NCBI GenBank assembly: GCA_951812525.1
Contig: OX638316.1
Coordinates: forward strand, 3,032,506 to 3,096,505
Length of the DNA stretch: 64,000 nt
Source of the DNA: an uncultured Poribacteria bacterium
Lineage (GTDB): Bacteria; Poribacteria; WGA-4E; WGA-3G
Direction of reading: 5' to 3'
The notes below the pieces were generated by a model. That model was not told the origin of the DNA, searched no databases, and was given only the letters and a program-made list of their open reading frames with translations. Shown here piece by piece: positions 1 through 64,000 of the stretch (its first letter is position 1; each line of letters begins with the position of its first letter). The position numbers and the translations under genes were made by a program.

Positions 1-940
1 ATCCCATTAGCAAAGCATGGCTTTGCACACCCGCAAAACAGAGGTTCAGATTGCCCGGCAGCCGATGTTCAGGGTGTCCATTGAGATGAATATCTTCTAA
101 GCAGGCATTCAGCTTCTGATGGAGCGTGTCGCGCAAGGTTGACACACAACTTTTTCCTTGATCCATGTAGTTTTTTGCAAGTTCGCACGCTGCACCTAAA
201 CCTACGATCCCTGCGACATTTAGCGTGCCGGGTCGGACCCCTGCTTCCTGTCCGCCGCCATAAAAAAGTGAGTGTGGTGGAGAGGTGTTTCGACGGATGT
301 AAAGCGCACCAATTCCCTTCGGACCGTAAATTTTGTGCGCCGTCAGAGAGGCGAGATCCACACCCAACTGCTCCATATCCGATGGCAGCTGCCCGATTCC
401 TTGCACCGCATCTGAATGAAAAAGCACACCATGTTTGGCAGCAACGGCAGCAATATCGGATATTGGATTTATCGTGCCGATCTCGTTATTTGCGTACATG
501 AAACTCATCAGAACGGTTTTTGAGGTTATCGCCGCTTCCACGTCGTCAGGACTTACCATTCCGTATTTATCCACAGGCAGATATGTCGTCTCGAATCCTT
601 CTGCTGCTAAGGCGTGGCATGTATCGAGGATTGCGTGGTGTTCTGCTGTGCTTGTAATGATGTGGTTTCCCTTCTCTCTACAGGCGTAGGCGATCCCTCG
701 AATAGCAAGGTTGTCGGATTCGGTTGCACCACTCGTGAAGATAATCTCCTCTACTGAACTTCCGAGCAGTTCAGCAACTTGGTGGCGTGCCTTCTCTACC
801 GCGTCGTTCGCTGTGGTGCCGAACGGATGTGTGCTGGAAGCGTTGCCGAAATGTGTTGTGAGGTAGGGCATCATGGCTTCCAACACTTCAGGTGCGATAG
901 GCGTTGTCGCATGGTTGTCCATGTAGATGATATTGCTCAT
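1..940 (-). CDS. Cysteine desulfurase (NifS/IscS family), C-terminus missing
   Basis: PLP-dependent enzyme that takes sulfur from L-cysteine for Fe-S cluster or tRNA thiolation pathways. Reading the minus strand from ATG at 940 gives MSNIIYMDNHATTPIAPEVL, the typical start of the family, followed by the ATESDN motif and the PLP-lysine motif LTAHKIYGPKG about 200 residues in, then the GGGQEAGVRPGT motif. The frame stays open to base 1, so the C-terminus, including the active-site cysteine loop, lies outside the window. It is 72 bp downstream of the Gfo/Idh/MocA gene on the same strand and may be cotranscribed with it. NifS, IscS and the CsdA/SufS types differ in their C-terminal part, so the exact subtype cannot be decided; the N-terminus is most like NifS/IscS class I. 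Confidence 0.93.
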   Translation of the reverse strand, partial: MSNIIYMDNHATTPIAPEVLEAMMPYLTTHFGNASSTHPFGTTANDAVEKARHQVAELLGSSVEEIIFTSGATESDNLAIRGIAYACREKGNHIITSTAEHHAILDTCHALAAEGFETTYLPVDKYGMVSPDDVEAAITSKTVLMSFMYANNEIGTINPISDIAAVAAKHGVLFHSDAVQGIGQLPSDMEQLGVDLASLTAHKIYGPKGIGALYIRRNTSPPHSLFYGGGQEAGVRPGTLNVAGIVGLGAACELAKNYMDQGKSCVSTLRDTLHQKLNACLEDIHLNGHPEHRLPGNLNLCFAGVQSHALLMG

Positions 941-1012
941 GAGGTTGTCTCTTTAAAAATGGGCGAGGTTAAATACCTCGCCAGCAAAGGAAACAGTGGA
1001 TGACAATTACTT

Positions 1013-2050
1013 TTAAAGACGGTCGCGGAACATATCAATCATACCATCGGGTGGATCAAACGGCAATTCGACGATGGTATTCGTCAAACCGCTATAGTAA
1101 ATACCCAAAAGCAAATTGAACTCAGCGAGCGATTGCTTGAGATGCGTCGGATGTTCTTTGCTCTCGTCGTCGAGCCACTCGAAGACTGCATCGGTGAGTC
1201 CACCTTGCGCGATGACATCTTGTGCGCCGTAGTTCAGATCGCCACCTTCATAACCCGTTCCGGGTAGATTGCGTTCCCAACTCTCAAACCGCCAGTGAAC
1301 GAACCCTTGTTCACCGAACACGCAGACGCGTTTATGCCTGTTATTGGAGGTATCGGGTAGCACGCGTGGTGCCACCCCCGGACCGAATGCAAGTGAGACC
1401 TGTACGCCGTTTGCGTAAGTTGCGAGTGCCGTGGCGTTGGCGGGTGAAGGTTGCGCTGTGTCGAGTTGTTCTGATCCGGAGATTTGTCCTTGTACTTGCA
1501 CTGGACGGGAGTTATCAATGTAAGATGACACGAGTTGTAGGACATGTGGTGCCTGATCGACGGGCGGGTTGCGTGCACTCGCTTCTATAAATTTAATTGC
1601 CCCGATTTTTCCTTCGGCGACATCCCGCTTAAGTGCGAGATTTTGCGGGTGGAAATTGAGTTGTGTGTTGACGACGAATTTCGTTTTCGTGCGTTCAGCG
1701 AGTTCGGAAATCTGCCGCCAGTCTTCGCTTTCTACGGCGATCGGTTTCTCGACAATCGCAGCAGGCACACCGTGCTCAGAAGTTTGGTTCATCAATGGGT
1801 AGCGGATGCGCTCATTGCTGCCGCGTAGCACGGGTGCGGTGACGATGTGGAGCAGATCCGGCTTTTCCTTTGAGAGCATTTCGTCGAGATCGGTATAACG
1901 GGCATCAATCCCGAATTCATCGCCGAAATCGTTGAGCAAATCTTCCTGCATATCGCAAATAGCGGCGAGTTTCCCGCCTTTGACGTGTTCATAGGCGCGT
2001 GCGTGCCCACGTGCACGTCCACGACATCCTAAAATCGCACTTTTGTACAT
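1013..2050 (-). CDS. Gfo/Idh/MocA family oxidoreductase
   Basis: NAD(P)-dependent sugar or inositol dehydrogenase family member. The N-terminus MYKSAILGCRGRARGHARAY is a Rossmann fold in which the usual GxGxxG is GCRGRARG. The motif around VEKPIAVES matches the EKP signature whose Lys is catalytic in the family. Residues 130 onward form the GFO_IDH_MocA C-terminal domain. Start chosen at 2050 because AGGAGA lies seven bases upstream; an in-frame start 24 bases earlier has no ribosome binding site. About 345 residues, a normal family length. The substrate cannot be told from sequence. Gene neighbours suggest sugar or sugar-acid metabolism. Confidence 0.85.
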   Translation of the reverse strand: MYKSAILGCRGRARGHARAYEHVKGGKLAAICDMQEDLLNDFGDEFGIDARYTDLDEMLSKEKPDLLHIVTAPVLRGSNERIRYPLMNQTSEHGVPAAIVEKPIAVESEDWRQISELAERTKTKFVVNTQLNFHPQNLALKRDVAEGKIGAIKFIEASARNPPVDQAPHVLQLVSSYIDNSRPVQVQGQISGSEQLDTAQPSPANATALATYANGVQVSLAFGPGVAPRVLPDTSNNRHKRVCVFGEQGFVHWRFESWERNLPGTGYEGGDLNYGAQDVIAQGGLTDAVFEWLDDESKEHPTHLKQSLAEFNLLLGIYYSGLTNTIVELPFDPPDGMIDMFRDRL

Positions 2051-2411
2051 AGTTTTCTCCTGTGTGAGACCCATTTTGGCTGACGCGATCGGAAACCGCG
2101 CAACTTTATGAGCATGATTAAAAGGCTCACTTTTGTAAGCGATTATATCGCATCTTCGATTTTAAAACAACGCTTTCGCAATATTCAGGTATGTAAGTTT
2201 TGACTCGCCATTATGAGAAGTGGGGTCTTGTAGCATAAACTGTTAGTTTGTGCATGGTATTTCAAATCCTGCAAATCCTAAAATCTTGTAAATCCTGATT
2301 CTGACAACCCGCTGCCAAAATATTTGCACACCCAAAAATTCTGGTTCAAAGAAGAACGAAAATGTGATATAATACTCTACAAAAGCAGAAACGGATAGCA
2401 GGAGAAAAGAA
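2051..2411. other. Intergenic region between divergent genes
   Basis: About 360 bases between the oxidoreductase (minus) and the lipoprotein gene (plus). Apart from the candidate promoter at 2345-2373 I see no RNA gene, repeat or ORF that I can support. It is AT-rich. Confidence 0.6.
2345..2373 (+). promoter_or_regulatory. Candidate sigma-70 promoter for the lipoprotein gene
   Basis: TTCAAA at 2345-2350 and a perfect TATAAT at 2368-2373 with a 17-base spacer, about 40 bases upstream of the ATG at 2412, which also has an AGGAG ribosome site. The -35 box matches consensus at four of six positions. Confidence 0.4.
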
Positions 2412-2981
2412 ATGCGACGTTACCTCTTTATCGTTCCAACACTTTGCGCAGTTGCCTTCCTTTCAGGTTGTCAATCCCAAGTGCTGCAAATGCTGTTTGA
2501 ACCACAGGAGTTTTACAACTACGCCGTCACGGAAGGGGTCACCTGCACCGCACCAGAAATGATAGACGGTGATGAAAAAACGAGGGGATACGCTGCCGGA
2601 CGGTGGATTCACCTAAACTTGCCGACGCAAAAGGCTATTCACCGGATCACCATCCGCGGTACTAATATCACAAGCTTTATGATATACGAGAAATTAGAAG
2701 GTGAGGGACGGTGGCACCCAATTCAGCAAGTTCAGAACAACGAGAGTCCGGTCATCCAAATGCGTGTCAGTGGGGTCGTGACCGATGCGATTCGCATCTA
2801 CATCAGCGGTACTACCGATGATAGAAAGATGGCAGGAGAATGGGATCCGATGCGTGGTGGTGTTGTATCGAAAACACGGTTAGGTAGAGCCTTCATACAC
2901 GAAATTGAGGTATACGGACTTGTTTCAAAGGAGGAACCTCCATCCACAGAGGTGGAATACGATGAAACGTTTGATTTTTGA
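2412..2981 (+). CDS. Lipoprotein with discoidin-like (F5/8 type C-like) fold
   Basis: 189-residue protein with a lipoprotein signal peptide: positive start MRRYLF, a hydrophobic run and the lipobox LSGC with the lipidated Cys at residue 20. The mature part, with DGDEKTRGY near residue 55, alternating beta-type segments and a final region ending in EVYGL, resembles discoidin / F5/8 type C domains, which bind carbohydrates or surfaces. The fold assignment is by pattern only. The 3' end overlaps the next gene by 20 bases, so the two are probably cotranscribed. The role of a surface lipoprotein next to an MBL-cupin enzyme is unknown. Confidence 0.7.
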   Translation: MRRYLFIVPTLCAVAFLSGCQSQVLQMLFEPQEFYNYAVTEGVTCTAPEMIDGDEKTRGYAAGRWIHLNLPTQKAIHRITIRGTNITSFMIYEKLEGEGRWHPIQQVQNNESPVIQMRVSGVVTDAIRIYISGTTDDRKMAGEWDPMRGGVVSKTRLGRAFIHEIEVYGLVSKEEPPSTEVEYDETFDF

Positions 2982-4023
2982 AGATATATACAGTTGGAGT
3001 GTCTTTAGCCCTGAACGGCAAGTAGATTTTAACGGGCATTTGTGGGTGCGTCCTGACGGCAATGTTCTCATAGACCCTGTTCCGATGTCCGATGCCGACT
3101 ATGAACACCTGACAGCACTCGGCGGCGCGAAGTTGATTGTGCTTACAAATGCGGATCATGAACGTGAAGCGGCTATTTTTCGGGAGCGGACCGGTGCCGA
3201 AGTGATTGTGCATGAGGCAGATGCGGACGCCTTGAGCATCACACCGGCAAGAACCGTTCAGGACCGAGAGGCGATTGTGCCGGGCTTACATGCCATTCAT
3301 CTCGATTATGGAAAAAGTCCTGGCGAGATTGCACTCTACTTCCCAGAGAAAGCCGCTGTTCTATTTGGAGATCTGGTTGTAGGTACACCGATGGGCGCAT
3401 TGACCTTGCTCGCCGATGAAAAGTTGGCTGACCCGCCTAAAGCAGCACTTGAACTCCGTAAGATTTTGGGACTCCGTTTCAATGCGATTCTCGTTGGCGA
3501 TGGACATTCCATCTTTAAAGATGCACGTCAGTACCTTGTTGATTGCTTGCAGGCGCGCCGGGATATTTACATCAACCGCATCCATATCGACGAAATAGAG
3601 TGGCAGTATAAGAATGCACCGCACCCTTATGATTTTGAAGACAAGGACATTGACCCACTCATCGGCGGCAAGAATTTGGGGTATCGCGTTATCCGCCTTC
3701 TACCCGGTAAGATGAGTTTCCCCATGCATTTTCACAATTTCGGCGAAGAGATGTGCTACGTCATGGAAGGGACCTGTACCCTCAAGACCCCACGGGGTGA
3801 CGCCGAAGTCAGGGAAGGGGATTTCATTGCGTTTCCGCCCGGCACGATCGGGGCACATAAATTTGTAAATAACAGCGATACGCCAGTCGTGCTGTTCATT
3901 CTCGGTACCACCATACCGCACGATGTAAGCGAGTATCCTGATTCCAACAAAGTGTTGCCTTATGTCGTCGGGAAGATCTACCGTAAAGACCCAAGCCTGA
4001 GTTATTGGGATGGCGAAGTTTAA
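2962..4023 (+). CDS. MBL-like domain fused to a cupin domain
   Basis: 353-residue two-domain protein. Residues about 1-200 look like a metallo-beta-lactamase fold: LIDPV near 38, LTNADHERE at 61-69 where an HxHxDH motif is expected, FGDLVVG at 135-141, and VGDGHS at 178-183. Most zinc ligands of the first motif are therefore missing; only D65 and H66 remain. Residues about 240-330 are a complete cupin with motif 1 (H256, H258, E262/E263) and motif 2 (FPPG...H299), likely metal-binding. Start chosen at 2962 because of the GAGGTG ribosome site; an earlier in-frame start lies inside the lipoprotein gene. Function unknown; a sugar-related lyase or isomerase is possible. Confidence 0.75.
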   Translation: MKRLIFEDIYSWSVFSPERQVDFNGHLWVRPDGNVLIDPVPMSDADYEHLTALGGAKLIVLTNADHEREAAIFRERTGAEVIVHEADADALSITPARTVQDREAIVPGLHAIHLDYGKSPGEIALYFPEKAAVLFGDLVVGTPMGALTLLADEKLADPPKAALELRKILGLRFNAILVGDGHSIFKDARQYLVDCLQARRDIYINRIHIDEIEWQYKNAPHPYDFEDKDIDPLIGGKNLGYRVIRLLPGKMSFPMHFHNFGEEMCYVMEGTCTLKTPRGDAEVREGDFIAFPPGTIGAHKFVNNSDTPVVLFILGTTIPHDVSEYPDSNKVLPYVVGKIYRKDPSLSYWDGEV

Positions 4024-4026
4024 GAG

Positions 4027-5397
4027 TTAGGTCTCCTCAAGTTTCAACCGACGCACTCTCTGATTTTCTTTTGCTCGTGCGTCTTCTCGTTCTGGATCAA
4101 GAACCGCACGCAAGGCAAGTTCCATTTCGCTACGTATCGCTGCATGTTCGGGCTTTGATGCTAAGTCATCGATCTCTAACGGGTCAGTATCCACGTTGAA
4201 CAGCTGCGGTTCGCTTCCGACGTAATGGCACAATTTGTAATCCCCACGCTTGAGCATGAATCCAGCGTTAAGCATACCCATGTGATGGTACTCTGAGAAG
4301 ACAGCACGAGCTGTTTCGTCTGATTCCTGTTGAGCTATTCCTAACAGACTGTCGCCCGGTAAATCAGAGGGTGCTTCCAGGCCTGCGATCTCCAATAAAG
4401 TCGGTAAGACATCTACCAGAGAGACGTTTTGTGCCACGCGACCGTTCTCACCTGAAGGTAAGCGCACCATGAGTGGCACCTTTACTGCTGGTTCGTAGAA
4501 ACACTGTTTCTGCCAGATACCGTGGTGTCCAGCCATCTCACCGTGATCGCTGGTGTAGATGACAACCGTATCTTCGCGTAGTGGTGACGTGTCAATTGCC
4601 TCCAATATCCTTCCAATCTGAGCATCGAGAGCCGAAACAAGTGCGTAATAGCAAGCTAAAGCACAACGCACGGTTGCTTCAGGCGGTGGGATGTCGTTCC
4701 GCCACGACCAACGGTGGTGTTGGATTATCGGGTGTTGCGATTCGAGCGGTTCGTTCCACGTGGCAGGTAGTTCAAGCGCGTCCGGGTCGTACTGTGCGTA
4801 GAATTCGGGAGGTGCAATCAGTGGGAAGTGTGGGTGCATGAATCCGCAGTAAAGGAGGAAGGGGTTATCATCTGGCGCAGCTGCTTTCTGATTAAGGAAG
4901 TCTATTGCCAAGTCCGCGACGTTTCTGTCATATCTTGTGTGTTCGTGGTCTCCCGGACCGCATTCAGCGACGTGCGAATTGGAACCTCGACGTTCGTCGG
5001 ACGTACGCCGCGGTGGGCGACCCGTTGAACGGCACCACCGAGGTAGGTCATCAAGTAGACGATGGGAGAAGCCGAGAAGTCGATCCGATCCGTTGAAATG
5101 CGTTCGTCCGCATAATACAGTCTCATAATCCGCCTCCACCAAATAGTCGCCCCACGTCTGGTGCTGCCGTCCATCAGCAATTGCCGCCAAATCCCACGCT
5201 TCGATCTGATGTGGATAGCGTCCAGTGAGCATGGACAAGCGTGAGGGTGTACAGATTGGATAATTGCAATAAGCGTTGTCGAATGTATAACTCTGCTCGG
5301 AGAGACGGTCGAGATGCGGGGTCTGGACAACGGGATGTCCGCTATTTCCCATCACACCCCCGGCGTGTTCATCTGAAAATAAAAAGACAATGTTCAT
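4027..5397 (-). CDS. Type I sulfatase, alkaline-phosphatase superfamily
   Basis: 456 residues. Hydrolyses sulfate esters. The N-terminal FLFSDEHAGG supplies metal-binding acidic residues and C49-T-P-S-R53 is the sulfatase signature whose Cys is converted to formylglycine. TSDHGEMAGHHG is the second metal/active-site region. No signal peptide is visible, so the enzyme is predicted to be cytoplasmic and would act on imported small sulfated substrates. It converges with the MBL-cupin gene (4 bases between stops). The two other sulfatases in the window (6144, 46405) are clearly diverged from it. The substrate cannot be inferred; choline-sulfatase-like and glycan sulfatases share this layout. No formylglycine-generating enzyme gene is in the window. 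Confidence 0.92.
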   Translation of the reverse strand: MNIVFLFSDEHAGGVMGNSGHPVVQTPHLDRLSEQSYTFDNAYCNYPICTPSRLSMLTGRYPHQIEAWDLAAIADGRQHQTWGDYLVEADYETVLCGRTHFNGSDRLLGFSHRLLDDLPRWCRSTGRPPRRTSDERRGSNSHVAECGPGDHEHTRYDRNVADLAIDFLNQKAAAPDDNPFLLYCGFMHPHFPLIAPPEFYAQYDPDALELPATWNEPLESQHPIIQHHRWSWRNDIPPPEATVRCALACYYALVSALDAQIGRILEAIDTSPLREDTVVIYTSDHGEMAGHHGIWQKQCFYEPAVKVPLMVRLPSGENGRVAQNVSLVDVLPTLLEIAGLEAPSDLPGDSLLGIAQQESDETARAVFSEYHHMGMLNAGFMLKRGDYKLCHYVGSEPQLFNVDTDPLEIDDLASKPEHAAIRSEMELALRAVLDPEREDARAKENQRVRRLKLEET

Positions 5398-5517
5398 AGA
5401 TCCTCCCTCACTACAAAGCCGCGCAATATTTGATAAGACCCTGTAGAAGTATATCCAATTTCAAAAAAGAAAGCGACAATTTTCCCCCGACCCTTAATTT
5501 ATAACTAACCACCAATT

Positions 5518-5668
5518 TAGGGGCGCTTAGTTTATACATTTACTTTATATCTGAGAATATTTTTCCCTGCTTTTACCCATCCAACTCGGTAGGCACGGTT
5601 TCCCAACCGTGCCGGTCTGGCAAAAGAGCGCGTAAGACCCAATAAATTCTTAAAACTAAATGACCCTA
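5518..5668. mobile_element. MITE-like element, copy 1
   Basis: 151-bp noncoding element bounded by imperfect inverted repeats: the left end reads TAGGGGCGCTTAGTTT and the right end reads AAAACTAAATGACCCTA, which is TAGGGTCATTTAGTTTT on the other strand. It aligns along its whole length with the copy at 27623-27771. A 28-bp palindrome of the GGTAGGC family (5588-5615) sits in the centre. No target-site duplication is obvious around this copy. Confidence 0.7.
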
Positions 5669-5697
5669 TTGCATAGGTAAAAAATCTATGTTAGAAT
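5669..5697 (+). promoter_or_regulatory. Candidate promoter abutting the MITE right end
   Basis: TTGCAT at 5669-5674 and TAGAAT at 5692-5697, spacer 17, about 38 bases before the ATG at 5735. The -35 box begins at the first base after the repeat element. It would drive the NTF2-like, sulfatase and arsM genes. Confidence 0.4.
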
Positions 5698-5734
5698 GAC
5701 AGGCGTATGATAATATCTATTTGAGGTATAAACA

Positions 5735-6118
5735 ATGAGAGAAACAATCGAAGCTGAAGTCATAGAAATTCTTGACACATGGATGGAAGCCTTTAATCGT
5801 ATGGATATAGTTGCATGGGAGAATACGTTTCACTTTCCGCACTACCGTCTCGCTTCTGGCAACATGCGAATACTCAACAAACCCGGTGAGCAGGATGTGG
5901 AGCGAATAAAAACCAACCTAACCGCAAGGGGCTGGCATCATAGTGCCTGGGACAGACGTAATATGGTCCATGTCTCGGAGTCCAAAGTCCATGTTGACAC
6001 GCAATTCACACGCTATCGCGCCGATGGCTCAGTCGTTGCCTCCTACGAATCGCTCTATGTCTTAACCTACGAAGAAGGACGTTGGGGTATCAAACTGCGA
6101 TCGAGTTTCGCACCGTAA
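5735..6118 (+). CDS. NTF2-like (SnoaL/DUF4440-type) protein
   Basis: 127 residues with the pattern of the NTF2-like cone fold: an N-terminal helix containing WMEAFNRMD, then a beta-rich part and YEEGRWGIKLRSS near the end. Members act as small isomerases, hydrolases or binding proteins, and the sequence alone does not say which. ATG at 5735 is preceded by GAGG. The sulfatase gene follows after 25 bases, so they are likely in one transcript and the protein may act on a related metabolite. Confidence 0.7.
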   Translation: MRETIEAEVIEILDTWMEAFNRMDIVAWENTFHFPHYRLASGNMRILNKPGEQDVERIKTNLTARGWHHSAWDRRNMVHVSESKVHVDTQFTRYRADGSVVASYESLYVLTYEEGRWGIKLRSSFAP

Positions 6119-6143
6119 TAGACAAAGGAAAATTTAGCCAAAA

Positions 6144-7565
6144 ATGGGCAGCACGACATCTCGACCCAATATCGTACTCATTATGTGTGATCAGATGCGA
6201 TGGGACGCCGCTGGATTCGCTGGTAGTCCGGTCGTTCAGACACCGCATCTGGATCAATTGGCAGCAAACGGAGTCTGCTTTGAAAACGCTTACTGTGCGT
6301 CGCCGGTCTGTTCACCCGCACGGGCAAGTTGGCTGACTGGACTCTATCCGCACGCACACCTACAGATGCGAAATTATGGACCGAAAAGAATGGGCGAGTT
6401 CGGTGGCTACCTGCCTCCCGACAGGACCACTATCGCGGATGTGCTCAAACGTGCTGGCTATCGCTGTGGTATCGTTGGTCCGTGGCATTTAGGGGACGAT
6501 CATCGTCCACAACACGGATTTACCGATTTCTGGTCTACCTATCGTTATCTCGGTGACTATCCAGACCCACTGTTTGATTATTTTGATATGGAGGGGGTAG
6601 AAAACCTGTATCGATCAGGTGCACCGGGAATGACGCAGTACGGAAATATCTTGGCATTTGGCACAATCTCAGACCCTCGACAACAACGCACAACTTGGAC
6701 AATCGACCGTTCGCTCGAATTCGTTCAGCAGCAAGATGATGATCCGTTCTTCCTGTTTGCGAGTGTCAAAGACCCGCATCCGCTTGTCTTGGTGCCGCCT
6801 GAACTGCCCGGACGCTATCGCCAGGAAGAGATGCCGCTGTCCCCGTCGTTGCGCGATCCGCTCGATGGGAAGCCCGAATTTCAAAAGCGCGGAAAATTTC
6901 GCATCCCTTCAACGGTGACAGACACTGAATTCCGCCGAATGATGACTTACTATTACGCCTTAATCACACATATCGACGACCAAGTCGGACGCCTACTGAA
7001 TGCGCTTGAGGGGACGAATACGGTTGTCGCTTTTATGAGCGATCACGGTGAGTTGCTCGGCGACCACGGCTACACAGAAAAGTGTCTGATGTATGAGGCT
7101 TCGGTGCGAGTGCCGTGTCTACTCTCATGGCAGAACCATTTACCGTCGGGTTTTCGGGTCACAACCCCTCTGGCGGGCGTAGATCTGATGCCGACCTTGC
7201 TAAGTTTCGCTGACTGTGCCCCAGAAACGCCGATTGATGGACGATCCGTTGCGGAGGCGATTTTGAACGGGCAAGAACCGGAAAATCAACCCGTCTTCGC
7301 CGAAATCGCCAGCCTTGATGCGATCTATCACGATGCAAATGAACCAGAAGAACTGGCGGCGCATGTGATGATAAAAGATAGGGACTGGAAATATGTTCGC
7401 AACCGTTTCGATATTGATGAATTGTACGACCTAAAAACGGATCCTGGGGAAATGCGAAACGTTGCTGATCGTCCGGAACACCTAAACCGTATCGCGCAGA
7501 TGCGCCATCAGATCTCCGAGATGGTTCGCCGGACAGGTCCCGGTCCGTATGCGTGGTGTTCGTAG
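6144..7565 (+). CDS. Type I sulfatase
   Basis: 473 residues. Sulfuric ester hydrolase of the alkaline-phosphatase superfamily. NIVLIMCDQMRWDAAG holds the first metal ligands, C56-S-P-A-R60 is the formylglycine-forming signature, GPWHLGD is the conserved mid-domain motif and FMSDHGELLGDHG the second metal site. No signal peptide, so cytoplasmic by prediction. It lies between an NTF2-like gene (25 bases upstream) and arsM (57 bases downstream). The C-terminal motif DELYDLKTDPGEMRNVAD is typical of sulfatases that act on saccharides or small molecules. Confidence 0.93.
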   Translation: MGSTTSRPNIVLIMCDQMRWDAAGFAGSPVVQTPHLDQLAANGVCFENAYCASPVCSPARASWLTGLYPHAHLQMRNYGPKRMGEFGGYLPPDRTTIADVLKRAGYRCGIVGPWHLGDDHRPQHGFTDFWSTYRYLGDYPDPLFDYFDMEGVENLYRSGAPGMTQYGNILAFGTISDPRQQRTTWTIDRSLEFVQQQDDDPFFLFASVKDPHPLVLVPPELPGRYRQEEMPLSPSLRDPLDGKPEFQKRGKFRIPSTVTDTEFRRMMTYYYALITHIDDQVGRLLNALEGTNTVVAFMSDHGELLGDHGYTEKCLMYEASVRVPCLLSWQNHLPSGFRVTTPLAGVDLMPTLLSFADCAPETPIDGRSVAEAILNGQEPENQPVFAEIASLDAIYHDANEPEELAAHVMIKDRDWKYVRNRFDIDELYDLKTDPGEMRNVADRPEHLNRIAQMRHQISEMVRRTGPGPYAWCS

Positions 7566-7622
7566 CCAGAATTTCACCACAAGTTGATGGCATTGAAAAA
7601 ACACATGAACTGGAGGAAAATT

Positions 7623-8387
7623 ATGAAATCCGAAGATGTAAAAGAAATTAAAGAATCTGTTCGTCAGCATTATGCTGGTTTAATAAAAACTGATGAACCG
7701 TGCTGTTCATCACTTACCGACTGTTGTCCGGACACCGATGCGAATGGTGCTGCAGAAAAGAATGGCTACACCGAAGCACAGATTTCCAGCATTCCCACCG
7801 ATGCTGCTGAACATTCCTTTGGTTGTGGGAACCCACTGGAATGTATGGACGTTCAAGAGGACGACGTTGTGGTCGATCTCGGATCGGGTGCTGGAATTGA
7901 TGTATTACTCGCATCCCAGCTGGTTGGTGAAAGCGGCAGGGCAATAGGCATTGATATGACACCTGAGATGATCGAAAGAGCACAACAGAATGCCAAGGAG
8001 GCTGGCGCGAAAAATGTCGATTTCCGTTTAGGTGAGATCGAATCAATGCCGGTTGAAGATGATAGTGTGGATTGGATCATCTCCAATTGTGTGATTTGTC
8101 TGTCGCCGGATAAGAATAAGGTTTTTGAAGAAGCCTACCGCGTCCTTAAACCGGGCGGTAAATTGGTGGTGTCCGACATGGTCACCAACAACATGCCCGC
8201 GTGGGCGAAAGCCGCGGTAAGCGTATGGGTGAGCTGTATTTCAGGGGCATTGCCTGAAGACCAATATTTAGATTCGATTCGCCAAGCTGGATTTGAGAAC
8301 GTTCAGGTTCTCAGTAAGTCGGCCTACGCGAAAATGCGTCAGGTGGAGGTCGCGAGCGTTAAAGTGGAAGCAGTTAAACCTGTATGA
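7623..8387 (+). CDS. arsM: Arsenite S-adenosylmethionine methyltransferase ArsM
   Basis: 254 residues. Methylates trivalent arsenic using SAM, a detoxification step in the cytoplasm. The SAM-binding motif VVDLGSGAGID is near residue 85 and the three arsenic-coordinating cysteines of the family correspond to C68 (FGCGNP), C156 (SNCVI) and C205 (SCISGAL). Two CC pairs near residues 27 and 34, common in bacterial ArsM, are present. Start chosen at 7623 because of a GGAGG site; an in-frame ATG at 7584 lacks one. No arsR, arsC or arsB is nearby, so it stands alone downstream of the sulfatase. Confidence 0.93.
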   Translation: MKSEDVKEIKESVRQHYAGLIKTDEPCCSSLTDCCPDTDANGAAEKNGYTEAQISSIPTDAAEHSFGCGNPLECMDVQEDDVVVDLGSGAGIDVLLASQLVGESGRAIGIDMTPEMIERAQQNAKEAGAKNVDFRLGEIESMPVEDDSVDWIISNCVICLSPDKNKVFEEAYRVLKPGGKLVVSDMVTNNMPAWAKAAVSVWVSCISGALPEDQYLDSIRQAGFENVQVLSKSAYAKMRQVEVASVKVEAVKPV

Positions 8388-8428
8388 GATAACAGCAGGT
8401 GTCTCTGCTTAGTATTCGTAGCCACAAT

Positions 8429-9919
8429 CTACCAAGGATTGGTTGTGTCCATCTCCCACTTGACGATATTTCTGATTGCAATCCGCCCATCTTCGCAAAA
8501 CAGCCGTACCTGTTTGCTATCGGGTCGCATCGGATAAACCCGCTGGACAATACAGAGTTCTGAGTTGACAAACATTTCAATTACCGATCTGTCAACGAAA
8601 ATATCAAGTTCAAGTGCTTGGTCGCTTCCCAGTGCAAAAGGCACTGTTTGCTTGAAACTTCCAGGTTTTAACGCTTCACGTCCACAACGGTATGAGAGCG
8701 TCCTGTCACTGCTCGCTTTTTCAAAATCAACAACAAAGGCTTGCTCCCTCACATCGTAGCGAATCACCGTTTCCTCCTCAAGATCCGGCGAACAGAACAG
8801 TTTCAACCCAAATCGCTGTGCCGAATGCGGTTCTATCGTCAGTTTCAACTCCATACAGTCTGAAGCAAGCCCTTCAACAGTAATCTCCCGCTCTGCTTCT
8901 AAAGACAAATCTTCGACTCGGAATGGATCGTATCTCAAGGATGCTAATTCTGACGCAGGTTCGATATTTAGACGATTATCCGATGTCGGTTTCAGATGCC
9001 AAGGGAGCGTCATAATGCTCTGCCAACCCGGTGTCTCTGCATCGCGGGCGTCGCTAATCCATCCCCAAAATATGCGTCTACCTTTATCATCAATGAGCGT
9101 TTCGGGACCAGCGAGCATGCTGCCGAGATGGCTAAGTTGTCCGTTAATTTCCGGGTGGAAGGTCTCATTTTCGTAGCTGCCGATGTAATACTGGCATTTG
9201 TTGAACGGGAAGTGGGTATGCATCAGCAGCATATATTTCTCCCCAAAACGGAAAAAGTCAGAACAGGCACAATCTTCGACCGCTGCTGTCCACTTGCGCG
9301 AGGATTTATAGAACGGACCGACGTAGTTCCATTCCTTGAGGTCTTTCGACTTAAACAGACTCGTCGAATCGCCTTCGTAGCCGGGACGATGGTTTTTATT
9401 TCCGATTAAGGCGTAATAGGTGTCTCCCTCTTTCCAGCCGCTCGGATCGAAAACCACGCATTCCGGGAATTCGTCCGTATCGATTGGAATCACTGGATTT
9501 TCCGCCAACGGTGTCCAGTGTGATAGATCGGCATCGGAGCATTGATAAATACAGATTCCTCTTCTGGGCATATTGGTGATAATTGTTGGAGGTTCAACGC
9601 CTTCCATGATGTCGCCGCTGTTGAAATAATCACCCTTCTTCCCTTCAAGCGGCTCGTCGAGATACGCTGTGTGGTATTGCCAATGCAGCAGATCCCGACT
9701 CGAAATGTGTTGCCAACTCGAAAAATCTCTCTCATCGGGACCGTTTTTTATCTTTTGGAGGTAGCCGATATGATACCTACCGTTGAAGAAGGTCGCACCG
9801 TTAATGTCATTCCAGCGACCTGCTGGCGGTAGGAAGTGGTATTTCGGTCGAAATTTATCGGCGATCATCTTTTCTCTGAGTTGATACGACTCCATTAAAA
9901 AATCGTCATACGTACGCAT
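8429..9919 (-). CDS. Glycoside hydrolase family 32-like protein
   Basis: 496 residues with a five-bladed propeller-type N-terminal half and a C-terminal beta-sandwich (DIFVDRSVIEMFVN is the GH32 C-terminal signature). The nucleophile motif is RWNDING in place of WMNDPNG, with its Asp kept. The RDP motif is changed to FDP (VVFDPSGW), and the EC motif region reads VEDCACSDFF, so the acid/base Glu is not at its usual spot. FWGWISDA matches the conserved fifth-blade motif. GH32 enzymes cleave fructans, sucrose or related sugars; activity here is uncertain. It follows the membrane protein gene at 9963-11951 by 43 bases on the same strand and is probably cotranscribed, which would link uptake and hydrolysis. 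Confidence 0.82.
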   Translation of the reverse strand: MRTYDDFLMESYQLREKMIADKFRPKYHFLPPAGRWNDINGATFFNGRYHIGYLQKIKNGPDERDFSSWQHISSRDLLHWQYHTAYLDEPLEGKKGDYFNSGDIMEGVEPPTIITNMPRRGICIYQCSDADLSHWTPLAENPVIPIDTDEFPECVVFDPSGWKEGDTYYALIGNKNHRPGYEGDSTSLFKSKDLKEWNYVGPFYKSSRKWTAAVEDCACSDFFRFGEKYMLLMHTHFPFNKCQYYIGSYENETFHPEINGQLSHLGSMLAGPETLIDDKGRRIFWGWISDARDAETPGWQSIMTLPWHLKPTSDNRLNIEPASELASLRYDPFRVEDLSLEAEREITVEGLASDCMELKLTIEPHSAQRFGLKLFCSPDLEEETVIRYDVREQAFVVDFEKASSDRTLSYRCGREALKPGSFKQTVPFALGSDQALELDIFVDRSVIEMFVNSELCIVQRVYPMRPDSKQVRLFCEDGRIAIRNIVKWEMDTTNPW

Positions 9920-9962
9920 AGTTTACCTTTCTTTGTTTGGATTTCAACACATCTACGAACCT

Positions 9963-11951
9963 TCAATCCAGCAAGATGCGATAGCCGGTTTGGACCCCGG
10001 TCATCATCCCAGCAATTGACCAGAGTCCAGCGAGGGTCATCTCACCGAGAATCAATCCAAGAAACAGCGGACGTGCCTCCCTGTACGCTCTGATTCCGCC
10101 ATATTTCACAATGCCGTATTTCAGAAAATAACCGAGCATGATAGAAAACCATAACTTAAACGATGCCCAAGAACTTAGCATCGTGTATCCGATCGGATGA
10201 ATCGGCCACCACACAAAAACTTTCCGCACCCACATCAATACGATCGTAAACGCACTCCCAAAAATCGTAAAACCCGTATTCGTCCAGTCTGTTCCGGTCG
10301 AAGGGCTGGTGAGGACGGCACCCAACCAGCGCACCCCACCGCTACCTCCCGTATGCACGAATAACGCCCCGTGTTGATAGCTTACTTTCAGCATCGAATA
10401 ATATGAAACGAACAATCCCAGCACCATTGCGACTCCCATTGCTGTGAGAAGCTTGCGACGGTTGGCTCTAACGGTATCTGCTGCCTTCAACCCATTCATC
10501 ACATTCGGCATCATGAATTCTCTCAAGTGCGAGGTTAAGCCGGTGGGTTGCATGAACAACCCCGTTAGCGTTGAGGGGGATATATGTGCCGTTCCGAGTG
10601 TTGTGAGGGAAACGCTTTGTGGTGAAAATGAGGGATTGATAAAAGGGATACCCCCGTTGATAATCTGCCATGTCAAGGCGATAAACACGCCAACCGAAAA
10701 AATCACAAAGAGCACTGCGAATCCGAGTGACATTCCCATCAGGTGGTTCAAGTATATCATGAGGAACAAACCCCCGATCACTCCAAAGACTGTCAGCCAG
10801 GCGGGCATCGGTTCGTTCTGGGCATCAGATTGAGGCGTGCTGCGTCCAAATCCGCTTAAAAATAGTTGTTTGATGTGCCTCCTTGCTTTGAAGAGTGCCC
10901 AAGCACCAAGTGTCAGACACGCACCCGCTTCCTGCGCCGCACTGAAGGAATACGCCGTCCATTTTACACCCGGACCCTTCGTTATGAAGAAACCGAGCAT
11001 GCTCCCGATGAGGCATTGTAGTTTGAAAAACAGGAAGAAGAACCAGAGACTGAATGCTACCTCAAGTGTGAGCAGGTAGCTGAATCCAATCATCGACATC
11101 AACACGACAATCTGAAAAGGTCTCAGGGCACTGAGCGGTCTACCGACGAGAAATGGATCGAGCCAATATCGGACAGGTATATGTGGTAGGGTGGGAAAAT
11201 ACGCATGAAGTCCGTTCAAAGTGTGGACAAACGCCGGTATAGCGAAACCGAGCCACATCTTTCTATTTTTGAAGAATGCGTTGACTATGCCTGATTGATG
11301 GACGGAGATCTCTACAGGCAGTTGAACGAGTGGAAACGTACATTTCTCATATTCGATCCACTGTTTTCGGAGGATCACAGCGAGGCAAATCATAACGAAA
11401 TAGGCAATTAAAACGTATAACGCCCACACAGAGAGCGGTTTCAACCATGCGCCCCAAGGGATCCGTTCGCCAACAGATAAGCCTTCATAGAAAGAGACAA
11501 TCGCTGTCTCATCTCGCACAACACGCCATTCGGGGATGTATTGAAAAAAGACTGATCGCCACTCGTTTTCTGGTGTGGCAAAATAGTTGTAAGCCGCGAA
11601 AGCGCCCAACGCATCTCGCATCATTCCCGATGACGGGATACCCGCGACGGCAATCATGATACACCAGATAACGATGAGTTCTTGGGAGGAGAGGGCGAGT
11701 TTCGGATGCAGGGACCTTAGGACAGAATTGACAACCAGTGCCAAGACGGTCAGGACAAAAAATGGGGCAAGCGGAAAATGACCGCCTGCCAGGAAGGTGT
11801 TACGAATGACAAAATCGTTGTAGGGCGCGATCAAACACTCTAAGACTGCCAAGACGATACCGATAATCAACGCCCTTTTCGTCCATTCGGTTTGATGTTG
11901 GGTTCGTGTGGAGTGCACAGTACCCCCGTCACCGGCTGGATGGTATTCCAT
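9963..11951 (-). CDS. Large polytopic membrane protein (DUF6785/DUF6784-like)
   Basis: About 662 residues with at least twelve hydrophobic segments, paralogous to the protein at 22415-24337. Shared features are an early periplasm-type stretch containing ATPENEW, PEWRVV and GERIPWGAW, then IEYEKCTFPLVQLP after the fifth segment, and near the end a KYGG segment followed by a membrane stretch with GLILGEMTLAGLWSI. I associate this layout with the uncharacterised DUF6785/DUF6784 pair, but the name needs a domain search. A transport role is plausible but unproven. The ATG at 11951 was chosen; a TTG codon at 11969 in frame is the alternative. The GH32-like gene follows directly. Confidence 0.7.
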   Translation of the reverse strand: MEYHPAGDGGTVHSTRTQHQTEWTKRALIIGIVLAVLECLIAPYNDFVIRNTFLAGGHFPLAPFFVLTVLALVVNSVLRSLHPKLALSSQELIVIWCIMIAVAGIPSSGMMRDALGAFAAYNYFATPENEWRSVFFQYIPEWRVVRDETAIVSFYEGLSVGERIPWGAWLKPLSVWALYVLIAYFVMICLAVILRKQWIEYEKCTFPLVQLPVEISVHQSGIVNAFFKNRKMWLGFAIPAFVHTLNGLHAYFPTLPHIPVRYWLDPFLVGRPLSALRPFQIVVLMSMIGFSYLLTLEVAFSLWFFFLFFKLQCLIGSMLGFFITKGPGVKWTAYSFSAAQEAGACLTLGAWALFKARRHIKQLFLSGFGRSTPQSDAQNEPMPAWLTVFGVIGGLFLMIYLNHLMGMSLGFAVLFVIFSVGVFIALTWQIINGGIPFINPSFSPQSVSLTTLGTAHISPSTLTGLFMQPTGLTSHLREFMMPNVMNGLKAADTVRANRRKLLTAMGVAMVLGLFVSYYSMLKVSYQHGALFVHTGGSGGVRWLGAVLTSPSTGTDWTNTGFTIFGSAFTIVLMWVRKVFVWWPIHPIGYTMLSSWASFKLWFSIMLGYFLKYGIVKYGGIRAYREARPLFLGLILGEMTLAGLWSIAGMMTGVQTGYRILLD

Positions 11952-12042
11952 GCCGCTATTTTTCCCCAAGATTTTTATGATTTATGTTGTTATGCCAAGT
12001 TGCATTATACGGGAACGCAGAGAAAAATGCAATAGTGAAAAC

Positions 12043-12167
12043 CTCTTCGTGTAGGAGGGATCTCCTGATCGCGACTTTCCAAGCTTCTCTTTGTAGGAGG
12101 GATCTCCTGATCACGACTTTCCAAGCTTCTCTTTGTAGGAGCAATCTCCCGATCGCGACTTTCCAAC
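12043..12167. repeat. 42-bp tandem repeat, three copies
   Basis: The core tgtaggagggatctcctgat recurs at 12050, 12092 and 12134, an exact period of 42, each followed by a variant of cgcgactttccaagcttct. Each core belongs to a dispersed palindrome family also seen at 29104-29129 and 29223-29249. There are no unique spacers, so this is not a CRISPR array. Because 42 is divisible by three, an open frame runs through it on the minus strand, encoding a 14-residue repeat; I regard that frame as spurious. Confidence 0.85.
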
Positions 12168-12197
12168 CAAAATGGTTGACAGGATAAGGATTGGTTC

Positions 12198-12226
12198 TTG
12201 ACAAGGCAGAAAAAGTGTGTGATAAT
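12198..12226 (+). promoter_or_regulatory. Sigma-70-type promoter for the two-domain PhyH gene
   Basis: Perfect TTGACA at 12198-12203 and GATAAT at 12221-12226 with a 17-base spacer, giving a 5' leader of about 108 bases before the ATG at 12342. A second TTGACA lies at 12176. Confidence 0.6.
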
Positions 12227-12341
12227 AGGGCTACTAAATCGGCGTATAGGTAGTATTCCAGAACTCCAAATCTGTTTCTGATGCATCGCGTTACCGGTCG
12301 GCAACACCTTGTTGACCATCCACCAATAACAGGAGATACAG

Positions 12342-14075
12342 ATGGATAACGAACTAATGAGCAATGAAGAGAACTATGCTTTTGATGTGGCAGGCTACTT
12401 ACACATTCCAGGTGTCCTAAATCAAGAAGAGGTGGCGGCGTTAAACGAGACATTAGATGCAGTTGAAGAAAGTGAAACGCTGTTAGGCGGTCCACACCGC
12501 GAATCGTTCCGCGACCTACTGGTACACCCGAAAGTGGTGTGGTATCTGAACCAGATCGTCGGACACGGTTTCCGGCTTGATCAACCCCCGCGATTGTTGG
12601 GGGGTCGGGAAGGTGAAATAGGTACAACACTCGACGGCGGCGATGAACCGAGAAATCCATCCGAGGCATATTTCCAACAAAACGGTCAGCGAAGTTCTCA
12701 AGGTGTGAAAGCGATCTGGGTGTTGGATGATGTCGAGGCAGGGGATGGTGGATTGGTTGTTGTTCAGGCGAGCCACAAGAGCAATGTTGAAACACCGCAC
12801 GACTTGGCAACCGGTGTTGATGATATGGGGTTAGTGGTACAACCTGAACTCAAGGCAGGCGATCTGTTTTTAGTCGCATCGTCTACGCTCCAAGGCGTTC
12901 GACCGTGGAAAAACGAGCCGAAAAGGTTGTTGGCTTACTGGTATGCGGCGCGTGCAGCAATCCAATCGAATCCAACTGGACCTTACTCGGAAACCGAATC
13001 TTTGCCCGGATGGGCGAACGAAGCAACGCCTGCGCAAAAGGCGGTCATGCATGTACCGGGATATAAGGATTCAAATCCGCCGCCGGTGTTAAATACAGAT
13101 GGCGAAGAGACGTGGGTGGAGGAAGATACCACCGTCATTCATCCATCAATTTATACACGCGACCCGATTTCAGGGATCGATGAAAAAGAGTTTTACTTCT
13201 GGGATCTGAATGGGTATATGGTCGTGCCTGGTGTAATGGATGAACAGTGGCTGGCAGAAGCCAATGAGGCGGTCGATAAATTCCAAGATCGCATCGTCGT
13301 CGGTAGTGAACTGGCGGGCGGATCGGTCAGTCAAGCGGGCACAGGTCGTCCACTCCTCTCAGGCTTGTTAGACTTACCAGCACCCTATAACGCACCCTTT
13401 CGGCGTATGATTGCACATCCTGCTGTGGTGCATCGACTCAATTGGATGGGCGGTAGCGGCTATCGCACGGGTGGCGCGACTGTATTCTGTGCCGTTCAAG
13501 GCACATCGGGGCATTCACTCCACGATGGTAATGAACCGATGAGTCCATCACGCGGCTATTATTTTAAGAACGGACGTAGTTACTGCGAGACCGTCACCAT
13601 TACGTGGCAATTGCGCGATGTTGAGCCAGGACTCGGTGGGTTTGCCTGTGTGCCGGGGTCCCATAAGACTCAGTACTCGAAACCTCGTGGGATTCAAACG
13701 TGTGATGACACGATGGGGTTGGTGGTACAGCCTACGATGAAGGCAGGGGATGTTCTCTTCTTCATGGACGGTGGTTGCACACACGGTGCTTTAGCGTGGA
13801 GGAATCCGATCCCCAGACGCGGGGTCCTGATTAAGTATCAGTCGAAAAATTCCAATTGGGGCGGCGGTGTGATTGACCCACAAGAACGCTGGGGCGATAT
13901 GGTTGAGGATATGACCGAGGCGCAATTCGCTGTAATGCGAGGACCCGAACGCGATGGTCGTCACCGGACTGTACCGAGACTGGTTGTGCAGGATGGACAG
14001 GTGTCTGTTTCGTACGATCCAGAAGGGGATAGTTATTCGTCAAAGTATCGAAAACCCGGTGAAAAACGGACGTAA
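12342..14075 (+). CDS. Tandem two-domain PhyH family protein
   Basis: 577 residues made of two phytanoyl-CoA dioxygenase-like domains, residues about 10-205 and 285-520. The two halves align clearly: AWVLDDVEAG-type and TWQLRDVEPG segments, VVQASHKS and CVPGSHKT, and DDMGLVVQP with DTMGLVVQP. In the second domain the putative Fe(II) ligands are H394 (SLHDGNEP) and H481 (GCTHGAL). In the first domain the corresponding residues are D98 (TLDGGDEP) and Q184 (STLQGVR), so that half is probably not catalytic. Family members hydroxylate substrates with 2-oxoglutarate and Fe(II). ATG has a GGAG site seven bases upstream. The substrate is unknown. Confidence 0.82.
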   Translation: MDNELMSNEENYAFDVAGYLHIPGVLNQEEVAALNETLDAVEESETLLGGPHRESFRDLLVHPKVVWYLNQIVGHGFRLDQPPRLLGGREGEIGTTLDGGDEPRNPSEAYFQQNGQRSSQGVKAIWVLDDVEAGDGGLVVVQASHKSNVETPHDLATGVDDMGLVVQPELKAGDLFLVASSTLQGVRPWKNEPKRLLAYWYAARAAIQSNPTGPYSETESLPGWANEATPAQKAVMHVPGYKDSNPPPVLNTDGEETWVEEDTTVIHPSIYTRDPISGIDEKEFYFWDLNGYMVVPGVMDEQWLAEANEAVDKFQDRIVVGSELAGGSVSQAGTGRPLLSGLLDLPAPYNAPFRRMIAHPAVVHRLNWMGGSGYRTGGATVFCAVQGTSGHSLHDGNEPMSPSRGYYFKNGRSYCETVTITWQLRDVEPGLGGFACVPGSHKTQYSKPRGIQTCDDTMGLVVQPTMKAGDVLFFMDGGCTHGALAWRNPIPRRGVLIKYQSKNSNWGGGVIDPQERWGDMVEDMTEAQFAVMRGPERDGRHRTVPRLVVQDGQVSVSYDPEGDSYSSKYRKPGEKRT

Positions 14076-14100
14076 AAGTCTTTGCTGAATCTTGGATTGT

Positions 14101-14153
14101 ATGCTATCACTGACCGTTCCAGTACGAAACCTACGAATGGTCAGCGATAGCAT
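14101..14153. repeat. Long hairpin between convergent genes
   Basis: Arms of 19 bases, starting atgctatcac and ending gatagcat, pair with two mismatches around a 15-base loop. It sits between the stop of the PhyH gene and the stop of the LamG gene. There is no adjacent T-run on either strand, so it is not a classic intrinsic terminator, though it may protect transcript ends. Confidence 0.6.
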
Positions 14154-14219
14154 AAGCAGATAATATCTATGTGCGCACCGGATTGTACCCGTAGTTCCGT
14201 CATCAACTCAGCGGAAGTA

Positions 14220-15029
14220 CTATTTATCATTACCGACTTTTAAGTCGCCCCAAGTCAAAGCCAATTTGTCTGAAGGTTCGACAGCCAATATACCGAGTGT
14301 CTCTTCCAAGCCGTCGTCCAGTATAGCGTTGATATCCTCTTCTTCCAAAGCAACACTAAAAATCGCAGCCTCGTCGATAAGACCATTTACTGGTTGAATA
14401 CCGGTCGGGTAATTGGTTCCAATAACCACAGGCGCGTTCGTGTCGGCGATCTCCGCAGAAAAGACACGCGTCGCAGAAAGCACGCCATCAACGTAAACTT
14501 GGGCCTCTTCGCCGGTATAGACAGCAGCCACATGATACCATGTGCCGTCTTCTGGGTTGACGTTGGATGCTGTCCAGACGGTGTTGCCTGCTTCACCAAA
14601 GGGAGCAAACTCGAATACACCGTTAGCATTCCGTTGTAACAGGTAACACATATCGACTTGCCATCCCTGTGCTTTTGTCACTAACCCGTGCCAATCGCCA
14701 GGTCTGTAAGTGCCTTGAACCCAGATGACAATCGTGAATGCCTCACTGAGTTCGGTATCCAAAGTTTTATCGTCAGGGACGCTCACATAATCGCCTGCCC
14801 CATCCAATTCTAGGGCATTGCCAAATTTGCCACCGGGGGCCCATTGCGGGTCGCCCTGCAGTGTGCCATCATTGCCGTTTTCAGAGGAGTCGGATGCCGT
14901 GTCACCATCCGTCTCATTAAAGAGCCACACCCCAACAGCAGTGGTCGGGTCGATTTCAGCATCGCTGTGTTTCACAAGCATGCCAAGGCAGCACAGGATA
15001 CTGAAAGCAATTAATATTAGACGCATCAT
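14220..15029 (-). CDS. Secreted LamG-domain protein
   Basis: 269 residues. A signal peptide (MMRLILIAFSILCCLGML..., cleavage near SDAEI) is followed by a LamG/concanavalin A-like domain: GVWLFNETDGDTASDSSENG, GALELDGAGDYVSVPD, WYHVAAVYTGEEAQVYVDG and LIDEAAIFSVALEEEDI are the usual blocks. Such domains bind carbohydrate or surface ligands. The last 20 residues contain AVEPSDKL followed by WGDLK, nearly the same as the end of the LamG protein at 48697. Start set at the ATG-ATG pair at 15029, which has GGAGGG seven bases upstream; an ATG 15 bases earlier overlaps that site. It converges with the PhyH gene. Confidence 0.85.
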   Translation of the reverse strand: MMRLILIAFSILCCLGMLVKHSDAEIDPTTAVGVWLFNETDGDTASDSSENGNDGTLQGDPQWAPGGKFGNALELDGAGDYVSVPDDKTLDTELSEAFTIVIWVQGTYRPGDWHGLVTKAQGWQVDMCYLLQRNANGVFEFAPFGEAGNTVWTASNVNPEDGTWYHVAAVYTGEEAQVYVDGVLSATRVFSAEIADTNAPVVIGTNYPTGIQPVNGLIDEAAIFSVALEEEDINAILDDGLEETLGILAVEPSDKLALTWGDLKVGNDK

Positions 15030-15222
15030 TAGGTTTCCCTCCATAATCTACGGTTCGGAAAACTGACTGACATTAATAAAAATGAGTAGACATCAAGTTA
15101 AAAAATCTGTTAGACTCTTGACATTATCGCATATTCAATAGGTTTATGCAAAGGCGTTTTAGGTTTGATTAGATTGAGATGGGATTTTAGAGAGTTCCAT
15201 AAATGATCGGAGAGGGTATTAT

Positions 15223-16113
15223 ATGAGACATGAGGTGCGGTGGGAACGGATGTTTCCCGATGAGTTAGAAGCGGCGTTAGAGTCATGTCCGATGGTGTAT
15301 CTACCTTATGGATTGTGCGAACCGCACGGTTGGCACAACGCAGTGGGGATGGACGCGATTCGGGCACATGAGTGCTCATGTCAGGCAGCGGAAGCACACG
15401 GTGGGATTGTCGCACCGCCGTTTTACTGGCACTGCCATGAGATTAGCGGCTACGGTTCATGGGGACACAAGCAAGTTAATCAAGAGCGACCATGGCTGAC
15501 AGCGATACCGCCTTGGATGTTTTTGAAAAATATCTGCTATCACATTCGGGCGGTGGATGCGTTGGGTTTTCAAGGCGCGATTCTGTTCTCTGGACATTCC
15601 GGTCCGCATCGATTAGACGTGCCGGTAGTGATTGACATCATGCAAGCCCATGTAGGCGTTCGGATGTATTCGACGATGAGCATCGGTGCGGATATCGAGC
15701 GTTTCGAGGACGGTAATGGGTTGGGCGGACACGCTGGACGCGGTGAAACCTCTGTGCTCTGGGCAGTCGCACCTGACTGTGTGGATATGTCGCGGATGCC
15801 GACAGATGATACACGCGCACCTCATTTTGCAATGGGATCTTTCAATGAGTCCTCCAGCCGTCAAGTCGGGGAACAGATGGTCGCAGATATTGTGGCGCAT
15901 TTTGGTGAAAAGACTAAGGAGTTGCTGGCGGCATACAAAGCGGAAGTGTCGAACCATACGCCACTGACGTTTGATGATGTCGAGGGAATTTGGGCAGACG
16001 AGATCCGACCGAAGTTGGCTGAATTTGCTTCTCTGCAGCCTCCCGATCCAGCACCCCCTGCCGATTCTCGATGGTTCCCTAACTCGCAGATCCCCAAAGG
16101 GCGAATACTGTAG
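15223..16113 (+). CDS. Creatininase family amidohydrolase-like protein
   Basis: 296 residues. The metal-binding pattern of the family is visible: YLPYGLCEPHGWHNAVGMD supplies Glu, His and Asp ligands, VAPPFYWHCHE the next block, ILFSGHSGPH the GNGG-like block, and GGHAGRGETS the HAGxxETS motif. Creatininase, MftE and FAPy deformylase-like enzymes hydrolyse cyclic amides or formamides; the substrate here is not clear. It diverges from the LamG gene with about 190 bases between. A 51-bp dispersed repeat follows its stop codon. Confidence 0.85.
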   Translation: MRHEVRWERMFPDELEAALESCPMVYLPYGLCEPHGWHNAVGMDAIRAHECSCQAAEAHGGIVAPPFYWHCHEISGYGSWGHKQVNQERPWLTAIPPWMFLKNICYHIRAVDALGFQGAILFSGHSGPHRLDVPVVIDIMQAHVGVRMYSTMSIGADIERFEDGNGLGGHAGRGETSVLWAVAPDCVDMSRMPTDDTRAPHFAMGSFNESSSRQVGEQMVADIVAHFGEKTKELLAAYKAEVSNHTPLTFDDVEGIWADEIRPKLAEFASLQPPDPAPPADSRWFPNSQIPKGRIL

Positions 16114-16129
16114 CTTATAAATTGATGCG

Positions 16130-16180
16130 GATGGTTCATTATTCACAACGTGTTCGTACCGCAACCTGTCAGTTTGCGGG
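16130..16180. repeat. 51-bp dispersed repeat, copy 1
   Basis: Starts gatggttcattattcacaac and ends cagtttgcggg; it contains the inverted pair ccgcaacctg...agtttgcgg. It matches 22118-22168 with few differences. Downstream similarity (gttctgtaaaa at 16214) extends the related region to roughly 100 bases. The 240-base gap to the next gene holds nothing else I can support. Confidence 0.75.
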
Positions 16181-16349
16181 CTGCTAGTGAACTCGTAGGT
16201 TCGGTTGAGCGATTCGTTCTGTAAAATCCAGCAGAGAAGAAAATAGCCTTCGCGTTCCATTGGACTTTCCATCTTCTAAAGATCAGCCAAACCCAACGCC
16301 GTATGGTTCTACTATTGTTGTAGCACTATGGCGGTAAATCAGCTTTGAT

Positions 16350-17717
16350 ATGCTTACGGTGAAACTCAAACACCTCAGTCAATCGGAACTCGTAAGGAAG
16401 ACGTCCATTTGGGCAATATCAATTGGACTTCTATCTTTCGGGTTCCTTTTTAATTTATGGCATGTTGCCGAACAAGAGTGGTTTGAAACGCATCAGCGAG
16501 ACACCGAAAGTCTTATTATCGGACGAATGGTCAGGTCTCGTCAAGATGGCATCTTCTCAGTAGGTGGACTGACAGGAGCGGGAAATGCGAGTATTGAGAA
16601 CTGGGTAACTTCAGATCAGATTGATGCCCAGTATTCAGCCTATCTTAACAAGCTCTCCTTTGATGAATTTTCGCCCTACATGTCGCAAACCGGCGGGCAA
16701 GGTATAATTTTCAGTCTACTTGATAGGCTCATTCCCCTATCTCCCCAAATCAAGTTATGGTCATTCTATGTATTGACAGTGCTACTCTCGGCAATCGCAT
16801 TGACCGCAATTATAGGTTGGTTCTATGAGGAGTTTGGTGGGTGGGTGGCGATATTCGTCTTAGGTTCGGCTGTGCTTTCTCAATGGTTAACAGTCTTTGG
16901 AAAGAATCTTTGGTGGAGTCTGTGGGCGTTCTACCTGCCGATGATTGTCGTTATGTACTTCCTGAAACACCACAGAGTTCCAGCAAACCGCCAGTTCATC
17001 AAATTTGGAATTCTCATCTTCATCACGGTTTTCATTAAGTGCTTCATCAACGGCTACGAGTATATTACAACTACTCTGGTAATGATGATAACACCGTGTA
17101 TCTTTTATGCCATCCTTGACAAATGGAGTCGTCACCAGTGCTTGAAGTGGACGCTTGCAGCTGCGTCCGGTTCGTTCGTAGCGATTCTTTTGAGTCTCAC
17201 GATTTTATGTATCCAGATCGGTTCTATAAAGGATGGGTTTCTGGACGGCGTTGGGCATGTGGTTTATTCCTTTGGAAAGCGCACGTATGGAGAGGCACAA
17301 AACTATCCGGCTGTATATGCTGCCAGCCTTGAAGCTGGTACAATCGCGGTGGTCATTACTTACGTAAACGGTATTTTCTTTGACTTCAACAACTATCTAT
17401 CTTCCACGAACACCTTCGTCTCTAACTTCCTATTGAAAATCCGCTATGCTTACCTAATCGTTCTTTTTATACTGATGTCTGTTCTGTTGTTTTTCCGTAG
17501 CACTGCAGAGCAACGGCAGCACTACACTGCCTTAATCTGGATGACGTGGTTTTCAATTTTGGCACCGTTATCGTGGTATGTAATCTTCAAGGCGCACTCG
17601 TTCATTCATACACACATGAGTTTTCTACTGTGGCAGATGCCCTTTACTTTCTTTGGCTTTGCAGTATTCGGATCCGCCGTTATGGCATGGGCGGAAAATA
17701 AATATAGTAAAGTTTAA
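16350..17717 (+). CDS. Polytopic membrane protein of unknown function
   Basis: 455 residues with about ten hydrophobic segments, starting with one near residue 22-40, then a long extracytoplasmic loop (residues 42-125, with ESLIIGRMVRSRQDGIFSVG) and clustered segments to the C-terminus. The big first loop after one membrane segment is a layout seen in GT-C glycosyltransferases and O-antigen-type membrane proteins, but no catalytic motif is certain. No strong ribosome binding site is visible at the ATG. It stands alone between the creatininase gene and the nuclease region. Confidence 0.6.
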   Translation: MLTVKLKHLSQSELVRKTSIWAISIGLLSFGFLFNLWHVAEQEWFETHQRDTESLIIGRMVRSRQDGIFSVGGLTGAGNASIENWVTSDQIDAQYSAYLNKLSFDEFSPYMSQTGGQGIIFSLLDRLIPLSPQIKLWSFYVLTVLLSAIALTAIIGWFYEEFGGWVAIFVLGSAVLSQWLTVFGKNLWWSLWAFYLPMIVVMYFLKHHRVPANRQFIKFGILIFITVFIKCFINGYEYITTTLVMMITPCIFYAILDKWSRHQCLKWTLAAASGSFVAILLSLTILCIQIGSIKDGFLDGVGHVVYSFGKRTYGEAQNYPAVYAASLEAGTIAVVITYVNGIFFDFNNYLSSTNTFVSNFLLKIRYAYLIVLFILMSVLLFFRSTAEQRQHYTALIWMTWFSILAPLSWYVIFKAHSFIHTHMSFLLWQMPFTFFGFAVFGSAVMAWAENKYSKV

Positions 17718-17815
17718 AATAAAAGAGACATTTTAAAACGCAAAACATAGACCCTTTCCTCCTTTAATGCGTCTGCTAACCTCTGTAACTGCTTTTCCAG
17801 TATCGCTGAATTCAT
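17714..17815 (-). CDS. Possible 33-residue small protein
   Basis: Minus-strand frame MNSAILEKQLQRLADALKEE and 13 more residues, ending at TAA. A strong GGAGG lies seven bases upstream of the ATG. The first 20 residues would form an amphipathic helix. It overlaps the 3' end of the membrane protein gene by 4 bases. It may be a real small protein or the remains of a longer gene. No homology is recognised. Confidence 0.3.
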   Translation of the reverse strand: MNSAILEKQLQRLADALKEERVYVLRFKMSLLF

Positions 17816-17955
17816 AGATTGCTACCTCCGTTATTTTGTGGTTGTTGGTTGCCTACCCTTTAGACGTTTGCCAACTGCGTTTGTTCGGGTAGCAAAGCAA
17901 AAAAATCACGCTTTTTTTGCCTGTGTTTCGCATTGAATTTCGGCTGTTTTTCATT

Positions 17956-18040
17956 CTATACTTTGCCACGCATTTCAGACAATTGAGCAACAGAATCCTG
18001 ACCTTTGGTAAATATACGAAGCCTCACCTGCACCCGTTAA
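17956..18040 (-). pseudogene. 3'-end remnant of the gene family at 19025-19384
   Basis: Minus-strand translation gives LRIFTKGQDSVAQLSEMRGKV then TAG, matching LRKFTKGQDDSVASIP at the end of the 19025-19384 protein. A stop codon in frame lies just upstream of the match, so only the 3' tail is present. Together with the intact copy it forms imperfect direct repeats (17971-18023 and 19022-19078) around the nuclease gene. The rest of the 386-base gap before the nuclease holds only the small ORF at 17714 and a TATACT box at 18090. Confidence 0.55.
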
Positions 18041-18103
18041 CGATACGAACTTATCGTAGTGAAAGGCGTGGCATAATTTCAGACAATATGCTATACTATA
18101 TTT

Positions 18104-19018
18104 GTGAGAAACGAGAATGTAAGACAACCCACATTCGAGACAACGAATTTACCACATCAGCGATTTGATATAGTTGCCAAAGATGTCATTGACACCTTTC
18201 CAGAAGATATGCTTGGGTTTCTCATGGAGGGGTGGGATATTCAGTTTCTGGAACATCTCGATAGTGAATTGACGACCGTTGAAACCCGACAGATGGATAG
18301 CCTCATAAAAGTGTTGCTTGATGGTGAAGAGGTCTTGGTGCATTGTGAGTTCCAAACGACTGACAGCACGCATGCGGACATGGTACAACGCACCGTTGAC
18401 TATCTCGGTCGATGTTATGGACGTTATGGGCTGCCAATCTTTTCACACGTCATCTACCTACGTCCGAATGCGGGTAGAAACGATCCGGGTAGTTATGTTC
18501 AAGATGTCACTGGGCATCGTCTCATCGTTGAGTATAAGGTGATTCGTCTCATCGAAGTTGACGGGCAATCGGTGCTTGAAGCACAACAGCCGGGTCTGCT
18601 GCCGTTTTGCCCCTTGATGAAGCCACCTGCTGGCATTGACGCATTGACGTGGCTGAATCAATGTGTCGAAACAACCAAATCACTATCTCTTGACGCGCCT
18701 ATCCGCAATAACTTACTCTTAGACTTATGGGTGATGGGCGGGTTGGTACATGACTCAGATGCCATTGCGCATCTTTTTCCGGAGGACATTATGCAAGAAT
18801 CATCGGTTTATCAAGACATTATTGCCAAAGGCGTTCAATTAGGAACTAAAACGACAGTGATAGAGGACATTCTCCAGATCCTTGAGATTCGTTTTCAAGC
18901 GACAGAGAGTTCTATACAGTCTGCACTCAAAGCCATTGATGACACACAACGTCTCAAAGCACTGCTCCGTGAAGCCGTAGAGACAGAAACCCTTGCCACC
19001 TTCATCGATAAGTTGTAA
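18104..19018 (+). CDS. Rpn family recombination-promoting nuclease/putative transposase
   Basis: 304 residues. PD-(D/E)XK-fold nuclease related to RpnA-E and the transposase_31 group. The catalytic pattern is visible as D in RQMDSLIKV (about residue 65) and E-x-Q in VLVHCEFQT (about residue 80). The C-terminal helical part with LQILEIRFQ and ALKAIDDTQRLKALLREA is typical of cyanobacterial and planctomycete-type members. The start is GTG at 18104, the first in-frame start. Rpn proteins promote RecA-independent recombination in E. coli; a mobile or defence role is also proposed. The gene is flanked by direct repeats. See findings. Confidence 0.82.
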   Translation: MRNENVRQPTFETTNLPHQRFDIVAKDVIDTFPEDMLGFLMEGWDIQFLEHLDSELTTVETRQMDSLIKVLLDGEEVLVHCEFQTTDSTHADMVQRTVDYLGRCYGRYGLPIFSHVIYLRPNAGRNDPGSYVQDVTGHRLIVEYKVIRLIEVDGQSVLEAQQPGLLPFCPLMKPPAGIDALTWLNQCVETTKSLSLDAPIRNNLLLDLWVMGGLVHDSDAIAHLFPEDIMQESSVYQDIIAKGVQLGTKTTVIEDILQILEIRFQATESSIQSALKAIDDTQRLKALLREAVETETLATFIDKL

Positions 19019-19024
19019 GCACAT

Positions 19025-19384
19025 TCAGGGAATTGAGGCAACAGAATCGTCCTGACCCTTTGTAAATTTGCGAAGCATCAAAACGTGTTCAGTTCTTTCT
19101 CTGACCACCAGCTCCCCAGTTTCTATCTTTTGCTGATACGTCGTTTGTAAATCTTTTGCGAACTCTTGACGGCTTTTGTACTCGCCAATATGCAGGAACA
19201 GCGAAAATGGAAGCAACTCTACATTCACAACACCAACTTCGTCGTCTGTGATAAAATTTTCTTCTGCAACAGACGCTATTTCAAGGGCGTTTAACAAGGC
19301 ACAAGGATACTTGAAAAATGATGCGAGTTTTCTCTGCATATTATTTGCTCGGGAATAGCCACTTTTCAAGTTTAACTGATTCAC
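19025..19384 (-). CDS. Hypothetical protein, family duplicated around the nuclease
   Basis: Up to 119 residues from a GTG at 19384; the ATG at residue 16 (MQRKLASFFKYP) is the alternative start and I cannot decide between them, as neither has a good ribosome site. The sequence is hydrophilic with a conserved-looking centre (DDEVGVVNVELLPFSLFLHI) and no recognised domain. The last residues match the remnant at 17956-18040, showing that the family exists in at least two pieces here. It ends 7 bases from the stop of the convergent nuclease gene. Confidence 0.45.
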   Translation of the reverse strand: MNQLNLKSGYSRANNMQRKLASFFKYPCALLNALEIASVAEENFITDDEVGVVNVELLPFSLFLHIGEYKSRQEFAKDLQTTYQQKIETGELVVRERTEHVLMLRKFTKGQDDSVASIP

Positions 19385-19480
19385 CTACATGTAGAGTTAT
19401 CCTACTTCTTAAAAAATTTAATCTCCTACCAAAATCGGACAACTTATAAGTCCAAAACTCCTAATTGCAAATTAAAAATA

Positions 19481-19510
19481 TTGACAATCTCCTCGAAGTT
19501 AGCATATCAT
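19481..19510 (+). promoter_or_regulatory. Promoter for the PhyH cluster
   Basis: Perfect TTGACA at 19481-19486 and TATCAT at 19505-19510, spacer 18, about 48 bases before the ATG at 19558. It would transcribe the three PhyH genes that follow. Confidence 0.55.
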
Positions 19511-19557
19511 ATCAATAAGCGTTGACCCTTTGGTATCGTCCGAAAGGAGACCTGAAA

Positions 19558-20361
19558 ATGGCGAAAGCCCTCTCACTCGTTGCTTACGATGATTTAGAGA
19601 GCCAAGTTGAAGCACTTGAAAGGGATGGCTATGTCTATTTCCCCAGTGTGCTTGATGCCGATGAGATCGCTGAATTGCGTGCAACCATGGATCGATTACC
19701 GGCAATCCCAGAGTCTCATGATCGGGACGAAACACCTCAAAATGGCGACGCATTCCTCCACAAGCTCATCAGCAACTCATTTAATCGCGATCCACTGTAT
19801 CTCCAATACCTTGACAAATCACCCGTTATTGAGGTCGTCGAGGCGGCGCATGGCGAAGATTGTCATTGCATCGGTATGCATGGGTGGCTGACAGGGCCGG
19901 GACGTCCGGATCAGGGGTTACACACGGATTGGCTACCAATCAGTCTCCCAGCAGACATTCGTTCCGATCCCCGCGTCAAAATCCCAATCTTCATCACCAC
20001 TGCGCATTACTATCTCAATGATATGTATGAGGAATTAGGACCGACGAAGTTTGTTCCGGGCAGCCATCTCTCTGGTGGCTCCCCAAACGGAGCAACCGAG
20101 TGGAATAACCGCGGCGAAGAGAGTATCTTGTGCAATGCGGGCGACGTAGTGCTCTTTCGTAGTGAAGTCTGGCATCGTGGTACTGCTAATACGAGCAATG
20201 AAGTCCGTTACCTCATGCAGGTGCACTATGCCATGCGGATGATTACGCAGAAATACCCACCCTACCTGAATAAGTTTCAGTTTGATGAATCGATACTCGC
20301 TCAAGCCAACCCTCGACAGAGACGGCTTCTCGGCGACCATCGACCAAGTAATTATGATTGA
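19558..20361 (+). CDS. PhyH family dioxygenase, tandem copy 1
   Basis: 267 residues. Fe(II)/2-oxoglutarate oxygenase family. The Fe ligands HTD are in QGLHTDWLP (about residue 121), the distal His in SEVWHRGTANTS, and an Arg in EVRYLMQVHY fits the 2-oxoglutarate contact. Start chosen at 19558 with AAGGAGA upstream; the longer frame lacks a site. The next gene is a near-identical copy, and even the ribosome-site region (aaaggagacc-gaaaatg) is duplicated. The substrate is unknown; bacterial PhyH enzymes hydroxylate lipids, amino acids and secondary metabolites. Confidence 0.88.
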   Translation: MAKALSLVAYDDLESQVEALERDGYVYFPSVLDADEIAELRATMDRLPAIPESHDRDETPQNGDAFLHKLISNSFNRDPLYLQYLDKSPVIEVVEAAHGEDCHCIGMHGWLTGPGRPDQGLHTDWLPISLPADIRSDPRVKIPIFITTAHYYLNDMYEELGPTKFVPGSHLSGGSPNGATEWNNRGEESILCNAGDVVLFRSEVWHRGTANTSNEVRYLMQVHYAMRMITQKYPPYLNKFQFDESILAQANPRQRRLLGDHRPSNYD

Positions 20362-20468
20362 GGGCGGCATGTAATTTAAAATGCGTCCTTATTCAGCGGA
20401 TCTGTTCGTTAGGGTCCGGTGCCCGAACGAATACACTCGTCCCAACATTTCCCAAAGGAGACCCGAAA

Positions 20469-21272
20469 ATGGCGAAAGCCCTCTCACTCGTTGCTTACGA
20501 TGATTTAGAAAGCCAAGTTGAAGCACTTGAAAGGGATGGCTATGTCTATTTCCCGAACGTGCTTAATGCTGAGGAAGTCGCCGAATTACGAGCCACTATG
20601 GATCGGTTAGAGACGATTCCTGAGTGTTTGGATCGGCATCAAACGCCTGAAAATGGTGATACATTCCTCAATAAAATTATCAACAACTCGTTTAATAGAG
20701 ACTCCCTATATCTCCAATTCCTTGACAAATCACCGATTATTGAAGTCGCTGAAGCGACGCATGGTGAAGATTGTCATTGCATCGGTATGCAATCCTGGGT
20801 CACAGGTCCGGGACGTCCGGATCAGGGATTACACACGGATTGGCTGCCAATCGGTCTCCCGGCAGACGTTCGTTCCGATCCACGCGTTCAAGTCCCAATC
20901 TTCATTACCACCGCCCATTACTATCTCAATGATATGTACGAAGAATTGGGACCGACGAAGTTTGTTCCGGGCAGTCATTACTCTGGGTGTTCCCCAAACG
21001 GAGCAACAGAATGGAATAACCGCGGCGAAGAGAGTATCTTGTGCAATGCCGGCGACGTGGTGCTCTTCCGTAGTGAAGTTTGGCATCGTGGCACTGCTAA
21101 TACGAGTGACGAAACCCGTTACCTGTTACAGGTGCACTATGCCATGCGGATGATTACGCAGAAATACCCACCTTATCTGAATAAGTTTCAGTTTGATGAA
21201 TCAATTCTCGCCCAAGCGAACCCACAACAGAGACGGCTTCTCGGCGATCATCGACCGAGTAATTATGATTGA
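20469..21272 (+). CDS. PhyH family dioxygenase, tandem copy 2
   Basis: 267 residues, the same length as the preceding gene and very similar throughout; the first 28 residues are identical (MAKALSLVAYDDLESQVEAL onward). HTD (QGLHTDWLP), distal His (SEVWHRGTANTS) and Arg are all kept, so both copies should be active. Differences cluster at residues 29-60 and 110-114 (SWVTG versus GWLTG), perhaps near the substrate pocket. The start at 20469 has AAAGGAGACC upstream. 107 bases separate it from copy 1. Confidence 0.88.
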   Translation: MAKALSLVAYDDLESQVEALERDGYVYFPNVLNAEEVAELRATMDRLETIPECLDRHQTPENGDTFLNKIINNSFNRDSLYLQFLDKSPIIEVAEATHGEDCHCIGMQSWVTGPGRPDQGLHTDWLPIGLPADVRSDPRVQVPIFITTAHYYLNDMYEELGPTKFVPGSHYSGCSPNGATEWNNRGEESILCNAGDVVLFRSEVWHRGTANTSDETRYLLQVHYAMRMITQKYPPYLNKFQFDESILAQANPQQRRLLGDHRPSNYD

Positions 21273-21302
21273 GGCGTACATATTCCAATTACCTGAGATG
21301 CC

Positions 21303-22112
21303 ATGAATACACAACTTACGAGCGATCAGATTGAATTTTATCGTGAAAATGGGTTTCTGATTATTGACGATTTCCTAAAAGGTTCTGAGTTGTCATTGTG
21401 GCAGGGTGCTGTTGACGAGGCTATCGCACTACATGTGAGTCGTGATGATACCTATCACAATCAGAAGGGAGAAGACGGTTACTACAAGAACGTCTTCGTT
21501 CAATGCGTCAATTTATGGAAGACAAGCGAGAAGATTAAAGCGTTGATTCTCGCTCCTGAACTGGGTAAGTTAGCGGCAGATCTCTCTGGCACTTCGGGCG
21601 TGCGGTTGTATCACGACCACGCCATGGTTAAGCAACCGTGGGCAAACCCGACGAACTTCCATGTTGATAATCCGTATGACCCGTTTTATTCACATCAAGC
21701 AATCATGTTCTGGATAGCACTTGATGATGCAACAGTTCAGAACGGCTGTCTGTATTTTCTCCCCGGCACGCATAAGACGAGTGGCTTTGAGGTCGGTGGC
21801 AGTCTCGGAGAGGCAGGTGTTGGCGAACTGTTCCGCGTATATCCACAATGGGCGGAGATTGAACCCTACGCCGCTGAGATGAAGGCGGGAGCCGGTGTAT
21901 TCATCAGTGGGATGGTCGCGCATGCGGCGGGACCCAATATGACGACGCACCCCCGCCGTGCGTTTGCCATGCTCTTTATGCCGGAGGATGCTACATTCAA
22001 CGGGAAAAAAAGCGCACTCCCCGATGAAGTGGTTGCGAAGTTGCAGGTCGGCGACGTGTTGGCGGATGATGCGCATCTACCACTGGTTTTCTCATATCGA
22101 GAGGGTAATTAA
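21303..22112 (+). CDS. PhyH family dioxygenase
   Basis: 269 residues, a distant relative of the two upstream genes. Fe ligands HVD in NFHVDNPYDP, distal His in MVAHAAGPNMT and Arg in HPRRAFAML fit the family. The N-terminus LTSDQIEFYRENGFLIIDDF is typical for PhyH. It starts 31 bases after copy 2 and is likely in the same transcript, which ends at the hairpin at 22351-22385. A bacterial operon with three PhyH genes suggests successive oxidations of one compound, but this is inference. Confidence 0.87.
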   Translation: MNTQLTSDQIEFYRENGFLIIDDFLKGSELSLWQGAVDEAIALHVSRDDTYHNQKGEDGYYKNVFVQCVNLWKTSEKIKALILAPELGKLAADLSGTSGVRLYHDHAMVKQPWANPTNFHVDNPYDPFYSHQAIMFWIALDDATVQNGCLYFLPGTHKTSGFEVGGSLGEAGVGELFRVYPQWAEIEPYAAEMKAGAGVFISGMVAHAAGPNMTTHPRRAFAMLFMPEDATFNGKKSALPDEVVAKLQVGDVLADDAHLPLVFSYREGN

Positions 22113-22117
22113 TTAGT

Positions 22118-22168
22118 GATGGTTCGTTATTCACGACGTTTTTGTACCGCAAACTGTCAGTTTGCGGG
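22118..22168. repeat. 51-bp dispersed repeat, copy 2
   Basis: Starts gatggttcgttattcacgac and matches 16130-16180. The surrounding 22110-22325 region may be a longer element: its left end ttaattagtgatggttc resembles, in reverse complement, its right end tgaaccattctcaattaag. A smaller hairpin, ccacgatctaacagattgtgg, lies near 22210. This fills most of the 302-base gap before the membrane protein gene. Confidence 0.7.
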
Positions 22169-22350
22169 AAAGCGTTCGCTACAATATAATGGATCTTGTT
22201 CTGTAAAAACCACGATCTAACAGATTGTGGTGCAAAGGAGGTTGAATCGTTTGCTTATTAGGAACCGAAGTGTTGATTGCTCCGCTTTGCAGTTGCGATG
22301 ATTTATGAACCATTCTCAATTAAGCACCTAAACTTGAATTTGACTGCTGC

Positions 22351-22385
22351 AAATCAGCCTTTTCAATCGGGGCTGTTTTTATTTG
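22351..22385 (+). terminator. Intrinsic terminator after the PhyH operon
   Basis: CAGCC at 22355-22359 pairs with GGCTG at 22371-22375, followed directly by TTTTTATTT. It lies 243 bases after the third PhyH stop and just upstream of the membrane protein gene. Confidence 0.55.
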
Positions 22386-22414
22386 TGGGTCAGGATTTTT
22401 AAGATAGATCTGAA

Positions 22415-24337
22415 ATGCTGCACACGACCCCGACCGTATACCCATCAAAACCGTCCGCATCAGTCAGCTGGCGATCTATAGCAATTGGTCTTATTCTAAT
22501 CCCGATCAATTGTTATTGGATCACGTATATTGAACTGGTACAATATTCCGCACAGCCTACAATCGTCTCGCTTATTTTCACGGTTGTTTTCAATGTGCTT
22601 GTGTTGATTGGATTCAACCAAGTATTCAAGCGATTCTTGCCCCGGATCGCGCTATCTCAAGGTGAACTCCTTGTCATCTACGTCATGTTATCCGTCGCCT
22701 CAGCCACTGCGGGACACAGCATGATGGAGATTTTGGTTTCCACATTGGGGCACGCTTTCTGGTTCGCAACGCCAGAGAACGATTGGAAAGACCTGTTTTG
22801 GCGGTATATTCCGGAATGGCTTGTGGTAGCGGACAAGAGTGTCCTTTCGGGCTACTACGAGGGAGATTCTACGCTTCACACAAAGCAGCATCTGTTGGGC
22901 TGGCTGACGCCTGTGCTAAATTGGTTCGCCTTTCTCTTTGTGATGTTGTTTGTTATGGTTTGCATCACCGTCATCGTACGGAGACCGTGGACGGAAGATG
23001 AGAAACTGGCGTACCCGATTATCCAACTTCCGGCTCGGATGACCAGCGACGGTTTTTTTACGAATCGGCTGATGTGGATCGCTTTCGGGTTTGTAGCAGC
23101 TTTCGACATCGTTAACGGTCTCCACCACGTTTTTCCTGCCATACCTTCCGTATACGAGAAAGCATACCGTTTCAGATTCACAGAGAAACCTTTTTCAGCG
23201 ATGGGTTGGCTGAGATTGGGAATTTACCCCTTTGTTTTAGGTATTGGATTTCTAATTCCGTTGGATCTGTTGTTTTCGAGTTGGTTTTTCTTTTGGGTGT
23301 GGAAGGGGCAACAGATCATGGGAAGTGTTGTGGGTTTAGAAGGAACCGGTTATCCTTACGTCAACTATCAGGGATTTGGCGCATACATGGGCATCTTTCT
23401 GATTGCCGTTTGGAGGAGCCGAAAACACCTTCAGAATATATTGGGAGCGAGAGTCAGATCAACGTCCACGCGTGATGAACCGATGTCGCCCTTGATCCTT
23501 GTGCTCGCACTTGTTTCTGGTGTTGCGTTTCTGACTGTTTTTTGTTTGAGAGCGGGTATGTCGCTCTGGGCGATTCTTGTCTTCTTCGGACTGTATTTTG
23601 CCTTTTCAACGGCGGTTTCTCGGATGCGAGCCGAACTCGGATCGCCAATGCACGACTTGCACTATACGGGACCCGAACGGGTCATGGTTGCCGCTTTAGG
23701 CACCCGTAAGTTAGGACCGAATAATCTTTCGATGTTCTCTTTTTTCTGGTTTTTTACGCGCACTTTCGATTCGCATCCGATGCCCCACCAACTTGAAGGC
23801 TTCAAACTTGCCTCGACATCGGGAATTCGGAGTCGTTTCATGCTGATTGCGATCCTTGCTGCGCTATTTGTTGGCATTCTCTCACAATTTTGGGCACTTA
23901 TATCCGTCCCTTACCGGCTCGGTGCTGTACACGAGATGTCTCGTGTGCCAATCATATACGGGTCTGAACCGTGGACGCAACTGCAGAAATGGTTAACAAA
24001 TCCGCTTGCGCCAGACTATTGGGCGTTAGGATTTACCGGCATAGGCTTACTGTTCGCGCTTTTCCTTATGTTGATGCGAATGAAGTTTTTCTGGTTCCCA
24101 TTTCATCCGGCAGCGTATGCCACTGTGTGTGGGAGTTGGGCAGTCAATTACATCTGGTTTAGTCTGGGGATCGTGTGGGTACTGAAATTGGTGCTCCTGA
24201 AATATGGCGGGAGAAATGCCCATCGAAAGGCGATGCCGTTTTTCTTGGGGTTGATATTGGGGCAATTTACCGTCGGGAGTCTATGGACCATATTGGGTAT
24301 GGTGTTTAATATACCGACTTATGGAATTTGGCCGTAA
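22415..24337 (+). CDS. Large polytopic membrane protein (DUF6785/DUF6784-like), paralog
   Basis: 640 residues with at least twelve hydrophobic segments, paralogous to 9963-11951. Shared landmarks: LSQGELLVIYVMLSVA, ATPENDWKDLFWRYIPEW, VLSGYYEGDST, WTEDEKLAYPIIQLP after a membrane segment, a short GSPMHDLHYTGP-type loop, and near the end KYGGRNAHRKAMPFFLGLIL. It is followed by an enolase-superfamily gene, as its paralog is followed by a GH32-like gene, so both may import substrates for their neighbours. This is inference: no transporter of this type is characterised to my knowledge. Confidence 0.7.
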   Translation: MLHTTPTVYPSKPSASVSWRSIAIGLILIPINCYWITYIELVQYSAQPTIVSLIFTVVFNVLVLIGFNQVFKRFLPRIALSQGELLVIYVMLSVASATAGHSMMEILVSTLGHAFWFATPENDWKDLFWRYIPEWLVVADKSVLSGYYEGDSTLHTKQHLLGWLTPVLNWFAFLFVMLFVMVCITVIVRRPWTEDEKLAYPIIQLPARMTSDGFFTNRLMWIAFGFVAAFDIVNGLHHVFPAIPSVYEKAYRFRFTEKPFSAMGWLRLGIYPFVLGIGFLIPLDLLFSSWFFFWVWKGQQIMGSVVGLEGTGYPYVNYQGFGAYMGIFLIAVWRSRKHLQNILGARVRSTSTRDEPMSPLILVLALVSGVAFLTVFCLRAGMSLWAILVFFGLYFAFSTAVSRMRAELGSPMHDLHYTGPERVMVAALGTRKLGPNNLSMFSFFWFFTRTFDSHPMPHQLEGFKLASTSGIRSRFMLIAILAALFVGILSQFWALISVPYRLGAVHEMSRVPIIYGSEPWTQLQKWLTNPLAPDYWALGFTGIGLLFALFLMLMRMKFFWFPFHPAAYATVCGSWAVNYIWFSLGIVWVLKLVLLKYGGRNAHRKAMPFFLGLILGQFTVGSLWTILGMVFNIPTYGIWP

Positions 24338-24403
24338 GACCGGGTCAGATGAGTTGTGAAATATCTGTAGAACGGATTTTATCCGCGACACGCTTCAACG
24401 CAT

Positions 24404-24431
24404 GGTAGGCGCGGTTTCCTAACCGCGCCGG
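24404..24431. repeat. GGTAGGC palindrome, solo copy
   Basis: 28-bp palindrome ggtaggcgcggtttcctaac... ending cgccgg, with arms CGCGGTT/AACCGCG. Same family as the central parts of both MITE copies (5588, 27693) and as 29152-29179. Compensatory changes between copies (cacgg/ccgtg, cgcgg/ccgcg, cgagg/cctcg) keep the arms paired. Confidence 0.8.
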
Positions 24432-24481
24432 TCAAAATGTAATTCTAAAATCTACTATAATCTGAAGGAGATAAAAACAAA

Positions 24482-25609
24482 ATGAAAATTCATAAAATTC
24501 AGGCACTTCCACTTGCCTACCCAGAACCACACTACAAGGGTATCGAGCGTTACATCACACTCGCTCGTGTGGAGAGCGACGATGGTCTTGTGGGTTGGGG
24601 GGAGTGCATCTCACAGTTTCGGGAAGCAACGCTCGCAACAAAGATAATTATTGAACAGGGATTTGCACCGATGCTTATTGGTGAAGACGCTTTGGATGTG
24701 GAGCGACACTGGCAAAAAATGCTCGACCACATCTGGTGGTACGGTCCCGAAGGCATTGCTGCGTTCGCTGTCAGTGCTGTGGATATGGCGTTGTGGGACT
24801 TAAAAGGCAAGGCACTCGGTTTGCCTGTTTGCAAACTCCTTGGTGGTCAACTACACGACAAGATCGGTGCAATGGCTTCATTCATCTTCGATATGGAAGA
24901 CTTGGAGTGGACGCTCAACGAATTTCGGTGGTTGCGTGAACAAGGCTACCGCATTGTCAAAGGCGGTTGGGGGATGCGACCAGAGGCGTTGTTCGGCCAC
25001 GACCGCCAGCGTGACATTGAGATGATTCGTCGTATACGTGATGTCATCGGGGAGGAACTTGAGTTGGTGGTTGATACTCCTGGACACCATCGTATTTGGG
25101 ATGTCCCGACAGCCATTCAACGCTTCCGTGATCTCGAACCCTATCGGCTCAAATGGATTGAGCAACCTTTGCCACCCGATAACTTTGAAGCGTATGCCCA
25201 GCTCCGATCGGCAGTCATGACACCCATCGGAACAGGTGAGGATGAGTGGAATGTCGAGAGTTACAAACGGCTCATTCAATCCGGTGGGGTTGATATCGTA
25301 CAAATTGATCCCGGACGTTGCCACGGACTTACTGGCAGCCGACATGTCATCAAACTGATCGAGGCAGAAAGCCTTCAGTTCAGTGCTCATACCTGGAGTA
25401 GTGCCCTGAACACGGCTGCAAGTTTGCACATGTTGGCGACTTCAGCACATGCTGATTGTGCGGATTTCAAGCCCCATGAATCCCCGATGCAACATGAATT
25501 AGTTAGCGATCCATGGGTGCAAGAGGACGGTTATCTCGCTATACGCGATGTCCCAGGGCTTGGGGTTACGGTGCGAGAAGATATTGTGGAGAAATATCTG
25601 TTTGGATAG
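24482..25609 (+). CDS. Mandelate racemase/muconate lactonizing enzyme family protein
   Basis: 375 residues of the enolase superfamily. N-terminal capping domain with VGWGEC, followed by the barrel: VKGGWG (where many members have KxK), metal ligands D in LVVDTPGHH, E in KWIEQPLPP and E in IGTGEDEWN, and SAHTWSS as the His-bearing strand. The VKGGWG change alters one catalytic Lys relative to the MR subgroup, so a racemase reaction is less likely than acid-sugar dehydration. Starts at 24482 after AAGGAG. Likely role: dehydration of a sugar acid in the cytoplasm. Substrate not determined. Confidence 0.85.
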   Translation: MKIHKIQALPLAYPEPHYKGIERYITLARVESDDGLVGWGECISQFREATLATKIIIEQGFAPMLIGEDALDVERHWQKMLDHIWWYGPEGIAAFAVSAVDMALWDLKGKALGLPVCKLLGGQLHDKIGAMASFIFDMEDLEWTLNEFRWLREQGYRIVKGGWGMRPEALFGHDRQRDIEMIRRIRDVIGEELELVVDTPGHHRIWDVPTAIQRFRDLEPYRLKWIEQPLPPDNFEAYAQLRSAVMTPIGTGEDEWNVESYKRLIQSGGVDIVQIDPGRCHGLTGSRHVIKLIEAESLQFSAHTWSSALNTAASLHMLATSAHADCADFKPHESPMQHELVSDPWVQEDGYLAIRDVPGLGVTVREDIVEKYLFG

Positions 25610-25638
25610 AAAATTTGCCGCTTTCGAGCGACTATAGC

Positions 25639-25670
25639 GGTAGCACGGACGATAACGATCCCGTGCTACC
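25639..25670. repeat. Perfect 10-bp-arm hairpin between convergent genes
   Basis: GGTAGCACGG at 25639-25648 and CCGTGCTACC at 25661-25670 are perfect complements around a 12-base loop. No T-run follows on either strand. It lies between the enolase-family gene (plus) and the dehydrogenase gene (minus). Confidence 0.65.
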
Positions 25671-25757
25671 CTGCACACCGATTATCACGGCGCGGTGGCT
25701 TTTCCTGTAGTATCTATGCATCCTGTTGTATCTCAACGGACAATCTACTCAACTCCA

Positions 25758-26687
25758 TCAGATTGCTTTCACAACACCTTTAATGTAGCTTCCGTCTCCA
25801 CCCGTTGCTTCTTTGAGGAGTGCCGGATAATCCTCAAGTGGGACAATGTGTGTTACAAGAGATCTTAGATCAATGTGACCGCGCTCAAGGAGCCGGATTG
25901 CTGGCGGAAACGTATCCCGTATCTTTGCGCCAGGAGACGAACTCACCAAATTAAACCCACCGCCGTGCCACTCGGAACCATTGATCGTCACGTCCTCTCG
26001 GATCCAACCGAAGAGGTTGATATGCCCACCTCGGCGAACAATTTTAGTCGCAAGATTTAACCCTTGCGGCTTCCCAGAACAGTCGAATATCACGTCAATT
26101 GGGCGGCCCTTCAATTCTGGCACCAACTCGGAGGCATCGATTTCCATTGGATTATACGCGTATTTTGCACCGAGCGATTTCGCCAGTTTCAAACGTTCCT
26201 CAACGATATCAATGGCGATAAGATCATAGGTGTAAAATTGGCTCAGGGCTTGAACAAACATGAGTCCCATAAAACCGCATCCGATAACAGCGACGTTGTC
26301 AGCCGGAAGCAACGGGGCGGTGTCGAGCCCTGTTACAACGCATGAAACCGGCTCAACAATCCAATATTCATCCGCGATGTCCGATTCTGGGAGTACATAC
26401 ATACGGTCGGCGGAGCAGTTCTTAATACCGTCAAATCCCAACCCTTGGCCTGTAACACGCATCCCTTCCTCAATATCCCGAACGCCACGTCCAACTTTTG
26501 TGACATAGCCAACACCTTCGTGACCTGGCGGTGCCGTGCCACCATCGCGATAGGTCGCCAAGTCCCATGCGCAGATCCCACATGCAGCATTCTGAACCTG
26601 CACTTCACCAGCCTGCGGATCGGATACATCAATATCGATGATCTCGACCCCACCGTTTTCTCCATACCTAATTGATTGCGTTTTCAT
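25758..26687 (-). CDS. Zinc-type alcohol/polyol dehydrogenase (MDR family)
   Basis: 309 residues. NAD(P)-dependent medium-chain dehydrogenase. Catalytic-zinc motif CGICAWDLATY (Cys about residue 37) and GHEGVGYV (His) are present, as is the Rossmann motif VIGCGFMGLMFVQAL. The four-cysteine structural-zinc loop found in classical ADH is absent, so the protein is shorter than the usual 340-350 residues. Probable role: oxidation of a sugar or sugar alcohol in the same pathway as the flanking enolase-superfamily enzymes. ATG at 26687 has AAAGGTCG upstream. Confidence 0.85.
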   Translation of the reverse strand: MKTQSIRYGENGGVEIIDIDVSDPQAGEVQVQNAACGICAWDLATYRDGGTAPPGHEGVGYVTKVGRGVRDIEEGMRVTGQGLGFDGIKNCSADRMYVLPESDIADEYWIVEPVSCVVTGLDTAPLLPADNVAVIGCGFMGLMFVQALSQFYTYDLIAIDIVEERLKLAKSLGAKYAYNPMEIDASELVPELKGRPIDVIFDCSGKPQGLNLATKIVRRGGHINLFGWIREDVTINGSEWHGGGFNLVSSSPGAKIRDTFPPAIRLLERGHIDLRSLVTHIVPLEDYPALLKEATGGDGSYIKGVVKAI

Positions 26688-26732
26688 CGTTTGATACGAC
26701 CTTTCTCATATTGGGTCAGCATGTCGACATAA

Positions 26733-27284
26733 CTAACTTCTATTCAACAGTGCAGCCGTTTCCTCAGTGATTTCCCATCCAACGTGGGGTATGTGCCTAA
26801 CATATCCATCGTTGTGAAGATGACAAAGGATACCCCAAACCAGCGAGTTACTTCTGGCAGAATCCCTGTAATCGACTTTAGGTATACCGAGACGATGCCT
26901 GATTTCTTCGAGTTGAATAGGTCCCTCGGACTGTGCTTTGAGTAAAATATCCAGCACTGACTCTTTGAGATCGAATAGAGCCTCGTGTGCACATCGTTTG
27001 TTTGTTTCCATGTGTGCCCGGAGCACGGTGTTAATCTGTGCACTATAATCAACGTTACGGGCTTTGAACCACTTTAAGAGATCTGGATCAATACGCATAA
27101 CATGAGAGGGAAGAGGAGCCGTTTTCCAGAAAGTTTCATCGGTGGGTTGAGCATCTTTATCATTAAGCGCATCCTGATAAACTTCTTCGTCGCTCATTTT
27201 ATCGACTTTCTCCCAATCAGTTTCATCGGGAACATGTGCGAGTTCTTCACGAGTATATTTGACTAAAGTAGATTTGTCTTTCAT
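26733..27284 (-). CDS. brnA: BrnA-type antitoxin with C-terminal extension
   Basis: 183 residues. Residues 1-98 are BrnA-like: TDWEKVDKMSDEE, then VMRIDPDLLKWFKARNVDYS and INTVLRAHMETNKR, the ribbon-helix-helix C-terminal part that binds the brn operator and neutralises BrnT. Ordinary BrnA ends about there; here roughly 85 residues follow, with VLDILLKAQSEGPIQLEEIR, LGIPKVDY and LVWGILCHLHNDGYVRHI, which look like a winged helix-turn-helix. Start chosen at 27284 (AAGGAAGG upstream), overlapping brnT by 38 bases. Likely represses its own operon. Confidence 0.82.
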   Translation of the reverse strand: MKDKSTLVKYTREELAHVPDETDWEKVDKMSDEEVYQDALNDKDAQPTDETFWKTAPLPSHVMRIDPDLLKWFKARNVDYSAQINTVLRAHMETNKRCAHEALFDLKESVLDILLKAQSEGPIQLEEIRHRLGIPKVDYRDSARSNSLVWGILCHLHNDGYVRHIPHVGWEITEETAALLNRS

Positions 27285-27525
27285 TCTTGGTTGCCTTCCT
27301 TGCTGAAATAATGCGACGCGTGTTGCCACGCCACGTATAAACCACATACAAGAGACGACCCGCGCTTCGACCAAGGACAACGATTCTTTCTTCGCCGTAG
27401 TCGTATCGAACATCTACGCGTTCTATCCGATCTGGATCATCAAAGACGAGAGAAGCGCGTTTGAAACTAATTCCACGTTTTTGGATGCATTCTTGATTCT
27501 TTTCTTCGTCCCATTCAAATTCCAT
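27247..27525 (-). CDS. brnT: BrnT ribonuclease toxin
   Basis: 92 residues. RelE-fold ribonuclease of a type II toxin-antitoxin pair; cleaves RNA to stop translation. Family features: FEWDEEKNQECIQKRGISF at the start, then AXLVFDDPDR-like (ASLVFDDPDRIERVD), YGEERIVVLGRSAGRLLYVVY, and RIISARKATKNER with the conserved Arg and Glu near the end. First gene of the pair on the minus strand, with its 3' end overlapping brnA, the usual order for this system. The neighbouring MITE-like element suggests an insertion-prone region. Confidence 0.88.
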   Translation of the reverse strand: MEFEWDEEKNQECIQKRGISFKRASLVFDDPDRIERVDVRYDYGEERIVVLGRSAGRLLYVVYTWRGNTRRIISARKATKNERQIYFSQIYS

Positions 27526-27622
27526 TATGGCGGGTTTGAGGCATATCTTATCCTAATTTTTATAGATTGTGTACAGTATAACATACTTTGTACGAATAAT
27601 TAAGACAAATCTATTGAAACAG

Positions 27623-27771
27623 CAGGGCATTTAGTTTATATATTTACTTTATACTTGTGAGTATTTTCCATCTTTTTGTACCCATCCAACCCGGTAGGCA
27701 CGGTTTCCTAACCGTGCCGGAAACAAAAAAAGGCGTAAAACCCAATAATTTCTTAAAACTAAATGACCCTA
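27623..27771. mobile_element. MITE-like element, copy 2, with 10-bp target duplication
   Basis: About 149 bp between two identical direct repeats ATTGAAACAG at 27613-27622 and 27772-27781. Left end CAGGGCATTTAGTTT and right end AAAACTAAATGACCCTA are inverted repeats. The centre holds a GGTAGGC palindrome (27693-27720). It matches the copy at 5518-5668 across its full length. There is no coding capacity, so a transposase elsewhere must have moved it. The gap between brnT and the next gene (27526-27846) otherwise holds nothing I can support. Confidence 0.78.
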
Positions 27772-27846
27772 ATTGAAACAGGCGTACGTGTACGTTCAGG
27801 TGCCGGACACGGGATCCGTCCAAACAGAGGGCATAAATTTGGTTTG

Positions 27847-29007
27847 CTACCAGTTGGTATGTGATCCATCGCGTCGGCGGAGGTGTGGCGGTTCCGCGAA
27901 TTTGAAGGTCTGTGACATTACCAATTCTTCATTGACTTCGACCCCTAAACCGGGACCGTCCGGTACCGGTATAGCTGCGCCATCAAGTTTGTGCTGCACG
28001 GGAAATAGATCCTCATCATAATGTCCAGACTTTTCTGTTGGAGAGACTCGTATCTCTAACCATGCGAAGTTCGGAACTGCCGCTGCGAGATGAACTGTCG
28101 CAGCTGTGCAAATGGGACCCAACGGGTTGTGTGGCATCAGATCAATATAGTGTGCTTCGGCTAAGCCTGCGACCTTCATTGATTCTGTCAGTCCACCGAC
28201 GTTGCACACATCAAGTCGGGCAAAGTTGGTGATACCGCGTTCCAGATAGGGGAGAAACTGCCACTTACTAGAAAATTCTTCACCGATAGCGAACGGGACA
28301 TCGACCATCGTCCGTAGGGATTCATACGCCTCTGGCGTTTCATCTCGGATAGGCTCTTCTAAAAAGTCGAGCGTACCAGAAGGCATGCGTTGGCAGAAGG
28401 ATGCGGCTTCCGCAACACTGAGTCGGTGATGATAGTCGATACCGAGGACGGGTTCGGATCCGATGGCTTCTCGCAATGCTGTTAACCACTCCGCTGCGAG
28501 ACTAATTGACTCACGCGGTTCAAAGATGTTTTCTTCACCCGGTTCCGCGCGATGCAGGACGTTTGTGCGGATGACGTTCCAACCGTTATCAAGCAATAAT
28601 TGGGCGTTTTCGATCAACTGCTCAACCGATGCCGCACCGGTCGTAGCGAAACATGGAACAGCGTCTCGCTGCTTCCCGCCGAGGAGTTGGTAGACTGGTA
28701 CGTTCAATGCCTTCCCAACAATATCGTGGAGCGCGATGTCGATCGCTGAGATTGCGCCTGTCAAGGCACGACCGCCCTCAAAATACTGGCTTCTGTACAT
28801 CTCCTGCCACAACCCACCGATCCGCATCGGGTCGCGTCCAATCAAAAATTCACGGTAGTGCTTAACTGCTCCCGCGACAGCCAATTCTCGACTCGAAAGT
28901 CCAGATTCGCCCCAACCGTAGATGCCTTCATCGGTCTCAATTTTAACGATGTGTTGATTTCTGTGCCCTACCCAAACAGGAAACGGTTTTATGTCGGTAA
29001 TTTTCAT
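27847..29007 (-). CDS. Enolase-superfamily dehydratase, galactonate dehydratase-like
   Basis: 386 residues. Layout of the D-galactonate dehydratase subgroup: YGWGESGLSSRE early, NVIRTNVLH, metal ligands D in GIDYHHRLS, E in FLEEPIRDE and E in AIGEEFSSKW, and the HNPLGPICTAA motif with the catalytic His. The YHHRLS motif also occurs in the related gene at 34124 (DLHRRLS). Probable reaction: dehydration of a hexonate to a 2-keto-3-deoxy acid. Start at 29007 with AAGGAG upstream. Minus strand, alone in its transcript. Confidence 0.87.
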   Translation of the reverse strand: MKITDIKPFPVWVGHRNQHIVKIETDEGIYGWGESGLSSRELAVAGAVKHYREFLIGRDPMRIGGLWQEMYRSQYFEGGRALTGAISAIDIALHDIVGKALNVPVYQLLGGKQRDAVPCFATTGAASVEQLIENAQLLLDNGWNVIRTNVLHRAEPGEENIFEPRESISLAAEWLTALREAIGSEPVLGIDYHHRLSVAEAASFCQRMPSGTLDFLEEPIRDETPEAYESLRTMVDVPFAIGEEFSSKWQFLPYLERGITNFARLDVCNVGGLTESMKVAGLAEAHYIDLMPHNPLGPICTAATVHLAAAVPNFAWLEIRVSPTEKSGHYDEDLFPVQHKLDGAAIPVPDGPGLGVEVNEELVMSQTFKFAEPPHLRRRDGSHTNW

Positions 29008-29103
29008 GGTGCATTGCTCCTTAGATTTTGTCCTGATTTCCTAACTCTTATACCAAATCGCTTGCCATTTGTCAATTGGTTTTGCTACAGGATTTATTTT
29101 TCT

Positions 29104-29249
29104 TATAGGAGGAATCTCCGAATCCCGACGAAAAATTCGCATCCAGTTCTCGGTAGGCGAGGTTTCCCAACCTCGCCGGTTTTGCCTTAAAATGCTCTTC
29201 ATCATACTGACTACTAATCGACCTGTAGGAGGGATTTTCAAATCCCGAC
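29104..29249. repeat. Cluster of three palindromic repeats
   Basis: Between the dehydratase (minus) and nitrilase-like gene (plus), three palindromes occur in 150 bases: 29104-29129 (ataggaggaatctccgaatc...), 29152-29179 (ggtaggcgaggtttcccaac...), and 29223-29249 (gtaggagggattttcaaatc...). The first and third belong to the same family as the 42-bp tandem array at 12043-12167; the second belongs to the GGTAGGC family. The 306-base gap is otherwise empty. Confidence 0.8.
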
Positions 29250-29313
29250 CACTAGCTTGAATAAGATCAATATGTCTGATACAATGGCGAAAATAGAAGA
29301 AGGAGGCATTGAG

Positions 29314-30156
29314 ATGGACAATAACCGGGTTAAGATCGCTGCATGCCAGTTGTTGACGGGTGAAGATGTTTCTGCTAACACGGTCAAAGTGTTACAGCAG
29401 ATCGAGGCATGTGGGGAAATTGGCGTTCAGATTGCGGCTTTCCCAGAGGGGTGTCTGTTCGGCTACTGTTGTCGGGTGGATTATTGGGAACATATTTCAC
29501 CACAGGTTTTTAAAGAGGCTGAGGCGGAAATTGCCGAAGCGGCACGTCGGCATGGGATGGCTGTCATCGTCGGATCAGCACATCACGATGGGGATAACTG
29601 GCATAACGACCTTGCGGTATTTGATCAGCAAGGGCTTCTTAAATACCGTTATGGCAAGACGTTTCTCGCTGGAGAGAAATGGTGTATCAACAATCGTGGT
29701 CCCTTACCAATTGTAGAACTCGCTGGTGTTGCGTGTTGTTTTATCATCTGCCACGATGTACGTTATCCTGAGTTAGTCAAGCTGCCAGCGGCGATGGGGG
29801 CACAGCTCTGCATTTTTTGCTCCTGTGAATCGGGATTGTTATCGGAGTATAAGCTTTCCGCCTACCGTGCTATGCCGATCTCGCGTGCAACGGAAAACGG
29901 CATTTATCTCCTGATGGCGAATACACCCGCGAATCCTGATGACATTCGCTCGCCAGGATCGTCGCACGGGAATTCAAAGGTTGTGCATCCAGATGGGAAC
30001 GTCATTAAAGAGGCTGGATTTTTTGGAGACGATATCATCGCCGAAACAATAGACCTTTCACAAGCCACAGGTTCACAGGCGAAGCGGACAGCCAACGAAG
30101 ATACAATCTTGCGAGAATGGTTCCGACAGGGATGTGAGTTTGTTGTAAAGGTCTGA
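29314..30156 (+). CDS. Carbon-nitrogen hydrolase (nitrilase superfamily)
   Basis: 280 residues. Hydrolyses amides or carbamoyl compounds, releasing ammonia. The Glu-Lys-Cys catalytic triad is E45 (FPEGCLFGY), K115 (RYGKTFL) and C146 (IICHDVRYPEL). Start chosen at 29314 because of GGAGG seven bases upstream; a longer frame from 29257 runs into the palindrome cluster. The amidohydrolase gene follows after 30 bases and is probably cotranscribed. Together with the preceding enzymes this points to use of an N-containing sugar or amide, which is inference. Confidence 0.88.
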   Translation: MDNNRVKIAACQLLTGEDVSANTVKVLQQIEACGEIGVQIAAFPEGCLFGYCCRVDYWEHISPQVFKEAEAEIAEAARRHGMAVIVGSAHHDGDNWHNDLAVFDQQGLLKYRYGKTFLAGEKWCINNRGPLPIVELAGVACCFIICHDVRYPELVKLPAAMGAQLCIFCSCESGLLSEYKLSAYRAMPISRATENGIYLLMANTPANPDDIRSPGSSHGNSKVVHPDGNVIKEAGFFGDDIIAETIDLSQATGSQAKRTANEDTILREWFRQGCEFVVKV

Positions 30157-30186
30157 AATTGGTAAAGCATTTAAGGAATGGAATTT

Positions 30187-31440
30187 ATGTCAAATCATAC
30201 TGTTCAGATTCGTGCCGCTCAGCTCGTTGACGGAATCAGCACATCTTGCAAACCTAATCAGGCAGTCCTTGTGACCAACGGACGGATTGAGGCTGTTGGA
30301 GGTCAGGAAGAGATTGCGAGACAGACACCTCCTGACGCACAAATTATTGACCTTGGTGATGTGTGTCTCGCGCCGGGTCTCATTGATGGGCATACGCACC
30401 TGAGCCTCGCCGGTGATGGGCGGAACTACGTTCAGATGTTCTCTGAGACAGATGAGATGATGGTGCTGACCGGGGCGATGAATCTGCAACGCCATCTCGC
30501 TGCGGGGATTACGACGCTCCGTGAGCATGGCGCGAGGAACATGGTAGGGTTCACGCTGAAGGAGGGGCTTGAACGCGGTTACATTCCCGGTCCACGTGCC
30601 TTAGTGAGCGGAAGACCCATTACTTGCACGGGTGGACATTTCCACATGTGTAATGAGACAGCGGATGGTGAGGCAGAGATGCGACGTTCAGTCCGTCGCT
30701 TGGTTCACGATGGAGCGGATTATATCAAGATTATGGCATCGGGTGGTGGGACTGCTGGGACAATTCCGGGACGCGCCAGTTACTCTGTTGCCGAACTTCA
30801 CGCCGCTGTCCATGAGGCACACCATTTCCATCGACTCACGGTAGCGCATTGCCGTGCGAAAGAATCAATGGTGCGTGCAGTTGAAGCAGGGATCGATCTG
30901 ATGGAGCATGCGGAATTTCTTGATCCAGATGGTGAGCTTCGGTTTGACCCGAAACTTGCCGAGATGATGGTGGAATCTGGCATCTGGATTAGTCCGACGC
31001 TTCAAGCGTGGACGGACTATCCGCGTATCGTGGAACTTCGAGCAAAACGGGACACCGATACAATTTCTGCTGATGAAGCAATTGAATTGCAACAAATGGA
31101 AACGGAGGCAGAAGTCCGCTTAGATGTGATGCGGCGTATGCTCGACTACGATCTTCGTGACCGGATTGTACCGGGTACCGATTCAGGGGTTGGTAATCTT
31201 GCTTTCGGTCATCTTGATTATGATTTGCAGCTGCTCATCGAAGTTGGGTTCACGCCTGCAGAAGCACTCATTTCGGCGACTCGTATCTCCGCAGAGGCAA
31301 TCGGGATGGCAGATGAAATTGGGACTATCGCACCCAAAAGAATCGCGGATCTCGTCGCTTTTGACGGTGATCCGACAAGCGATGTTAGTGCGTTTAGTCG
31401 CGTGACAGCGGTATTCCAAGCTGGGCAACGGGTGAAATAA
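30187..31440 (+). CDS. Amidohydrolase family protein, imidazolonepropionase-like
   Basis: 417 residues. Metal-dependent hydrolase with the TIM-barrel motifs of the family: GLIDGHTHLSL (HxH), YIKIMASGGG with the likely carboxylated Lys, VAHCRA (His), MEHAEF (His) and VPGTDSGVGN (Asp). The closing IGTIAPKRIADLVAFDGDP is the usual C-terminal beta-domain. Similar proteins act on cyclic amides, dipeptides and aryldialkyl substrates. The start at 30187 has AAGGA upstream; an ATG at 30178 lies too close to that site. It converges with the PhyH gene at 31470. Confidence 0.87.
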   Translation: MSNHTVQIRAAQLVDGISTSCKPNQAVLVTNGRIEAVGGQEEIARQTPPDAQIIDLGDVCLAPGLIDGHTHLSLAGDGRNYVQMFSETDEMMVLTGAMNLQRHLAAGITTLREHGARNMVGFTLKEGLERGYIPGPRALVSGRPITCTGGHFHMCNETADGEAEMRRSVRRLVHDGADYIKIMASGGGTAGTIPGRASYSVAELHAAVHEAHHFHRLTVAHCRAKESMVRAVEAGIDLMEHAEFLDPDGELRFDPKLAEMMVESGIWISPTLQAWTDYPRIVELRAKRDTDTISADEAIELQQMETEAEVRLDVMRRMLDYDLRDRIVPGTDSGVGNLAFGHLDYDLQLLIEVGFTPAEALISATRISAEAIGMADEIGTIAPKRIADLVAFDGDPTSDVSAFSRVTAVFQAGQRVK

Positions 31441-31469
31441 TTGGCTGGTCAAGTGACAGCAAAAGAGAA

Positions 31470-32222
31470 TTAGGATTCATAGATGTCCCCACGATCTTTT
31501 GCTACCTTATGTCGCACAAGAGCTTGGAGATGTTCTGGCATACGTGCGAACGTCTCTGGGAAAACCGGTTGATGACCGCCTTCGCGCATTAGATTCCACC
31601 ATACGGGATAGTAAGCGATGTTCAGTGCCATACGATGTTGATCATCGGTAGTGTTCGCGCCTTGTCCGTGCCATGTGCCGCCATGCCACAACAGTACAGA
31701 CCCCTTCCGTCCACAGACAGGCACTGGATGGCTTTCGGCTATATCGGATTGTGTAGGTCTACGCCGTGCGCGATGGCTGAACGGCACGACGATCGTTGCG
31801 CCATTTTCGACAGTAAAGTCTGTTATCATCCAGATTGAGTTAATCATCCACGGCGTTTCGGGAAGGCGCGCTGGTAAATCGTGCGTTGAATCAGAATGAA
31901 TGCCGCCTTGCGGTGCACTTGGCTTGACCCATTTTGTACATGCCTCGCCGAGCCGTGCGCTATCGCCGAGAAAATGGCGGACGACCTGTAGCACCTGTGG
32001 ATGCGCGATGCATTCCCAACACATTTTATCAAGGTTGACTACGCCGAAAAGCGTCTGATACAAGTCAGCATCTGGATCTTGAAAAGTGTGGCGATTCGCT
32101 GGATCTTGGTGGAGTTGGAAATACTTCTCCGCCATCACATCGGCTTGTGCCGCAGGAATCGCGTCCTCAATCAAGCAATAGCCGAATGTTTCGAGATGCT
32201 CTATTGCCTCTTGTTGTGGCAT
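31470..32222 (-). CDS. PhyH family dioxygenase
   Basis: 250 residues. Fe ligands H-S-D in QGGIHSDSTHD, distal His in GGTWHGQGANTT, and Arg in QHRMALNIAYYP fit the Fe(II)/2-oxoglutarate family. N-terminal HLETFGYCLIEDAIP is the usual start. It begins at the base after the methyltransferase stop, with GGAGG six bases before the ATG, so both are cotranslated. A methyltransferase-PhyH pair suggests tailoring of one metabolite; the substrate is unknown. Confidence 0.87.
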   Translation of the reverse strand: MPQQEAIEHLETFGYCLIEDAIPAAQADVMAEKYFQLHQDPANRHTFQDPDADLYQTLFGVVNLDKMCWECIAHPQVLQVVRHFLGDSARLGEACTKWVKPSAPQGGIHSDSTHDLPARLPETPWMINSIWMITDFTVENGATIVVPFSHRARRRPTQSDIAESHPVPVCGRKGSVLLWHGGTWHGQGANTTDDQHRMALNIAYYPVWWNLMREGGHQPVFPETFARMPEHLQALVRHKVAKDRGDIYES

Positions 32223-32915
32223 TTACAGACCTCCATTTCCCTTGTTATTGCAGAATACCAACAGAAATTTATATTCTTCTATTTGCTCTATATCTTCTAA
32301 AAGAAGATGTCTCTCAATAATGTACTTAGCAAAGGCGACTGTCCAAAAGTACCATGAAGACGGGTAAACACCTTTGTCTGGGATTGTAATGTGCCCTCCC
32401 ATCAAACCAGTCCGTACATCATATTGATCTGGAAGGGTTTCCTCGCCTGCTCTCTTTACCAATTCATCCTGCATAATTACAACGAAAATACCATTATCCG
32501 ATAGAATCTCTTTAAGTTGAACAGATAGGTTCTCAAGCGACTGATATGATAAATAACCGTTATTTTGAGGAAGTAGCGCGAAATCAAAGGAATTCTCTTT
32601 GTAAGGTAGGGAGGCTATATCCCCGATATTAAATTGGCATTGACTCTTTCTTTTGCGCGCAATCTTTTTAGCGTGAAGGATTGGAATTTCTGCGAAGTCA
32701 ATACCGGTAGCTATTGCTCCCATGTTTTCCATAGCAAAGGTAAACCGTCCGGCATTGCAGCCCAAATCTAATGCGCGCATGCTAGGCTTTATCAGTTTCC
32801 GCAAGTGGTTTTCGTACCTATCAACAGCAAATTGAGATCTTGGGTCATCGGGATCAGTTGTCGGATGAACACCACTTGCATTGTACATTTCCCGAATCGC
32901 GTCAATCGTACGCAT
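32223..32915 (-). CDS. Class I SAM-dependent methyltransferase
   Basis: 230 residues. Motif I is ALDLGCNAGRFTFAM, followed by TGIDFAEIPI (motif II) and GDIASLPYKENSFDFALLP (motif III). The N-terminal RTIDAIREMYNASGVHP has no assignable role. The acceptor is unknown. Start at 32915 with GGAAAGG upstream. The codon use looks more AT-rich than the neighbours (NNGYLSYQSLENLS), which might indicate transfer, but I could not compute this. Confidence 0.82.
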   Translation of the reverse strand: MRTIDAIREMYNASGVHPTTDPDDPRSQFAVDRYENHLRKLIKPSMRALDLGCNAGRFTFAMENMGAIATGIDFAEIPILHAKKIARKRKSQCQFNIGDIASLPYKENSFDFALLPQNNGYLSYQSLENLSVQLKEILSDNGIFVVIMQDELVKRAGEETLPDQYDVRTGLMGGHITIPDKGVYPSSWYFWTVAFAKYIIERHLLLEDIEQIEEYKFLLVFCNNKGNGGL

Positions 32916-33048
32916 ATTTTTCCTTTCCTTTGAATATGGCTTGCATTGGAGCAGTAGTTAGTGTAGATTAAGAGGATGGGATGTGTCAGACATTTTGCCA
33001 TAATTCGTCATACCAGACAAGCGGAAATTTACTGTAGGGGGTTCTGCG

Positions 33049-34113
33049 ATGTTATCGACTGACAATATGGGTGGGGTCGTTATCACCCCAAGCCAATTAA
33101 GTGAGATGCAAGCGGGCGATTATATTCTACATGCCCGCGATAGTGTGCTGAACAAGGTAGAAGTGGAGAAAACCCGTATGCCTTTGGATCCGCAAGGGCA
33201 TTATCAGGGATTAAATCTTGTTCTGGCTCCCAACGGTACTATCTATGCAGCACAACACACTATTATCTCCAAGTCAACGGACGATGGCAAAAATTGGGAA
33301 CATCTCAACAGAGATCCATCGGCATTCGGTTTCAACGGATGGTTGTTGCAAGCCAATAGACATGGGCAGCTTATTAACATAAGTCAACACGGTGAAGAAC
33401 AGCCAACCACTGTCTGGGTGTCCGATGATGAGGGTGAAACGTGGGAGCAGACGAGTGAGATAGATGTTGCACCGTTTCATAAAACCGTTGCCGGTTCAAG
33501 TTTAACTAGGCTCAGTGATGGCACGCTTCTTCTACCGGTTAAAAGACGAGATGATCCGTTTTACGAAGGCACAAACCCGACATATCTTTTCGTCTCGGAC
33601 GACGATGGATATACTTTCCCGGAGCGTTTCTTTTTATCGGACTACGGCAATGAAGTCAACATTACAGAACTGTTCCCCGGCAGGCTCCTTGCTGTCATCC
33701 GGTACCAGCCTGGACCGCCGGATCAACCCCAGACAAATAAAACGGTTTTCCTTGCGGATTCAGTGGACAACGGTGCTACGTGGACAAACCTTCGTCAACT
33801 GACGAGTGTGCATGGGCAGTGCCACGGTGCCGGTGTTGGACTTTCCAATAACCGCGCTGTTGTGGCGTACGATCACCGTTATCCGCGGGAACTCGGTACC
33901 GGTAGAGCAATGGTAAGCAGCGACAATGGCGAAAATTGGCACGATGAAGTTTACTATCTCTGTCACGGACACGTTGCTGGTTTTCCAAGACACGTAACCT
34001 TAGACGGCGAAGAGATATTAACCTTTATCGGCTCCTGTTACGGCGATGTCAGTAAATGGGAGAACGCTACGGGGAACTCGCACTTCTGTATTATCCGGTG
34101 GCAACCGGTTTAG
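33049..34113 (+). CDS. Sialidase-like six-bladed propeller with Asp-boxes
   Basis: 354 residues. Five Asp-box-type motifs (S/T-x-D-x-G-x-T/N-W): STDDGKNW, SDDEGETW, SDDDGYTF, SVDNGATW and SSDNGENW, spaced as in BNR/sialidase propellers. There is no signal peptide, so it is predicted to be cytoplasmic. The Arg triad and Tyr/Glu pair of real sialidases could not be confirmed, so it may be another exo-glycosidase or a lyase. Starts at 33049 with TAGGGGG upstream; the enolase-family gene follows after 10 bases and is surely cotranscribed. Confidence 0.78.
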   Translation: MLSTDNMGGVVITPSQLSEMQAGDYILHARDSVLNKVEVEKTRMPLDPQGHYQGLNLVLAPNGTIYAAQHTIISKSTDDGKNWEHLNRDPSAFGFNGWLLQANRHGQLINISQHGEEQPTTVWVSDDEGETWEQTSEIDVAPFHKTVAGSSLTRLSDGTLLLPVKRRDDPFYEGTNPTYLFVSDDDGYTFPERFFLSDYGNEVNITELFPGRLLAVIRYQPGPPDQPQTNKTVFLADSVDNGATWTNLRQLTSVHGQCHGAGVGLSNNRAVVAYDHRYPRELGTGRAMVSSDNGENWHDEVYYLCHGHVAGFPRHVTLDGEEILTFIGSCYGDVSKWENATGNSHFCIIRWQPV

Positions 34114-34123
34114 GACAAAGATT

Positions 34124-35248
34124 ATGAAAATTACGGGATTTGAGACGATACCTATCCAAGGTCGCGCGATGATCTTGAAAATGTTCACCGATGAGGGTAT
34201 AATCGGTTATGGTGAGCCGATGAACTATGAACATTGGCGCGTTGTTGCACAAGCCGTGGACGACATGGAAGAATATCTTGTCGGTAAAGACCCACTACAA
34301 ATTGAAGCACACTGGCAGGCGATGTACAGGTCGAGCTACAGCCGGAGCATGCCGATATTGGTAGGGGCACTGAGCGGTATTGAGATGGCGATGTGGGATG
34401 TGTTTGGTAAGGTTGTCGGGATGCCAGTGTGGAAACTGTTAGGCGGTTCAGTGCGGGATCGGATTCGCGTCTATACCGGTATAGGTGGCACAACACCTGA
34501 AACGTGTGCGGAGAGCGCGAGTAAAGCAGTTGCTGCAGGATTTCGTGCGGTGAAGATGGGTGCTTCACCTCAACCTGTTAGGTTCGTTGATACGCCAAAG
34601 ACGATTGACGCAATGGTAGCACGAGTGGCAGCGGTGCGAGAGGCGGTGGGTGACGAAGTTGATATTGCTGTTGATTTACATCGACGGTTGAGTCCAACGA
34701 TGGCAGTGATTTTAGTCAAAGAATTGGAGCCACTCCGACTGCTGTTTGCCGAAGAACCGTGCCATCCTGAAAACAGTGAGTCGTTATTGGTGCTGTCCCA
34801 ATCTACAACCGTGCCGATTGCAACCGGTGAACGTCATTTGACGAGATGGGGTTTCAGAGAGCTAATTGAACGTGAGATGTGTGCGATTTTGCAACCCGAT
34901 ATCCGGCATTGTGGTGGGATGCTGGAGTTGAAAAAGATTTCAGCGATGGCAGAAATTCACAACATGGCAGTCGCGCCGCACAACGCTGCAGGTCCTGTTG
35001 GCGTTGCCGCATCGGTTCATGTGATGGCAACCGTACCGAATTTGCTGATATGCGAGGGTGGACACCGACGCGGTGAAGAGTTATTTTCCACCCCGTTGGT
35101 GTTCAAAGATGGATTTATTGAACTCCCGACAGCTCCTGGACTCGGTGTGGATATGGACGATGCGGCTATTGAGGAGATACGAGATGAGACGTTTCGATTG
35201 CGTGGTATGTTCTGGCACGCCGATGATGGGGCGTTCGCAGATTTTTAA
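34124..35248 (+). CDS. Mandelate racemase/muconate lactonizing enzyme family protein
   Basis: 374 residues of the enolase superfamily. Motifs: IGYGEPM, VKMGASPQP, metal ligands D in AVDLHRRLSP, E in FAEEPCHPE and E in IATGERHLT, and PHNAAGPVGVAAS with the barrel His. The HRRLS and PHNxxGP motifs place it near galactonate dehydratase-type enzymes. The start at 34124 was chosen since the longer frame runs 68 bases into the propeller gene. A propeller enzyme that releases a sugar followed by a dehydratase makes metabolic sense. Confidence 0.87.
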   Translation: MKITGFETIPIQGRAMILKMFTDEGIIGYGEPMNYEHWRVVAQAVDDMEEYLVGKDPLQIEAHWQAMYRSSYSRSMPILVGALSGIEMAMWDVFGKVVGMPVWKLLGGSVRDRIRVYTGIGGTTPETCAESASKAVAAGFRAVKMGASPQPVRFVDTPKTIDAMVARVAAVREAVGDEVDIAVDLHRRLSPTMAVILVKELEPLRLLFAEEPCHPENSESLLVLSQSTTVPIATGERHLTRWGFRELIEREMCAILQPDIRHCGGMLELKKISAMAEIHNMAVAPHNAAGPVGVAASVHVMATVPNLLICEGGHRRGEELFSTPLVFKDGFIELPTAPGLGVDMDDAAIEEIRDETFRLRGMFWHADDGAFADF

Positions 35249-35270
35249 CCGCGCCTCCAAATGCCTCGCT

Positions 35271-35561
35271 TTACGTTATGTCGTTTCGATCATTGGGTCG
35301 TGTAGATAGGTTTGTTTTCGGAGGAATATCCCATGAGATGTGCCCGCAGCGCGGGCATCGCATTTCAAGTTCGACCAGGTTTCTGACATTACCTGTTTTT
35401 TCGGGTTTCCGACGCGTTTGACACTGTGGACACCGGACGGCGCGGAATTCGTCGGCATCGCTTTTACCAAAGTGGGCACCTATCTTAAAGAGAATAAGTA
35501 GCAACGCAACGATGAAAACACAAAAAAGGCTGAAAATGAGAAAAGGGACAAGCGTTGGCAT
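35271..35561 (-). CDS. Small membrane-anchored zinc-ribbon protein
   Basis: 96 residues. One N-terminal membrane segment (VPFLIFSLFCVFIVALLLIL) is followed by a cytoplasmic-type domain with two Cys pairs, CPQC and CPRC, 27 residues apart, which should bind one zinc. Function unknown. Last of three genes on the minus strand after ugd and the DUF309 gene; its 3' end nearly touches the convergent enolase-family gene. Confidence 0.65.
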   Translation of the reverse strand: MPTLVPFLIFSLFCVFIVALLLILFKIGAHFGKSDADEFRAVRCPQCQTRRKPEKTGNVRNLVELEMRCPRCGHISWDIPPKTNLSTRPNDRNDIT

Positions 35562-35617
35562 GTTGCTTTCCTCACGGGTGTTGGAACTGAAAAAATAACT
35601 GAGGTTGTTAGCTAGGG

Positions 35618-36187
35618 CTAATCTGTCAACAGGATTAGCGGTTTAACGGTGTTCTTGGAATAGGTGGCTTCTGTGACATTGTCGGCGAAGAAAGGGGCGA
35701 AAAATATGTCAGTAGTTTCCAGAAATTCGGGTAAGTTGAGTCCCATATAGTTTCCCGATACATTGTCACATTCGACAATCACTTGCCGTAATTTGTCGCG
35801 TCCGGCGGTAGAAAGTGTACGCAGGGGTCGCAGCATTCGCATGTGATGTTTGATGAAAGCTGCTGAGACCTGAATCAGTCCTTGAAGGAAGAGGCGATAC
35901 GTATCTTCCGCTTGATGCCACAATCCCTCCCACGCTTCGTGTGCTTCCCACCAATAAGCAAAGTTGTATAAATCTACGCCGTAGAGATAATCCTCATTTT
36001 GCTGCCAGAGTTCTGGCGGTGAGAGTTCAACGTCGTGTGCTTCTTCTAACCCGTAACTGTGCCCGCGCGGGTCTCGGATCGGATGTGGGGTGACACCCGG
36101 TATATGTCGATACGGCGGGAACGGTTTTTGTGGGCAATATCGATGCCAGTTTGCATCAAAAGGTTTGGGCTGTTTAAACGTGTCCAT
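35618..36187 (-). CDS. DUF309 domain-containing protein
   Basis: 189 residues. The DUF309 core is LYNFAYWWEAHEAWEGLWHQ (residues about 73-92), followed by RLFLQGLIQVSAAFIKHH, a helical bundle whose conserved His-Glu pairs could hold a metal. The biochemical role of the family is unknown. The N-terminal 60 residues (PYRHIPGVTPHPIRDPRGHS) are an extension often seen in planctomycete-type members. It starts 15 bases after the ugd stop and is likely cotranscribed. Confidence 0.8.
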   Translation of the reverse strand: MDTFKQPKPFDANWHRYCPQKPFPPYRHIPGVTPHPIRDPRGHSYGLEEAHDVELSPPELWQQNEDYLYGVDLYNFAYWWEAHEAWEGLWHQAEDTYRLFLQGLIQVSAAFIKHHMRMLRPLRTLSTAGRDKLRQVIVECDNVSGNYMGLNLPEFLETTDIFFAPFFADNVTEATYSKNTVKPLILLTD

Positions 36188-36202
36188 GTCGTCGGTGGCA
36201 TG

Positions 36203-37582
36203 TTATACTCTGCCGATTCCGATGTAATGAAAACCCGCATCTCTCGCATCTTGTGGTGAATAGATGTTGCGTCCGTCGATGAGAATAGGTGTTTTCATCT
36301 GTTTGGCGAGTCTACGGAGTTGGAGTTTGTGGTAGAGATCCCATTCGGTGACAAGCACTAACGCGTCTGCATCGTAGGCGAGTTCGTCTATATCTTCTGT
36401 GAAGTGTAACACAGCGTCAGCAGATGTGTCTTTTCCGTTCAAAGCATTCTTGGCATTTTCAATAGCGATCGGATCGTGGGCACGGACGGTTACACCCTCA
36501 GCAAGGAGTTCGCGGATAATGTCGAGCGACGGGGCTTCTCTAACATCGTCTGTGTTTGGCTTAAAGGCAAGACCGAGGATACCAATAGTTTTGCCTTTGA
36601 GAGTTTTTAGTGCACCTCGCAATTTTTCAATGATACGCTCACGTTGACGAAAATTGATGGTACGTGCGGCTTCTGTAATCGGCATCTCGTATCCGAATTG
36701 GGATGCAACCCCTAACAATGCGGAAGTATCTTTCGGATAACAACTACCACCCCATCCCAGTCCAGCTTGGAGAAATCGATTCCCAATACGAGTGTCAAGT
36801 CCAATACCACGTGCAACCTCGGTCACATCTGCACCTACCTTTTCACAGAGCCCCGCAATTTCATTGATAAAACTAATTTTGAGGGCAAGGAATGTGTTAG
36901 CAGCATATTTAATCATTTCGGCGCTGTTTGGATCGGTGGTCATCATCGGTGGTAGATGGTAAGCGGAGGGGCGTGGCAGTGTACTGGGTGGATCGAATGT
37001 CTGTTCGAGGATCGGTTTGTAGAGTCGCCGTAATGTATCGATGGCTTCTTCGCTATTTGCACCGACGACAATTCGATCGGGATAGAATGCTCCTTGTAGT
37101 GCTAAGCCTTCTTGTAAGAACTCTGGATTCGAAGCGACGGAGACGTTACCTTGAATACCACGCGTTGAAAAGACGGTTTCGACTACCTCGGTAACACGCT
37201 GATTCGTACCGATGGGGACCGTGGATTTGATGACCAGTGTATAGTGTTTCCCGGGCAGACAGACTTGTGCTACTTCCCTCGCGGCTTGTTCAACATGCCG
37301 CGTATCTGCTTCTCCATTCTTTTTCGGTGGTGTGCCAACAGCAATTAGAATCAGTTCTGCATCTGGAACCACATCAGCGACGTTTGGTGTGAAACGGATG
37401 GTGTGTTGTACTTCCTCAAGCAGATTCTGAATGCCGGGTTCATGGATAGGGCTTTTCCCTTCGTGCAGGAGATCCAATTTGCCTTCATCTTTATCTACTG
37501 CGGCAACCTCGTGGTTGAGGTAGGCGAGTACAACAGCCGTGGTTAGCCCGACGTATCCTGTTCCTATAATTGCAATTTTCAT
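36203..37582 (-). CDS. ugd: UDP-glucose 6-dehydrogenase
   Basis: 459 residues. Oxidises UDP-glucose to UDP-glucuronate with 2 NAD+, supplying precursors for surface polysaccharide. The N-terminal MKIAIIGTGYVGLTTAVVLA binds NAD; SNPEFLQEGLA, the catalytic Cys at 281 (GGSCYPKD), and LGLAFKPNTDDVREAPSL are the family hallmarks. Length is normal. First gene of a three-gene minus-strand set. It is separated by about 100 bases from moxR, so the two groups could share a transcript. Confidence 0.95.
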   Translation of the reverse strand: MKIAIIGTGYVGLTTAVVLAYLNHEVAAVDKDEGKLDLLHEGKSPIHEPGIQNLLEEVQHTIRFTPNVADVVPDAELILIAVGTPPKKNGEADTRHVEQAAREVAQVCLPGKHYTLVIKSTVPIGTNQRVTEVVETVFSTRGIQGNVSVASNPEFLQEGLALQGAFYPDRIVVGANSEEAIDTLRRLYKPILEQTFDPPSTLPRPSAYHLPPMMTTDPNSAEMIKYAANTFLALKISFINEIAGLCEKVGADVTEVARGIGLDTRIGNRFLQAGLGWGGSCYPKDTSALLGVASQFGYEMPITEAARTINFRQRERIIEKLRGALKTLKGKTIGILGLAFKPNTDDVREAPSLDIIRELLAEGVTVRAHDPIAIENAKNALNGKDTSADAVLHFTEDIDELAYDADALVLVTEWDLYHKLQLRRLAKQMKTPILIDGRNIYSPQDARDAGFHYIGIGRV

Positions 37583-37686
37583 TCTTGTATGTTGGTTTCC
37601 TCGATAGTCGGTTGCTTGGTAGCCAGATTTTTATAAACTTATAAATTCTACAGGTATTAACTGCTGAGAAGATACTAACCCTTCAC

Positions 37687-38706
37687 TTATTGAACCGGTG
37701 GTGGTTCGACGTTTTCCAGCAACCTGTTGATGATGTCCAGACTCGTGATACCGTCAGCCTCAGCGTTGAAATTGGTCAGAATTCGGTGGCGTAATACGGG
37801 TATGGCGACCGCCTTGATGTCTTCGTATGAGACGTGATAGCGTCCGTGGAGAATGGCGCGCGCCTTTGCGCCGAGAACCAGATATTGTGACGCTCGCGGT
37901 CCGGCACCCCATTGAACCCAGTCCTGGATGAAATCAGGCGCGTCTGGAGCAGGACGCGTCTGGCTATTCAATTCCACGGCATACTCTACGATCGCTTCAG
38001 CGATAGGTACTTTTCGGACTGTCTGCTGTATTTGCATAACTTCTTCGCCAGTGATAATGGCGTTTATCTCAGGTTCATAAGCCGCTGTTGTTGTCATCAC
38101 AATTTCTTTTTCAGCGGTTTTATCGGGATAATCGAGGGTGATGTGAAACATAAACCGATCAAGTTGCGCTTCCGGTAGTGGGTAGGTGCCTTCTTGTTCA
38201 ATTGGATTCTGCGTCGCTAAAACGAAAAAGGGGCGTTCAAGCGTGTATGTTCTGCCACCTGCGGTAACTTGATATTCTTGCATGGCTTGTAAGAGAGCAG
38301 CTTGCGTTTTAGGTGGCGTTCGGTTGATTTCATCGGCGAGAACAATGTTAGCAAACACGGGTCCCTTAATAAATCGGAAGGCACGTTTACCTGTTCCGTC
38401 TTCCTCAATAATATCGGTGCCGATGATGTCGGAAGGCATCAAATCTGGTGTAAATTGGATACGGTTGAAAGGGAGTTTAAGAATCTGGGCGAATGTGCTG
38501 ATTAGCAATGTTTTTGCCAACCCGGGCACACCCACCAGTAGGCAGTGTCCCTGTGAGAAGAGTGCGATGAGAAGCTGCTCAATTACTTCGTTTTGTCCAA
38601 TAATTCGTTTTTTAAGTTCGGTTAGAATATTGTCTCTTGCCGTTTTTAGCGTTTCGGCGGTTTCTATATCGGTGGCATTTTGCGTGGCTGGCATATCATT
38701 TTTCAT
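37687..38706 (-). CDS. MoxR family AAA+ ATPase
   Basis: 339 residues. Chaperone-type ATPase that typically works with DUF58 or VWA proteins. Walker A GVPGLAKT, Walker B VLADEINRTPP, then LATQNPIEQEGTYPLPEAQLDRF (sensor 1 and second region of homology) and the MoxR C-terminal lid RHRILTNFNAEADG. Its ATG overlaps the stop of the sugar kinase gene (ATGA), so the two are translationally coupled. The DUF58 gene one would expect beside it is 13 kb away at 51586-52485. Confidence 0.93.
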   Translation of the reverse strand: MKNDMPATQNATDIETAETLKTARDNILTELKKRIIGQNEVIEQLLIALFSQGHCLLVGVPGLAKTLLISTFAQILKLPFNRIQFTPDLMPSDIIGTDIIEEDGTGKRAFRFIKGPVFANIVLADEINRTPPKTQAALLQAMQEYQVTAGGRTYTLERPFFVLATQNPIEQEGTYPLPEAQLDRFMFHITLDYPDKTAEKEIVMTTTAAYEPEINAIITGEEVMQIQQTVRKVPIAEAIVEYAVELNSQTRPAPDAPDFIQDWVQWGAGPRASQYLVLGAKARAILHGRYHVSYEDIKAVAIPVLRHRILTNFNAEADGITSLDIINRLLENVEPPPVQ

Positions 38707-39776
38707 ATTTTTGGGATTTCATCGTTGGAGGCTCTCCACATTTGGAGTCCGTCGAAATCGAAATTAACGTCTATAACACGGGCACCAGCGTCTTCGAGTT
38801 TCTGGCGCACCTTATGTTCACGTGTGGGTTCGCAATAAAACAGGAGACAACCACCACCACCGGCACCGCAGGCTTTCCCGCCGATCGCACCGTGTGTTGT
38901 TGCGATTTTAAAGAGATGTTCAATCTGCTCGTTTGTAACAGAGGGGTGCAATCTTTTCTGATTGTACCAGTTTTGGGTAAGGAGTTCGCCGAATTCGGTT
39001 AAGCGACCACGCATAAGAGCCGTTTTCGTTGCCTCAGCAGTAGTTTTGAGAGTCTCCAAGGCGTCGCGAACGCTTGGATCCTCGCTTTTGTATGCGCTTG
39101 TCACATTTTGGTGGATATTGCCAGAAAGTCTGGATTTACCGGTATAACAGAGTACGAGATTCTTTTCAAGTTCATAGCGGATGTTGGGCGGGAGTTTCAA
39201 TGCGGAGGTTTTTACTTCTTCTCCTTGAAATTCCATAAAGTGGATACCACCGAGCGCACTGGCGTACTGGTCCTGCTTTCCACCGGGTATTCCAAGTTCA
39301 TGACGTTCGATGGTGCTGGCGAGTTCGGCGTATTCATAGGGGAGGTAGGTGGCTTCTTTAAGCGCGCCAAGCACGCCGACGAGTGCGACTCCCATTGCTG
39401 CCGAGGTGCCTAATCCGCTGCCTGGAGGTGCATTGGATTGGGTGATCAGATCAAATCCACCGATCTGTATGGACATTCGCCGAACCGCTGCCTTCACTAA
39501 ATCGATGTTGCCGTCGTATTCGAGTTGACGGACATCGTCGGCTTCGATGAAGGTATCGAAATCTGCGGAGTAGATACGGATGCTTTTATCTAAGATTCGC
39601 TGCAGTTCAACGGAATCGTCCTGCGTTGTCTGGCGTTCACAGCGGAGTGTTGCGTAAGCAGATAGGTTAATCGCTCCGTTAACGACCAGCCCCTTTGAAT
39701 GCTCGGTGAAGAGGGCTACGTCGCTCCACCCTCCGGCAAAGTCAATTCGGACTGGAGCTCTCGCTCGAATTAGCAT
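38703..39776 (-). CDS. GHMP family sugar kinase
   Basis: 357 residues. The ATP-binding motif PPGSGLGTSAAMG is at about residue 105, the N-terminal RAPVRIDFAGGWSD is the substrate-binding start seen in D-glycero-D-manno-heptose 7-phosphate kinase (HddA) and L-fucokinase-type enzymes, and GGKACGAGGGGCLLFY is GHMP motif 3. Likely role: phosphorylation of a sugar for nucleotide-sugar synthesis, fitting ugd nearby. The start at 39776 has AGGAGA six bases upstream; a longer frame adds 11 residues without support. Confidence 0.88.
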   Translation of the reverse strand: MLIRARAPVRIDFAGGWSDVALFTEHSKGLVVNGAINLSAYATLRCERQTTQDDSVELQRILDKSIRIYSADFDTFIEADDVRQLEYDGNIDLVKAAVRRMSIQIGGFDLITQSNAPPGSGLGTSAAMGVALVGVLGALKEATYLPYEYAELASTIERHELGIPGGKQDQYASALGGIHFMEFQGEEVKTSALKLPPNIRYELEKNLVLCYTGKSRLSGNIHQNVTSAYKSEDPSVRDALETLKTTAEATKTALMRGRLTEFGELLTQNWYNQKRLHPSVTNEQIEHLFKIATTHGAIGGKACGAGGGGCLLFYCEPTREHKVRQKLEDAGARVIDVNFDFDGLQMWRASNDEIPKI

Positions 39777-40096
39777 GACGAGTCTCCTGACATCGGTTTT
39801 TAACAGCACGCTTGCAAAAGATATCTATAAATAATGCGGGAGAATAGGCAAGCGAACTTACAGATGATGTAAACGGAAGATAGAGATTTGACCTTGCAAA
39901 GAATAAAGAATACAAAAGAATGTGCCAGTTGTTACAGGCGATAGTATGGGATGTTTGCGAAGGTAATCTCTGTCGAGCAAGCGATAAAATATTTGATAAT
40001 AGATGTAACGCAGAAAAGCCGCGGCTATTCCCCAATTCGCGAACGGGGCATAGCCCCGCGGCTTTTCCTTGAAACTGAGCAAAATAACCGCTAGTT
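39777..40096. other. Intergenic region between HU and the sugar kinase
   Basis: Contains the HU terminator hairpin (40011-40066) at its right end. The left part (39780-40010) shows AT-rich sequence that may hold a promoter for the kinase operon, but none is convincing. Two longer minus-strand frames here are not protein-like. Confidence 0.5.
40011..40066 (-). terminator. Intrinsic terminator downstream of HU
   Basis: AAAAGCCGCGG at 40014 and CCGCGGCTTTT ending at 40066 are perfect inverted repeats, with a second inner pairing (CCCC with GGGG). Read on the minus strand it ends GCGGCTTTTCTG, 30 bases after the HU stop. The palindromic U-rich ends would allow it to work in both directions. Confidence 0.65.
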
Positions 40097-40378
40097 TTAG
40101 GAAGCGGCGTCGCGAAGCTTCTTACCAGCCTTGAAGACAGGAACTGTCTTTTGAGGGATCTCGAGCGGTTTACCGGTTTGTGGGTTGCGACCTGTACGGG
40201 CTGGTCGAACTCTGGCTTCAAATGTTCCGAAGCCGATCAACCCAACGGAATCGCCATTACTCAAAGCATCGCTAACGGTCGCAGTAAAAGCATCAACAGC
40301 AGCGGTTGCATCTTTCTTGCTAAGACCCGTTTCTTTTACAATACTGTTGACGACATCATTCTTCATTAATTTTGCCAT
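40097..40378 (-). CDS. hup: DNA-binding protein HU
   Basis: 93 residues. Dimeric histone-like protein that bends DNA. Typical start MAKLMKNDVVNSIVKETGLS, the GFGTFEARVRPARTGRNPQTG motif with the DNA-binding beta-arm residues (RNPQTGK), and the end VPVFKAGKKLRDA. The usual 90-residue size. Transcribed from the consensus promoter at 40504-40532 and ended by the hairpin at 40011-40066, a single-gene unit. Confidence 0.96.
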   Translation of the reverse strand: MAKLMKNDVVNSIVKETGLSKKDATAAVDAFTATVSDALSNGDSVGLIGFGTFEARVRPARTGRNPQTGKPLEIPQKTVPVFKAGKKLRDAAS

Positions 40379-40503
40379 GTTAAATGTTCCTCTAATTTTA
40401 AGCCCGCGCAGAAAAACAAGACATTCCCCAAATAAGAAGAAACGACGGTCTTCCCACCTCAGGCATAAATTGGATTTAACAAAAAACTAATAGTAGTAAT
40501 TAT

Positions 40504-40532
40504 ATTATACTATACAGATATAGATATGTCAA
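40504..40532 (-). promoter_or_regulatory. Perfect consensus sigma-70 promoter for HU
   Basis: On the minus strand, TTGACA (40532-40527), a 17-base spacer and TATAAT (40509-40504). All twelve consensus positions match. The leader to the ATG at 40378 would be about 115-120 bases. The surrounding 40379-41132 gap (754 bases) otherwise holds only the coding-like fragment at 40762-40923. Confidence 0.8.
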
Positions 40533-40761
40533 GATAAAAATGCATTCCGTGCCAAAATTAGCCAGAATTATAAGGCGAAAATATTGAGAAGAGCCTGAAG
40601 ATGCCTTATAGATACAGAAACCATGACAACAGAAGGCAGCTAACAGAGTTATTCAGTTATCCTGTAGAGAGAATTTGCTGTTCTGAATGTGAAAACTGAG
40701 AACTCAATGGCTCAGTTATTTAGCAAAGTTAACCTGACATAATACAATAGGTTTCTTAAAA

Positions 40762-40923
40762 TTAATACCATAGATTGCGGTGTTTGTCAAATTTTTTTCG
40801 TTTAAAGCAATGAATTGCTGGGTTAAATCGGATTTTTGCGGCAATTATTTCTTGCCAGAAGCTTTGGCACCAGTGTTTGTCTGTTATATCATCCCAATTT
40901 TCTCGGTGGTCAGTTAGGTAATC
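40762..40923 (-). pseudogene. Coding-like orphan fragment
   Basis: Minus-strand frame of 54 codons, without its own start, translating to DYLTDHRENWDDITDKHWCQ and on to SFWQEIIAAKIRFNP and a stop. Its Trp-rich, protein-like composition contrasts with the surrounding AT-rich intergenic DNA. An in-frame stop lies six codons upstream. It could be a decayed gene end. No family is recognised. Confidence 0.25.
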
Positions 40924-41132
40924 GTAACATGTTTCTTATCCTGCTTTTTTCATCCGCTTGAAAGTTCAGGTCTGTCTTTATATTTCCGTGTATTGGATAA
41001 AGGACAGGAAATTAGATGCGCTTAGCGTCGTTACCGAAATATTTGCTTTAAGGGGTGTGTTTGTGGTAAAATTATAGGATAAAGTTTACCGAGTATTCTG
41101 CTCAAGGAACACAATAAAGGAAAATATCAAAA

Positions 41133-42134
41133 ATGCATGAAAGTTATCGTGTAGCGGTCGTAGGCGCAACAGGTGCTGTTGGCAACACTATATTGCAGAT
41201 TTTGGAAGAGCGAGGGTTCCCTATTGCTTCTCTAAAACTTTTGGCATCGCACCGTTCCGCTGGTGAGATTCTGTCCTTTAAAGATGCCCCGATTATTATT
41301 GAAGAATTAACGCACGATTCGTTTGAAGATGTGGACGTGGTATTTTCGTCGGCGGGCGCAACCGTCAGCCGCGAATTCATCCCAACAGCTGTAGAAAAAG
41401 GCGCACTCGTTATTGACAATACAAGTGCGTTTCGTATGGATCCAGCTACACCGCTGGTTGTTCCAGAGGTTAACATGGATGCTGCCCATGCCCACAACGG
41501 ATGCATCGCCAATCCAAACTGCTCTACTATCCAAATGATGGTGGCACTCAAACCTATTTATGATGCCGTTGGTATTAAAAGGATAGTTGTTTCAACTTAC
41601 CAGAGCGTCTCTGGAAAGAGTGGGCGCGCCGTCATGGAATTAGTCCAGCAAACGACTGAAGCTCTTGAAGGTAAACCGGTTACTTTAGATAAATTTCCAC
41701 ACCAAATGGCGTTCAACGTTGCGTTTGATTGGCCCTTCTTAGACAGTGGCGACAACGAAGAAGAGGTCAAAATGATCAACGAGACTCGGAAGATATTAGA
41801 GGACGATACCATTGGGGTCTCTGCTACAACTGTCCGAGTACCGGTTTTCTTTGCCCACTCCGAATCGATAAACGTCGAAACACACAAGAAACTCACGGCA
41901 GCTGAAGCAAGAGAATGTCTTGCCTCAACACCGGGTGTGAAGCTTGTGGATGATCCGAGCAATCAGCAGTATCCGCTTGCTGTAGATGTTGCAGGTACAG
42001 ATGATGTTTATGTTGGTCGGATCCGTGATGATGCCTCTATAGAAAACGGTTTGAACCTTTGGGTAGTTGCGGACAACCTTCGCAAGGGCGCAGCCTTAAA
42101 TGCTATCCAGATAGCTGAGAATCTACTGTTATAG
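41133..42134 (+). CDS. asd: Aspartate-semialdehyde dehydrogenase
   Basis: 333 residues. Reduces aspartyl-phosphate to aspartate semialdehyde, the branch point to lysine, threonine, methionine and diaminopimelate. VVGATGAVGNTILQIL binds NADP, the catalytic Cys is C130 in NPNCST, and GKSGRAVMEL with the later SEXXNVET-type segment (HSESINVET) complete the family. Normal length. ATG at 41133 has AAAGGA upstream. It is followed after 16 bases by the mtnK-like gene, so the two form an operon. Confidence 0.95.
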   Translation: MHESYRVAVVGATGAVGNTILQILEERGFPIASLKLLASHRSAGEILSFKDAPIIIEELTHDSFEDVDVVFSSAGATVSREFIPTAVEKGALVIDNTSAFRMDPATPLVVPEVNMDAAHAHNGCIANPNCSTIQMMVALKPIYDAVGIKRIVVSTYQSVSGKSGRAVMELVQQTTEALEGKPVTLDKFPHQMAFNVAFDWPFLDSGDNEEEVKMINETRKILEDDTIGVSATTVRVPVFFAHSESINVETHKKLTAAEARECLASTPGVKLVDDPSNQQYPLAVDVAGTDDVYVGRIRDDASIENGLNLWVVADNLRKGAALNAIQIAENLLL

Positions 42135-42150
42135 GCTTGTTGGAACGGAT

Positions 42151-43287
42151 ATGGAACTTAATCCTGATACACTCCAGGGTTATCTCCGCAACCGACGCGT
42201 CGAGATAGGTGTTTTTGAACCTGATACAGAGTTCCGCGTAGAAGAGATTGGCGATGGCAACCTTAACACAGTCTATCGCGTCTCAGATACAGCACGTCCA
42301 GAATGCTCGATCGTCCTAAAACACGCACCTCCATATATTAAAGTATTGGGACCGGACTATCCGTTATCCACCGAACGTTTGATGTATGAATCCCGTGCGT
42401 TGGACGTTTACAATCGGTTGGTAAGGGGTGCCGCCCCTGTACAGTACAGTTTCGATGCGGAAACAGCAGTCATAGCGATGGAGGACCTCCGAAATGCCCG
42501 CGTGCTACGGGCGGATCTCATTGCTGGCACGGTGGACCCTGTGATCGCTGAACAGGTCGGACGGTTTATGGGCATCGTGCATAGCTGTACCTATGTTGAT
42601 AACGTTGATGGGGAAACCGCACATCGCTGTAGAGGGCAATTTGCGAACACTATTATGCAGTCGATAACGGCTGATTATGTGTTCACCTTCCCGTATACCG
42701 AACATGAGACAAACTTCTGGACACTTGGGTTAGCATCTGATGTCCAGCAATTAAAAACGGATTCAGACTTTTTGCGGCAAGCAGCGCATCTCAAGCAGAT
42801 TTTCCTGACAGCGCAGCAAGGCGTAACCCACGGTGACCTACATACCGGTAGTGTTCTGATCCAAGATAACACAGCCAAAGTCATTGATGCCGAATTTGCT
42901 TTTTACGGTCCCGTAGGATTCGACCTAGGATTATATTGGGCGAATTACCTCTTGTCCTATTTTTCACATCAAGATGCCTTGCGTGTGCAATCAATGCTCA
43001 AAACAGCGATTGTGCGAACATGGCACGCTTATACCGCTGAGTTCAATATGATTGATGTTGAGTTAAAAGCACCGACGTTGCAAAATATCTTCCATGATGC
43101 TGTTGGGTTCGCTGGACTGGAAATGCTGCGCCGTCTCATCGGTGCTGCACATGTCAAAGATATAGAAGGTATTGTGGATATACCGCGAAAACTGCGCGTG
43201 GAAAGGGCAGCACTTCAATTCGGAGCAACACTTGTTAAACAGCATCGGTCTTTTCAAGATGTCGCAGCGGTCATCGCGATGCTTTAA
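42151..43287 (+). CDS. mtnK: S-methyl-5-thioribose kinase-like phosphotransferase
   Basis: 378 residues. Phosphorylates methylthioribose in methionine salvage. Features of MtnK: EIGDGNLNTVYRV (nucleotide loop), VLKHAPPYIKVLGPDYPLS with the Lys that contacts ATP, VIAMEDL, GVTHGDLHTGSVLI (catalytic loop) and VIDAEFAFYGPVGFDLG (metal-binding DxE in place of DFG). Right after asd, a gene for methionine precursor synthesis, which fits. No mtnA or mtnB is in the window. Other aminoglycoside-phosphotransferase-like kinases are possible but the HTGS loop favours MtnK. Confidence 0.88.
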   Translation: MELNPDTLQGYLRNRRVEIGVFEPDTEFRVEEIGDGNLNTVYRVSDTARPECSIVLKHAPPYIKVLGPDYPLSTERLMYESRALDVYNRLVRGAAPVQYSFDAETAVIAMEDLRNARVLRADLIAGTVDPVIAEQVGRFMGIVHSCTYVDNVDGETAHRCRGQFANTIMQSITADYVFTFPYTEHETNFWTLGLASDVQQLKTDSDFLRQAAHLKQIFLTAQQGVTHGDLHTGSVLIQDNTAKVIDAEFAFYGPVGFDLGLYWANYLLSYFSHQDALRVQSMLKTAIVRTWHAYTAEFNMIDVELKAPTLQNIFHDAVGFAGLEMLRRLIGAAHVKDIEGIVDIPRKLRVERAALQFGATLVKQHRSFQDVAAVIAML

Positions 43288-43324
43288 CGAATGCGTATAC
43301 ACCGACCCACCTTTTTAAAATACT

Positions 43325-44191
43325 ATGAGAGACTATTATGAAATCCTCGGTGTAGACCGAGGTGCTACGCCAGAAGAAATTAAAAAAGCCTATCGCAAGC
43401 TTGCGGTCCAGTATCATCCAGATAAGAATCCGGGGGATAAAGTGGCGGAGGAGAAGTTCAAAGAGGCATCGAATGCGTATTCGGTACTCTCTGATCCCGA
43501 AAAGCGACGCGTCTATGATACACGCGGACATGCTGGCGTTGACGGTATGGGGTTTGAAGGCTACCGGACGATGGACGACATTTTCGCGAACCTGAATTTA
43601 GACGATATTTTTGGACGAGGGTTCGGGGGATTCGGTGGATTCGGCGATGCGTTCGGAGACGCGTTCGGACAGCGGCGCACGACTGCTCATACGCGTGGAC
43701 GTGACATTCGTATGAACATCAGTGTTCCCTTTTCAGATGCAGTGTTAGGCAGCAAGAAAGAAGTGAATGTCCAAGGGAAGCGTCTTACGCTTACAATTCC
43801 GCCAGGCATTCAGGATGGCAAGACGCTACGCATTCGCGGGCACGGAGAATCTCTGGGGATAGGCATTTCAGGGGATTTGCTGGTAACGGTTTCTGTGCAG
43901 CCGCATCCAACATTGACCCGTGATGGCTTAGATCTACTGACAGATGCTAAAATCTCTATGACAACGGCAGCATTGGGAGGTTCCGTTCGGGTGAAAACAT
44001 TAACGGACGATGTGGATTTGAAGATATCATCGGGTGCACAACCTGGCCAGCAACTCCGCTTGCGCGGACGAGGCGCGACAGATGCCTCCGGTAGAAAGGG
44101 CGATTTGCGAGTACGGTTGGTTGTGGAGATACCGAAATCGTTGTCTCGCAAGCAGCGGAATCTGCTGAAAGAACTTGATAAGACATTATGA
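43325..44191 (+). CDS. DnaJ-class co-chaperone, CbpA type
   Basis: 288 residues. J-domain at residues 1-66 with HPD at 31-33, which stimulates DnaK ATPase; then a Gly/Phe-rich segment ([17 protein letters not shown]) and the DnaJ C-terminal beta-domains with [20 protein letters not shown] and [15 protein letters not shown]. The four CxxCxGxG zinc-finger repeats of true DnaJ are absent, which makes it CbpA-like. It begins 37 bases after the kinase gene, without a clear ribosome site. Confidence 0.92.
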
Positions 44192-44215
44192 CCTACAAAC
44201 TCATGGAGTTTGACG

Positions 44216-44578
44216 ATGGAACTGGAAAATTATTTTGAATTTGTTCAAGAAGATGTCATCCGCATTAAAGGAAATCGAATTGCGATTGAGATTGTGTTAG
44301 AAGATTATCTGGAGGGTGCAAGTCCCGAAGAAATTCTACTACGCTATCCAACCTTAAATCTTGAAAAAATACACGCAACTATCCTCTACTACTTGGCGAA
44401 AAAAGAGGAGGTGGAGGTATATCTTGAGCGGGTGAGGCAACTTGACGAGGAAGCATGGGAGGAACAATTACGTAATCCTCCGCCTTACGTTGTGGCATTG
44501 CGGCGACGCTTGGCAAGGGCTTCCCAGAAATTACTTGAGGTGGAAGAAACGTCTACCAAATCGGCGGATGCCGTATGA
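44216..44578 (+). CDS. DUF433-type antitoxin
   Basis: 120 residues. The DUF433 core, KGNRIAIEIVLEDYLEGASP followed by EEILLRYPTLNLEKIHATI, forms a helical DNA-binding or partner-binding unit. These genes usually come directly before DUF5615 (PIN-like) toxins, as here, with an ATGA overlap of stop and start. Start chosen at 44216 with GGAG upstream; the TTG two codons earlier is the alternative. The longer C-terminal part (EEVEVYLERVRQLDEEAWEE) may be where the toxin binds. Confidence 0.78.
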   Translation: MELENYFEFVQEDVIRIKGNRIAIEIVLEDYLEGASPEEILLRYPTLNLEKIHATILYYLAKKEEVEVYLERVRQLDEEAWEEQLRNPPPYVVALRRRLARASQKLLEVEETSTKSADAV

Positions 44579-44934
44579 GACCTCGGTTTCTTCTTGACGA
44601 AAACGTAGATCGCGCGGTACAGAGGCAGCTTCACCGATTGAGTCCAGAGATAGGTGTAATGTTAGTAGGAGATGAGGATGCTCCAACACGAGGCACGTTG
44701 GATCCAGACATTTTGATGTGGATAGAACACAATGACTATATCTTGGTTACCAAAAACCGCCGGACGATGCCTAAGCACTTCAGCGAACATTTGGCTGCGG
44801 GTGGGCATGTGCCAGGGGTATTCTGCATTCGTAAATCTCTAACGATGGCAGAACTTATCAATGTGTTATATCTGATTTGGTACGCCTCCGATCCTGAAGA
44901 ATATCGCGATAGGCTGATGTTCATTCCGCTATAG
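44575..44934 (+). CDS. DUF5615 PIN-like toxin
   Basis: 119 residues. PIN-like fold: FLLDENVD with the first acidic residues (D8, E9), then DPDILMWIEHNDYILVTKNRR where other members have D-R/D, and LAAGGHVPGVFCIRKS. The second half of the active site looks partly changed (TKN where TxD is common), so activity is uncertain. Translationally coupled to the DUF433 gene by an ATGA overlap. Predicted RNase. Confidence 0.78.
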   Translation: MRPRFLLDENVDRAVQRQLHRLSPEIGVMLVGDEDAPTRGTLDPDILMWIEHNDYILVTKNRRTMPKHFSEHLAAGGHVPGVFCIRKSLTMAELINVLYLIWYASDPEEYRDRLMFIPL

Positions 44935-45111
44935 AGTCCAATAGTTTCGGGGACAGTAGGATTTTTTGAGGGGTACCTTTACTTTAGCGTGATAATAAAG
45001 TGACGCGGAATGTCTTTGGTATAAATTATTCCCCGCATAGTAAATCCTTGAGAATGATACGTAGGTTTAAACTTACCCAATTTTAGTTGTTATATAAAAT
45101 AAGGAGAAAGA

Positions 45112-46299
45112 ATGATCTCATTATCACAACGGAGTCAAAGTGTAACGCCATCGTCCACTTTGGCGATCACCGCGAAAATTAACGCGTTGATCGCTGATGG
45201 CGTAGATGTCGTCAAATTCGGTGCAGGTGAACCCGATTTTGACACGCCTGATTACATCAAAGATGCTGCAATTGCGGCACTCAACGCAGGTTTCACAAAA
45301 TACACCCCTGTTCCCGGTACTCCCGAACTCCGGGAGGCGATCACCGAGAAATTCAAACGGGATAATGGGTTGAGTTATAAACCCTCCGAAGTTATCGTCT
45401 CTTGCGGTGCTAAACACACAATCTATAACATCTTCCAAGCCATTTGCGATCCGGGTGACGAGGTAATCTTCGCTGCGCCGTATTGGGTAAGCTATCCAGA
45501 GCAGGTCAAGCTCGCAGGTGCGGTCCCAAGTGTCATTGAGACGACGCCCGCCCAGAATTTCTGCATGTCACCCGATCAGATCGAAGCCGCTATCACGCCA
45601 AAAACGAAGGCGATCCTCGTTAACAGTCCAAGTAACCCCACCGGAACCACCTACGACCTGGAGACACTCGAGGCAATCGCAGCGATTGCTGTTAAACACC
45701 AAATCTATCTTATCTCGGATGAAATTTATGAGGCGCTGCTCTACGATGGAGCGACACATCAGAGTCTGGCTTCGTTTAGCGAAGAGACGAAGGCGATTAC
45801 CTTTGTTGTCAATGGGATGTCTAAAGCCTACTCCATGACGGGGTGGCGGATTGGATATACCGCGGGACCCGAAGACGTTGTTTCGGCGATGTCTCGTATC
45901 CAATCCCACAGCACTTCTAATCCGACCTCGATTGCACAGAAAGCTGCTGTTGTGGCACTCAATGAACCGCAGGATGCTGTCGAAGAGATGCGGAAAGCGT
46001 TTGAACAACGCCGAGATGTCATCTGTCAGCGTTTTGATGAGATCGAGGGGGTCAGTTATGCCAGACCGCAGGGTGCGTTTTATATCTTCCCCGATTTCTC
46101 TGCACACTACAGTAGGACACTTGGCGGGAACAAAATCGCAAACTCGATGGATATGACCGATTACCTGCTCAATTCAGCGGGTGTTGGCGTTGTGCCGGGA
46201 GACGGTTTCGGTGCTGACAATCATCTGCGACTTTCCTTTGCCACTTCGTTAGAGGAGATTAATCGCGGATTGGATCGAATCAAAAAAGCATTAGCGTAA
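45112..46299 (+). CDS. aspC: Aspartate aminotransferase, class I PLP enzyme
   Basis: 395 residues. Transfers the amino group between aspartate and 2-oxoglutarate. FGAGEPDFDTP and YTPVPGTPELREAI are the start of the class; NSPSNPTGTTY, SDEIYEALLYDG and the PLP-binding K238 in NGMSKAYSMTGWRIGY are all present, and RLSFATSLEEI carries the substrate Arg. It is the subgroup I-gamma typical of bacteria outside the enterics; aspartate/prephenate double activity is possible. ATG at 45112 has AGGAGA upstream. Confidence 0.93.
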   Translation: MISLSQRSQSVTPSSTLAITAKINALIADGVDVVKFGAGEPDFDTPDYIKDAAIAALNAGFTKYTPVPGTPELREAITEKFKRDNGLSYKPSEVIVSCGAKHTIYNIFQAICDPGDEVIFAAPYWVSYPEQVKLAGAVPSVIETTPAQNFCMSPDQIEAAITPKTKAILVNSPSNPTGTTYDLETLEAIAAIAVKHQIYLISDEIYEALLYDGATHQSLASFSEETKAITFVVNGMSKAYSMTGWRIGYTAGPEDVVSAMSRIQSHSTSNPTSIAQKAAVVALNEPQDAVEEMRKAFEQRRDVICQRFDEIEGVSYARPQGAFYIFPDFSAHYSRTLGGNKIANSMDMTDYLLNSAGVGVVPGDGFGADNHLRLSFATSLEEINRGLDRIKKALA

Positions 46300-46404
46300 A
46301 GTTTTTCCGTGCGGCTTATAGCATTATTGACGTTGCACACCTTGCAGATGTGCCATCAGAAATTGACAGGTACGTCTTCTGAGGACTGAATAGGAGATAT
46401 AATC

Positions 46405-48135
46405 GTGGCACAACAGACTACGCCAAACCTTGTCTTTGTTATCACAGATGACCAAGGTTACGGAGATTTGGGATCTACCGGAAATCCCGTTATCAATACA
46501 CCGAATCTGGACGCGCTGGCGGCAGAAAGCGTACAACTGCAGAATCTACACGTGGGTCCCACCTGTTCCCCAACGCGTGCTGGTATAATGACGGGACACT
46601 ACTGCAACTCCACCGGTGTGTGGCACACGATCGGTGGGCGTTCGCTGCTCCGCAGCGATGAGGTCACGATGGCAGATATCTTCCGGCGCAACGGCTATAA
46701 AACGGGTATGTTCGGTAAATGGCACCTCGGCGACAACTATCCGTTCCGTCCACACGACAGGGGCTTTGATGAGGCACTCTATCACGGTGGCGGTGGTATC
46801 AGTCAAACGCCCGATTATTGGGGCAACGACTATTTTGATGACACCTATTTTCGCAACGGTTCCGAACAGCCCTTCGATGGTTACTGCACGGATGTCTGGT
46901 TTCAGGAAGCGATGGCGTTTATTGAGAGGCAGGTTGAAGGCAGCCAGAACAGTCCGTTTTTCTGCTATCTCTCGACAAACGCGCCTCACGGTCCCTTCCG
47001 TGTTCCCGATGCCTACAGTGAAGTATACCGAAGGAAGGGTGTGCAGGGAGAACGTGCGAATTTCTGGGGTATGGTAACCAATATCGACGACAATATGGCG
47101 CGGCTACGGCACCATCTCCGCGTCTTGGGGGTTGAGGAGAACACAATCCTTATTTTCATGACCGATAACGGCTCCGCAGCGGGATGCGATTTGGATGCAC
47201 AGCAGTTCGTCACAGCGGGTTACAACGCCGGAATGCGCGGTAGGAAAGGGTCGCCTTATGAAGGTGGGCATCGCGTGCCACTCTTTATGCATTGGCCCGG
47301 TGGTGGTTTCACCGAAAAACATGAGGTGCATGAACTCACTGCGAACATCGATCTACTTCCAACGCTGATTGACCTCTGTGATCTCGAAGTCTCCTCAAGT
47401 GCGAATTTCCACGGAACCAGTATCGCTCCGTTGCTGAAAAATGAAACGGATGCGTGGGAAGAACGGGTTATCGTCACCGATTCGCAGCGCGTTGAAAATC
47501 CGATCAAATGGAAAGACAGTGCGACGATGTCACAACGGTGGCGGCTCATCAACGGAACTGAACTTTACGATATACAAGCGGATCCGGGTCAACACCGTGA
47601 TGTTGCTGACGAGCATCCAGAAGTCGTCGCTGAGCTTCGCGAACATTATGAAGCGTGGTGGAAACTGGTTTCAGAGCGGTTTGATGAGGATTGCCCAATT
47701 GTAATCGGGACCCAGAATGAACCTGTAACGTGTATCACAACACACGATTGGCACGGGGAAGCACACGCATGGAGTCAGGGTATGATTCGGCGTGGAATGG
47801 AATGTAACGGGTATTGGGCGATTGAGGTACCTGAAGATGGAGCGTACAGTTTTGAGCTGCGGCGGTGGCCCCTCGCAGAGGATAGAGCCATAACGGACGG
47901 CATACCCGGTGAACACATCGATCTCTACAACGGTGGCAATGCGTTGGACTTAAAGCAGGCACAAATCCGGGTCGGGGATCAGTCTGCGACACAAGCGATT
48001 GCACCGGATGCGAAAGGCGTAACATTTACGTTCGATCTCACTGAGGGTCAAACGCGGATGCATACCGAGTTCGCCGACGAAACTGGCGAACTGTCAATCG
48101 GTGCGTATTACGTCTATGTGAAGCGGGTAATCTGA
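46405..48135 (+). CDS. Arylsulfatase-type sulfatase with extra C-terminal domain
   Basis: 576 residues. FVITDDQGYGDLG binds calcium, C54-S-P-T-R58 is the formylglycine signature and FGKWHLGDNYPF and FMTDNGSAAG are further active-site motifs. The start is GTG at 46405 with AGGAGA upstream; no signal peptide. The sulfatase fold ends near residue 430; the last 140 residues (GAYSFELRRWPLAEDRAI...) form an additional beta-rich domain often seen in planctomycete-type sulfatases. Likely acts on a sulfated sugar. It is about 60-70% of the way to resembling arylsulfatase A in motif content but the substrate is unknown. Confidence 0.9.
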   Translation: MAQQTTPNLVFVITDDQGYGDLGSTGNPVINTPNLDALAAESVQLQNLHVGPTCSPTRAGIMTGHYCNSTGVWHTIGGRSLLRSDEVTMADIFRRNGYKTGMFGKWHLGDNYPFRPHDRGFDEALYHGGGGISQTPDYWGNDYFDDTYFRNGSEQPFDGYCTDVWFQEAMAFIERQVEGSQNSPFFCYLSTNAPHGPFRVPDAYSEVYRRKGVQGERANFWGMVTNIDDNMARLRHHLRVLGVEENTILIFMTDNGSAAGCDLDAQQFVTAGYNAGMRGRKGSPYEGGHRVPLFMHWPGGGFTEKHEVHELTANIDLLPTLIDLCDLEVSSSANFHGTSIAPLLKNETDAWEERVIVTDSQRVENPIKWKDSATMSQRWRLINGTELYDIQADPGQHRDVADEHPEVVAELREHYEAWWKLVSERFDEDCPIVIGTQNEPVTCITTHDWHGEAHAWSQGMIRRGMECNGYWAIEVPEDGAYSFELRRWPLAEDRAITDGIPGEHIDLYNGGNALDLKQAQIRVGDQSATQAIAPDAKGVTFTFDLTEGQTRMHTEFADETGELSIGAYYVYVKRVI

Positions 48136-48148
48136 GATGGTGGAGGCA

Positions 48149-48634
48149 CTAATCGGTGGAAGAGGACGTTGTGCAGGAAAAGAGATGTTTTAGTTCATCC
48201 ATTGACACACCCAGGTTTTCTTGAAGCTCTGTCTGCGTTAATCCAAGTTGTTGGACACCGAGGCTCTCTTCAAAGTCTTCTTGTGCTAACCCAAAATAAT
48301 GGTAGCCCTCAACAACCATTTGCAGATACCATTTTGCGGGTGGTTCTGGATCTGCGTATGCTTGTTCCATCCTGTAAAACATGAAGTCGTCTTGGTAATA
48401 TTTGCCGTAGTAGTCTGGGTAGCCTTCGTAACCATCAAGTGCTTTCTCGTGGTCTTTTGTGATTTGCCAGAGTCCACCGTGAACTGAACATCCGTCCTCA
48501 GGAATAATATCGGCGTGATAGTTAAAAACGAGGCGGAAACCTTCGAGCCGAAACTTCTCTATACGAGTGATGCCGGGACATCGTTCTTGCATGTGGGAGA
48601 GGTTCATGTTGGAGCCGTAGGCGAAATATTTCAT
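48149..48634 (-). CDS. Gamma-glutamylcyclotransferase-like protein
   Basis: 161 residues. GGCT/AIG2 fold: the start YFAYGSNMN is the substrate-binding loop, LDGYEGYPDYYGKYY supplies the catalytic Glu, and VHGGLWQIT the core strand. Members cleave gamma-glutamyl peptides or related amines, forming 5-oxoproline. The start at 48634 places this motif at the N-terminus as usual. The C-terminal 40 residues (LGVQQLGLTQTELQENLGV) contain a short internal duplication of unknown meaning. Confidence 0.83.
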   Translation of the reverse strand: MKYFAYGSNMNLSHMQERCPGITRIEKFRLEGFRLVFNYHADIIPEDGCSVHGGLWQITKDHEKALDGYEGYPDYYGKYYQDDFMFYRMEQAYADPEPPAKWYLQMVVEGYHYFGLAQEDFEESLGVQQLGLTQTELQENLGVSMDELKHLFSCTTSSSTD

Positions 48635-48650
48635 CAATTCGTTCCGTTTG

Positions 48651-48690
48651 CAAAAAGGGGTCCCCACATAAGATAAACATGGGGACCTCA
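48651..48690 (-). terminator. Intrinsic terminator after the LamG gene
   Basis: On the minus strand, GGTCCCCA and TGGGGACC (48687-48680 and 48666-48659) pair perfectly around a 13-base loop, followed by CCTTTTTG. It lies between the LamG stop at 48697 and the cyclotransferase start. Confidence 0.75.
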
Positions 48691-48696
48691 AAATTG

Positions 48697-49443
48697 TTAC
48701 CGCGTCTTCAGTTTTCCCCAGAGGACAGGGAGTTTGTCCGATGGTTCCACAGCAAAAGCGGTATGATAGATGCCATCCTTCATGATGCCCTGAATTTCGT
48801 CTTCGGTGAGTGCATCGTTAAAGAGTCCTACCTCATCCATAATAACGGCGGAGAGGAAGCCGGTTCCTTTGTCAGTGGCGAGCCATGCGGTTTGATCTTG
48901 GTCTTGGAGTTGGAACTTCGGGACCTTTTGTGAAACTTTCTCTTCGCCATCAATATAGATACTACAGGTTTCTCCGCTGTAGACGTTGGCAACATGATAC
49001 CAAGTACCATCCTTGACGGTCACGCCGCTGGCGATATCCCAAGTATTCGTCCAGCTGCGGAGGAGATTTCCACCGTTTTTGTAAGGCACATAGCGGTTGT
49101 TGCTCTGATCCCATATAGAGAAATAGTTCTGCTGACCGCCGATGTCGGTAAACTGTAACCAGAGCGTGAAAGTCACCTTGTCTTCGATAATGCCTTTACC
49201 GAGTGGAATGGTGACAGTGCCACCTTTCTTGATTTCAAGGGCACCATCGAATTTGCCTTCTTCCCATTGACCTTGTGTAATCGCACCTTCACGTCCGTTT
49301 TCAGATGCGTCTTCAGCGACATCGCCCTTGCCTTCATCGAGTAGCCAAATACCAACGATTCTGTCTGAGTCAATCGCGGCGTGCGTGTAACTGATACTAA
49401 GACTAAGTACCAAGACAACGCAGAAAAATAATTTTGTTTCCAT
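48697..49443 (-). CDS. Secreted LamG-domain protein
   Basis: 248 residues. Signal peptide METKLFFCVVLVLSLSISYT with cleavage near THAAI, then a LamG domain: GIWLLDEGKGDVAEDASENG, GALEIKKGG, FTLWLQF, WYHVANVYSGETCSIYIDG and IMDEVGLFNDALTEDEIQ. The tail AVEPSDKLPVLWGKLKTR closely matches the end of the LamG protein at 14220. Start at 49443 chosen since it begins the signal peptide, with AAGGA eleven bases upstream. Ended by the terminator at 48651-48690. Probably binds surface carbohydrate. Confidence 0.85.
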   Translation of the reverse strand: METKLFFCVVLVLSLSISYTHAAIDSDRIVGIWLLDEGKGDVAEDASENGREGAITQGQWEEGKFDGALEIKKGGTVTIPLGKGIIEDKVTFTLWLQFTDIGGQQNYFSIWDQSNNRYVPYKNGGNLLRSWTNTWDIASGVTVKDGTWYHVANVYSGETCSIYIDGEEKVSQKVPKFQLQDQDQTAWLATDKGTGFLSAVIMDEVGLFNDALTEDEIQGIMKDGIYHTAFAVEPSDKLPVLWGKLKTR

Positions 49444-49592
49444 GGGTTTGCCGTCCTTTTGTATTGGGCAGGGAGTCGTAACCACGGATTCGCCCTGTTG
49501 GCGGAAATGTGATTACTGTGTACTTATGTTAGACTTGTCAAGCGCATTATAGGTTTAACCTGATTTCTGCTCGTCTGCGTGTCGGAATTAAT

Positions 49593-49621
49593 TTGACAAG
49601 GCGCGGGAAGTAGAGTATACT
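49593..49621 (+). promoter_or_regulatory. Promoter of tRNA-Leu(CAG)
   Basis: TTGACA at 49593-49598 and TATACT at 49616-49621 with a 17-base spacer. The tRNA begins at 49632, so the leader is only a few bases. Confidence 0.7.
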
Positions 49622-49631
49622 ATAATTGCTT

Positions 49632-49717
49632 GCCGGGATGCTGGAATTTGGTAGACAGGCTAGATTCAGGTTCTAGTGTGCATTTTGCGCGTAAGGGTTC
49701 GAGTCCCTTTCCCGGCA
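49632..49717 (+). tRNA. tRNA-Leu (anticodon CAG)
   Basis: Acceptor GCCGGGA pairs with TCCCGGC; anticodon stem CTAGA/TCTAG around TTCAGGT; a long variable arm; T-loop GGTTCGAGTCC. The 86-base length and long variable arm are typical of tRNA-Leu. Confidence 0.95.
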
Positions 49718-49775
49718 TCTGTAAGCAAAGACACTCAAAGCATGCGGGTCTGCTTTCCAAGCATATCTACATGCT

Positions 49776-50954
49776 TTATTCTTTTTTGAGGGTCTCTGGT
49801 ACCAGCCACAGGAAGATCCCGACCGCGAGATAGCCGATGCCACCCAATGCGAAGCCGGAATAACCCAAGCCGAACAAATCGGCGAGGTTACCCACGATGA
49901 CTGGTCCCGCCGAGCCACCGAAATCCCCCGTAAGCCGCCACAAGCCTAAGAATTCGCCTGTCCCATCGCGCGGCGCGAGGTCTGCTCCGAGCGTCATCAT
50001 AGTCCCTGAAGCGATACCGTTGCCCAACCGCATGAAAATTGCCGCGAGCAGCAACCCTGTGAATGTGCCTGTAAACGGCATCAGCACCATGCCAGTGGCA
50101 AAAATGCAAACCCCCGGTACTGTCGCATATCTGCGACCGAATCGATCCATCATGTAGCCAGCGATCGGGAACATTGACATATCTACCGCTGAGGAAATCA
50201 TAACCACTGATCGGACCTGCTGTGTTGTTAATCCAACGACTTCATCGGCATAGAGTGGAATTATGATATTGCAACCGCGGCGCAGCGTCTGTACACATAC
50301 CTGTCCCACTCCAGCAGTAGCGAGAAGTTGTGCATGTTGACGCGATATCTGGATCAGATGTTTGAGATACGGCAGCTTCTTATCGGTGGTTTGGTTTGTG
50401 GAGCGACGTGTTTCTGGAATAAAAAAGAGACAGAGGACAAAGTTCAATGCCACGATACCTGTAAAGATAAAGAAGGGGAGGCGGAGATTCACCCCAAGGA
50501 AGATTGAGCAGAATTGTCCGGCGAAGGTTCCCATCCGATTTACACCACCAAAGAGTGCAATTGCCCTTCCGCGATTTGCGATGGGAATGACATCTGTCAT
50601 ATATGCATGCCGAGCGAGCATCCACAACGCCATTCCGATACCAGCAAATAGTTGTGCTCCGATAAGTTGAAAAAAATGCGTCGCTGTGCCCATGCCAATA
50701 GTTGATATCCCAATCATCACCAGACCGAGCAACATTGACAGTTTACGACCGAGCCGTTCCACCAAGATACCCGCGGGGATATTTCCAAGGACACCGACAG
50801 CGAGGACAACCGTTGTCAAGGTATAGGATAACTCAAACGATTTAACGTAAATTGAGAGCGTTGGTGAAACGATGCCGCCACCTATCGCCAGCAAAAACGC
50901 TGGAATATAGATAGGGAGAATCAACGAGACTCGGCTGAATTTAGGGTTGTTCAA
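49776..50954 (-). CDS. MFS transporter
   Basis: 392 residues with about 12 membrane segments. The motif between segments 2 and 3, GILVERLGRKLSMLLG, is the MFS A-motif, repeated as MMDRFGRRYATVPG in the second half. Substrate unknown; the fold is like drug or sugar efflux pumps (DHA1 group). It follows the macro-domain gene after 29 bases on the minus strand and ends near the convergent tRNA-Leu. Confidence 0.88.
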   Translation of the reverse strand: MNNPKFSRVSLILPIYIPAFLLAIGGGIVSPTLSIYVKSFELSYTLTTVVLAVGVLGNIPAGILVERLGRKLSMLLGLVMIGISTIGMGTATHFFQLIGAQLFAGIGMALWMLARHAYMTDVIPIANRGRAIALFGGVNRMGTFAGQFCSIFLGVNLRLPFFIFTGIVALNFVLCLFFIPETRRSTNQTTDKKLPYLKHLIQISRQHAQLLATAGVGQVCVQTLRRGCNIIIPLYADEVVGLTTQQVRSVVMISSAVDMSMFPIAGYMMDRFGRRYATVPGVCIFATGMVLMPFTGTFTGLLLAAIFMRLGNGIASGTMMTLGADLAPRDGTGEFLGLWRLTGDFGGSAGPVIVGNLADLFGLGYSGFALGGIGYLAVGIFLWLVPETLKKE

Positions 50955-50983
50955 TTTTGGCTGGCTTTCAGCAGCACTGCTTT

Positions 50984-51550
50984 CTAATGTGTTGTTTCCG
51001 ATTTCGGGAAAACGGTAGACAAAGCGTCCATATAGTGCTTGTGTGTTGCCTCATCAAACAGGACAAACTGGATCTTCTTTGGTGCGATGTTACCCTCTTT
51101 GATGAAATCGTTTACTGCTGTCAGAGCAACGACTGCTGCTTTTTCTATTGGGTATCCGTAGATACCGGTGCTAATAGAAGGAAAAGCGATGCTCTGAATA
51201 CCGTTATCTGCAGCGAGTCGGAGGCTCTCTCGATAACAACTCGCAAGCAATTCTGGTTCACCTGAATTGCCGTCGTCCCACACCGGTCCGACAGTGTGGA
51301 TAACGTATTGCGCTTGGAGATTACCGCCTGGGGTGATGACTGCTTTACCCGTGGGACAGCCACCGTCACGCTTACGAATTTCCGCACAAGCTTGCTCAAT
51401 TGCGTCCCCACCGGCGCGGCGTATTGCTCCATCCACACCGCCTCCACCGATGAGTTGGCTGTTCGCTGCATTCACAATGGTGTCAACCTGTGCTTTTGTG
51501 ATGTCGCCTTGAGTGAGCGATACATCTGATTGTGGAGTTTCTGTTGCCAT
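50984..51550 (-). CDS. Macro-domain protein, O-acetyl-ADP-ribose deacetylase-like
   Basis: 188 residues. Binds ADP-ribose; related enzymes remove ADP-ribose or deacetylate O-acetyl-ADP-ribose. [27 protein letters not shown] is the binding loop with the conserved Asn and Asp; [14 protein letters not shown] and [17 protein letters not shown] are the second and third signature parts, matching the YmdB/MacroD type. ATG at 51550 has GGAGG upstream. Part of the minus-strand set DUF58-macro-MFS. Confidence 0.93.
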
Positions 51551-51585
51551 TGGATCGCCTCCTTATTTTTTTTAGATAGAATTCG

Positions 51586-52485
51586 TTATCGGTTTCTATG
51601 AATCAAGCCAATTCTGTGTAACTCCTGTAAAACAAAGGGTTCTATAGGAGTATTATTTTTTAATTGAGCGTAACCAATACCTTGGTTGATGCAGAAGCGT
51701 TGCAAGTCGGCACAGAAAATTTGCTGTTGTGCTTGGTATTGCGTTAGGATTCCGGCATTAATTGTAATGGCTCTCGTTTCACCGGTTTCAGCGTCTTCGA
51801 CCAGCCAATCATCGCCTGTGGCGGCGTTTTCCATGTGTGTTTGTGGATCTATTTCTTCTTCGCTCACCAGATGTAGGGCTGTGATCAAGAAGCCGCGTCC
51901 TAAGAGTGATTTGAAGCCTGTTGTATAACTGTCTGGGTCCAAAAAATCCGAAAGGATGACAACCATTCCAGGGGACCTTTGATACATCGGGAGTTGCTTG
52001 AGGCACTCCGTCAATCGTGTGCGTCCATCTGCCGCAATTGCGGTGATTGCTTTTGTGAGTCGTGAGAATTGTGATTTGCTTGATGTAGGTGGCAGCGTTA
52101 CCGAGAGGCGTTCGGTGCAGGTGTAGACTGCGACACTATCGGCGTGTGCTAAAGCTATGTAACCGAGTGCCGCGGCAATCTGCTTGGCACATGTCAACTT
52201 AGTGGGGGTGCCGAATTCCATAGATCGGCTGCTGTCGAGGAGGAGCGCAAGCGGTAGATCTTCGTCAGTGTGATGGAGTTTGATAAAGGGTCTGCCTAAT
52301 CGTGCGTAAATGTTCCAATCGACATACCGTAGGTCGTCGCCAGGTTCATAAGCCCGATAATCGGCAAATTCCATACCTGTGCCACGGTTAAGACTTCGCC
52401 GTTCACCTCTGAATTTTCCTCGAAACGAGTATTTCGCGCCGATGTGGAAAGGGTCAAGTTGTTTCAGGAATTGTGGTGTAAGCAT
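51586..52485 (-). CDS. DUF58 (VWA-like) protein
   Basis: 299 residues. The DUF58 core is GTGMEFADYRAYEPGDDLRYVDWNIYARLGRPFIK, followed by a VWA-like fold with LLLDSSRSMEFGTP (MIDAS-like DxSxS) and VVILSDFLDP. These proteins usually work with a MoxR ATPase encoded next door; here moxR is at 37687. The full role is unsettled; metal-dependent protein assembly at the membrane is proposed. First gene of the minus-strand operon. Confidence 0.9.
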   Translation of the reverse strand: MLTPQFLKQLDPFHIGAKYSFRGKFRGERRSLNRGTGMEFADYRAYEPGDDLRYVDWNIYARLGRPFIKLHHTDEDLPLALLLDSSRSMEFGTPTKLTCAKQIAAALGYIALAHADSVAVYTCTERLSVTLPPTSSKSQFSRLTKAITAIAADGRTRLTECLKQLPMYQRSPGMVVILSDFLDPDSYTTGFKSLLGRGFLITALHLVSEEEIDPQTHMENAATGDDWLVEDAETGETRAITINAGILTQYQAQQQIFCADLQRFCINQGIGYAQLKNNTPIEPFVLQELHRIGLIHRNR

Positions 52486-52826
52486 TATTGGGAACAGGCT
52501 TTACAGTTGTGGGTATATATTATGTAGTATGTCAAAGTTACCGTTACAGTGTGGGCGAGATTAAGTGACCTCGTCATCAAGGAGAGGTTCGTTTTCGCGC
52601 CTTCGGTTCATTGAAAAGTCTATATATTTTGATGATTCACTATATTACCATGAGTCGTAGGAAAAGACAAGAATTTTTCGTATTTAACTTGACAGACTCA
52701 AAAAAATGGTGTATAATTTAAACACAGAAAAGGATGGTAGCGTGACTTGCAAGCACGTATTAAATCTGCAAATGCGGTCTTTAATTAGTGCTCTGTTGCT
52801 TGTAAGCATAAGCTATAGATGAATTT
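52486..52826. other. Leader region of the tRNA cluster
   Basis: Left part (52486-52680) shows nothing I can support. The right part has the promoter at 52689-52717 and an imperfect inverted repeat, CTTGCAAGCA (52746-52755) with TGCTTGTAAG (52797-52806), in the transcribed leader. Confidence 0.5.
52689..52717 (+). promoter_or_regulatory. Perfect consensus promoter of the tRNA cluster
   Basis: TTGACA at 52689-52694, 17-base spacer, TATAAT at 52712-52717. All twelve positions match consensus. Transcription would start near 52724, about 100 bases before tRNA-Pro. Confidence 0.8.
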
Positions 52827-52901
52827 CGGGGCGTAGCGCAGCCCGGCTAGCGCGTCTGCTTTGGGAGCAGAAGGTCGGAGGTTCGAATCCTCTCGCCCCG
52901 A
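52827..52901 (+). tRNA. tRNA-Pro (anticodon TGG)
   Basis: Acceptor CGGGGCG/CGCCCCG, anticodon stem TCTGC/GCAGA around TTTGGGA, T-arm GGAGGTTCGAATCCTCT. First gene of the cluster. Confidence 0.94.
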
Positions 52902-52930
52902 CTCAAAACAGAATAAGGTTTTTAACACAA

Positions 52931-53004
<74 letters not shown>

Positions 53005-53037
53005 CTTTTCATACTGTTCAAGGCAGCGGCAACGTGT

Positions 53038-53110
53038 GGTGGATGTAGCTCAGGGGTAGAGCACTTGACTGTGGATCAAGTGGTCGTGGGTTCAAATCCC
53101 ATCATCCACC
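53038..53110 (+). tRNA. tRNA-His (anticodon GTG)
   Basis: Acceptor GTGGATG/CATCCAC plus an encoded extra G (53038) opposite C73, the identity feature of tRNA-His. Anticodon stem CTTGA/TCAAG around CTGTGGA; T-arm GTGGGTTCAAATCCCAT. Confidence 0.94.
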
Positions 53111-53121
53111 TTCATTCGTAT

Positions 53122-53155
53122 CCGGGGTCCCTCCTGTTGCTGGGAAGGGCGTCCA
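53122..53155. repeat. CCGGGGTCC repeat, copy 1
   Basis: Starts ccggggtccctcctgttgct and ends gggaagggcgtcca. It shares its layout (ggggtccc ... gtt ... gggaaggg) with 60228-60263 and 60389-60420. It lies between tRNA-His and the tRNA-Lys remnant. Confidence 0.7.
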
Positions 53156-53177
53156 GTTGAATACGGATATCAATAGG

Positions 53178-53207
53178 GGTTGAAGGTTTGGTTCCTTCAC
53201 GGCGCAT
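53178..53207 (+). pseudogene. tRNA-Lys 3'-end remnant
   Basis: 30 bases, starting ggttgaaggtttggttcctt, match the T-arm and 3' acceptor strand of tRNA-Lys (53338-53368) with two differences. The 5' half is missing. Confidence 0.75.
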
Positions 53208-53295
53208 CTCTAATGAGTACAGGGGACCTATCGCCCCATAGTTAAGGGTGGATGCGTGTAGGATGTGTCTCCCAGATTAAGGGTAGACAACAGGC

Positions 53296-53368
53296 GCGCC
53301 GTTAGCTCAATTGGCAGAGCATCTGACTCTTAATCAGGCGGTTGAAGGTTCGATTCCTTCACGGCGCA
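53296..53368 (+). tRNA. tRNA-Lys (anticodon CTT)
   Basis: Acceptor GCGCCGT/ACGGCGC, anticodon stem TCTGA/TCAGG around CTCTTAA, T-arm GAAGGTTCGATTCCTTC. A remnant of its 3' end lies 160 bases upstream. Confidence 0.95.
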
Positions 53369-53430
53369 TTGCTTATAATAGAGGACGAATGTAAGGCAAA
53401 GATAAATTTTGTTGCGTGCGGTCAAAATTT

Positions 53431-53515
53431 GGGCGGGTGCTGGAATTGGTAGACAGGATAGACTTAGGATCTATTGGGGTTACGCCTCGTGAGGGTTCAA
53501 GTCCCTCCTCGCCCA
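53431..53515 (+). tRNA. tRNA-Leu (anticodon TAG)
   Basis: Acceptor GGGCGGG/CTCGCCC with one G-T pair, anticodon stem ATAGA/TCTAT around CTTAGGA, a long variable arm (GGGTTACGCCTCG) and T-arm GAGGGTTCAAGTCCCTC. Confidence 0.94.
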
Positions 53516-53787
53516 TAGTCGCAAGTTTTAGTCAGGACAGTCGTTTATAGCAGAAAGCATTTCTAAGGCAATAATTCTCTCTTAAGTTCCATTTTTCGAG
53601 TTTGGTAGTACTTAATAGCCGAAACTTTTTGCTTTTATAAGTATTATCAAATTTTTCTATCGTTTGCTGTAAACGTGGTGTCTAATTAACAGGTTGCCTA
53701 TTTTGTGAAGTGTGTTAGTTCGCGTTTTGGTAGGATCCAATAGAGAGCGAACTGTGATTTAAAGTATCCGGACTTTGTAGTCTCGGC

Positions 53788-55107
53788 ATGAGGACAAAAG
53801 ATTTGAAAGTTCAAATTGAAAGGTTGGACGCCACGCGAGTTCGTCTGGACATAGAAGTTCCTCCTGACGACGTTAACGCAGCGTTGGCAGAAACTTATGA
53901 GACGTTGCGGTCGCAAGTCTCTATACCTGGTTTTCGCAAAGGACGCGTCCCTGTAGCAATCCTTAAATCTCGATTCCCCGAGTATGTCAGCACCGAAGCT
54001 GTTCGGTACCTCGTCGCTCCTGCTTACGAAGAAGCAATTGATAGAGAAAAACTAAATCCACTTGCCCAACCTACTTTTGCACCTCCACTCCATGAATTAC
54101 AGGTTAAAGAAAATGAACCGTTCACGTTTTCAGCCACGGTGGATATCCGCCCCAGTATCAGTCTGCCGAATTACGATGAACTCGAAGCGGATAAAAGTCC
54201 GGTTGATGTGCCTCGTGAAGATGTTGATACCTATATTACACGGTTACAGGAGCAATCTGCGACCTACGAGCCTCTTGATGTTGAACGTCCAGTCGAAGAA
54301 AATGATTGTGTGCGTGTGGACTGGGAATGCCTACTCAACGGTGAACGCATAGACACTGAATCGCGACAAGACATTGACATAGAACTCGGTATCGGCGCAA
54401 TACACGAGAAGCTTGAACAGACGCTGCTTGGCATGCAAATTGGGGATACAAAATCTGTGGATATTGAGTTTCCAGCAGAACACAGTCTCGCTGAACTTGC
54501 TGGTAAATCGGCACAATATGAAGTTACACTGCACGCCATCACGCAAAAGCAACTTCCTGATTTAGATGACGAGTTCGCAAAGGATCTTGGATATGAGAGT
54601 TATTCTCAGCTTTATGGGTTAATATGGAATAACCTTGTTGAAGAGGAGACCAGCCTACAGGTCGACAAGCAGAAAACAGAATTATTGGAGCAGCTCATCG
54701 AAAAGATTGATATTGCCATTCCTGAGCCGTTGGTCGATCAGTATGTGCAACAGACCCTTCTGAATGTCAGACAGCAGTTAGAAAATGAACATAGGACGCC
54801 AGAAGAGGCTGGGATTGACCTGGATGCACTACCCACTGAATTGCGGAAAGATGTCATTCAACAGACGAAGCAGTCATGGATTTTTGAGACTATAGCCGAG
54901 AAGGAAGGCATTTCTGTATCTGACGACGAACTGGAGTACGAGATTCGGCGTGCTGCCGAGCAACAAAATCGCGATGCTCAAAAATATGCTGCGCTCCTCA
55001 AATCAAGCAATCGATTAGAGGATTTCCGCGGGCAGCTACAACACGAAAAAATCTATCAGTTCCTGATTAACCGGGCATCTGCCAAACAGTCGCTGATAAT
55101 TACTTGA
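53788..55107 (+). CDS. tig: Trigger factor
   Basis: 439 residues. Ribosome-bound chaperone and peptidyl-prolyl isomerase. The N-terminal ribosome-binding loop is PGFRKGRVP (signature GFRxGxxP), followed by the FKBP-like domain (residues about 155-240, ENDCVRVDWECLLNG) and the long helical C-terminal arms. ATG at 53788 has no good site; a TTG at 53803 is preceded by GAGGA and would give a start LKVQIERL that resembles other trigger factors, so the start is unsettled. First of tig-clpP-clpX-lon, a common order. Confidence 0.94.
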   Translation: MRTKDLKVQIERLDATRVRLDIEVPPDDVNAALAETYETLRSQVSIPGFRKGRVPVAILKSRFPEYVSTEAVRYLVAPAYEEAIDREKLNPLAQPTFAPPLHELQVKENEPFTFSATVDIRPSISLPNYDELEADKSPVDVPREDVDTYITRLQEQSATYEPLDVERPVEENDCVRVDWECLLNGERIDTESRQDIDIELGIGAIHEKLEQTLLGMQIGDTKSVDIEFPAEHSLAELAGKSAQYEVTLHAITQKQLPDLDDEFAKDLGYESYSQLYGLIWNNLVEEETSLQVDKQKTELLEQLIEKIDIAIPEPLVDQYVQQTLLNVRQQLENEHRTPEEAGIDLDALPTELRKDVIQQTKQSWIFETIAEKEGISVSDDELEYEIRRAAEQQNRDAQKYAALLKSSNRLEDFRGQLQHEKIYQFLINRASAKQSLIIT

Positions 55108-55161
55108 GGGCACCAGTAGCCTTCATCTCCTAAAAAAAACTATCGTAGCAAAACAAAAAAT

Positions 55162-55764
55162 ATGAATCTGATACCTGTCGTCGTTGAACAGACAAGCCGG
55201 GGCGAACGGTCATACGATATTTATTCTCGCCTGCTTGAAGATCGTATTATCATGATTGGGACTCCCATTAATGATGATGCCGTTGCCAACATCGTAACAG
55301 CACAGATGCTTTTCCTTGAGGGAAAAGATCCAGATGCCGACATTGTGCTCTATATTAACACTCCGGGTGGTTCTGTTTCTGCCGGTTTGGCGATTTACGA
55401 TACAATGCAATACATCAAAGCAGATGTACAAACTTGGTGCTTGGGGAGAGCCTACAGTATGGGTGCTATCTTGCTCGCTGCAGGTGCTCCGGGCAAACGC
55501 TATGCGCTGCCGCATGCGAAAGCACTTATTCATCAACCAATGGCAAACGGCATTGGGGGGCAAGCTTCAGATATCAGTATCCATGCGACGGAAATTTTAC
55601 ATGAGCGAGATCGGCTGTACACTATTTTGGCCAAACATACGGGTCAAGACATTGAGAAAATTGCCGTTGATGCCGACAGAGATTTTTACATGACTGCGGA
55701 ACAGGCACTTGAATATGGCTTGGTTGATCAGGTTGTTACGCAACGTGCCATCCAGCAGGATTGA
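55162..55764 (+). CDS. clpP: ATP-dependent Clp protease proteolytic subunit
   Basis: 200 residues. Serine protease that forms 14-mers and degrades proteins fed by ClpX. Catalytic triad: S99 in [15 protein letters not shown]124 in LIHQPMANG, and Asp in ADRDFYM near 174. The conserved [14 protein letters not shown]-type start ([11 protein letters not shown]) is present. The serine loop reads GRAYSMGA where GxAASMGA is common. It follows tig by 54 bases and precedes clpX by 58 bases. Confidence 0.96.
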
Positions 55765-55822
55765 AGTATAATTCTTACACCTTACAGTTATTGAGCCTAT
55801 CCACAGGAGAGGAGAAATCCGT

Positions 55823-57322
55823 ATGTCACAATCCAGCCATCGTGAGTTGTTCTGTTCTTTCTGCCAAAGGGATAGTACACAAGTTCGGCGCCTCCTACAA
55901 GGCAGAGAAGCAAATATTTGCGTTGAATGTATTGTCCGGCTGTCAGCATCTACTGCAGAAGATGCTGCTTGTGCATTTTGTAGGCGCGATAATACAGAGG
56001 TCGAAAGACTCTTTAATGGCGTTGACGCGAATATCTGTGAAAAGTGTCTCGCTGAGTGTATCGCTGTTTGTAACGACATTCTTGCCCACCAACCAGATGG
56101 TAGTTTTGATGTGTCAATGGAGGAAGATTCAGAGGAACACCACGGAGTTGGTAGCAGACATCGTTCACGCGCAAAAGGTGGACAAGCTCGGGATACTGAC
56201 AGCACGACTGCTCCAGAAACACAAACGCAACAAGAGGCACTCGCACGACCGCCTACCCCTGAAAAAATAAAAACAAAACTTGATGAATATGTAATAGGTC
56301 AAGAAGAAGCGAAAAAGAGTTTATCTGTCGCTGTTTATAACCACTATAAACGCTTACATCATGGCGAAACTACGGATGAAGTTGAATTAGACAAAAGCAA
56401 TATCTTGCTCGTAGGTCCAACAGGTACAGGAAAAACACTACTCGCCCAAACGCTCGCTAAAGTTTTAGATGTGCCATTTGCTATTACCGATGCCACAACA
56501 TTGACCGAAGCTGGCTATGTTGGTGAGGATGTAGAAAATATCATCTTGAAATTGATACAGGCAGCGGATGGTGATGTTGCCCGTGCTGAAACGGGTATCA
56601 TCTATATTGATGAAATTGACAAGATTACACGTAAGTCCGAGAACCCGTCGATTACCCGTGATGTCTCTGGTGAGGGAGTCCAGCAAGCATTGCTTAAAAT
56701 TCTTGAAGGAACGATAGCGAATGTGCCACCGCGCGGTGGTAGGAAGCACCCACACCAAGAGATGATTGAGGTGGATACCACCAAAGTGTTGTTTATCTGT
56801 GGTGGGACCTTTATCGGGTTGGAAAAGGCAATTAAGGACAGGCTCGGAAAACAGAGCATCGGTTTCGGTACTACTATACAATCCAAAAATGAGACAAAGA
56901 TTCATGAGATCCTTGCTCAAGTAACGCCGAAGGATCTCATTAAATACGGTTTTATACCGGAGTTGATTGGACGACTCCCGATTGTCACAACGCTCCACGA
57001 GTTGGATGCCCCGGCGTTAATTCAGATTCTTACTGAGCCAAGGAACGCACTTGTGAAACAATATAGTCATCTTTTGGCTTATGAGGGTGTGGAATTCCAT
57101 GTCGCCGATGCAGCACTAACTGCTATCGCAGATGAAGTGATTGAACGAGAAACAGGGGCGCGCGGGTTGAGAGCGGTTTTTGAAAAAATTATGCTTGATA
57201 CGCTCTATCGGCTTCCTTCGCTTGAAGATGTCGAAGCCTGTCATATTACCGAAGACTCTGTGCGCAAGAGTGAACCACCGCAACTAATCTACAGAAAATC
57301 CGAAGAACTAAAAACTGCGTAG
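55823..57322 (+). CDS. clpX: ClpX ATPase with two tandem zinc-binding domains
   Basis: 499 residues, against about 420 for the usual protein. Unfoldase that feeds ClpP. Two complete zinc-binding domains are seen: C11-x2-C14...C33-x2-C36 and C50-x2-C53...C72-x2-C75, with equal spacing and clear similarity to each other. An Asp/Glu/Ser-rich linker follows (to about 140). The AAA+ core has GPTGTGKT (Walker A), GYVGEDVE (pore loop), [10 protein letters not shown] (Walker B), GGRKHPHQE (RKH loop) and the ClpP-docking IGF loop (KQSIGFGT). See findings for the double zinc domain. Confidence 0.96.
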
Positions 57323-57504
57323 TTCTAGTCTTTGTGGACAAACCACTTTGCCGTTTTGGCAAAACTAATAGCATTTCATTCTTAGATAGAAGTGCCATCA
57401 GTATTTCCTTTAAGATATACTTTACAAGTTTAGTAAATAGGGCTTAAGAGCGCACTGATGTCTAAAAAATGCTGGGATTTAACCCTAGCGCTAGGATAAG
57501 AATC

Positions 57505-59946
57505 ATGAACTCGACAGCAACGAAAGAATATGAAACGGTAAGTTTACCCGTTATCTATTTGCCTCCGGATTTTGACACGATCTTTCCGAGGACGAAATCT
57601 GTTTTAAATGTTGCCCGAAAATTGGGCGTTGCGGCGACTCATGCTGCGCTCCGTTCAAAACGGCACGTACTCCTTCTCCACCAAAAAGTAGAATTGGACG
57701 AAGGCGAAGAAGCGATCCCCGAACACCTCCACGCTATTGGTGCTGTCGCGAATATCATTGAATCTTATGAGCCTGGCGACGGCACTATCCGTATTGCTAT
57801 TGCAGCGGAGCAACGCGCCATTGTTCTCCGCTATACCAAGACTGATGACTATTTAAAAGCAGATGTTCAGATTGTTCATGAGGAGATAGGCTTGGCGAGT
57901 ACCGCCGAACCTATCATGAAAGATGCGAGGAAACTTTTCAATAACTACGCTAAAGCCCGACAGAAAGATCAAGGACAAGGCTCACAGTCCCACGCATTGA
58001 CCTCCGATGAAGTTAAACGCTCTATTACGGAACAGGAGGAGCCGGGACATCTCGCTGATACAATCGCTGGATTTCTAAATCTCACAGCACCAGAACGCCA
58101 AGATGTCATTGATGAACTTAACCCTATTAAGCGGCTACAATTGGTCATTCAGTACTTGAAGGACGGGTTGGAGCGGAATGAGTTACGCGATGACATTCAT
58201 AATCAGGTCCGCGAATCGATTCAGAAGACACATCGCGAATTTTACCTGCAGGAGCAGATGAAGGTTATCCAGAAGGAACTCGGTCGCGATGATATCGCTG
58301 AGGTTGACGAGCTTCGGGAGCAGGTGAAAGACGCAGGGATGTCCGAAGAAGCCGAAGAAAAGGCTCTCAAGGAGCTTGATCGGCTCTCACAGATTCCCCC
58401 ACAATCTGCTGAATCCGGGGTCATCCGTACCTATGTTGATTGGATACTCGGACTACCGTGGAAGGAGAGTACTGAACATCAACTCCATCTTCCTGAAGCT
58501 GAACGTATCCTCGATGAGGACCATTATGGGTTGGAGAAACCGAAAGAAAATGTACTTGAATATCTCGCTGTTTTGCAACTCGTTAAACACTTAAAGGGAC
58601 CTATTATCTGTCTCGTCGGTCCTCCTGGGGTTGGAAAGACTTCACTCGGTAAATCAGTTGCTCGCGCCACGGGTAGGAAGTTTGTTAGAATGTCCCTCGG
58701 CGGTGTACGCGATGAGGCTGAAATTCGTGGGCACAGACGCACCTATATCGGTGCGATCCCAGGTCGAATTATCCAAGGGCTCCGAGATGTCAAGTCAAAA
58801 AATCCGCTGTTTCTACTTGATGAGATTGATAAGTTGAGTTCAGATTTTCGCGGAGATCCCGCATCAGCCCTCCTTGAGGTACTGGATCCAGAGCAGAATT
58901 CGACTTTCCGAGACCACTATATGGATATTGCGTTCGACCTCTCTGATGTCATGTTTATCACGACGGCTAACACACGTGTTACGATTCCGCCGCCGCTTCA
59001 AGACCGTATGGAGATCATCGAATTGCCGGGTTACACCGATTTCGAGAAACATAACATCGCTACTTTCACACCGAATGGTCTCATACCGAAGCAGCTTGAG
59101 CGCCACGGGCTTTCATCTGATAACATTGCTTTCACCGACGAAGCCATCTATGAGATGATTCACAAATACACGCGTGAGGCTGGTGTGCGAAGTCTCGAAC
59201 GGACGATCACGACTGTCATGCGAAAAGTAGCGAAAGAAATTGTCACTGAAGAGAAGCCTGACTTCAATATTGAGATAACGCCAGCGAATTTGAGCGACTA
59301 TCTGGGGCCAGCGAAGTGGACACGTACAAAAGCGGAAGAGAGCGACGAAGTTGGAGTGGCTACCGGGCTGGTATGGACGCAGATTGGTGGCGATATTGTT
59401 TCCGTTGAGGCGACAACAATGCCGGGCGAAGGCAAACTCAGTATGACAGGGCAACTGCAGGAAGTGATGCGCGAATCAGTCCAAACGGCTGTCGCTTACA
59501 TCCGATCCCGTGCGGATTCTTTTGGGATCTCTGAAAAACATTTTGAGAAGCAGGATATTCACATCCACATTCCAGAGGGCGCGGTACCGAAAGATGGTCC
59601 GTCAGCTGGTATCACTGTTGCTACTGCTATTCTCTCTGCCTTAACAGGGAAATCTGTCCGAAAAGATGTCGCTATGACCGGAGAGATTACGCTCCGTGGC
59701 AGAGTGCTACCGATCGGTGGCTTAAAGGAGAAGGCACTTGCCGCTTACCGTAACGGTATTTTCGACCTCATCATTCCGGGAGACAACGAGAAAGATGAAG
59801 TTGACATTCCGACTGAGATTCGGGAGGGGATCCGTTTCCATAAAGTCAACGATATGACGCAGGTATTGGAACAGGCACTCAGAGAGCCGATCGTGGAACC
59901 CGAAGTTCCTGTAGAAGTACCGGTTGCCTCCCAACCGTCTGTCTAA
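57505..59946 (+). CDS. lon: ATP-dependent protease Lon
   Basis: 813 residues. Degrades misfolded and regulatory proteins. N-terminal LON domain (from [16 protein letters not shown]), then helical linker, AAA+ module with [10 protein letters not shown] (Walker A) and [10 protein letters not shown] (Walker B), and the protease domain with catalytic Ser in [10 protein letters not shown] and Lys in [12 protein letters not shown]. Start chosen at 57505 because of AGGAT upstream; an in-frame ATG at 57469 lies farther from any site. A gap of 182 bases to clpX suggests its own promoter. Confidence 0.95.
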
Positions 59947-60080
59947 TTTCGGATTTTTCTGCATATTTTGGCTGTGTGTAGGTAGGTTGAAGGTACAGCG
60001 TCAAGAAGTTCAAGCAAGATTTACCATGTTGTGTTAATTCAGCATGGGATCGGAATCGGCGTAGTAGGCACGGATAAAAA

Positions 60081-60368
60081 ATGCGATTGGATAAATTTCT
60101 ACAGGTGAGTCGCCTCGTAAAACGGCGGACGATTGCTAATACGCTCTGTAGCAGAGGGGCAGTTAGTGTCAACGGACACAGTGCAAAAGCCGGGAAAATG
60201 CTCGCTATCGGTGATGTGATCCGTATGCCGGGGTCCCCACCCGTTACTGGGAAGGGGCATCCGGATGCGGAGGAGGCTGCTGACCCTGAATATGAGGTGA
60301 TTGAGCTGCCTTCCGGGAACGTCTCGCGTGCCCGTGCCGCAACACTCTATCGTAAAATAAGCCCGTAG
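60081..60368 (+). CDS. rqcP: S4-domain RNA-binding protein, RqcP/HslR-like
   Basis: 95 residues. The S4 domain MRLDKFLQVSRLVKRRTIAN and AVSVNGHSAKAGKMLAIGD matches RqcP, which binds the obstructed 50S subunit during Ala-tailing of stalled peptides. The ending VIELPSGNVSRARAATLYRKI fits the family. Between them, PGSPPVTGKGHPD is an insertion relative to RqcP and coincides with a dispersed repeat (60228-60263). Protein quality control matches the tig-clp-lon block upstream. Confidence 0.85.
   Translation: MRLDKFLQVSRLVKRRTIANTLCSRGAVSVNGHSAKAGKMLAIGDVIRMPGSPPVTGKGHPDAEEAADPEYEVIELPSGNVSRARAATLYRKISP
60228..60263. repeat. CCGGGGTCC repeat, copy 2, inside the S4 gene
   Basis: Starts ccggggtccccacccgttac and ends ggggcatccgg. 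It shares its first half with 60389-60420 and its layout with 53122-53155. It lies in frame within the RqcP-like coding region. Confidence 0.7.
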
Positions 60369-60388
60369 CCTCTATCTCTTGATCGGGG

Positions 60389-60420
60389 CCGGGGTCCCCA
60401 CCCGTTGGTACGGAGGGGCA
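60389..60420. repeat. CCGGGGTCC repeat, copy 3, upstream of pdxA
   Basis: ccggggtccccacccgttgg followed by tacggaggggca. The first 18 bases are identical to copy 2. It lies between the S4 stop and the chosen pdxA start. Confidence 0.7.
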
Positions 60421-60450
60421 ACTGACTCGATCAAGGGAGAGAACCGTGCA

Positions 60451-61584
60451 ATGACTCGCGAAGATGTCCAAATCCGACACAAAGTGGCGGAAACCCACCG
60501 AACAAGTATGGCACCCGATGTAAGTAAACCAAAGATTGGTGTGACGATGGGCGATGCAGCCGGCATCGGTCCCGAGATCATCGTCAAGACACTCGCATGT
60601 AAAAGCATATATTCGGTGTGCCAACCGATTGTCATTGGTAGTCCAGATATTTTTCGGGAGGCGATTGTTCGATTCACGCCGCCTGATGTCCCACAATTAA
60701 AACTCAATATCATCGAAACGCCGGCGCAGGCGATGGCAACACACGGGACGATTGATGTCTTGAATGTCGTTTCGCTGTCGCCACAAGATATTTCCATCGG
60801 CACTATAGATGCCAGTGCTGGTGCTGCTGCTATAAAAGCGATTGAAACAGCGACACATCTTGCGATGGACGGTGAACTGGATGCCATTACAACGGCACCG
60901 ATCTGTAAAGCTTCTATACATCGCGCAGGGATGCCCTATCCCGGACACACAGAGATGCTTGCCGACTTAACCAACACTCCCGATGCGGTGATGATGCTCT
61001 GCACGGCTAGTGCGCTGCTGCCCGAACCTGTTTTGCAGACAACTCGTGTCAAACCAATTTATGACAATGTCTCTCTTGCCGTCGCTTTTGTGACGAACCA
61101 TATTGCCTTGGCTGATGTGCCGAAGCATTTATCTGTGCAACGAATCGTGGATGTTATTTGCACCACTCATCAGGCACTTAAGCGTAGCGGTATTTCTGAG
61201 CCAAGGCTCGTTGTTGCGGCACTGAACCCCCACGCCGGTGAAGAGGGTATATTCGGAAAAGAGGAGTCGCAATTTATCTGTCCGGCCATCGCACAGGCGC
61301 AAAGACAAGTCGGAAGAATAGACGGACCGCTTCCTGCCGACGCACTTTTTGTGAAAGCAATTCAAGGGGAGTGGCATGCCGTTATTGTTATGTATCATGA
61401 CCAGGGCAATATCCCGATAAAGCTCTTGGGCTTCGGTGAGATTGTGAATGTCACCTTGGGTTTACCCATAGTCCGCACGAGCGTTGACCACGGCACTGCG
61501 TTTGACATAGCTGGTAAAGGGCTTGCTAACGCAACGAGTTTGGTAGCAGCGCTAAAGTGTGCTTCACAACTCACAAAGTCGTAG
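60451..61584 (+). CDS. pdxA: 4-hydroxythreonine-4-phosphate dehydrogenase
   Basis: 377 residues. Pyridoxal-phosphate biosynthesis enzyme, or its relative acting on 4-phospho-threonate (PdxA2). Substrate and metal motifs: GVTMGDAAGIGPEI at the start, TTAPICKASIHRAGMPYPGHTEML with His, LNPHAGEEGIFGKEE, VMYHDQGNIPIKLLGF with a metal His, and RTSVDHGTAFDIAGKG. Start chosen at 60451 because of GGGAGAG upstream; an ATG at 60508 directly before the domain is an alternative. A longer frame reaching into the repeat copy was rejected. Confidence 0.92.
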   Translation: MTREDVQIRHKVAETHRTSMAPDVSKPKIGVTMGDAAGIGPEIIVKTLACKSIYSVCQPIVIGSPDIFREAIVRFTPPDVPQLKLNIIETPAQAMATHGTIDVLNVVSLSPQDISIGTIDASAGAAAIKAIETATHLAMDGELDAITTAPICKASIHRAGMPYPGHTEMLADLTNTPDAVMMLCTASALLPEPVLQTTRVKPIYDNVSLAVAFVTNHIALADVPKHLSVQRIVDVICTTHQALKRSGISEPRLVVAALNPHAGEEGIFGKEESQFICPAIAQAQRQVGRIDGPLPADALFVKAIQGEWHAVIVMYHDQGNIPIKLLGFGEIVNVTLGLPIVRTSVDHGTAFDIAGKGLANATSLVAALKCASQLTKS

Positions 61585-61603
61585 ACTCACAAACTTGCAA
61601 ATT

Positions 61604-64000
61604 ATGAAAAAGACTTACGTTTTCGTATTGATAGTTCTTGGAATCTATGCTGTCTCAGCATCCATTTCGATGGGACAGACACATCCAGCGTCTCCTCTAA
61701 GGATTCTTTCGATCACAGGGGATACGCTCACGGCACGTTTTGAGTTGCCAGAACTTCAGATAAAGATGCCTGCCCCCTCTGTTGAAGGAGATACTGCGGA
61801 TTTGGGAACTGAGATCCATTTTGCGGGCGCAGATCGGACGCTTGACGTAGGTAGACCGCGACTCCCTGTCTACGCACAGTGTATCGGGATACCTGTCGCT
61901 GGAACGCCGGTTGTTACAGTCATTCAGGCGCGTCCAGAGGTAAGAAGTGTTGAGAATGTACGTGTCACCCCCGACGACCCCATTTTTCCGACTTCGGTTT
62001 CTGCACCTCGCCGTAATTTGCAAGGATTTTATCCGTCGAAACTGGTAGAGGTTATCCCTAGCGGCTTTGTACGTGATCAGCGCCTCGCCAGTCTGCAAAT
62101 CAACCCGGTACAATACAATTCAGTGACAAAACAGTTGCGAATATTCACGTCTGTGACGTTCCGCATTAATTTCCCCTACACTCCAGTAGCGGGTGGAACA
62201 TCTGGTAGCAACACATTTTCCCTAGCACAAAAACCTGTTCATGGTGCCAGCCCTGTTTTTGAGAGCATGTTCCGAGATACATTGCGAAACTACGAACAAG
62301 CGAAATCGTGGCGGCATCAGCGACCGATGTCCTATACTGCCGCGCGTGGGAACGGCATTCCTGGAGCACCAGCATTAACGGGGTCTAACACATACCGCTT
62401 TAAAATCCCGGTTATCAAAACAGATCTCTATCGCATTACTTATAATAACATTAAGGCTGCCGGTGTTGAACCAGAGGATATTAATCTTGATACACTTTAT
62501 TTGGAAAGCCGGGGACAGAAACAGGGTATTTACATCTTTGATGAAAATGAAAACGATACTTTTGACGCTGGTGAACGGATAGTCTTTTACGGGCGTGCGT
62601 TGTCAGACAATAAATTTACTGATGAGAATGTCTATTGGCTTCTTTTTGCTTTGCGCGGAGAGCCTACTGGAAATTTTGAGCCATCCCGCGTGACGACGCG
62701 AGACGCGACACCACGTACGGGAAACTTGGTAGCACCGACCGCCTTTCTAACACGCCAGCGTTTTGAAGAAAACGTGCATCACGATACTTTGTCCGGTGTT
62801 GATGTTAAATCTGAACTTGCAGATCACTATTTCTGGGTATCCTTCCGTGGTGGGAATATTAACACGAGTCGAAAGGACTTCCCTATAGAATTACCTATGG
62901 CAGTGCCACGCCTTGCGGTTAATCGCGACGCACTCCTGCGTCTCAAGTTCCAAGGGGCTTCCCGCAGAGGGACGGCTCTCCATCAAGCCCGAATCGCCTT
63001 CAATGGACTTCAACTTGGTAGGGTTGAGGAGTGGAGACGTCAGGCTTCGCAGATCACAACCCGCAGCATTCCACAGGCGCGCATCCACCATAACCAAGTG
63101 AATTTTATGCGTATTGATGCGCTTGATACGAATAAAACCCCCGCAGGTTCCACCGATTTCTATCTGGATTGGTATGAACTCGATTATTGGCGGAACTTTC
63201 AGGCAAATACCAACCGCTTGGAATTTAATACGAATACCGAACCTCGTAACCGCGGTCAAGTCCAATATCGGGTTGGTAACATTTTTCAGGAAACGATAGA
63301 TGTATATCAACTTGATGATAACGGTATTACGAGTAAACTCACTGGTAGTGAGGTCTCGCGGAGAGGTGCCAGTTATCAAATCCTCTTTGAGGATACTGTC
63401 AATCGACATACACGCTATTTTGTCATTGGTCGTACCTCTTATCGCAGTATCAATGCGCTTGTTCCGACACCACCAACATTGCTTCGGAACCCAGCTAATC
63501 AAGTCGACTATGTTGTTATAACACATCCCACTTTTACTGAAAGCATCCAGCCTCTTGTTGAATTCCGACGTTCACAAGGTTTAACAACTATGGTGGTTGA
63601 TATTGGCGACATCTATGACGAATTTAGTGACGGTCTTTTCAACCCGCTCGCCATTCAAAAATTTCTTCGATATGTCTATAACAATTGGCAACAGCCCGTT
63701 CCTACTTACGTTGTTCTGATTGGGGATGCCCACTACGATTACAAGAGGGCTACCGTTGAACTTTATCGGCGAGATCCATCATTCCGAGGCACTTATAACC
63801 TCTATCCAATTTTCGTGCCGACGTTCCACGGTTGGTCACCTGAAAGTGGTGAAACTGCAATGGATCAGCGTTTCGTCAACATCAGTGGTGACGACGCACT
63901 GCCCGATATGCTCATTGGAAGACTCTCTGTTCAAACACCTGAAGACCTCGTAACTATGGTTGAGAAGATCATCAACTATGAAAAGAATCTTAAGACAGGA
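61604..64000 (+). CDS. Secreted C25 (gingipain/PorU-like) peptidase family protein, C-terminus missing
   Basis: At least 799 residues, open to the window end. Signal peptide MKKTYVFVLIVLGIYAVSAS with cleavage near SMGQ, then beta-rich propeptide-like regions and, from about residue 640, the C25 domain: DYVVITHPTFTESIQPLVEF, YVVLIGDAHYDYK (H at 710) and LPDMLIGRLSVQTPEDLVTM with IINYEKN. These blocks precede the catalytic His-Cys pair, which would lie past the window end. Domains of this kind occur in gingipains and PorU, the sortase of type IX secretion. ATG at 61604 follows the pdxA stop by 19 bases, without a clear ribosome site. Confidence 0.8.
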   Translation, partial: MKKTYVFVLIVLGIYAVSASISMGQTHPASPLRILSITGDTLTARFELPELQIKMPAPSVEGDTADLGTEIHFAGADRTLDVGRPRLPVYAQCIGIPVAGTPVVTVIQARPEVRSVENVRVTPDDPIFPTSVSAPRRNLQGFYPSKLVEVIPSGFVRDQRLASLQINPVQYNSVTKQLRIFTSVTFRINFPYTPVAGGTSGSNTFSLAQKPVHGASPVFESMFRDTLRNYEQAKSWRHQRPMSYTAARGNGIPGAPALTGSNTYRFKIPVIKTDLYRITYNNIKAAGVEPEDINLDTLYLESRGQKQGIYIFDENENDTFDAGERIVFYGRALSDNKFTDENVYWLLFALRGEPTGNFEPSRVTTRDATPRTGNLVAPTAFLTRQRFEENVHHDTLSGVDVKSELADHYFWVSFRGGNINTSRKDFPIELPMAVPRLAVNRDALLRLKFQGASRRGTALHQARIAFNGLQLGRVEEWRRQASQITTRSIPQARIHHNQVNFMRIDALDTNKTPAGSTDFYLDWYELDYWRNFQANTNRLEFNTNTEPRNRGQVQYRVGNIFQETIDVYQLDDNGITSKLTGSEVSRRGASYQILFEDTVNRHTRYFVIGRTSYRSINALVPTPPTLLRNPANQVDYVVITHPTFTESIQPLVEFRRSQGLTTMVVDIGDIYDEFSDGLFNPLAIQKFLRYVYNNWQQPVPTYVVLIGDAHYDYKRATVELYRRDPSFRGTYNLYPIFVPTFHGWSPESGETAMDQRFVNISGDDALPDMLIGRLSVQTPEDLVTMVEKIINYEKNLKTG

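Follow-up and report, generated by a model that had tools for sequence, protein, structure and literature searches.

A MITE upstream of a brnT/brnA-like gene pair

We analysed a stretch of 64,000 nucleotides (hereafter, the window) on contig OX638316.1 of an uncultured Poribacteria bacterium, whose genome is represented by one 5.06-Mb contig with a completeness given as 96%. A brnT/brnA-like toxin–antitoxin pair is encoded on the minus strand of the window (26733–27525). A miniature inverted-repeat transposable element (MITE; Table 1) is inserted upstream of it, at a distance of 88 bp from where brnT starts (27525). The stretch adjoining this insertion is conserved in congeners, and a putative local effect of the insertion near the brnT start is possible.

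Copies of ATTGAAACAG abut both ends of the MITE, which confirms the exact 10-bp direct repeat noticed in a first-pass annotation made from the nucleotide sequence alone. The same annotation had described a 149-bp noncoding element with inverted-repeat ends, and this description also held: the arms are paired at 92% over 13 nt (27625–27637 with 27756–27768), and no open reading frame of at least 80 amino acids lies between the two duplicated target sites. Comparison with the family showed that the left end is one base short, reading CAGGG-CATTTAGTTT where the family has CAGGGKCATTTAGTTT. Allowing up to three mismatches, the 17-mer of the right end occurs at only two sites in the window (0.16 expected), one in this MITE and the other in the relative at 5518–5668. 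The latter is indeed a full-length copy, as had been claimed, and it carries no target duplication.

Table 1. Features of the MITE and related repeats. Positions refer to the window unless a locus (L) is named.
Feature	Position	Strand	Remark
Target-site duplication (10 bp), left copy, ATTGAAACAG	27613–27622	+	exact match to right copy
MITE, type A, 149 bp	27623–27771	+	family comparison, coincident ends
Left terminal inverted repeat, CAGGGCATTTAGTTT	27623–27637	+	one base deleted relative to family
Internal GTAG-tagged REP-like hairpin, GGTAGGCACGGTTTCCTAACCGTGCCGG	27693–27720	+	
Right terminal inverted repeat, TAGGGTCATTTAGTTTT on minus strand	27755–27771	-	
Target-site duplication, right copy, ATTGAAACAG	27772–27781	+	
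Second type A MITE copy	5518–5668	+	83% identical, without target duplication
REP-like hairpin within second MITE copy	5588–5615	+	
Free-standing REP-like hairpin of the same type	24404–24431	+	stem triplet CGC, outside any MITE
MITE hairpins with replaced loop	L131 3452–3800; L132 1700–1945; L133 2110–2226; L134 1686–1910; L016 about 1560–1660		

Copies with coincident ends, target duplications and empty sites

Searching the genome with the window element returned ∼14 copies of nearly full length alongside numerous partial copies. The right end (TTAAAACTAAATGACCCTA, at most one mismatch) was found at 39 genomic sites compared to none for the reversed control, and the core AGGGKCATTYAGTTT at 118 sites compared to one in the control. 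Reading of the genomic loci revealed two types of interior between common ends: type A, to which the window copy belongs (∼150 bp, hairpin GGCACGGTT..AACCGTGCC), and type B (∼143 bp, hairpin CCCGAATAAATTCGGG). From the loci fetched, we collected at least 42 copies with paired, coincident ends. Strict target duplications (either 10 bp, allowing a single mismatch, or an exact 9 bp) flanked 15 of these 42 copies, whereas shuffling the right flanks among the copies 2000 times gave 0.40 on average and never more than 4. The window copy was counted through the 9-bp criterion, because the base lost from its left end places the script's boundary one base outside. The duplication size of 10 bp proposed in the first-pass annotation is therefore correct for the window copy, and across the family it is either 9 or 10 bp. 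The 27 copies at which a strict duplication was absent are presumably old or rearranged. Two type A copies in this genome are 98% identical, so some of the movement must have been fairly recent. Several putative open frames span the insertion junctions at copies with duplications. Two loci have unusual arrangements: one MITE (L003, 4767715–4767864 of this genome) is flanked by a direct repeat of ∼29 bp (CTGTGGAGTGATTTGAGATTGACAGAGGT), far longer than the usual duplication, and at another locus (L042, 3651769–3652060) two type B MITEs stand in direct tandem with ∼9 bp between them.

Empty sites in relatives were found for two other copies. The site of the type A copy at 409797 (duplication AGAAAAAAGG) is empty in congener G028, where homology continues across the junction with no gap and a single, diverged target copy is present; that of the type B copy at 2379715 is empty in G024 and G028. 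The evidence is weaker for the window copy. Congener G023 has kept the neighbours on both sides (the brnT side and the side of a mandelate-racemase-like gene) and is free of the MITE, but because the target sequence itself has diverged there, G023 shows the absence of the MITE and not the exact pre-integration sequence. In eight other congeners, homology ends at about the insertion point, with other sequence beyond, which is uninformative on the MITE. Coincident ends, duplications and empty sites together support the reading of the first-pass annotation: the window element is a genuine MITE.

The family extends to other Poribacteria. In a scan of one genome per species, covering 84,980 species and possibly leaving out the records of the genome studied here, the exact right-end pattern was detected in 31 stretches, every one of them in records titled Poribacteria. 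Among the loci fetched from congeners, 25 of 29 could be paired. These MITEs are mostly ∼131 bp long with a GTAG hairpin, a frequency that is partly due to selection, as the pairing script required a hairpin-like motif; strict duplications were present at 12 of them. In the part of the literature that was covered, we found no link of Poribacteria to such repeats and no description of an ISAs1-derived MITE.

The MITE ends resemble those of ISAs1 insertion sequences

The family, which the first-pass annotation did not recognise, can now be placed as ISAs1. A domain search found the ISAs1-associated domain PF13808 in 15 of 40 genomes, the genome under study not being among them. Three tested transposases belong to ISAs1 family NF033564 (NCBIfam; 207–213 bits against a cut-off of 70) and carry PF13808 plus PF01609, and in congeners such a transposase sits between MITE-type ends. 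The congeneric ISAs1 elements are ∼1.34 kb long (1338–1347 bp where the flanks are complete), and their ends (for example, CAGGGTCATTCAATTTTAAGA and CAGGGCCATTTAGTTTTAAGA), which begin with CAGGG or CAGAG and typically continue with NCATTYARTTTT, resemble those of the MITEs. Exact 9- or 10-bp duplications were present at all 16 testable poribacterial ISAs1 loci, several of which represent the same element repeated within a single genome; a 17th locus (L170), truncated at the end of its contig, was left out. An annotated ISAs1 element on a Streptomyces plasmid, which served as an external control, has the ends CAGGGGCCGTTGCATGATCG and CAGGGTCCCTTGCATGATCG and an exact 10-bp duplication, while a second annotated control has CAGGG ends and no clear duplication.

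The match to the ends of these insertion sequences reaches 17 of 17 positions for MITE ends of other congeners and is mostly 14–16 of 17 for those in the genome studied here, compared to at most 12 for random 17-mers from the window. The similarity is confined to the terminal ∼17–21 bp, and the right MITE end in this genome starts with T where the insertion sequences start with C. Since MITE ends match the insertion sequence ends of their own host genome no better than those of other genomes, we make no claim of co-evolution.

Using one transposase as the query, we found matches, either whole or as fragments, in 25 of 37 congeneric genomes and none in the genome under study, even at E≤10; no resident partner is therefore demonstrable there. 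A transposase with the same termini, for which the first-pass annotation had recommended looking, thus exists in the congeners as a member of the ISAs1 family and could not be detected in the MITE's own host. The MITEs look orphaned, because their genome is without a detectable transposase though 25 of the 37 congeners have it or its remains. We infer that an ISAs1 transposase was the moving agent and that the partner element was once present in this lineage and later lost; that loss is inferred rather than observed because the completeness of the genome is 96%.

Taken together, the window element is very probably a non-autonomous MITE of the ISAs1 family, moved in trans by an ISAs1-type DDE transposase. 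Such a transposase would recognise the ends of ∼17 bp (CAGGGKCATTYARTTTT) and integrate the element at cuts staggered by 9–10 bp, from which target duplications of 9–10 bp would follow. The terminal ∼17 bp and the duplication size are shared with the ISAs1 insertion sequences themselves (NF033564), from which the MITE differs in its length, in having no transposase gene and in an interior that is dissimilar past the first ∼17–21 bp. Being non-coding, and in a genome in which no ISAs1 transposase was found, it was filed solely as a non-autonomous derivative of ISAs1 and not as an autonomous member. IS-derived bacterial MITEs have been described before, such as MITEPye1, with IS1182-like ends (PMC11578231), and MITEAba12 (PMC6382973). 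Like these, the poribacterial MITE is small and non-coding, with IS-like ends, flanking duplications and presumed mobilisation in trans; unlike them, it belongs to a different parent family, carries a REP-type hairpin mid-element and has a parent insertion sequence that is undetectable in the host genome. A repeat family of these sponge symbionts gains a parent family and a mechanism, based on its empty sites, its ends and the size of its duplications. Its MITEs persist in a genome in which the transposase can no longer be detected.

A REP-type hairpin within the MITE

In general terms, the window MITE is a mobile element of a familiar kind, in which the REP-type hairpin at mid-element is unusual; its retention is the most interesting detail of the element. 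With the stem triplets left free, the hairpin pattern GGTAGGNNNGGTTTCCNAACCNNNCC had 47 matches in the genome and none in the control. These hairpins lie inside type A MITEs (stem CAC/GTG) or are free-standing, and in 44 of the 47 the stem triplets are exactly complementary, falling into four stem types (CAC/GTG, 18; CGA/TCG, 14; TGC/GCA, 9; CGC/GCG, 3). The internal hairpin thus shows what defines GTAG-REPs, namely the GTAG tag, a short stem-loop, complementary stem variation and free copies. In addition, a RAYT-like Y1_Tnp protein of 157 amino acids is encoded at ∼2370012–2370485 within a hairpin array (∼2369277–2371000; L136 about 3277–5000). The anatomy of GTAG-tagged REPs has been described (PMC3733652), as have RAYT transposases (PMC2817692). 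The poribacterial hairpin resembles these systems in its tag, its complementary stem variation and its free copies beside a Y1 gene, and differs in sitting within an element that has its own inverted-repeat ends and target duplications.

In several MITE hairpins, the loop is replaced by a common segment (TTGCGGCGTACTCGACC...ATGCGATCTGCATT) that is also present in free REPs (Table 1). In some of them, this segment holds nested small hairpin units and reaches up to ∼200 bases.

Carried mid-element, the hairpin could either aid mobility or be a mere passenger. The MITE may have captured a REP, or the free hairpins may derive from MITEs. A bolder reading, which we regard as possible but rather doubtful, is that throughout the genus a REP hairpin of RAYT type has been permanently incorporated into a DDE-transposon MITE, its base-pairing being kept, with different complementary stems across copies and genomes, because it serves one of the two systems. 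If true, the substrate of one transposition system is being spread by the other. The presence of the REP-type hairpin in MITEs of many congeners offers a concrete case for asking if DDE transposases spread REPs.

Alternative explanations

The element could be read as a REPIN- or BIME-like unit that owes its spread to the RAYT-like Y1 single-strand transposase; the hairpin would then be what the enzyme acts on, and the ends would be of no importance. The GTAG-REP form of the hairpin and the free copies surrounding the Y1_Tnp gene would fit such an origin, but the duplications and empty sites show that the inverted repeats, and not the hairpin, mark the limits of the mobile unit, and type B shares the ends without having the type A hairpin. 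Y1 transposases are also not known to produce target duplications of 9–10 bp. Duplications and empty sites bounded by inverted repeats thus largely refute this origin, which we consider highly improbable. Movement by a DDE transposase of another family that makes 9–10-bp duplications and still resides in this genome is very unlikely as well: the transposase survey of the genome, which covered DDE_Tnp_1 and ISAs1, did return 15 DDE_Tnp_1 matches, but none of these 15 loci, considered as candidate partners, is flanked by paired MITE ends, and it is the ISAs1 elements of congeners that carry MITE-type ends.

The strong predicted fold of the window element (−42.1 kcal/mol, z −5.1) and its intergenic position would also be expected of a structured intergenic repeat that does not move and owes its flanking direct repeat to chance. 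This explanation, to which we assign almost no probability, is refuted by the empty sites and by the duplications, which are present at 15 of 42 copies where chance would yield 0.4.

Two further loci of this genome involve MITE ends or DDE transposase genes. A 1.4-kb element (L113 2147–3554; 4062147–4063554) has both MITE ends, hairpins near each of them and a 9-bp duplication with one mismatch, and one of its open reading frames matches a Fic-like C-terminal/PadR winged-helix domain. No transposase was seen within it, and it is taken as another non-autonomous member. At the other (L098 and L099; 4130122–4130583 and 4133953–4134414), two DDE transposase genes with identical translations lie in opposite orientation, ∼3.4 kb apart.
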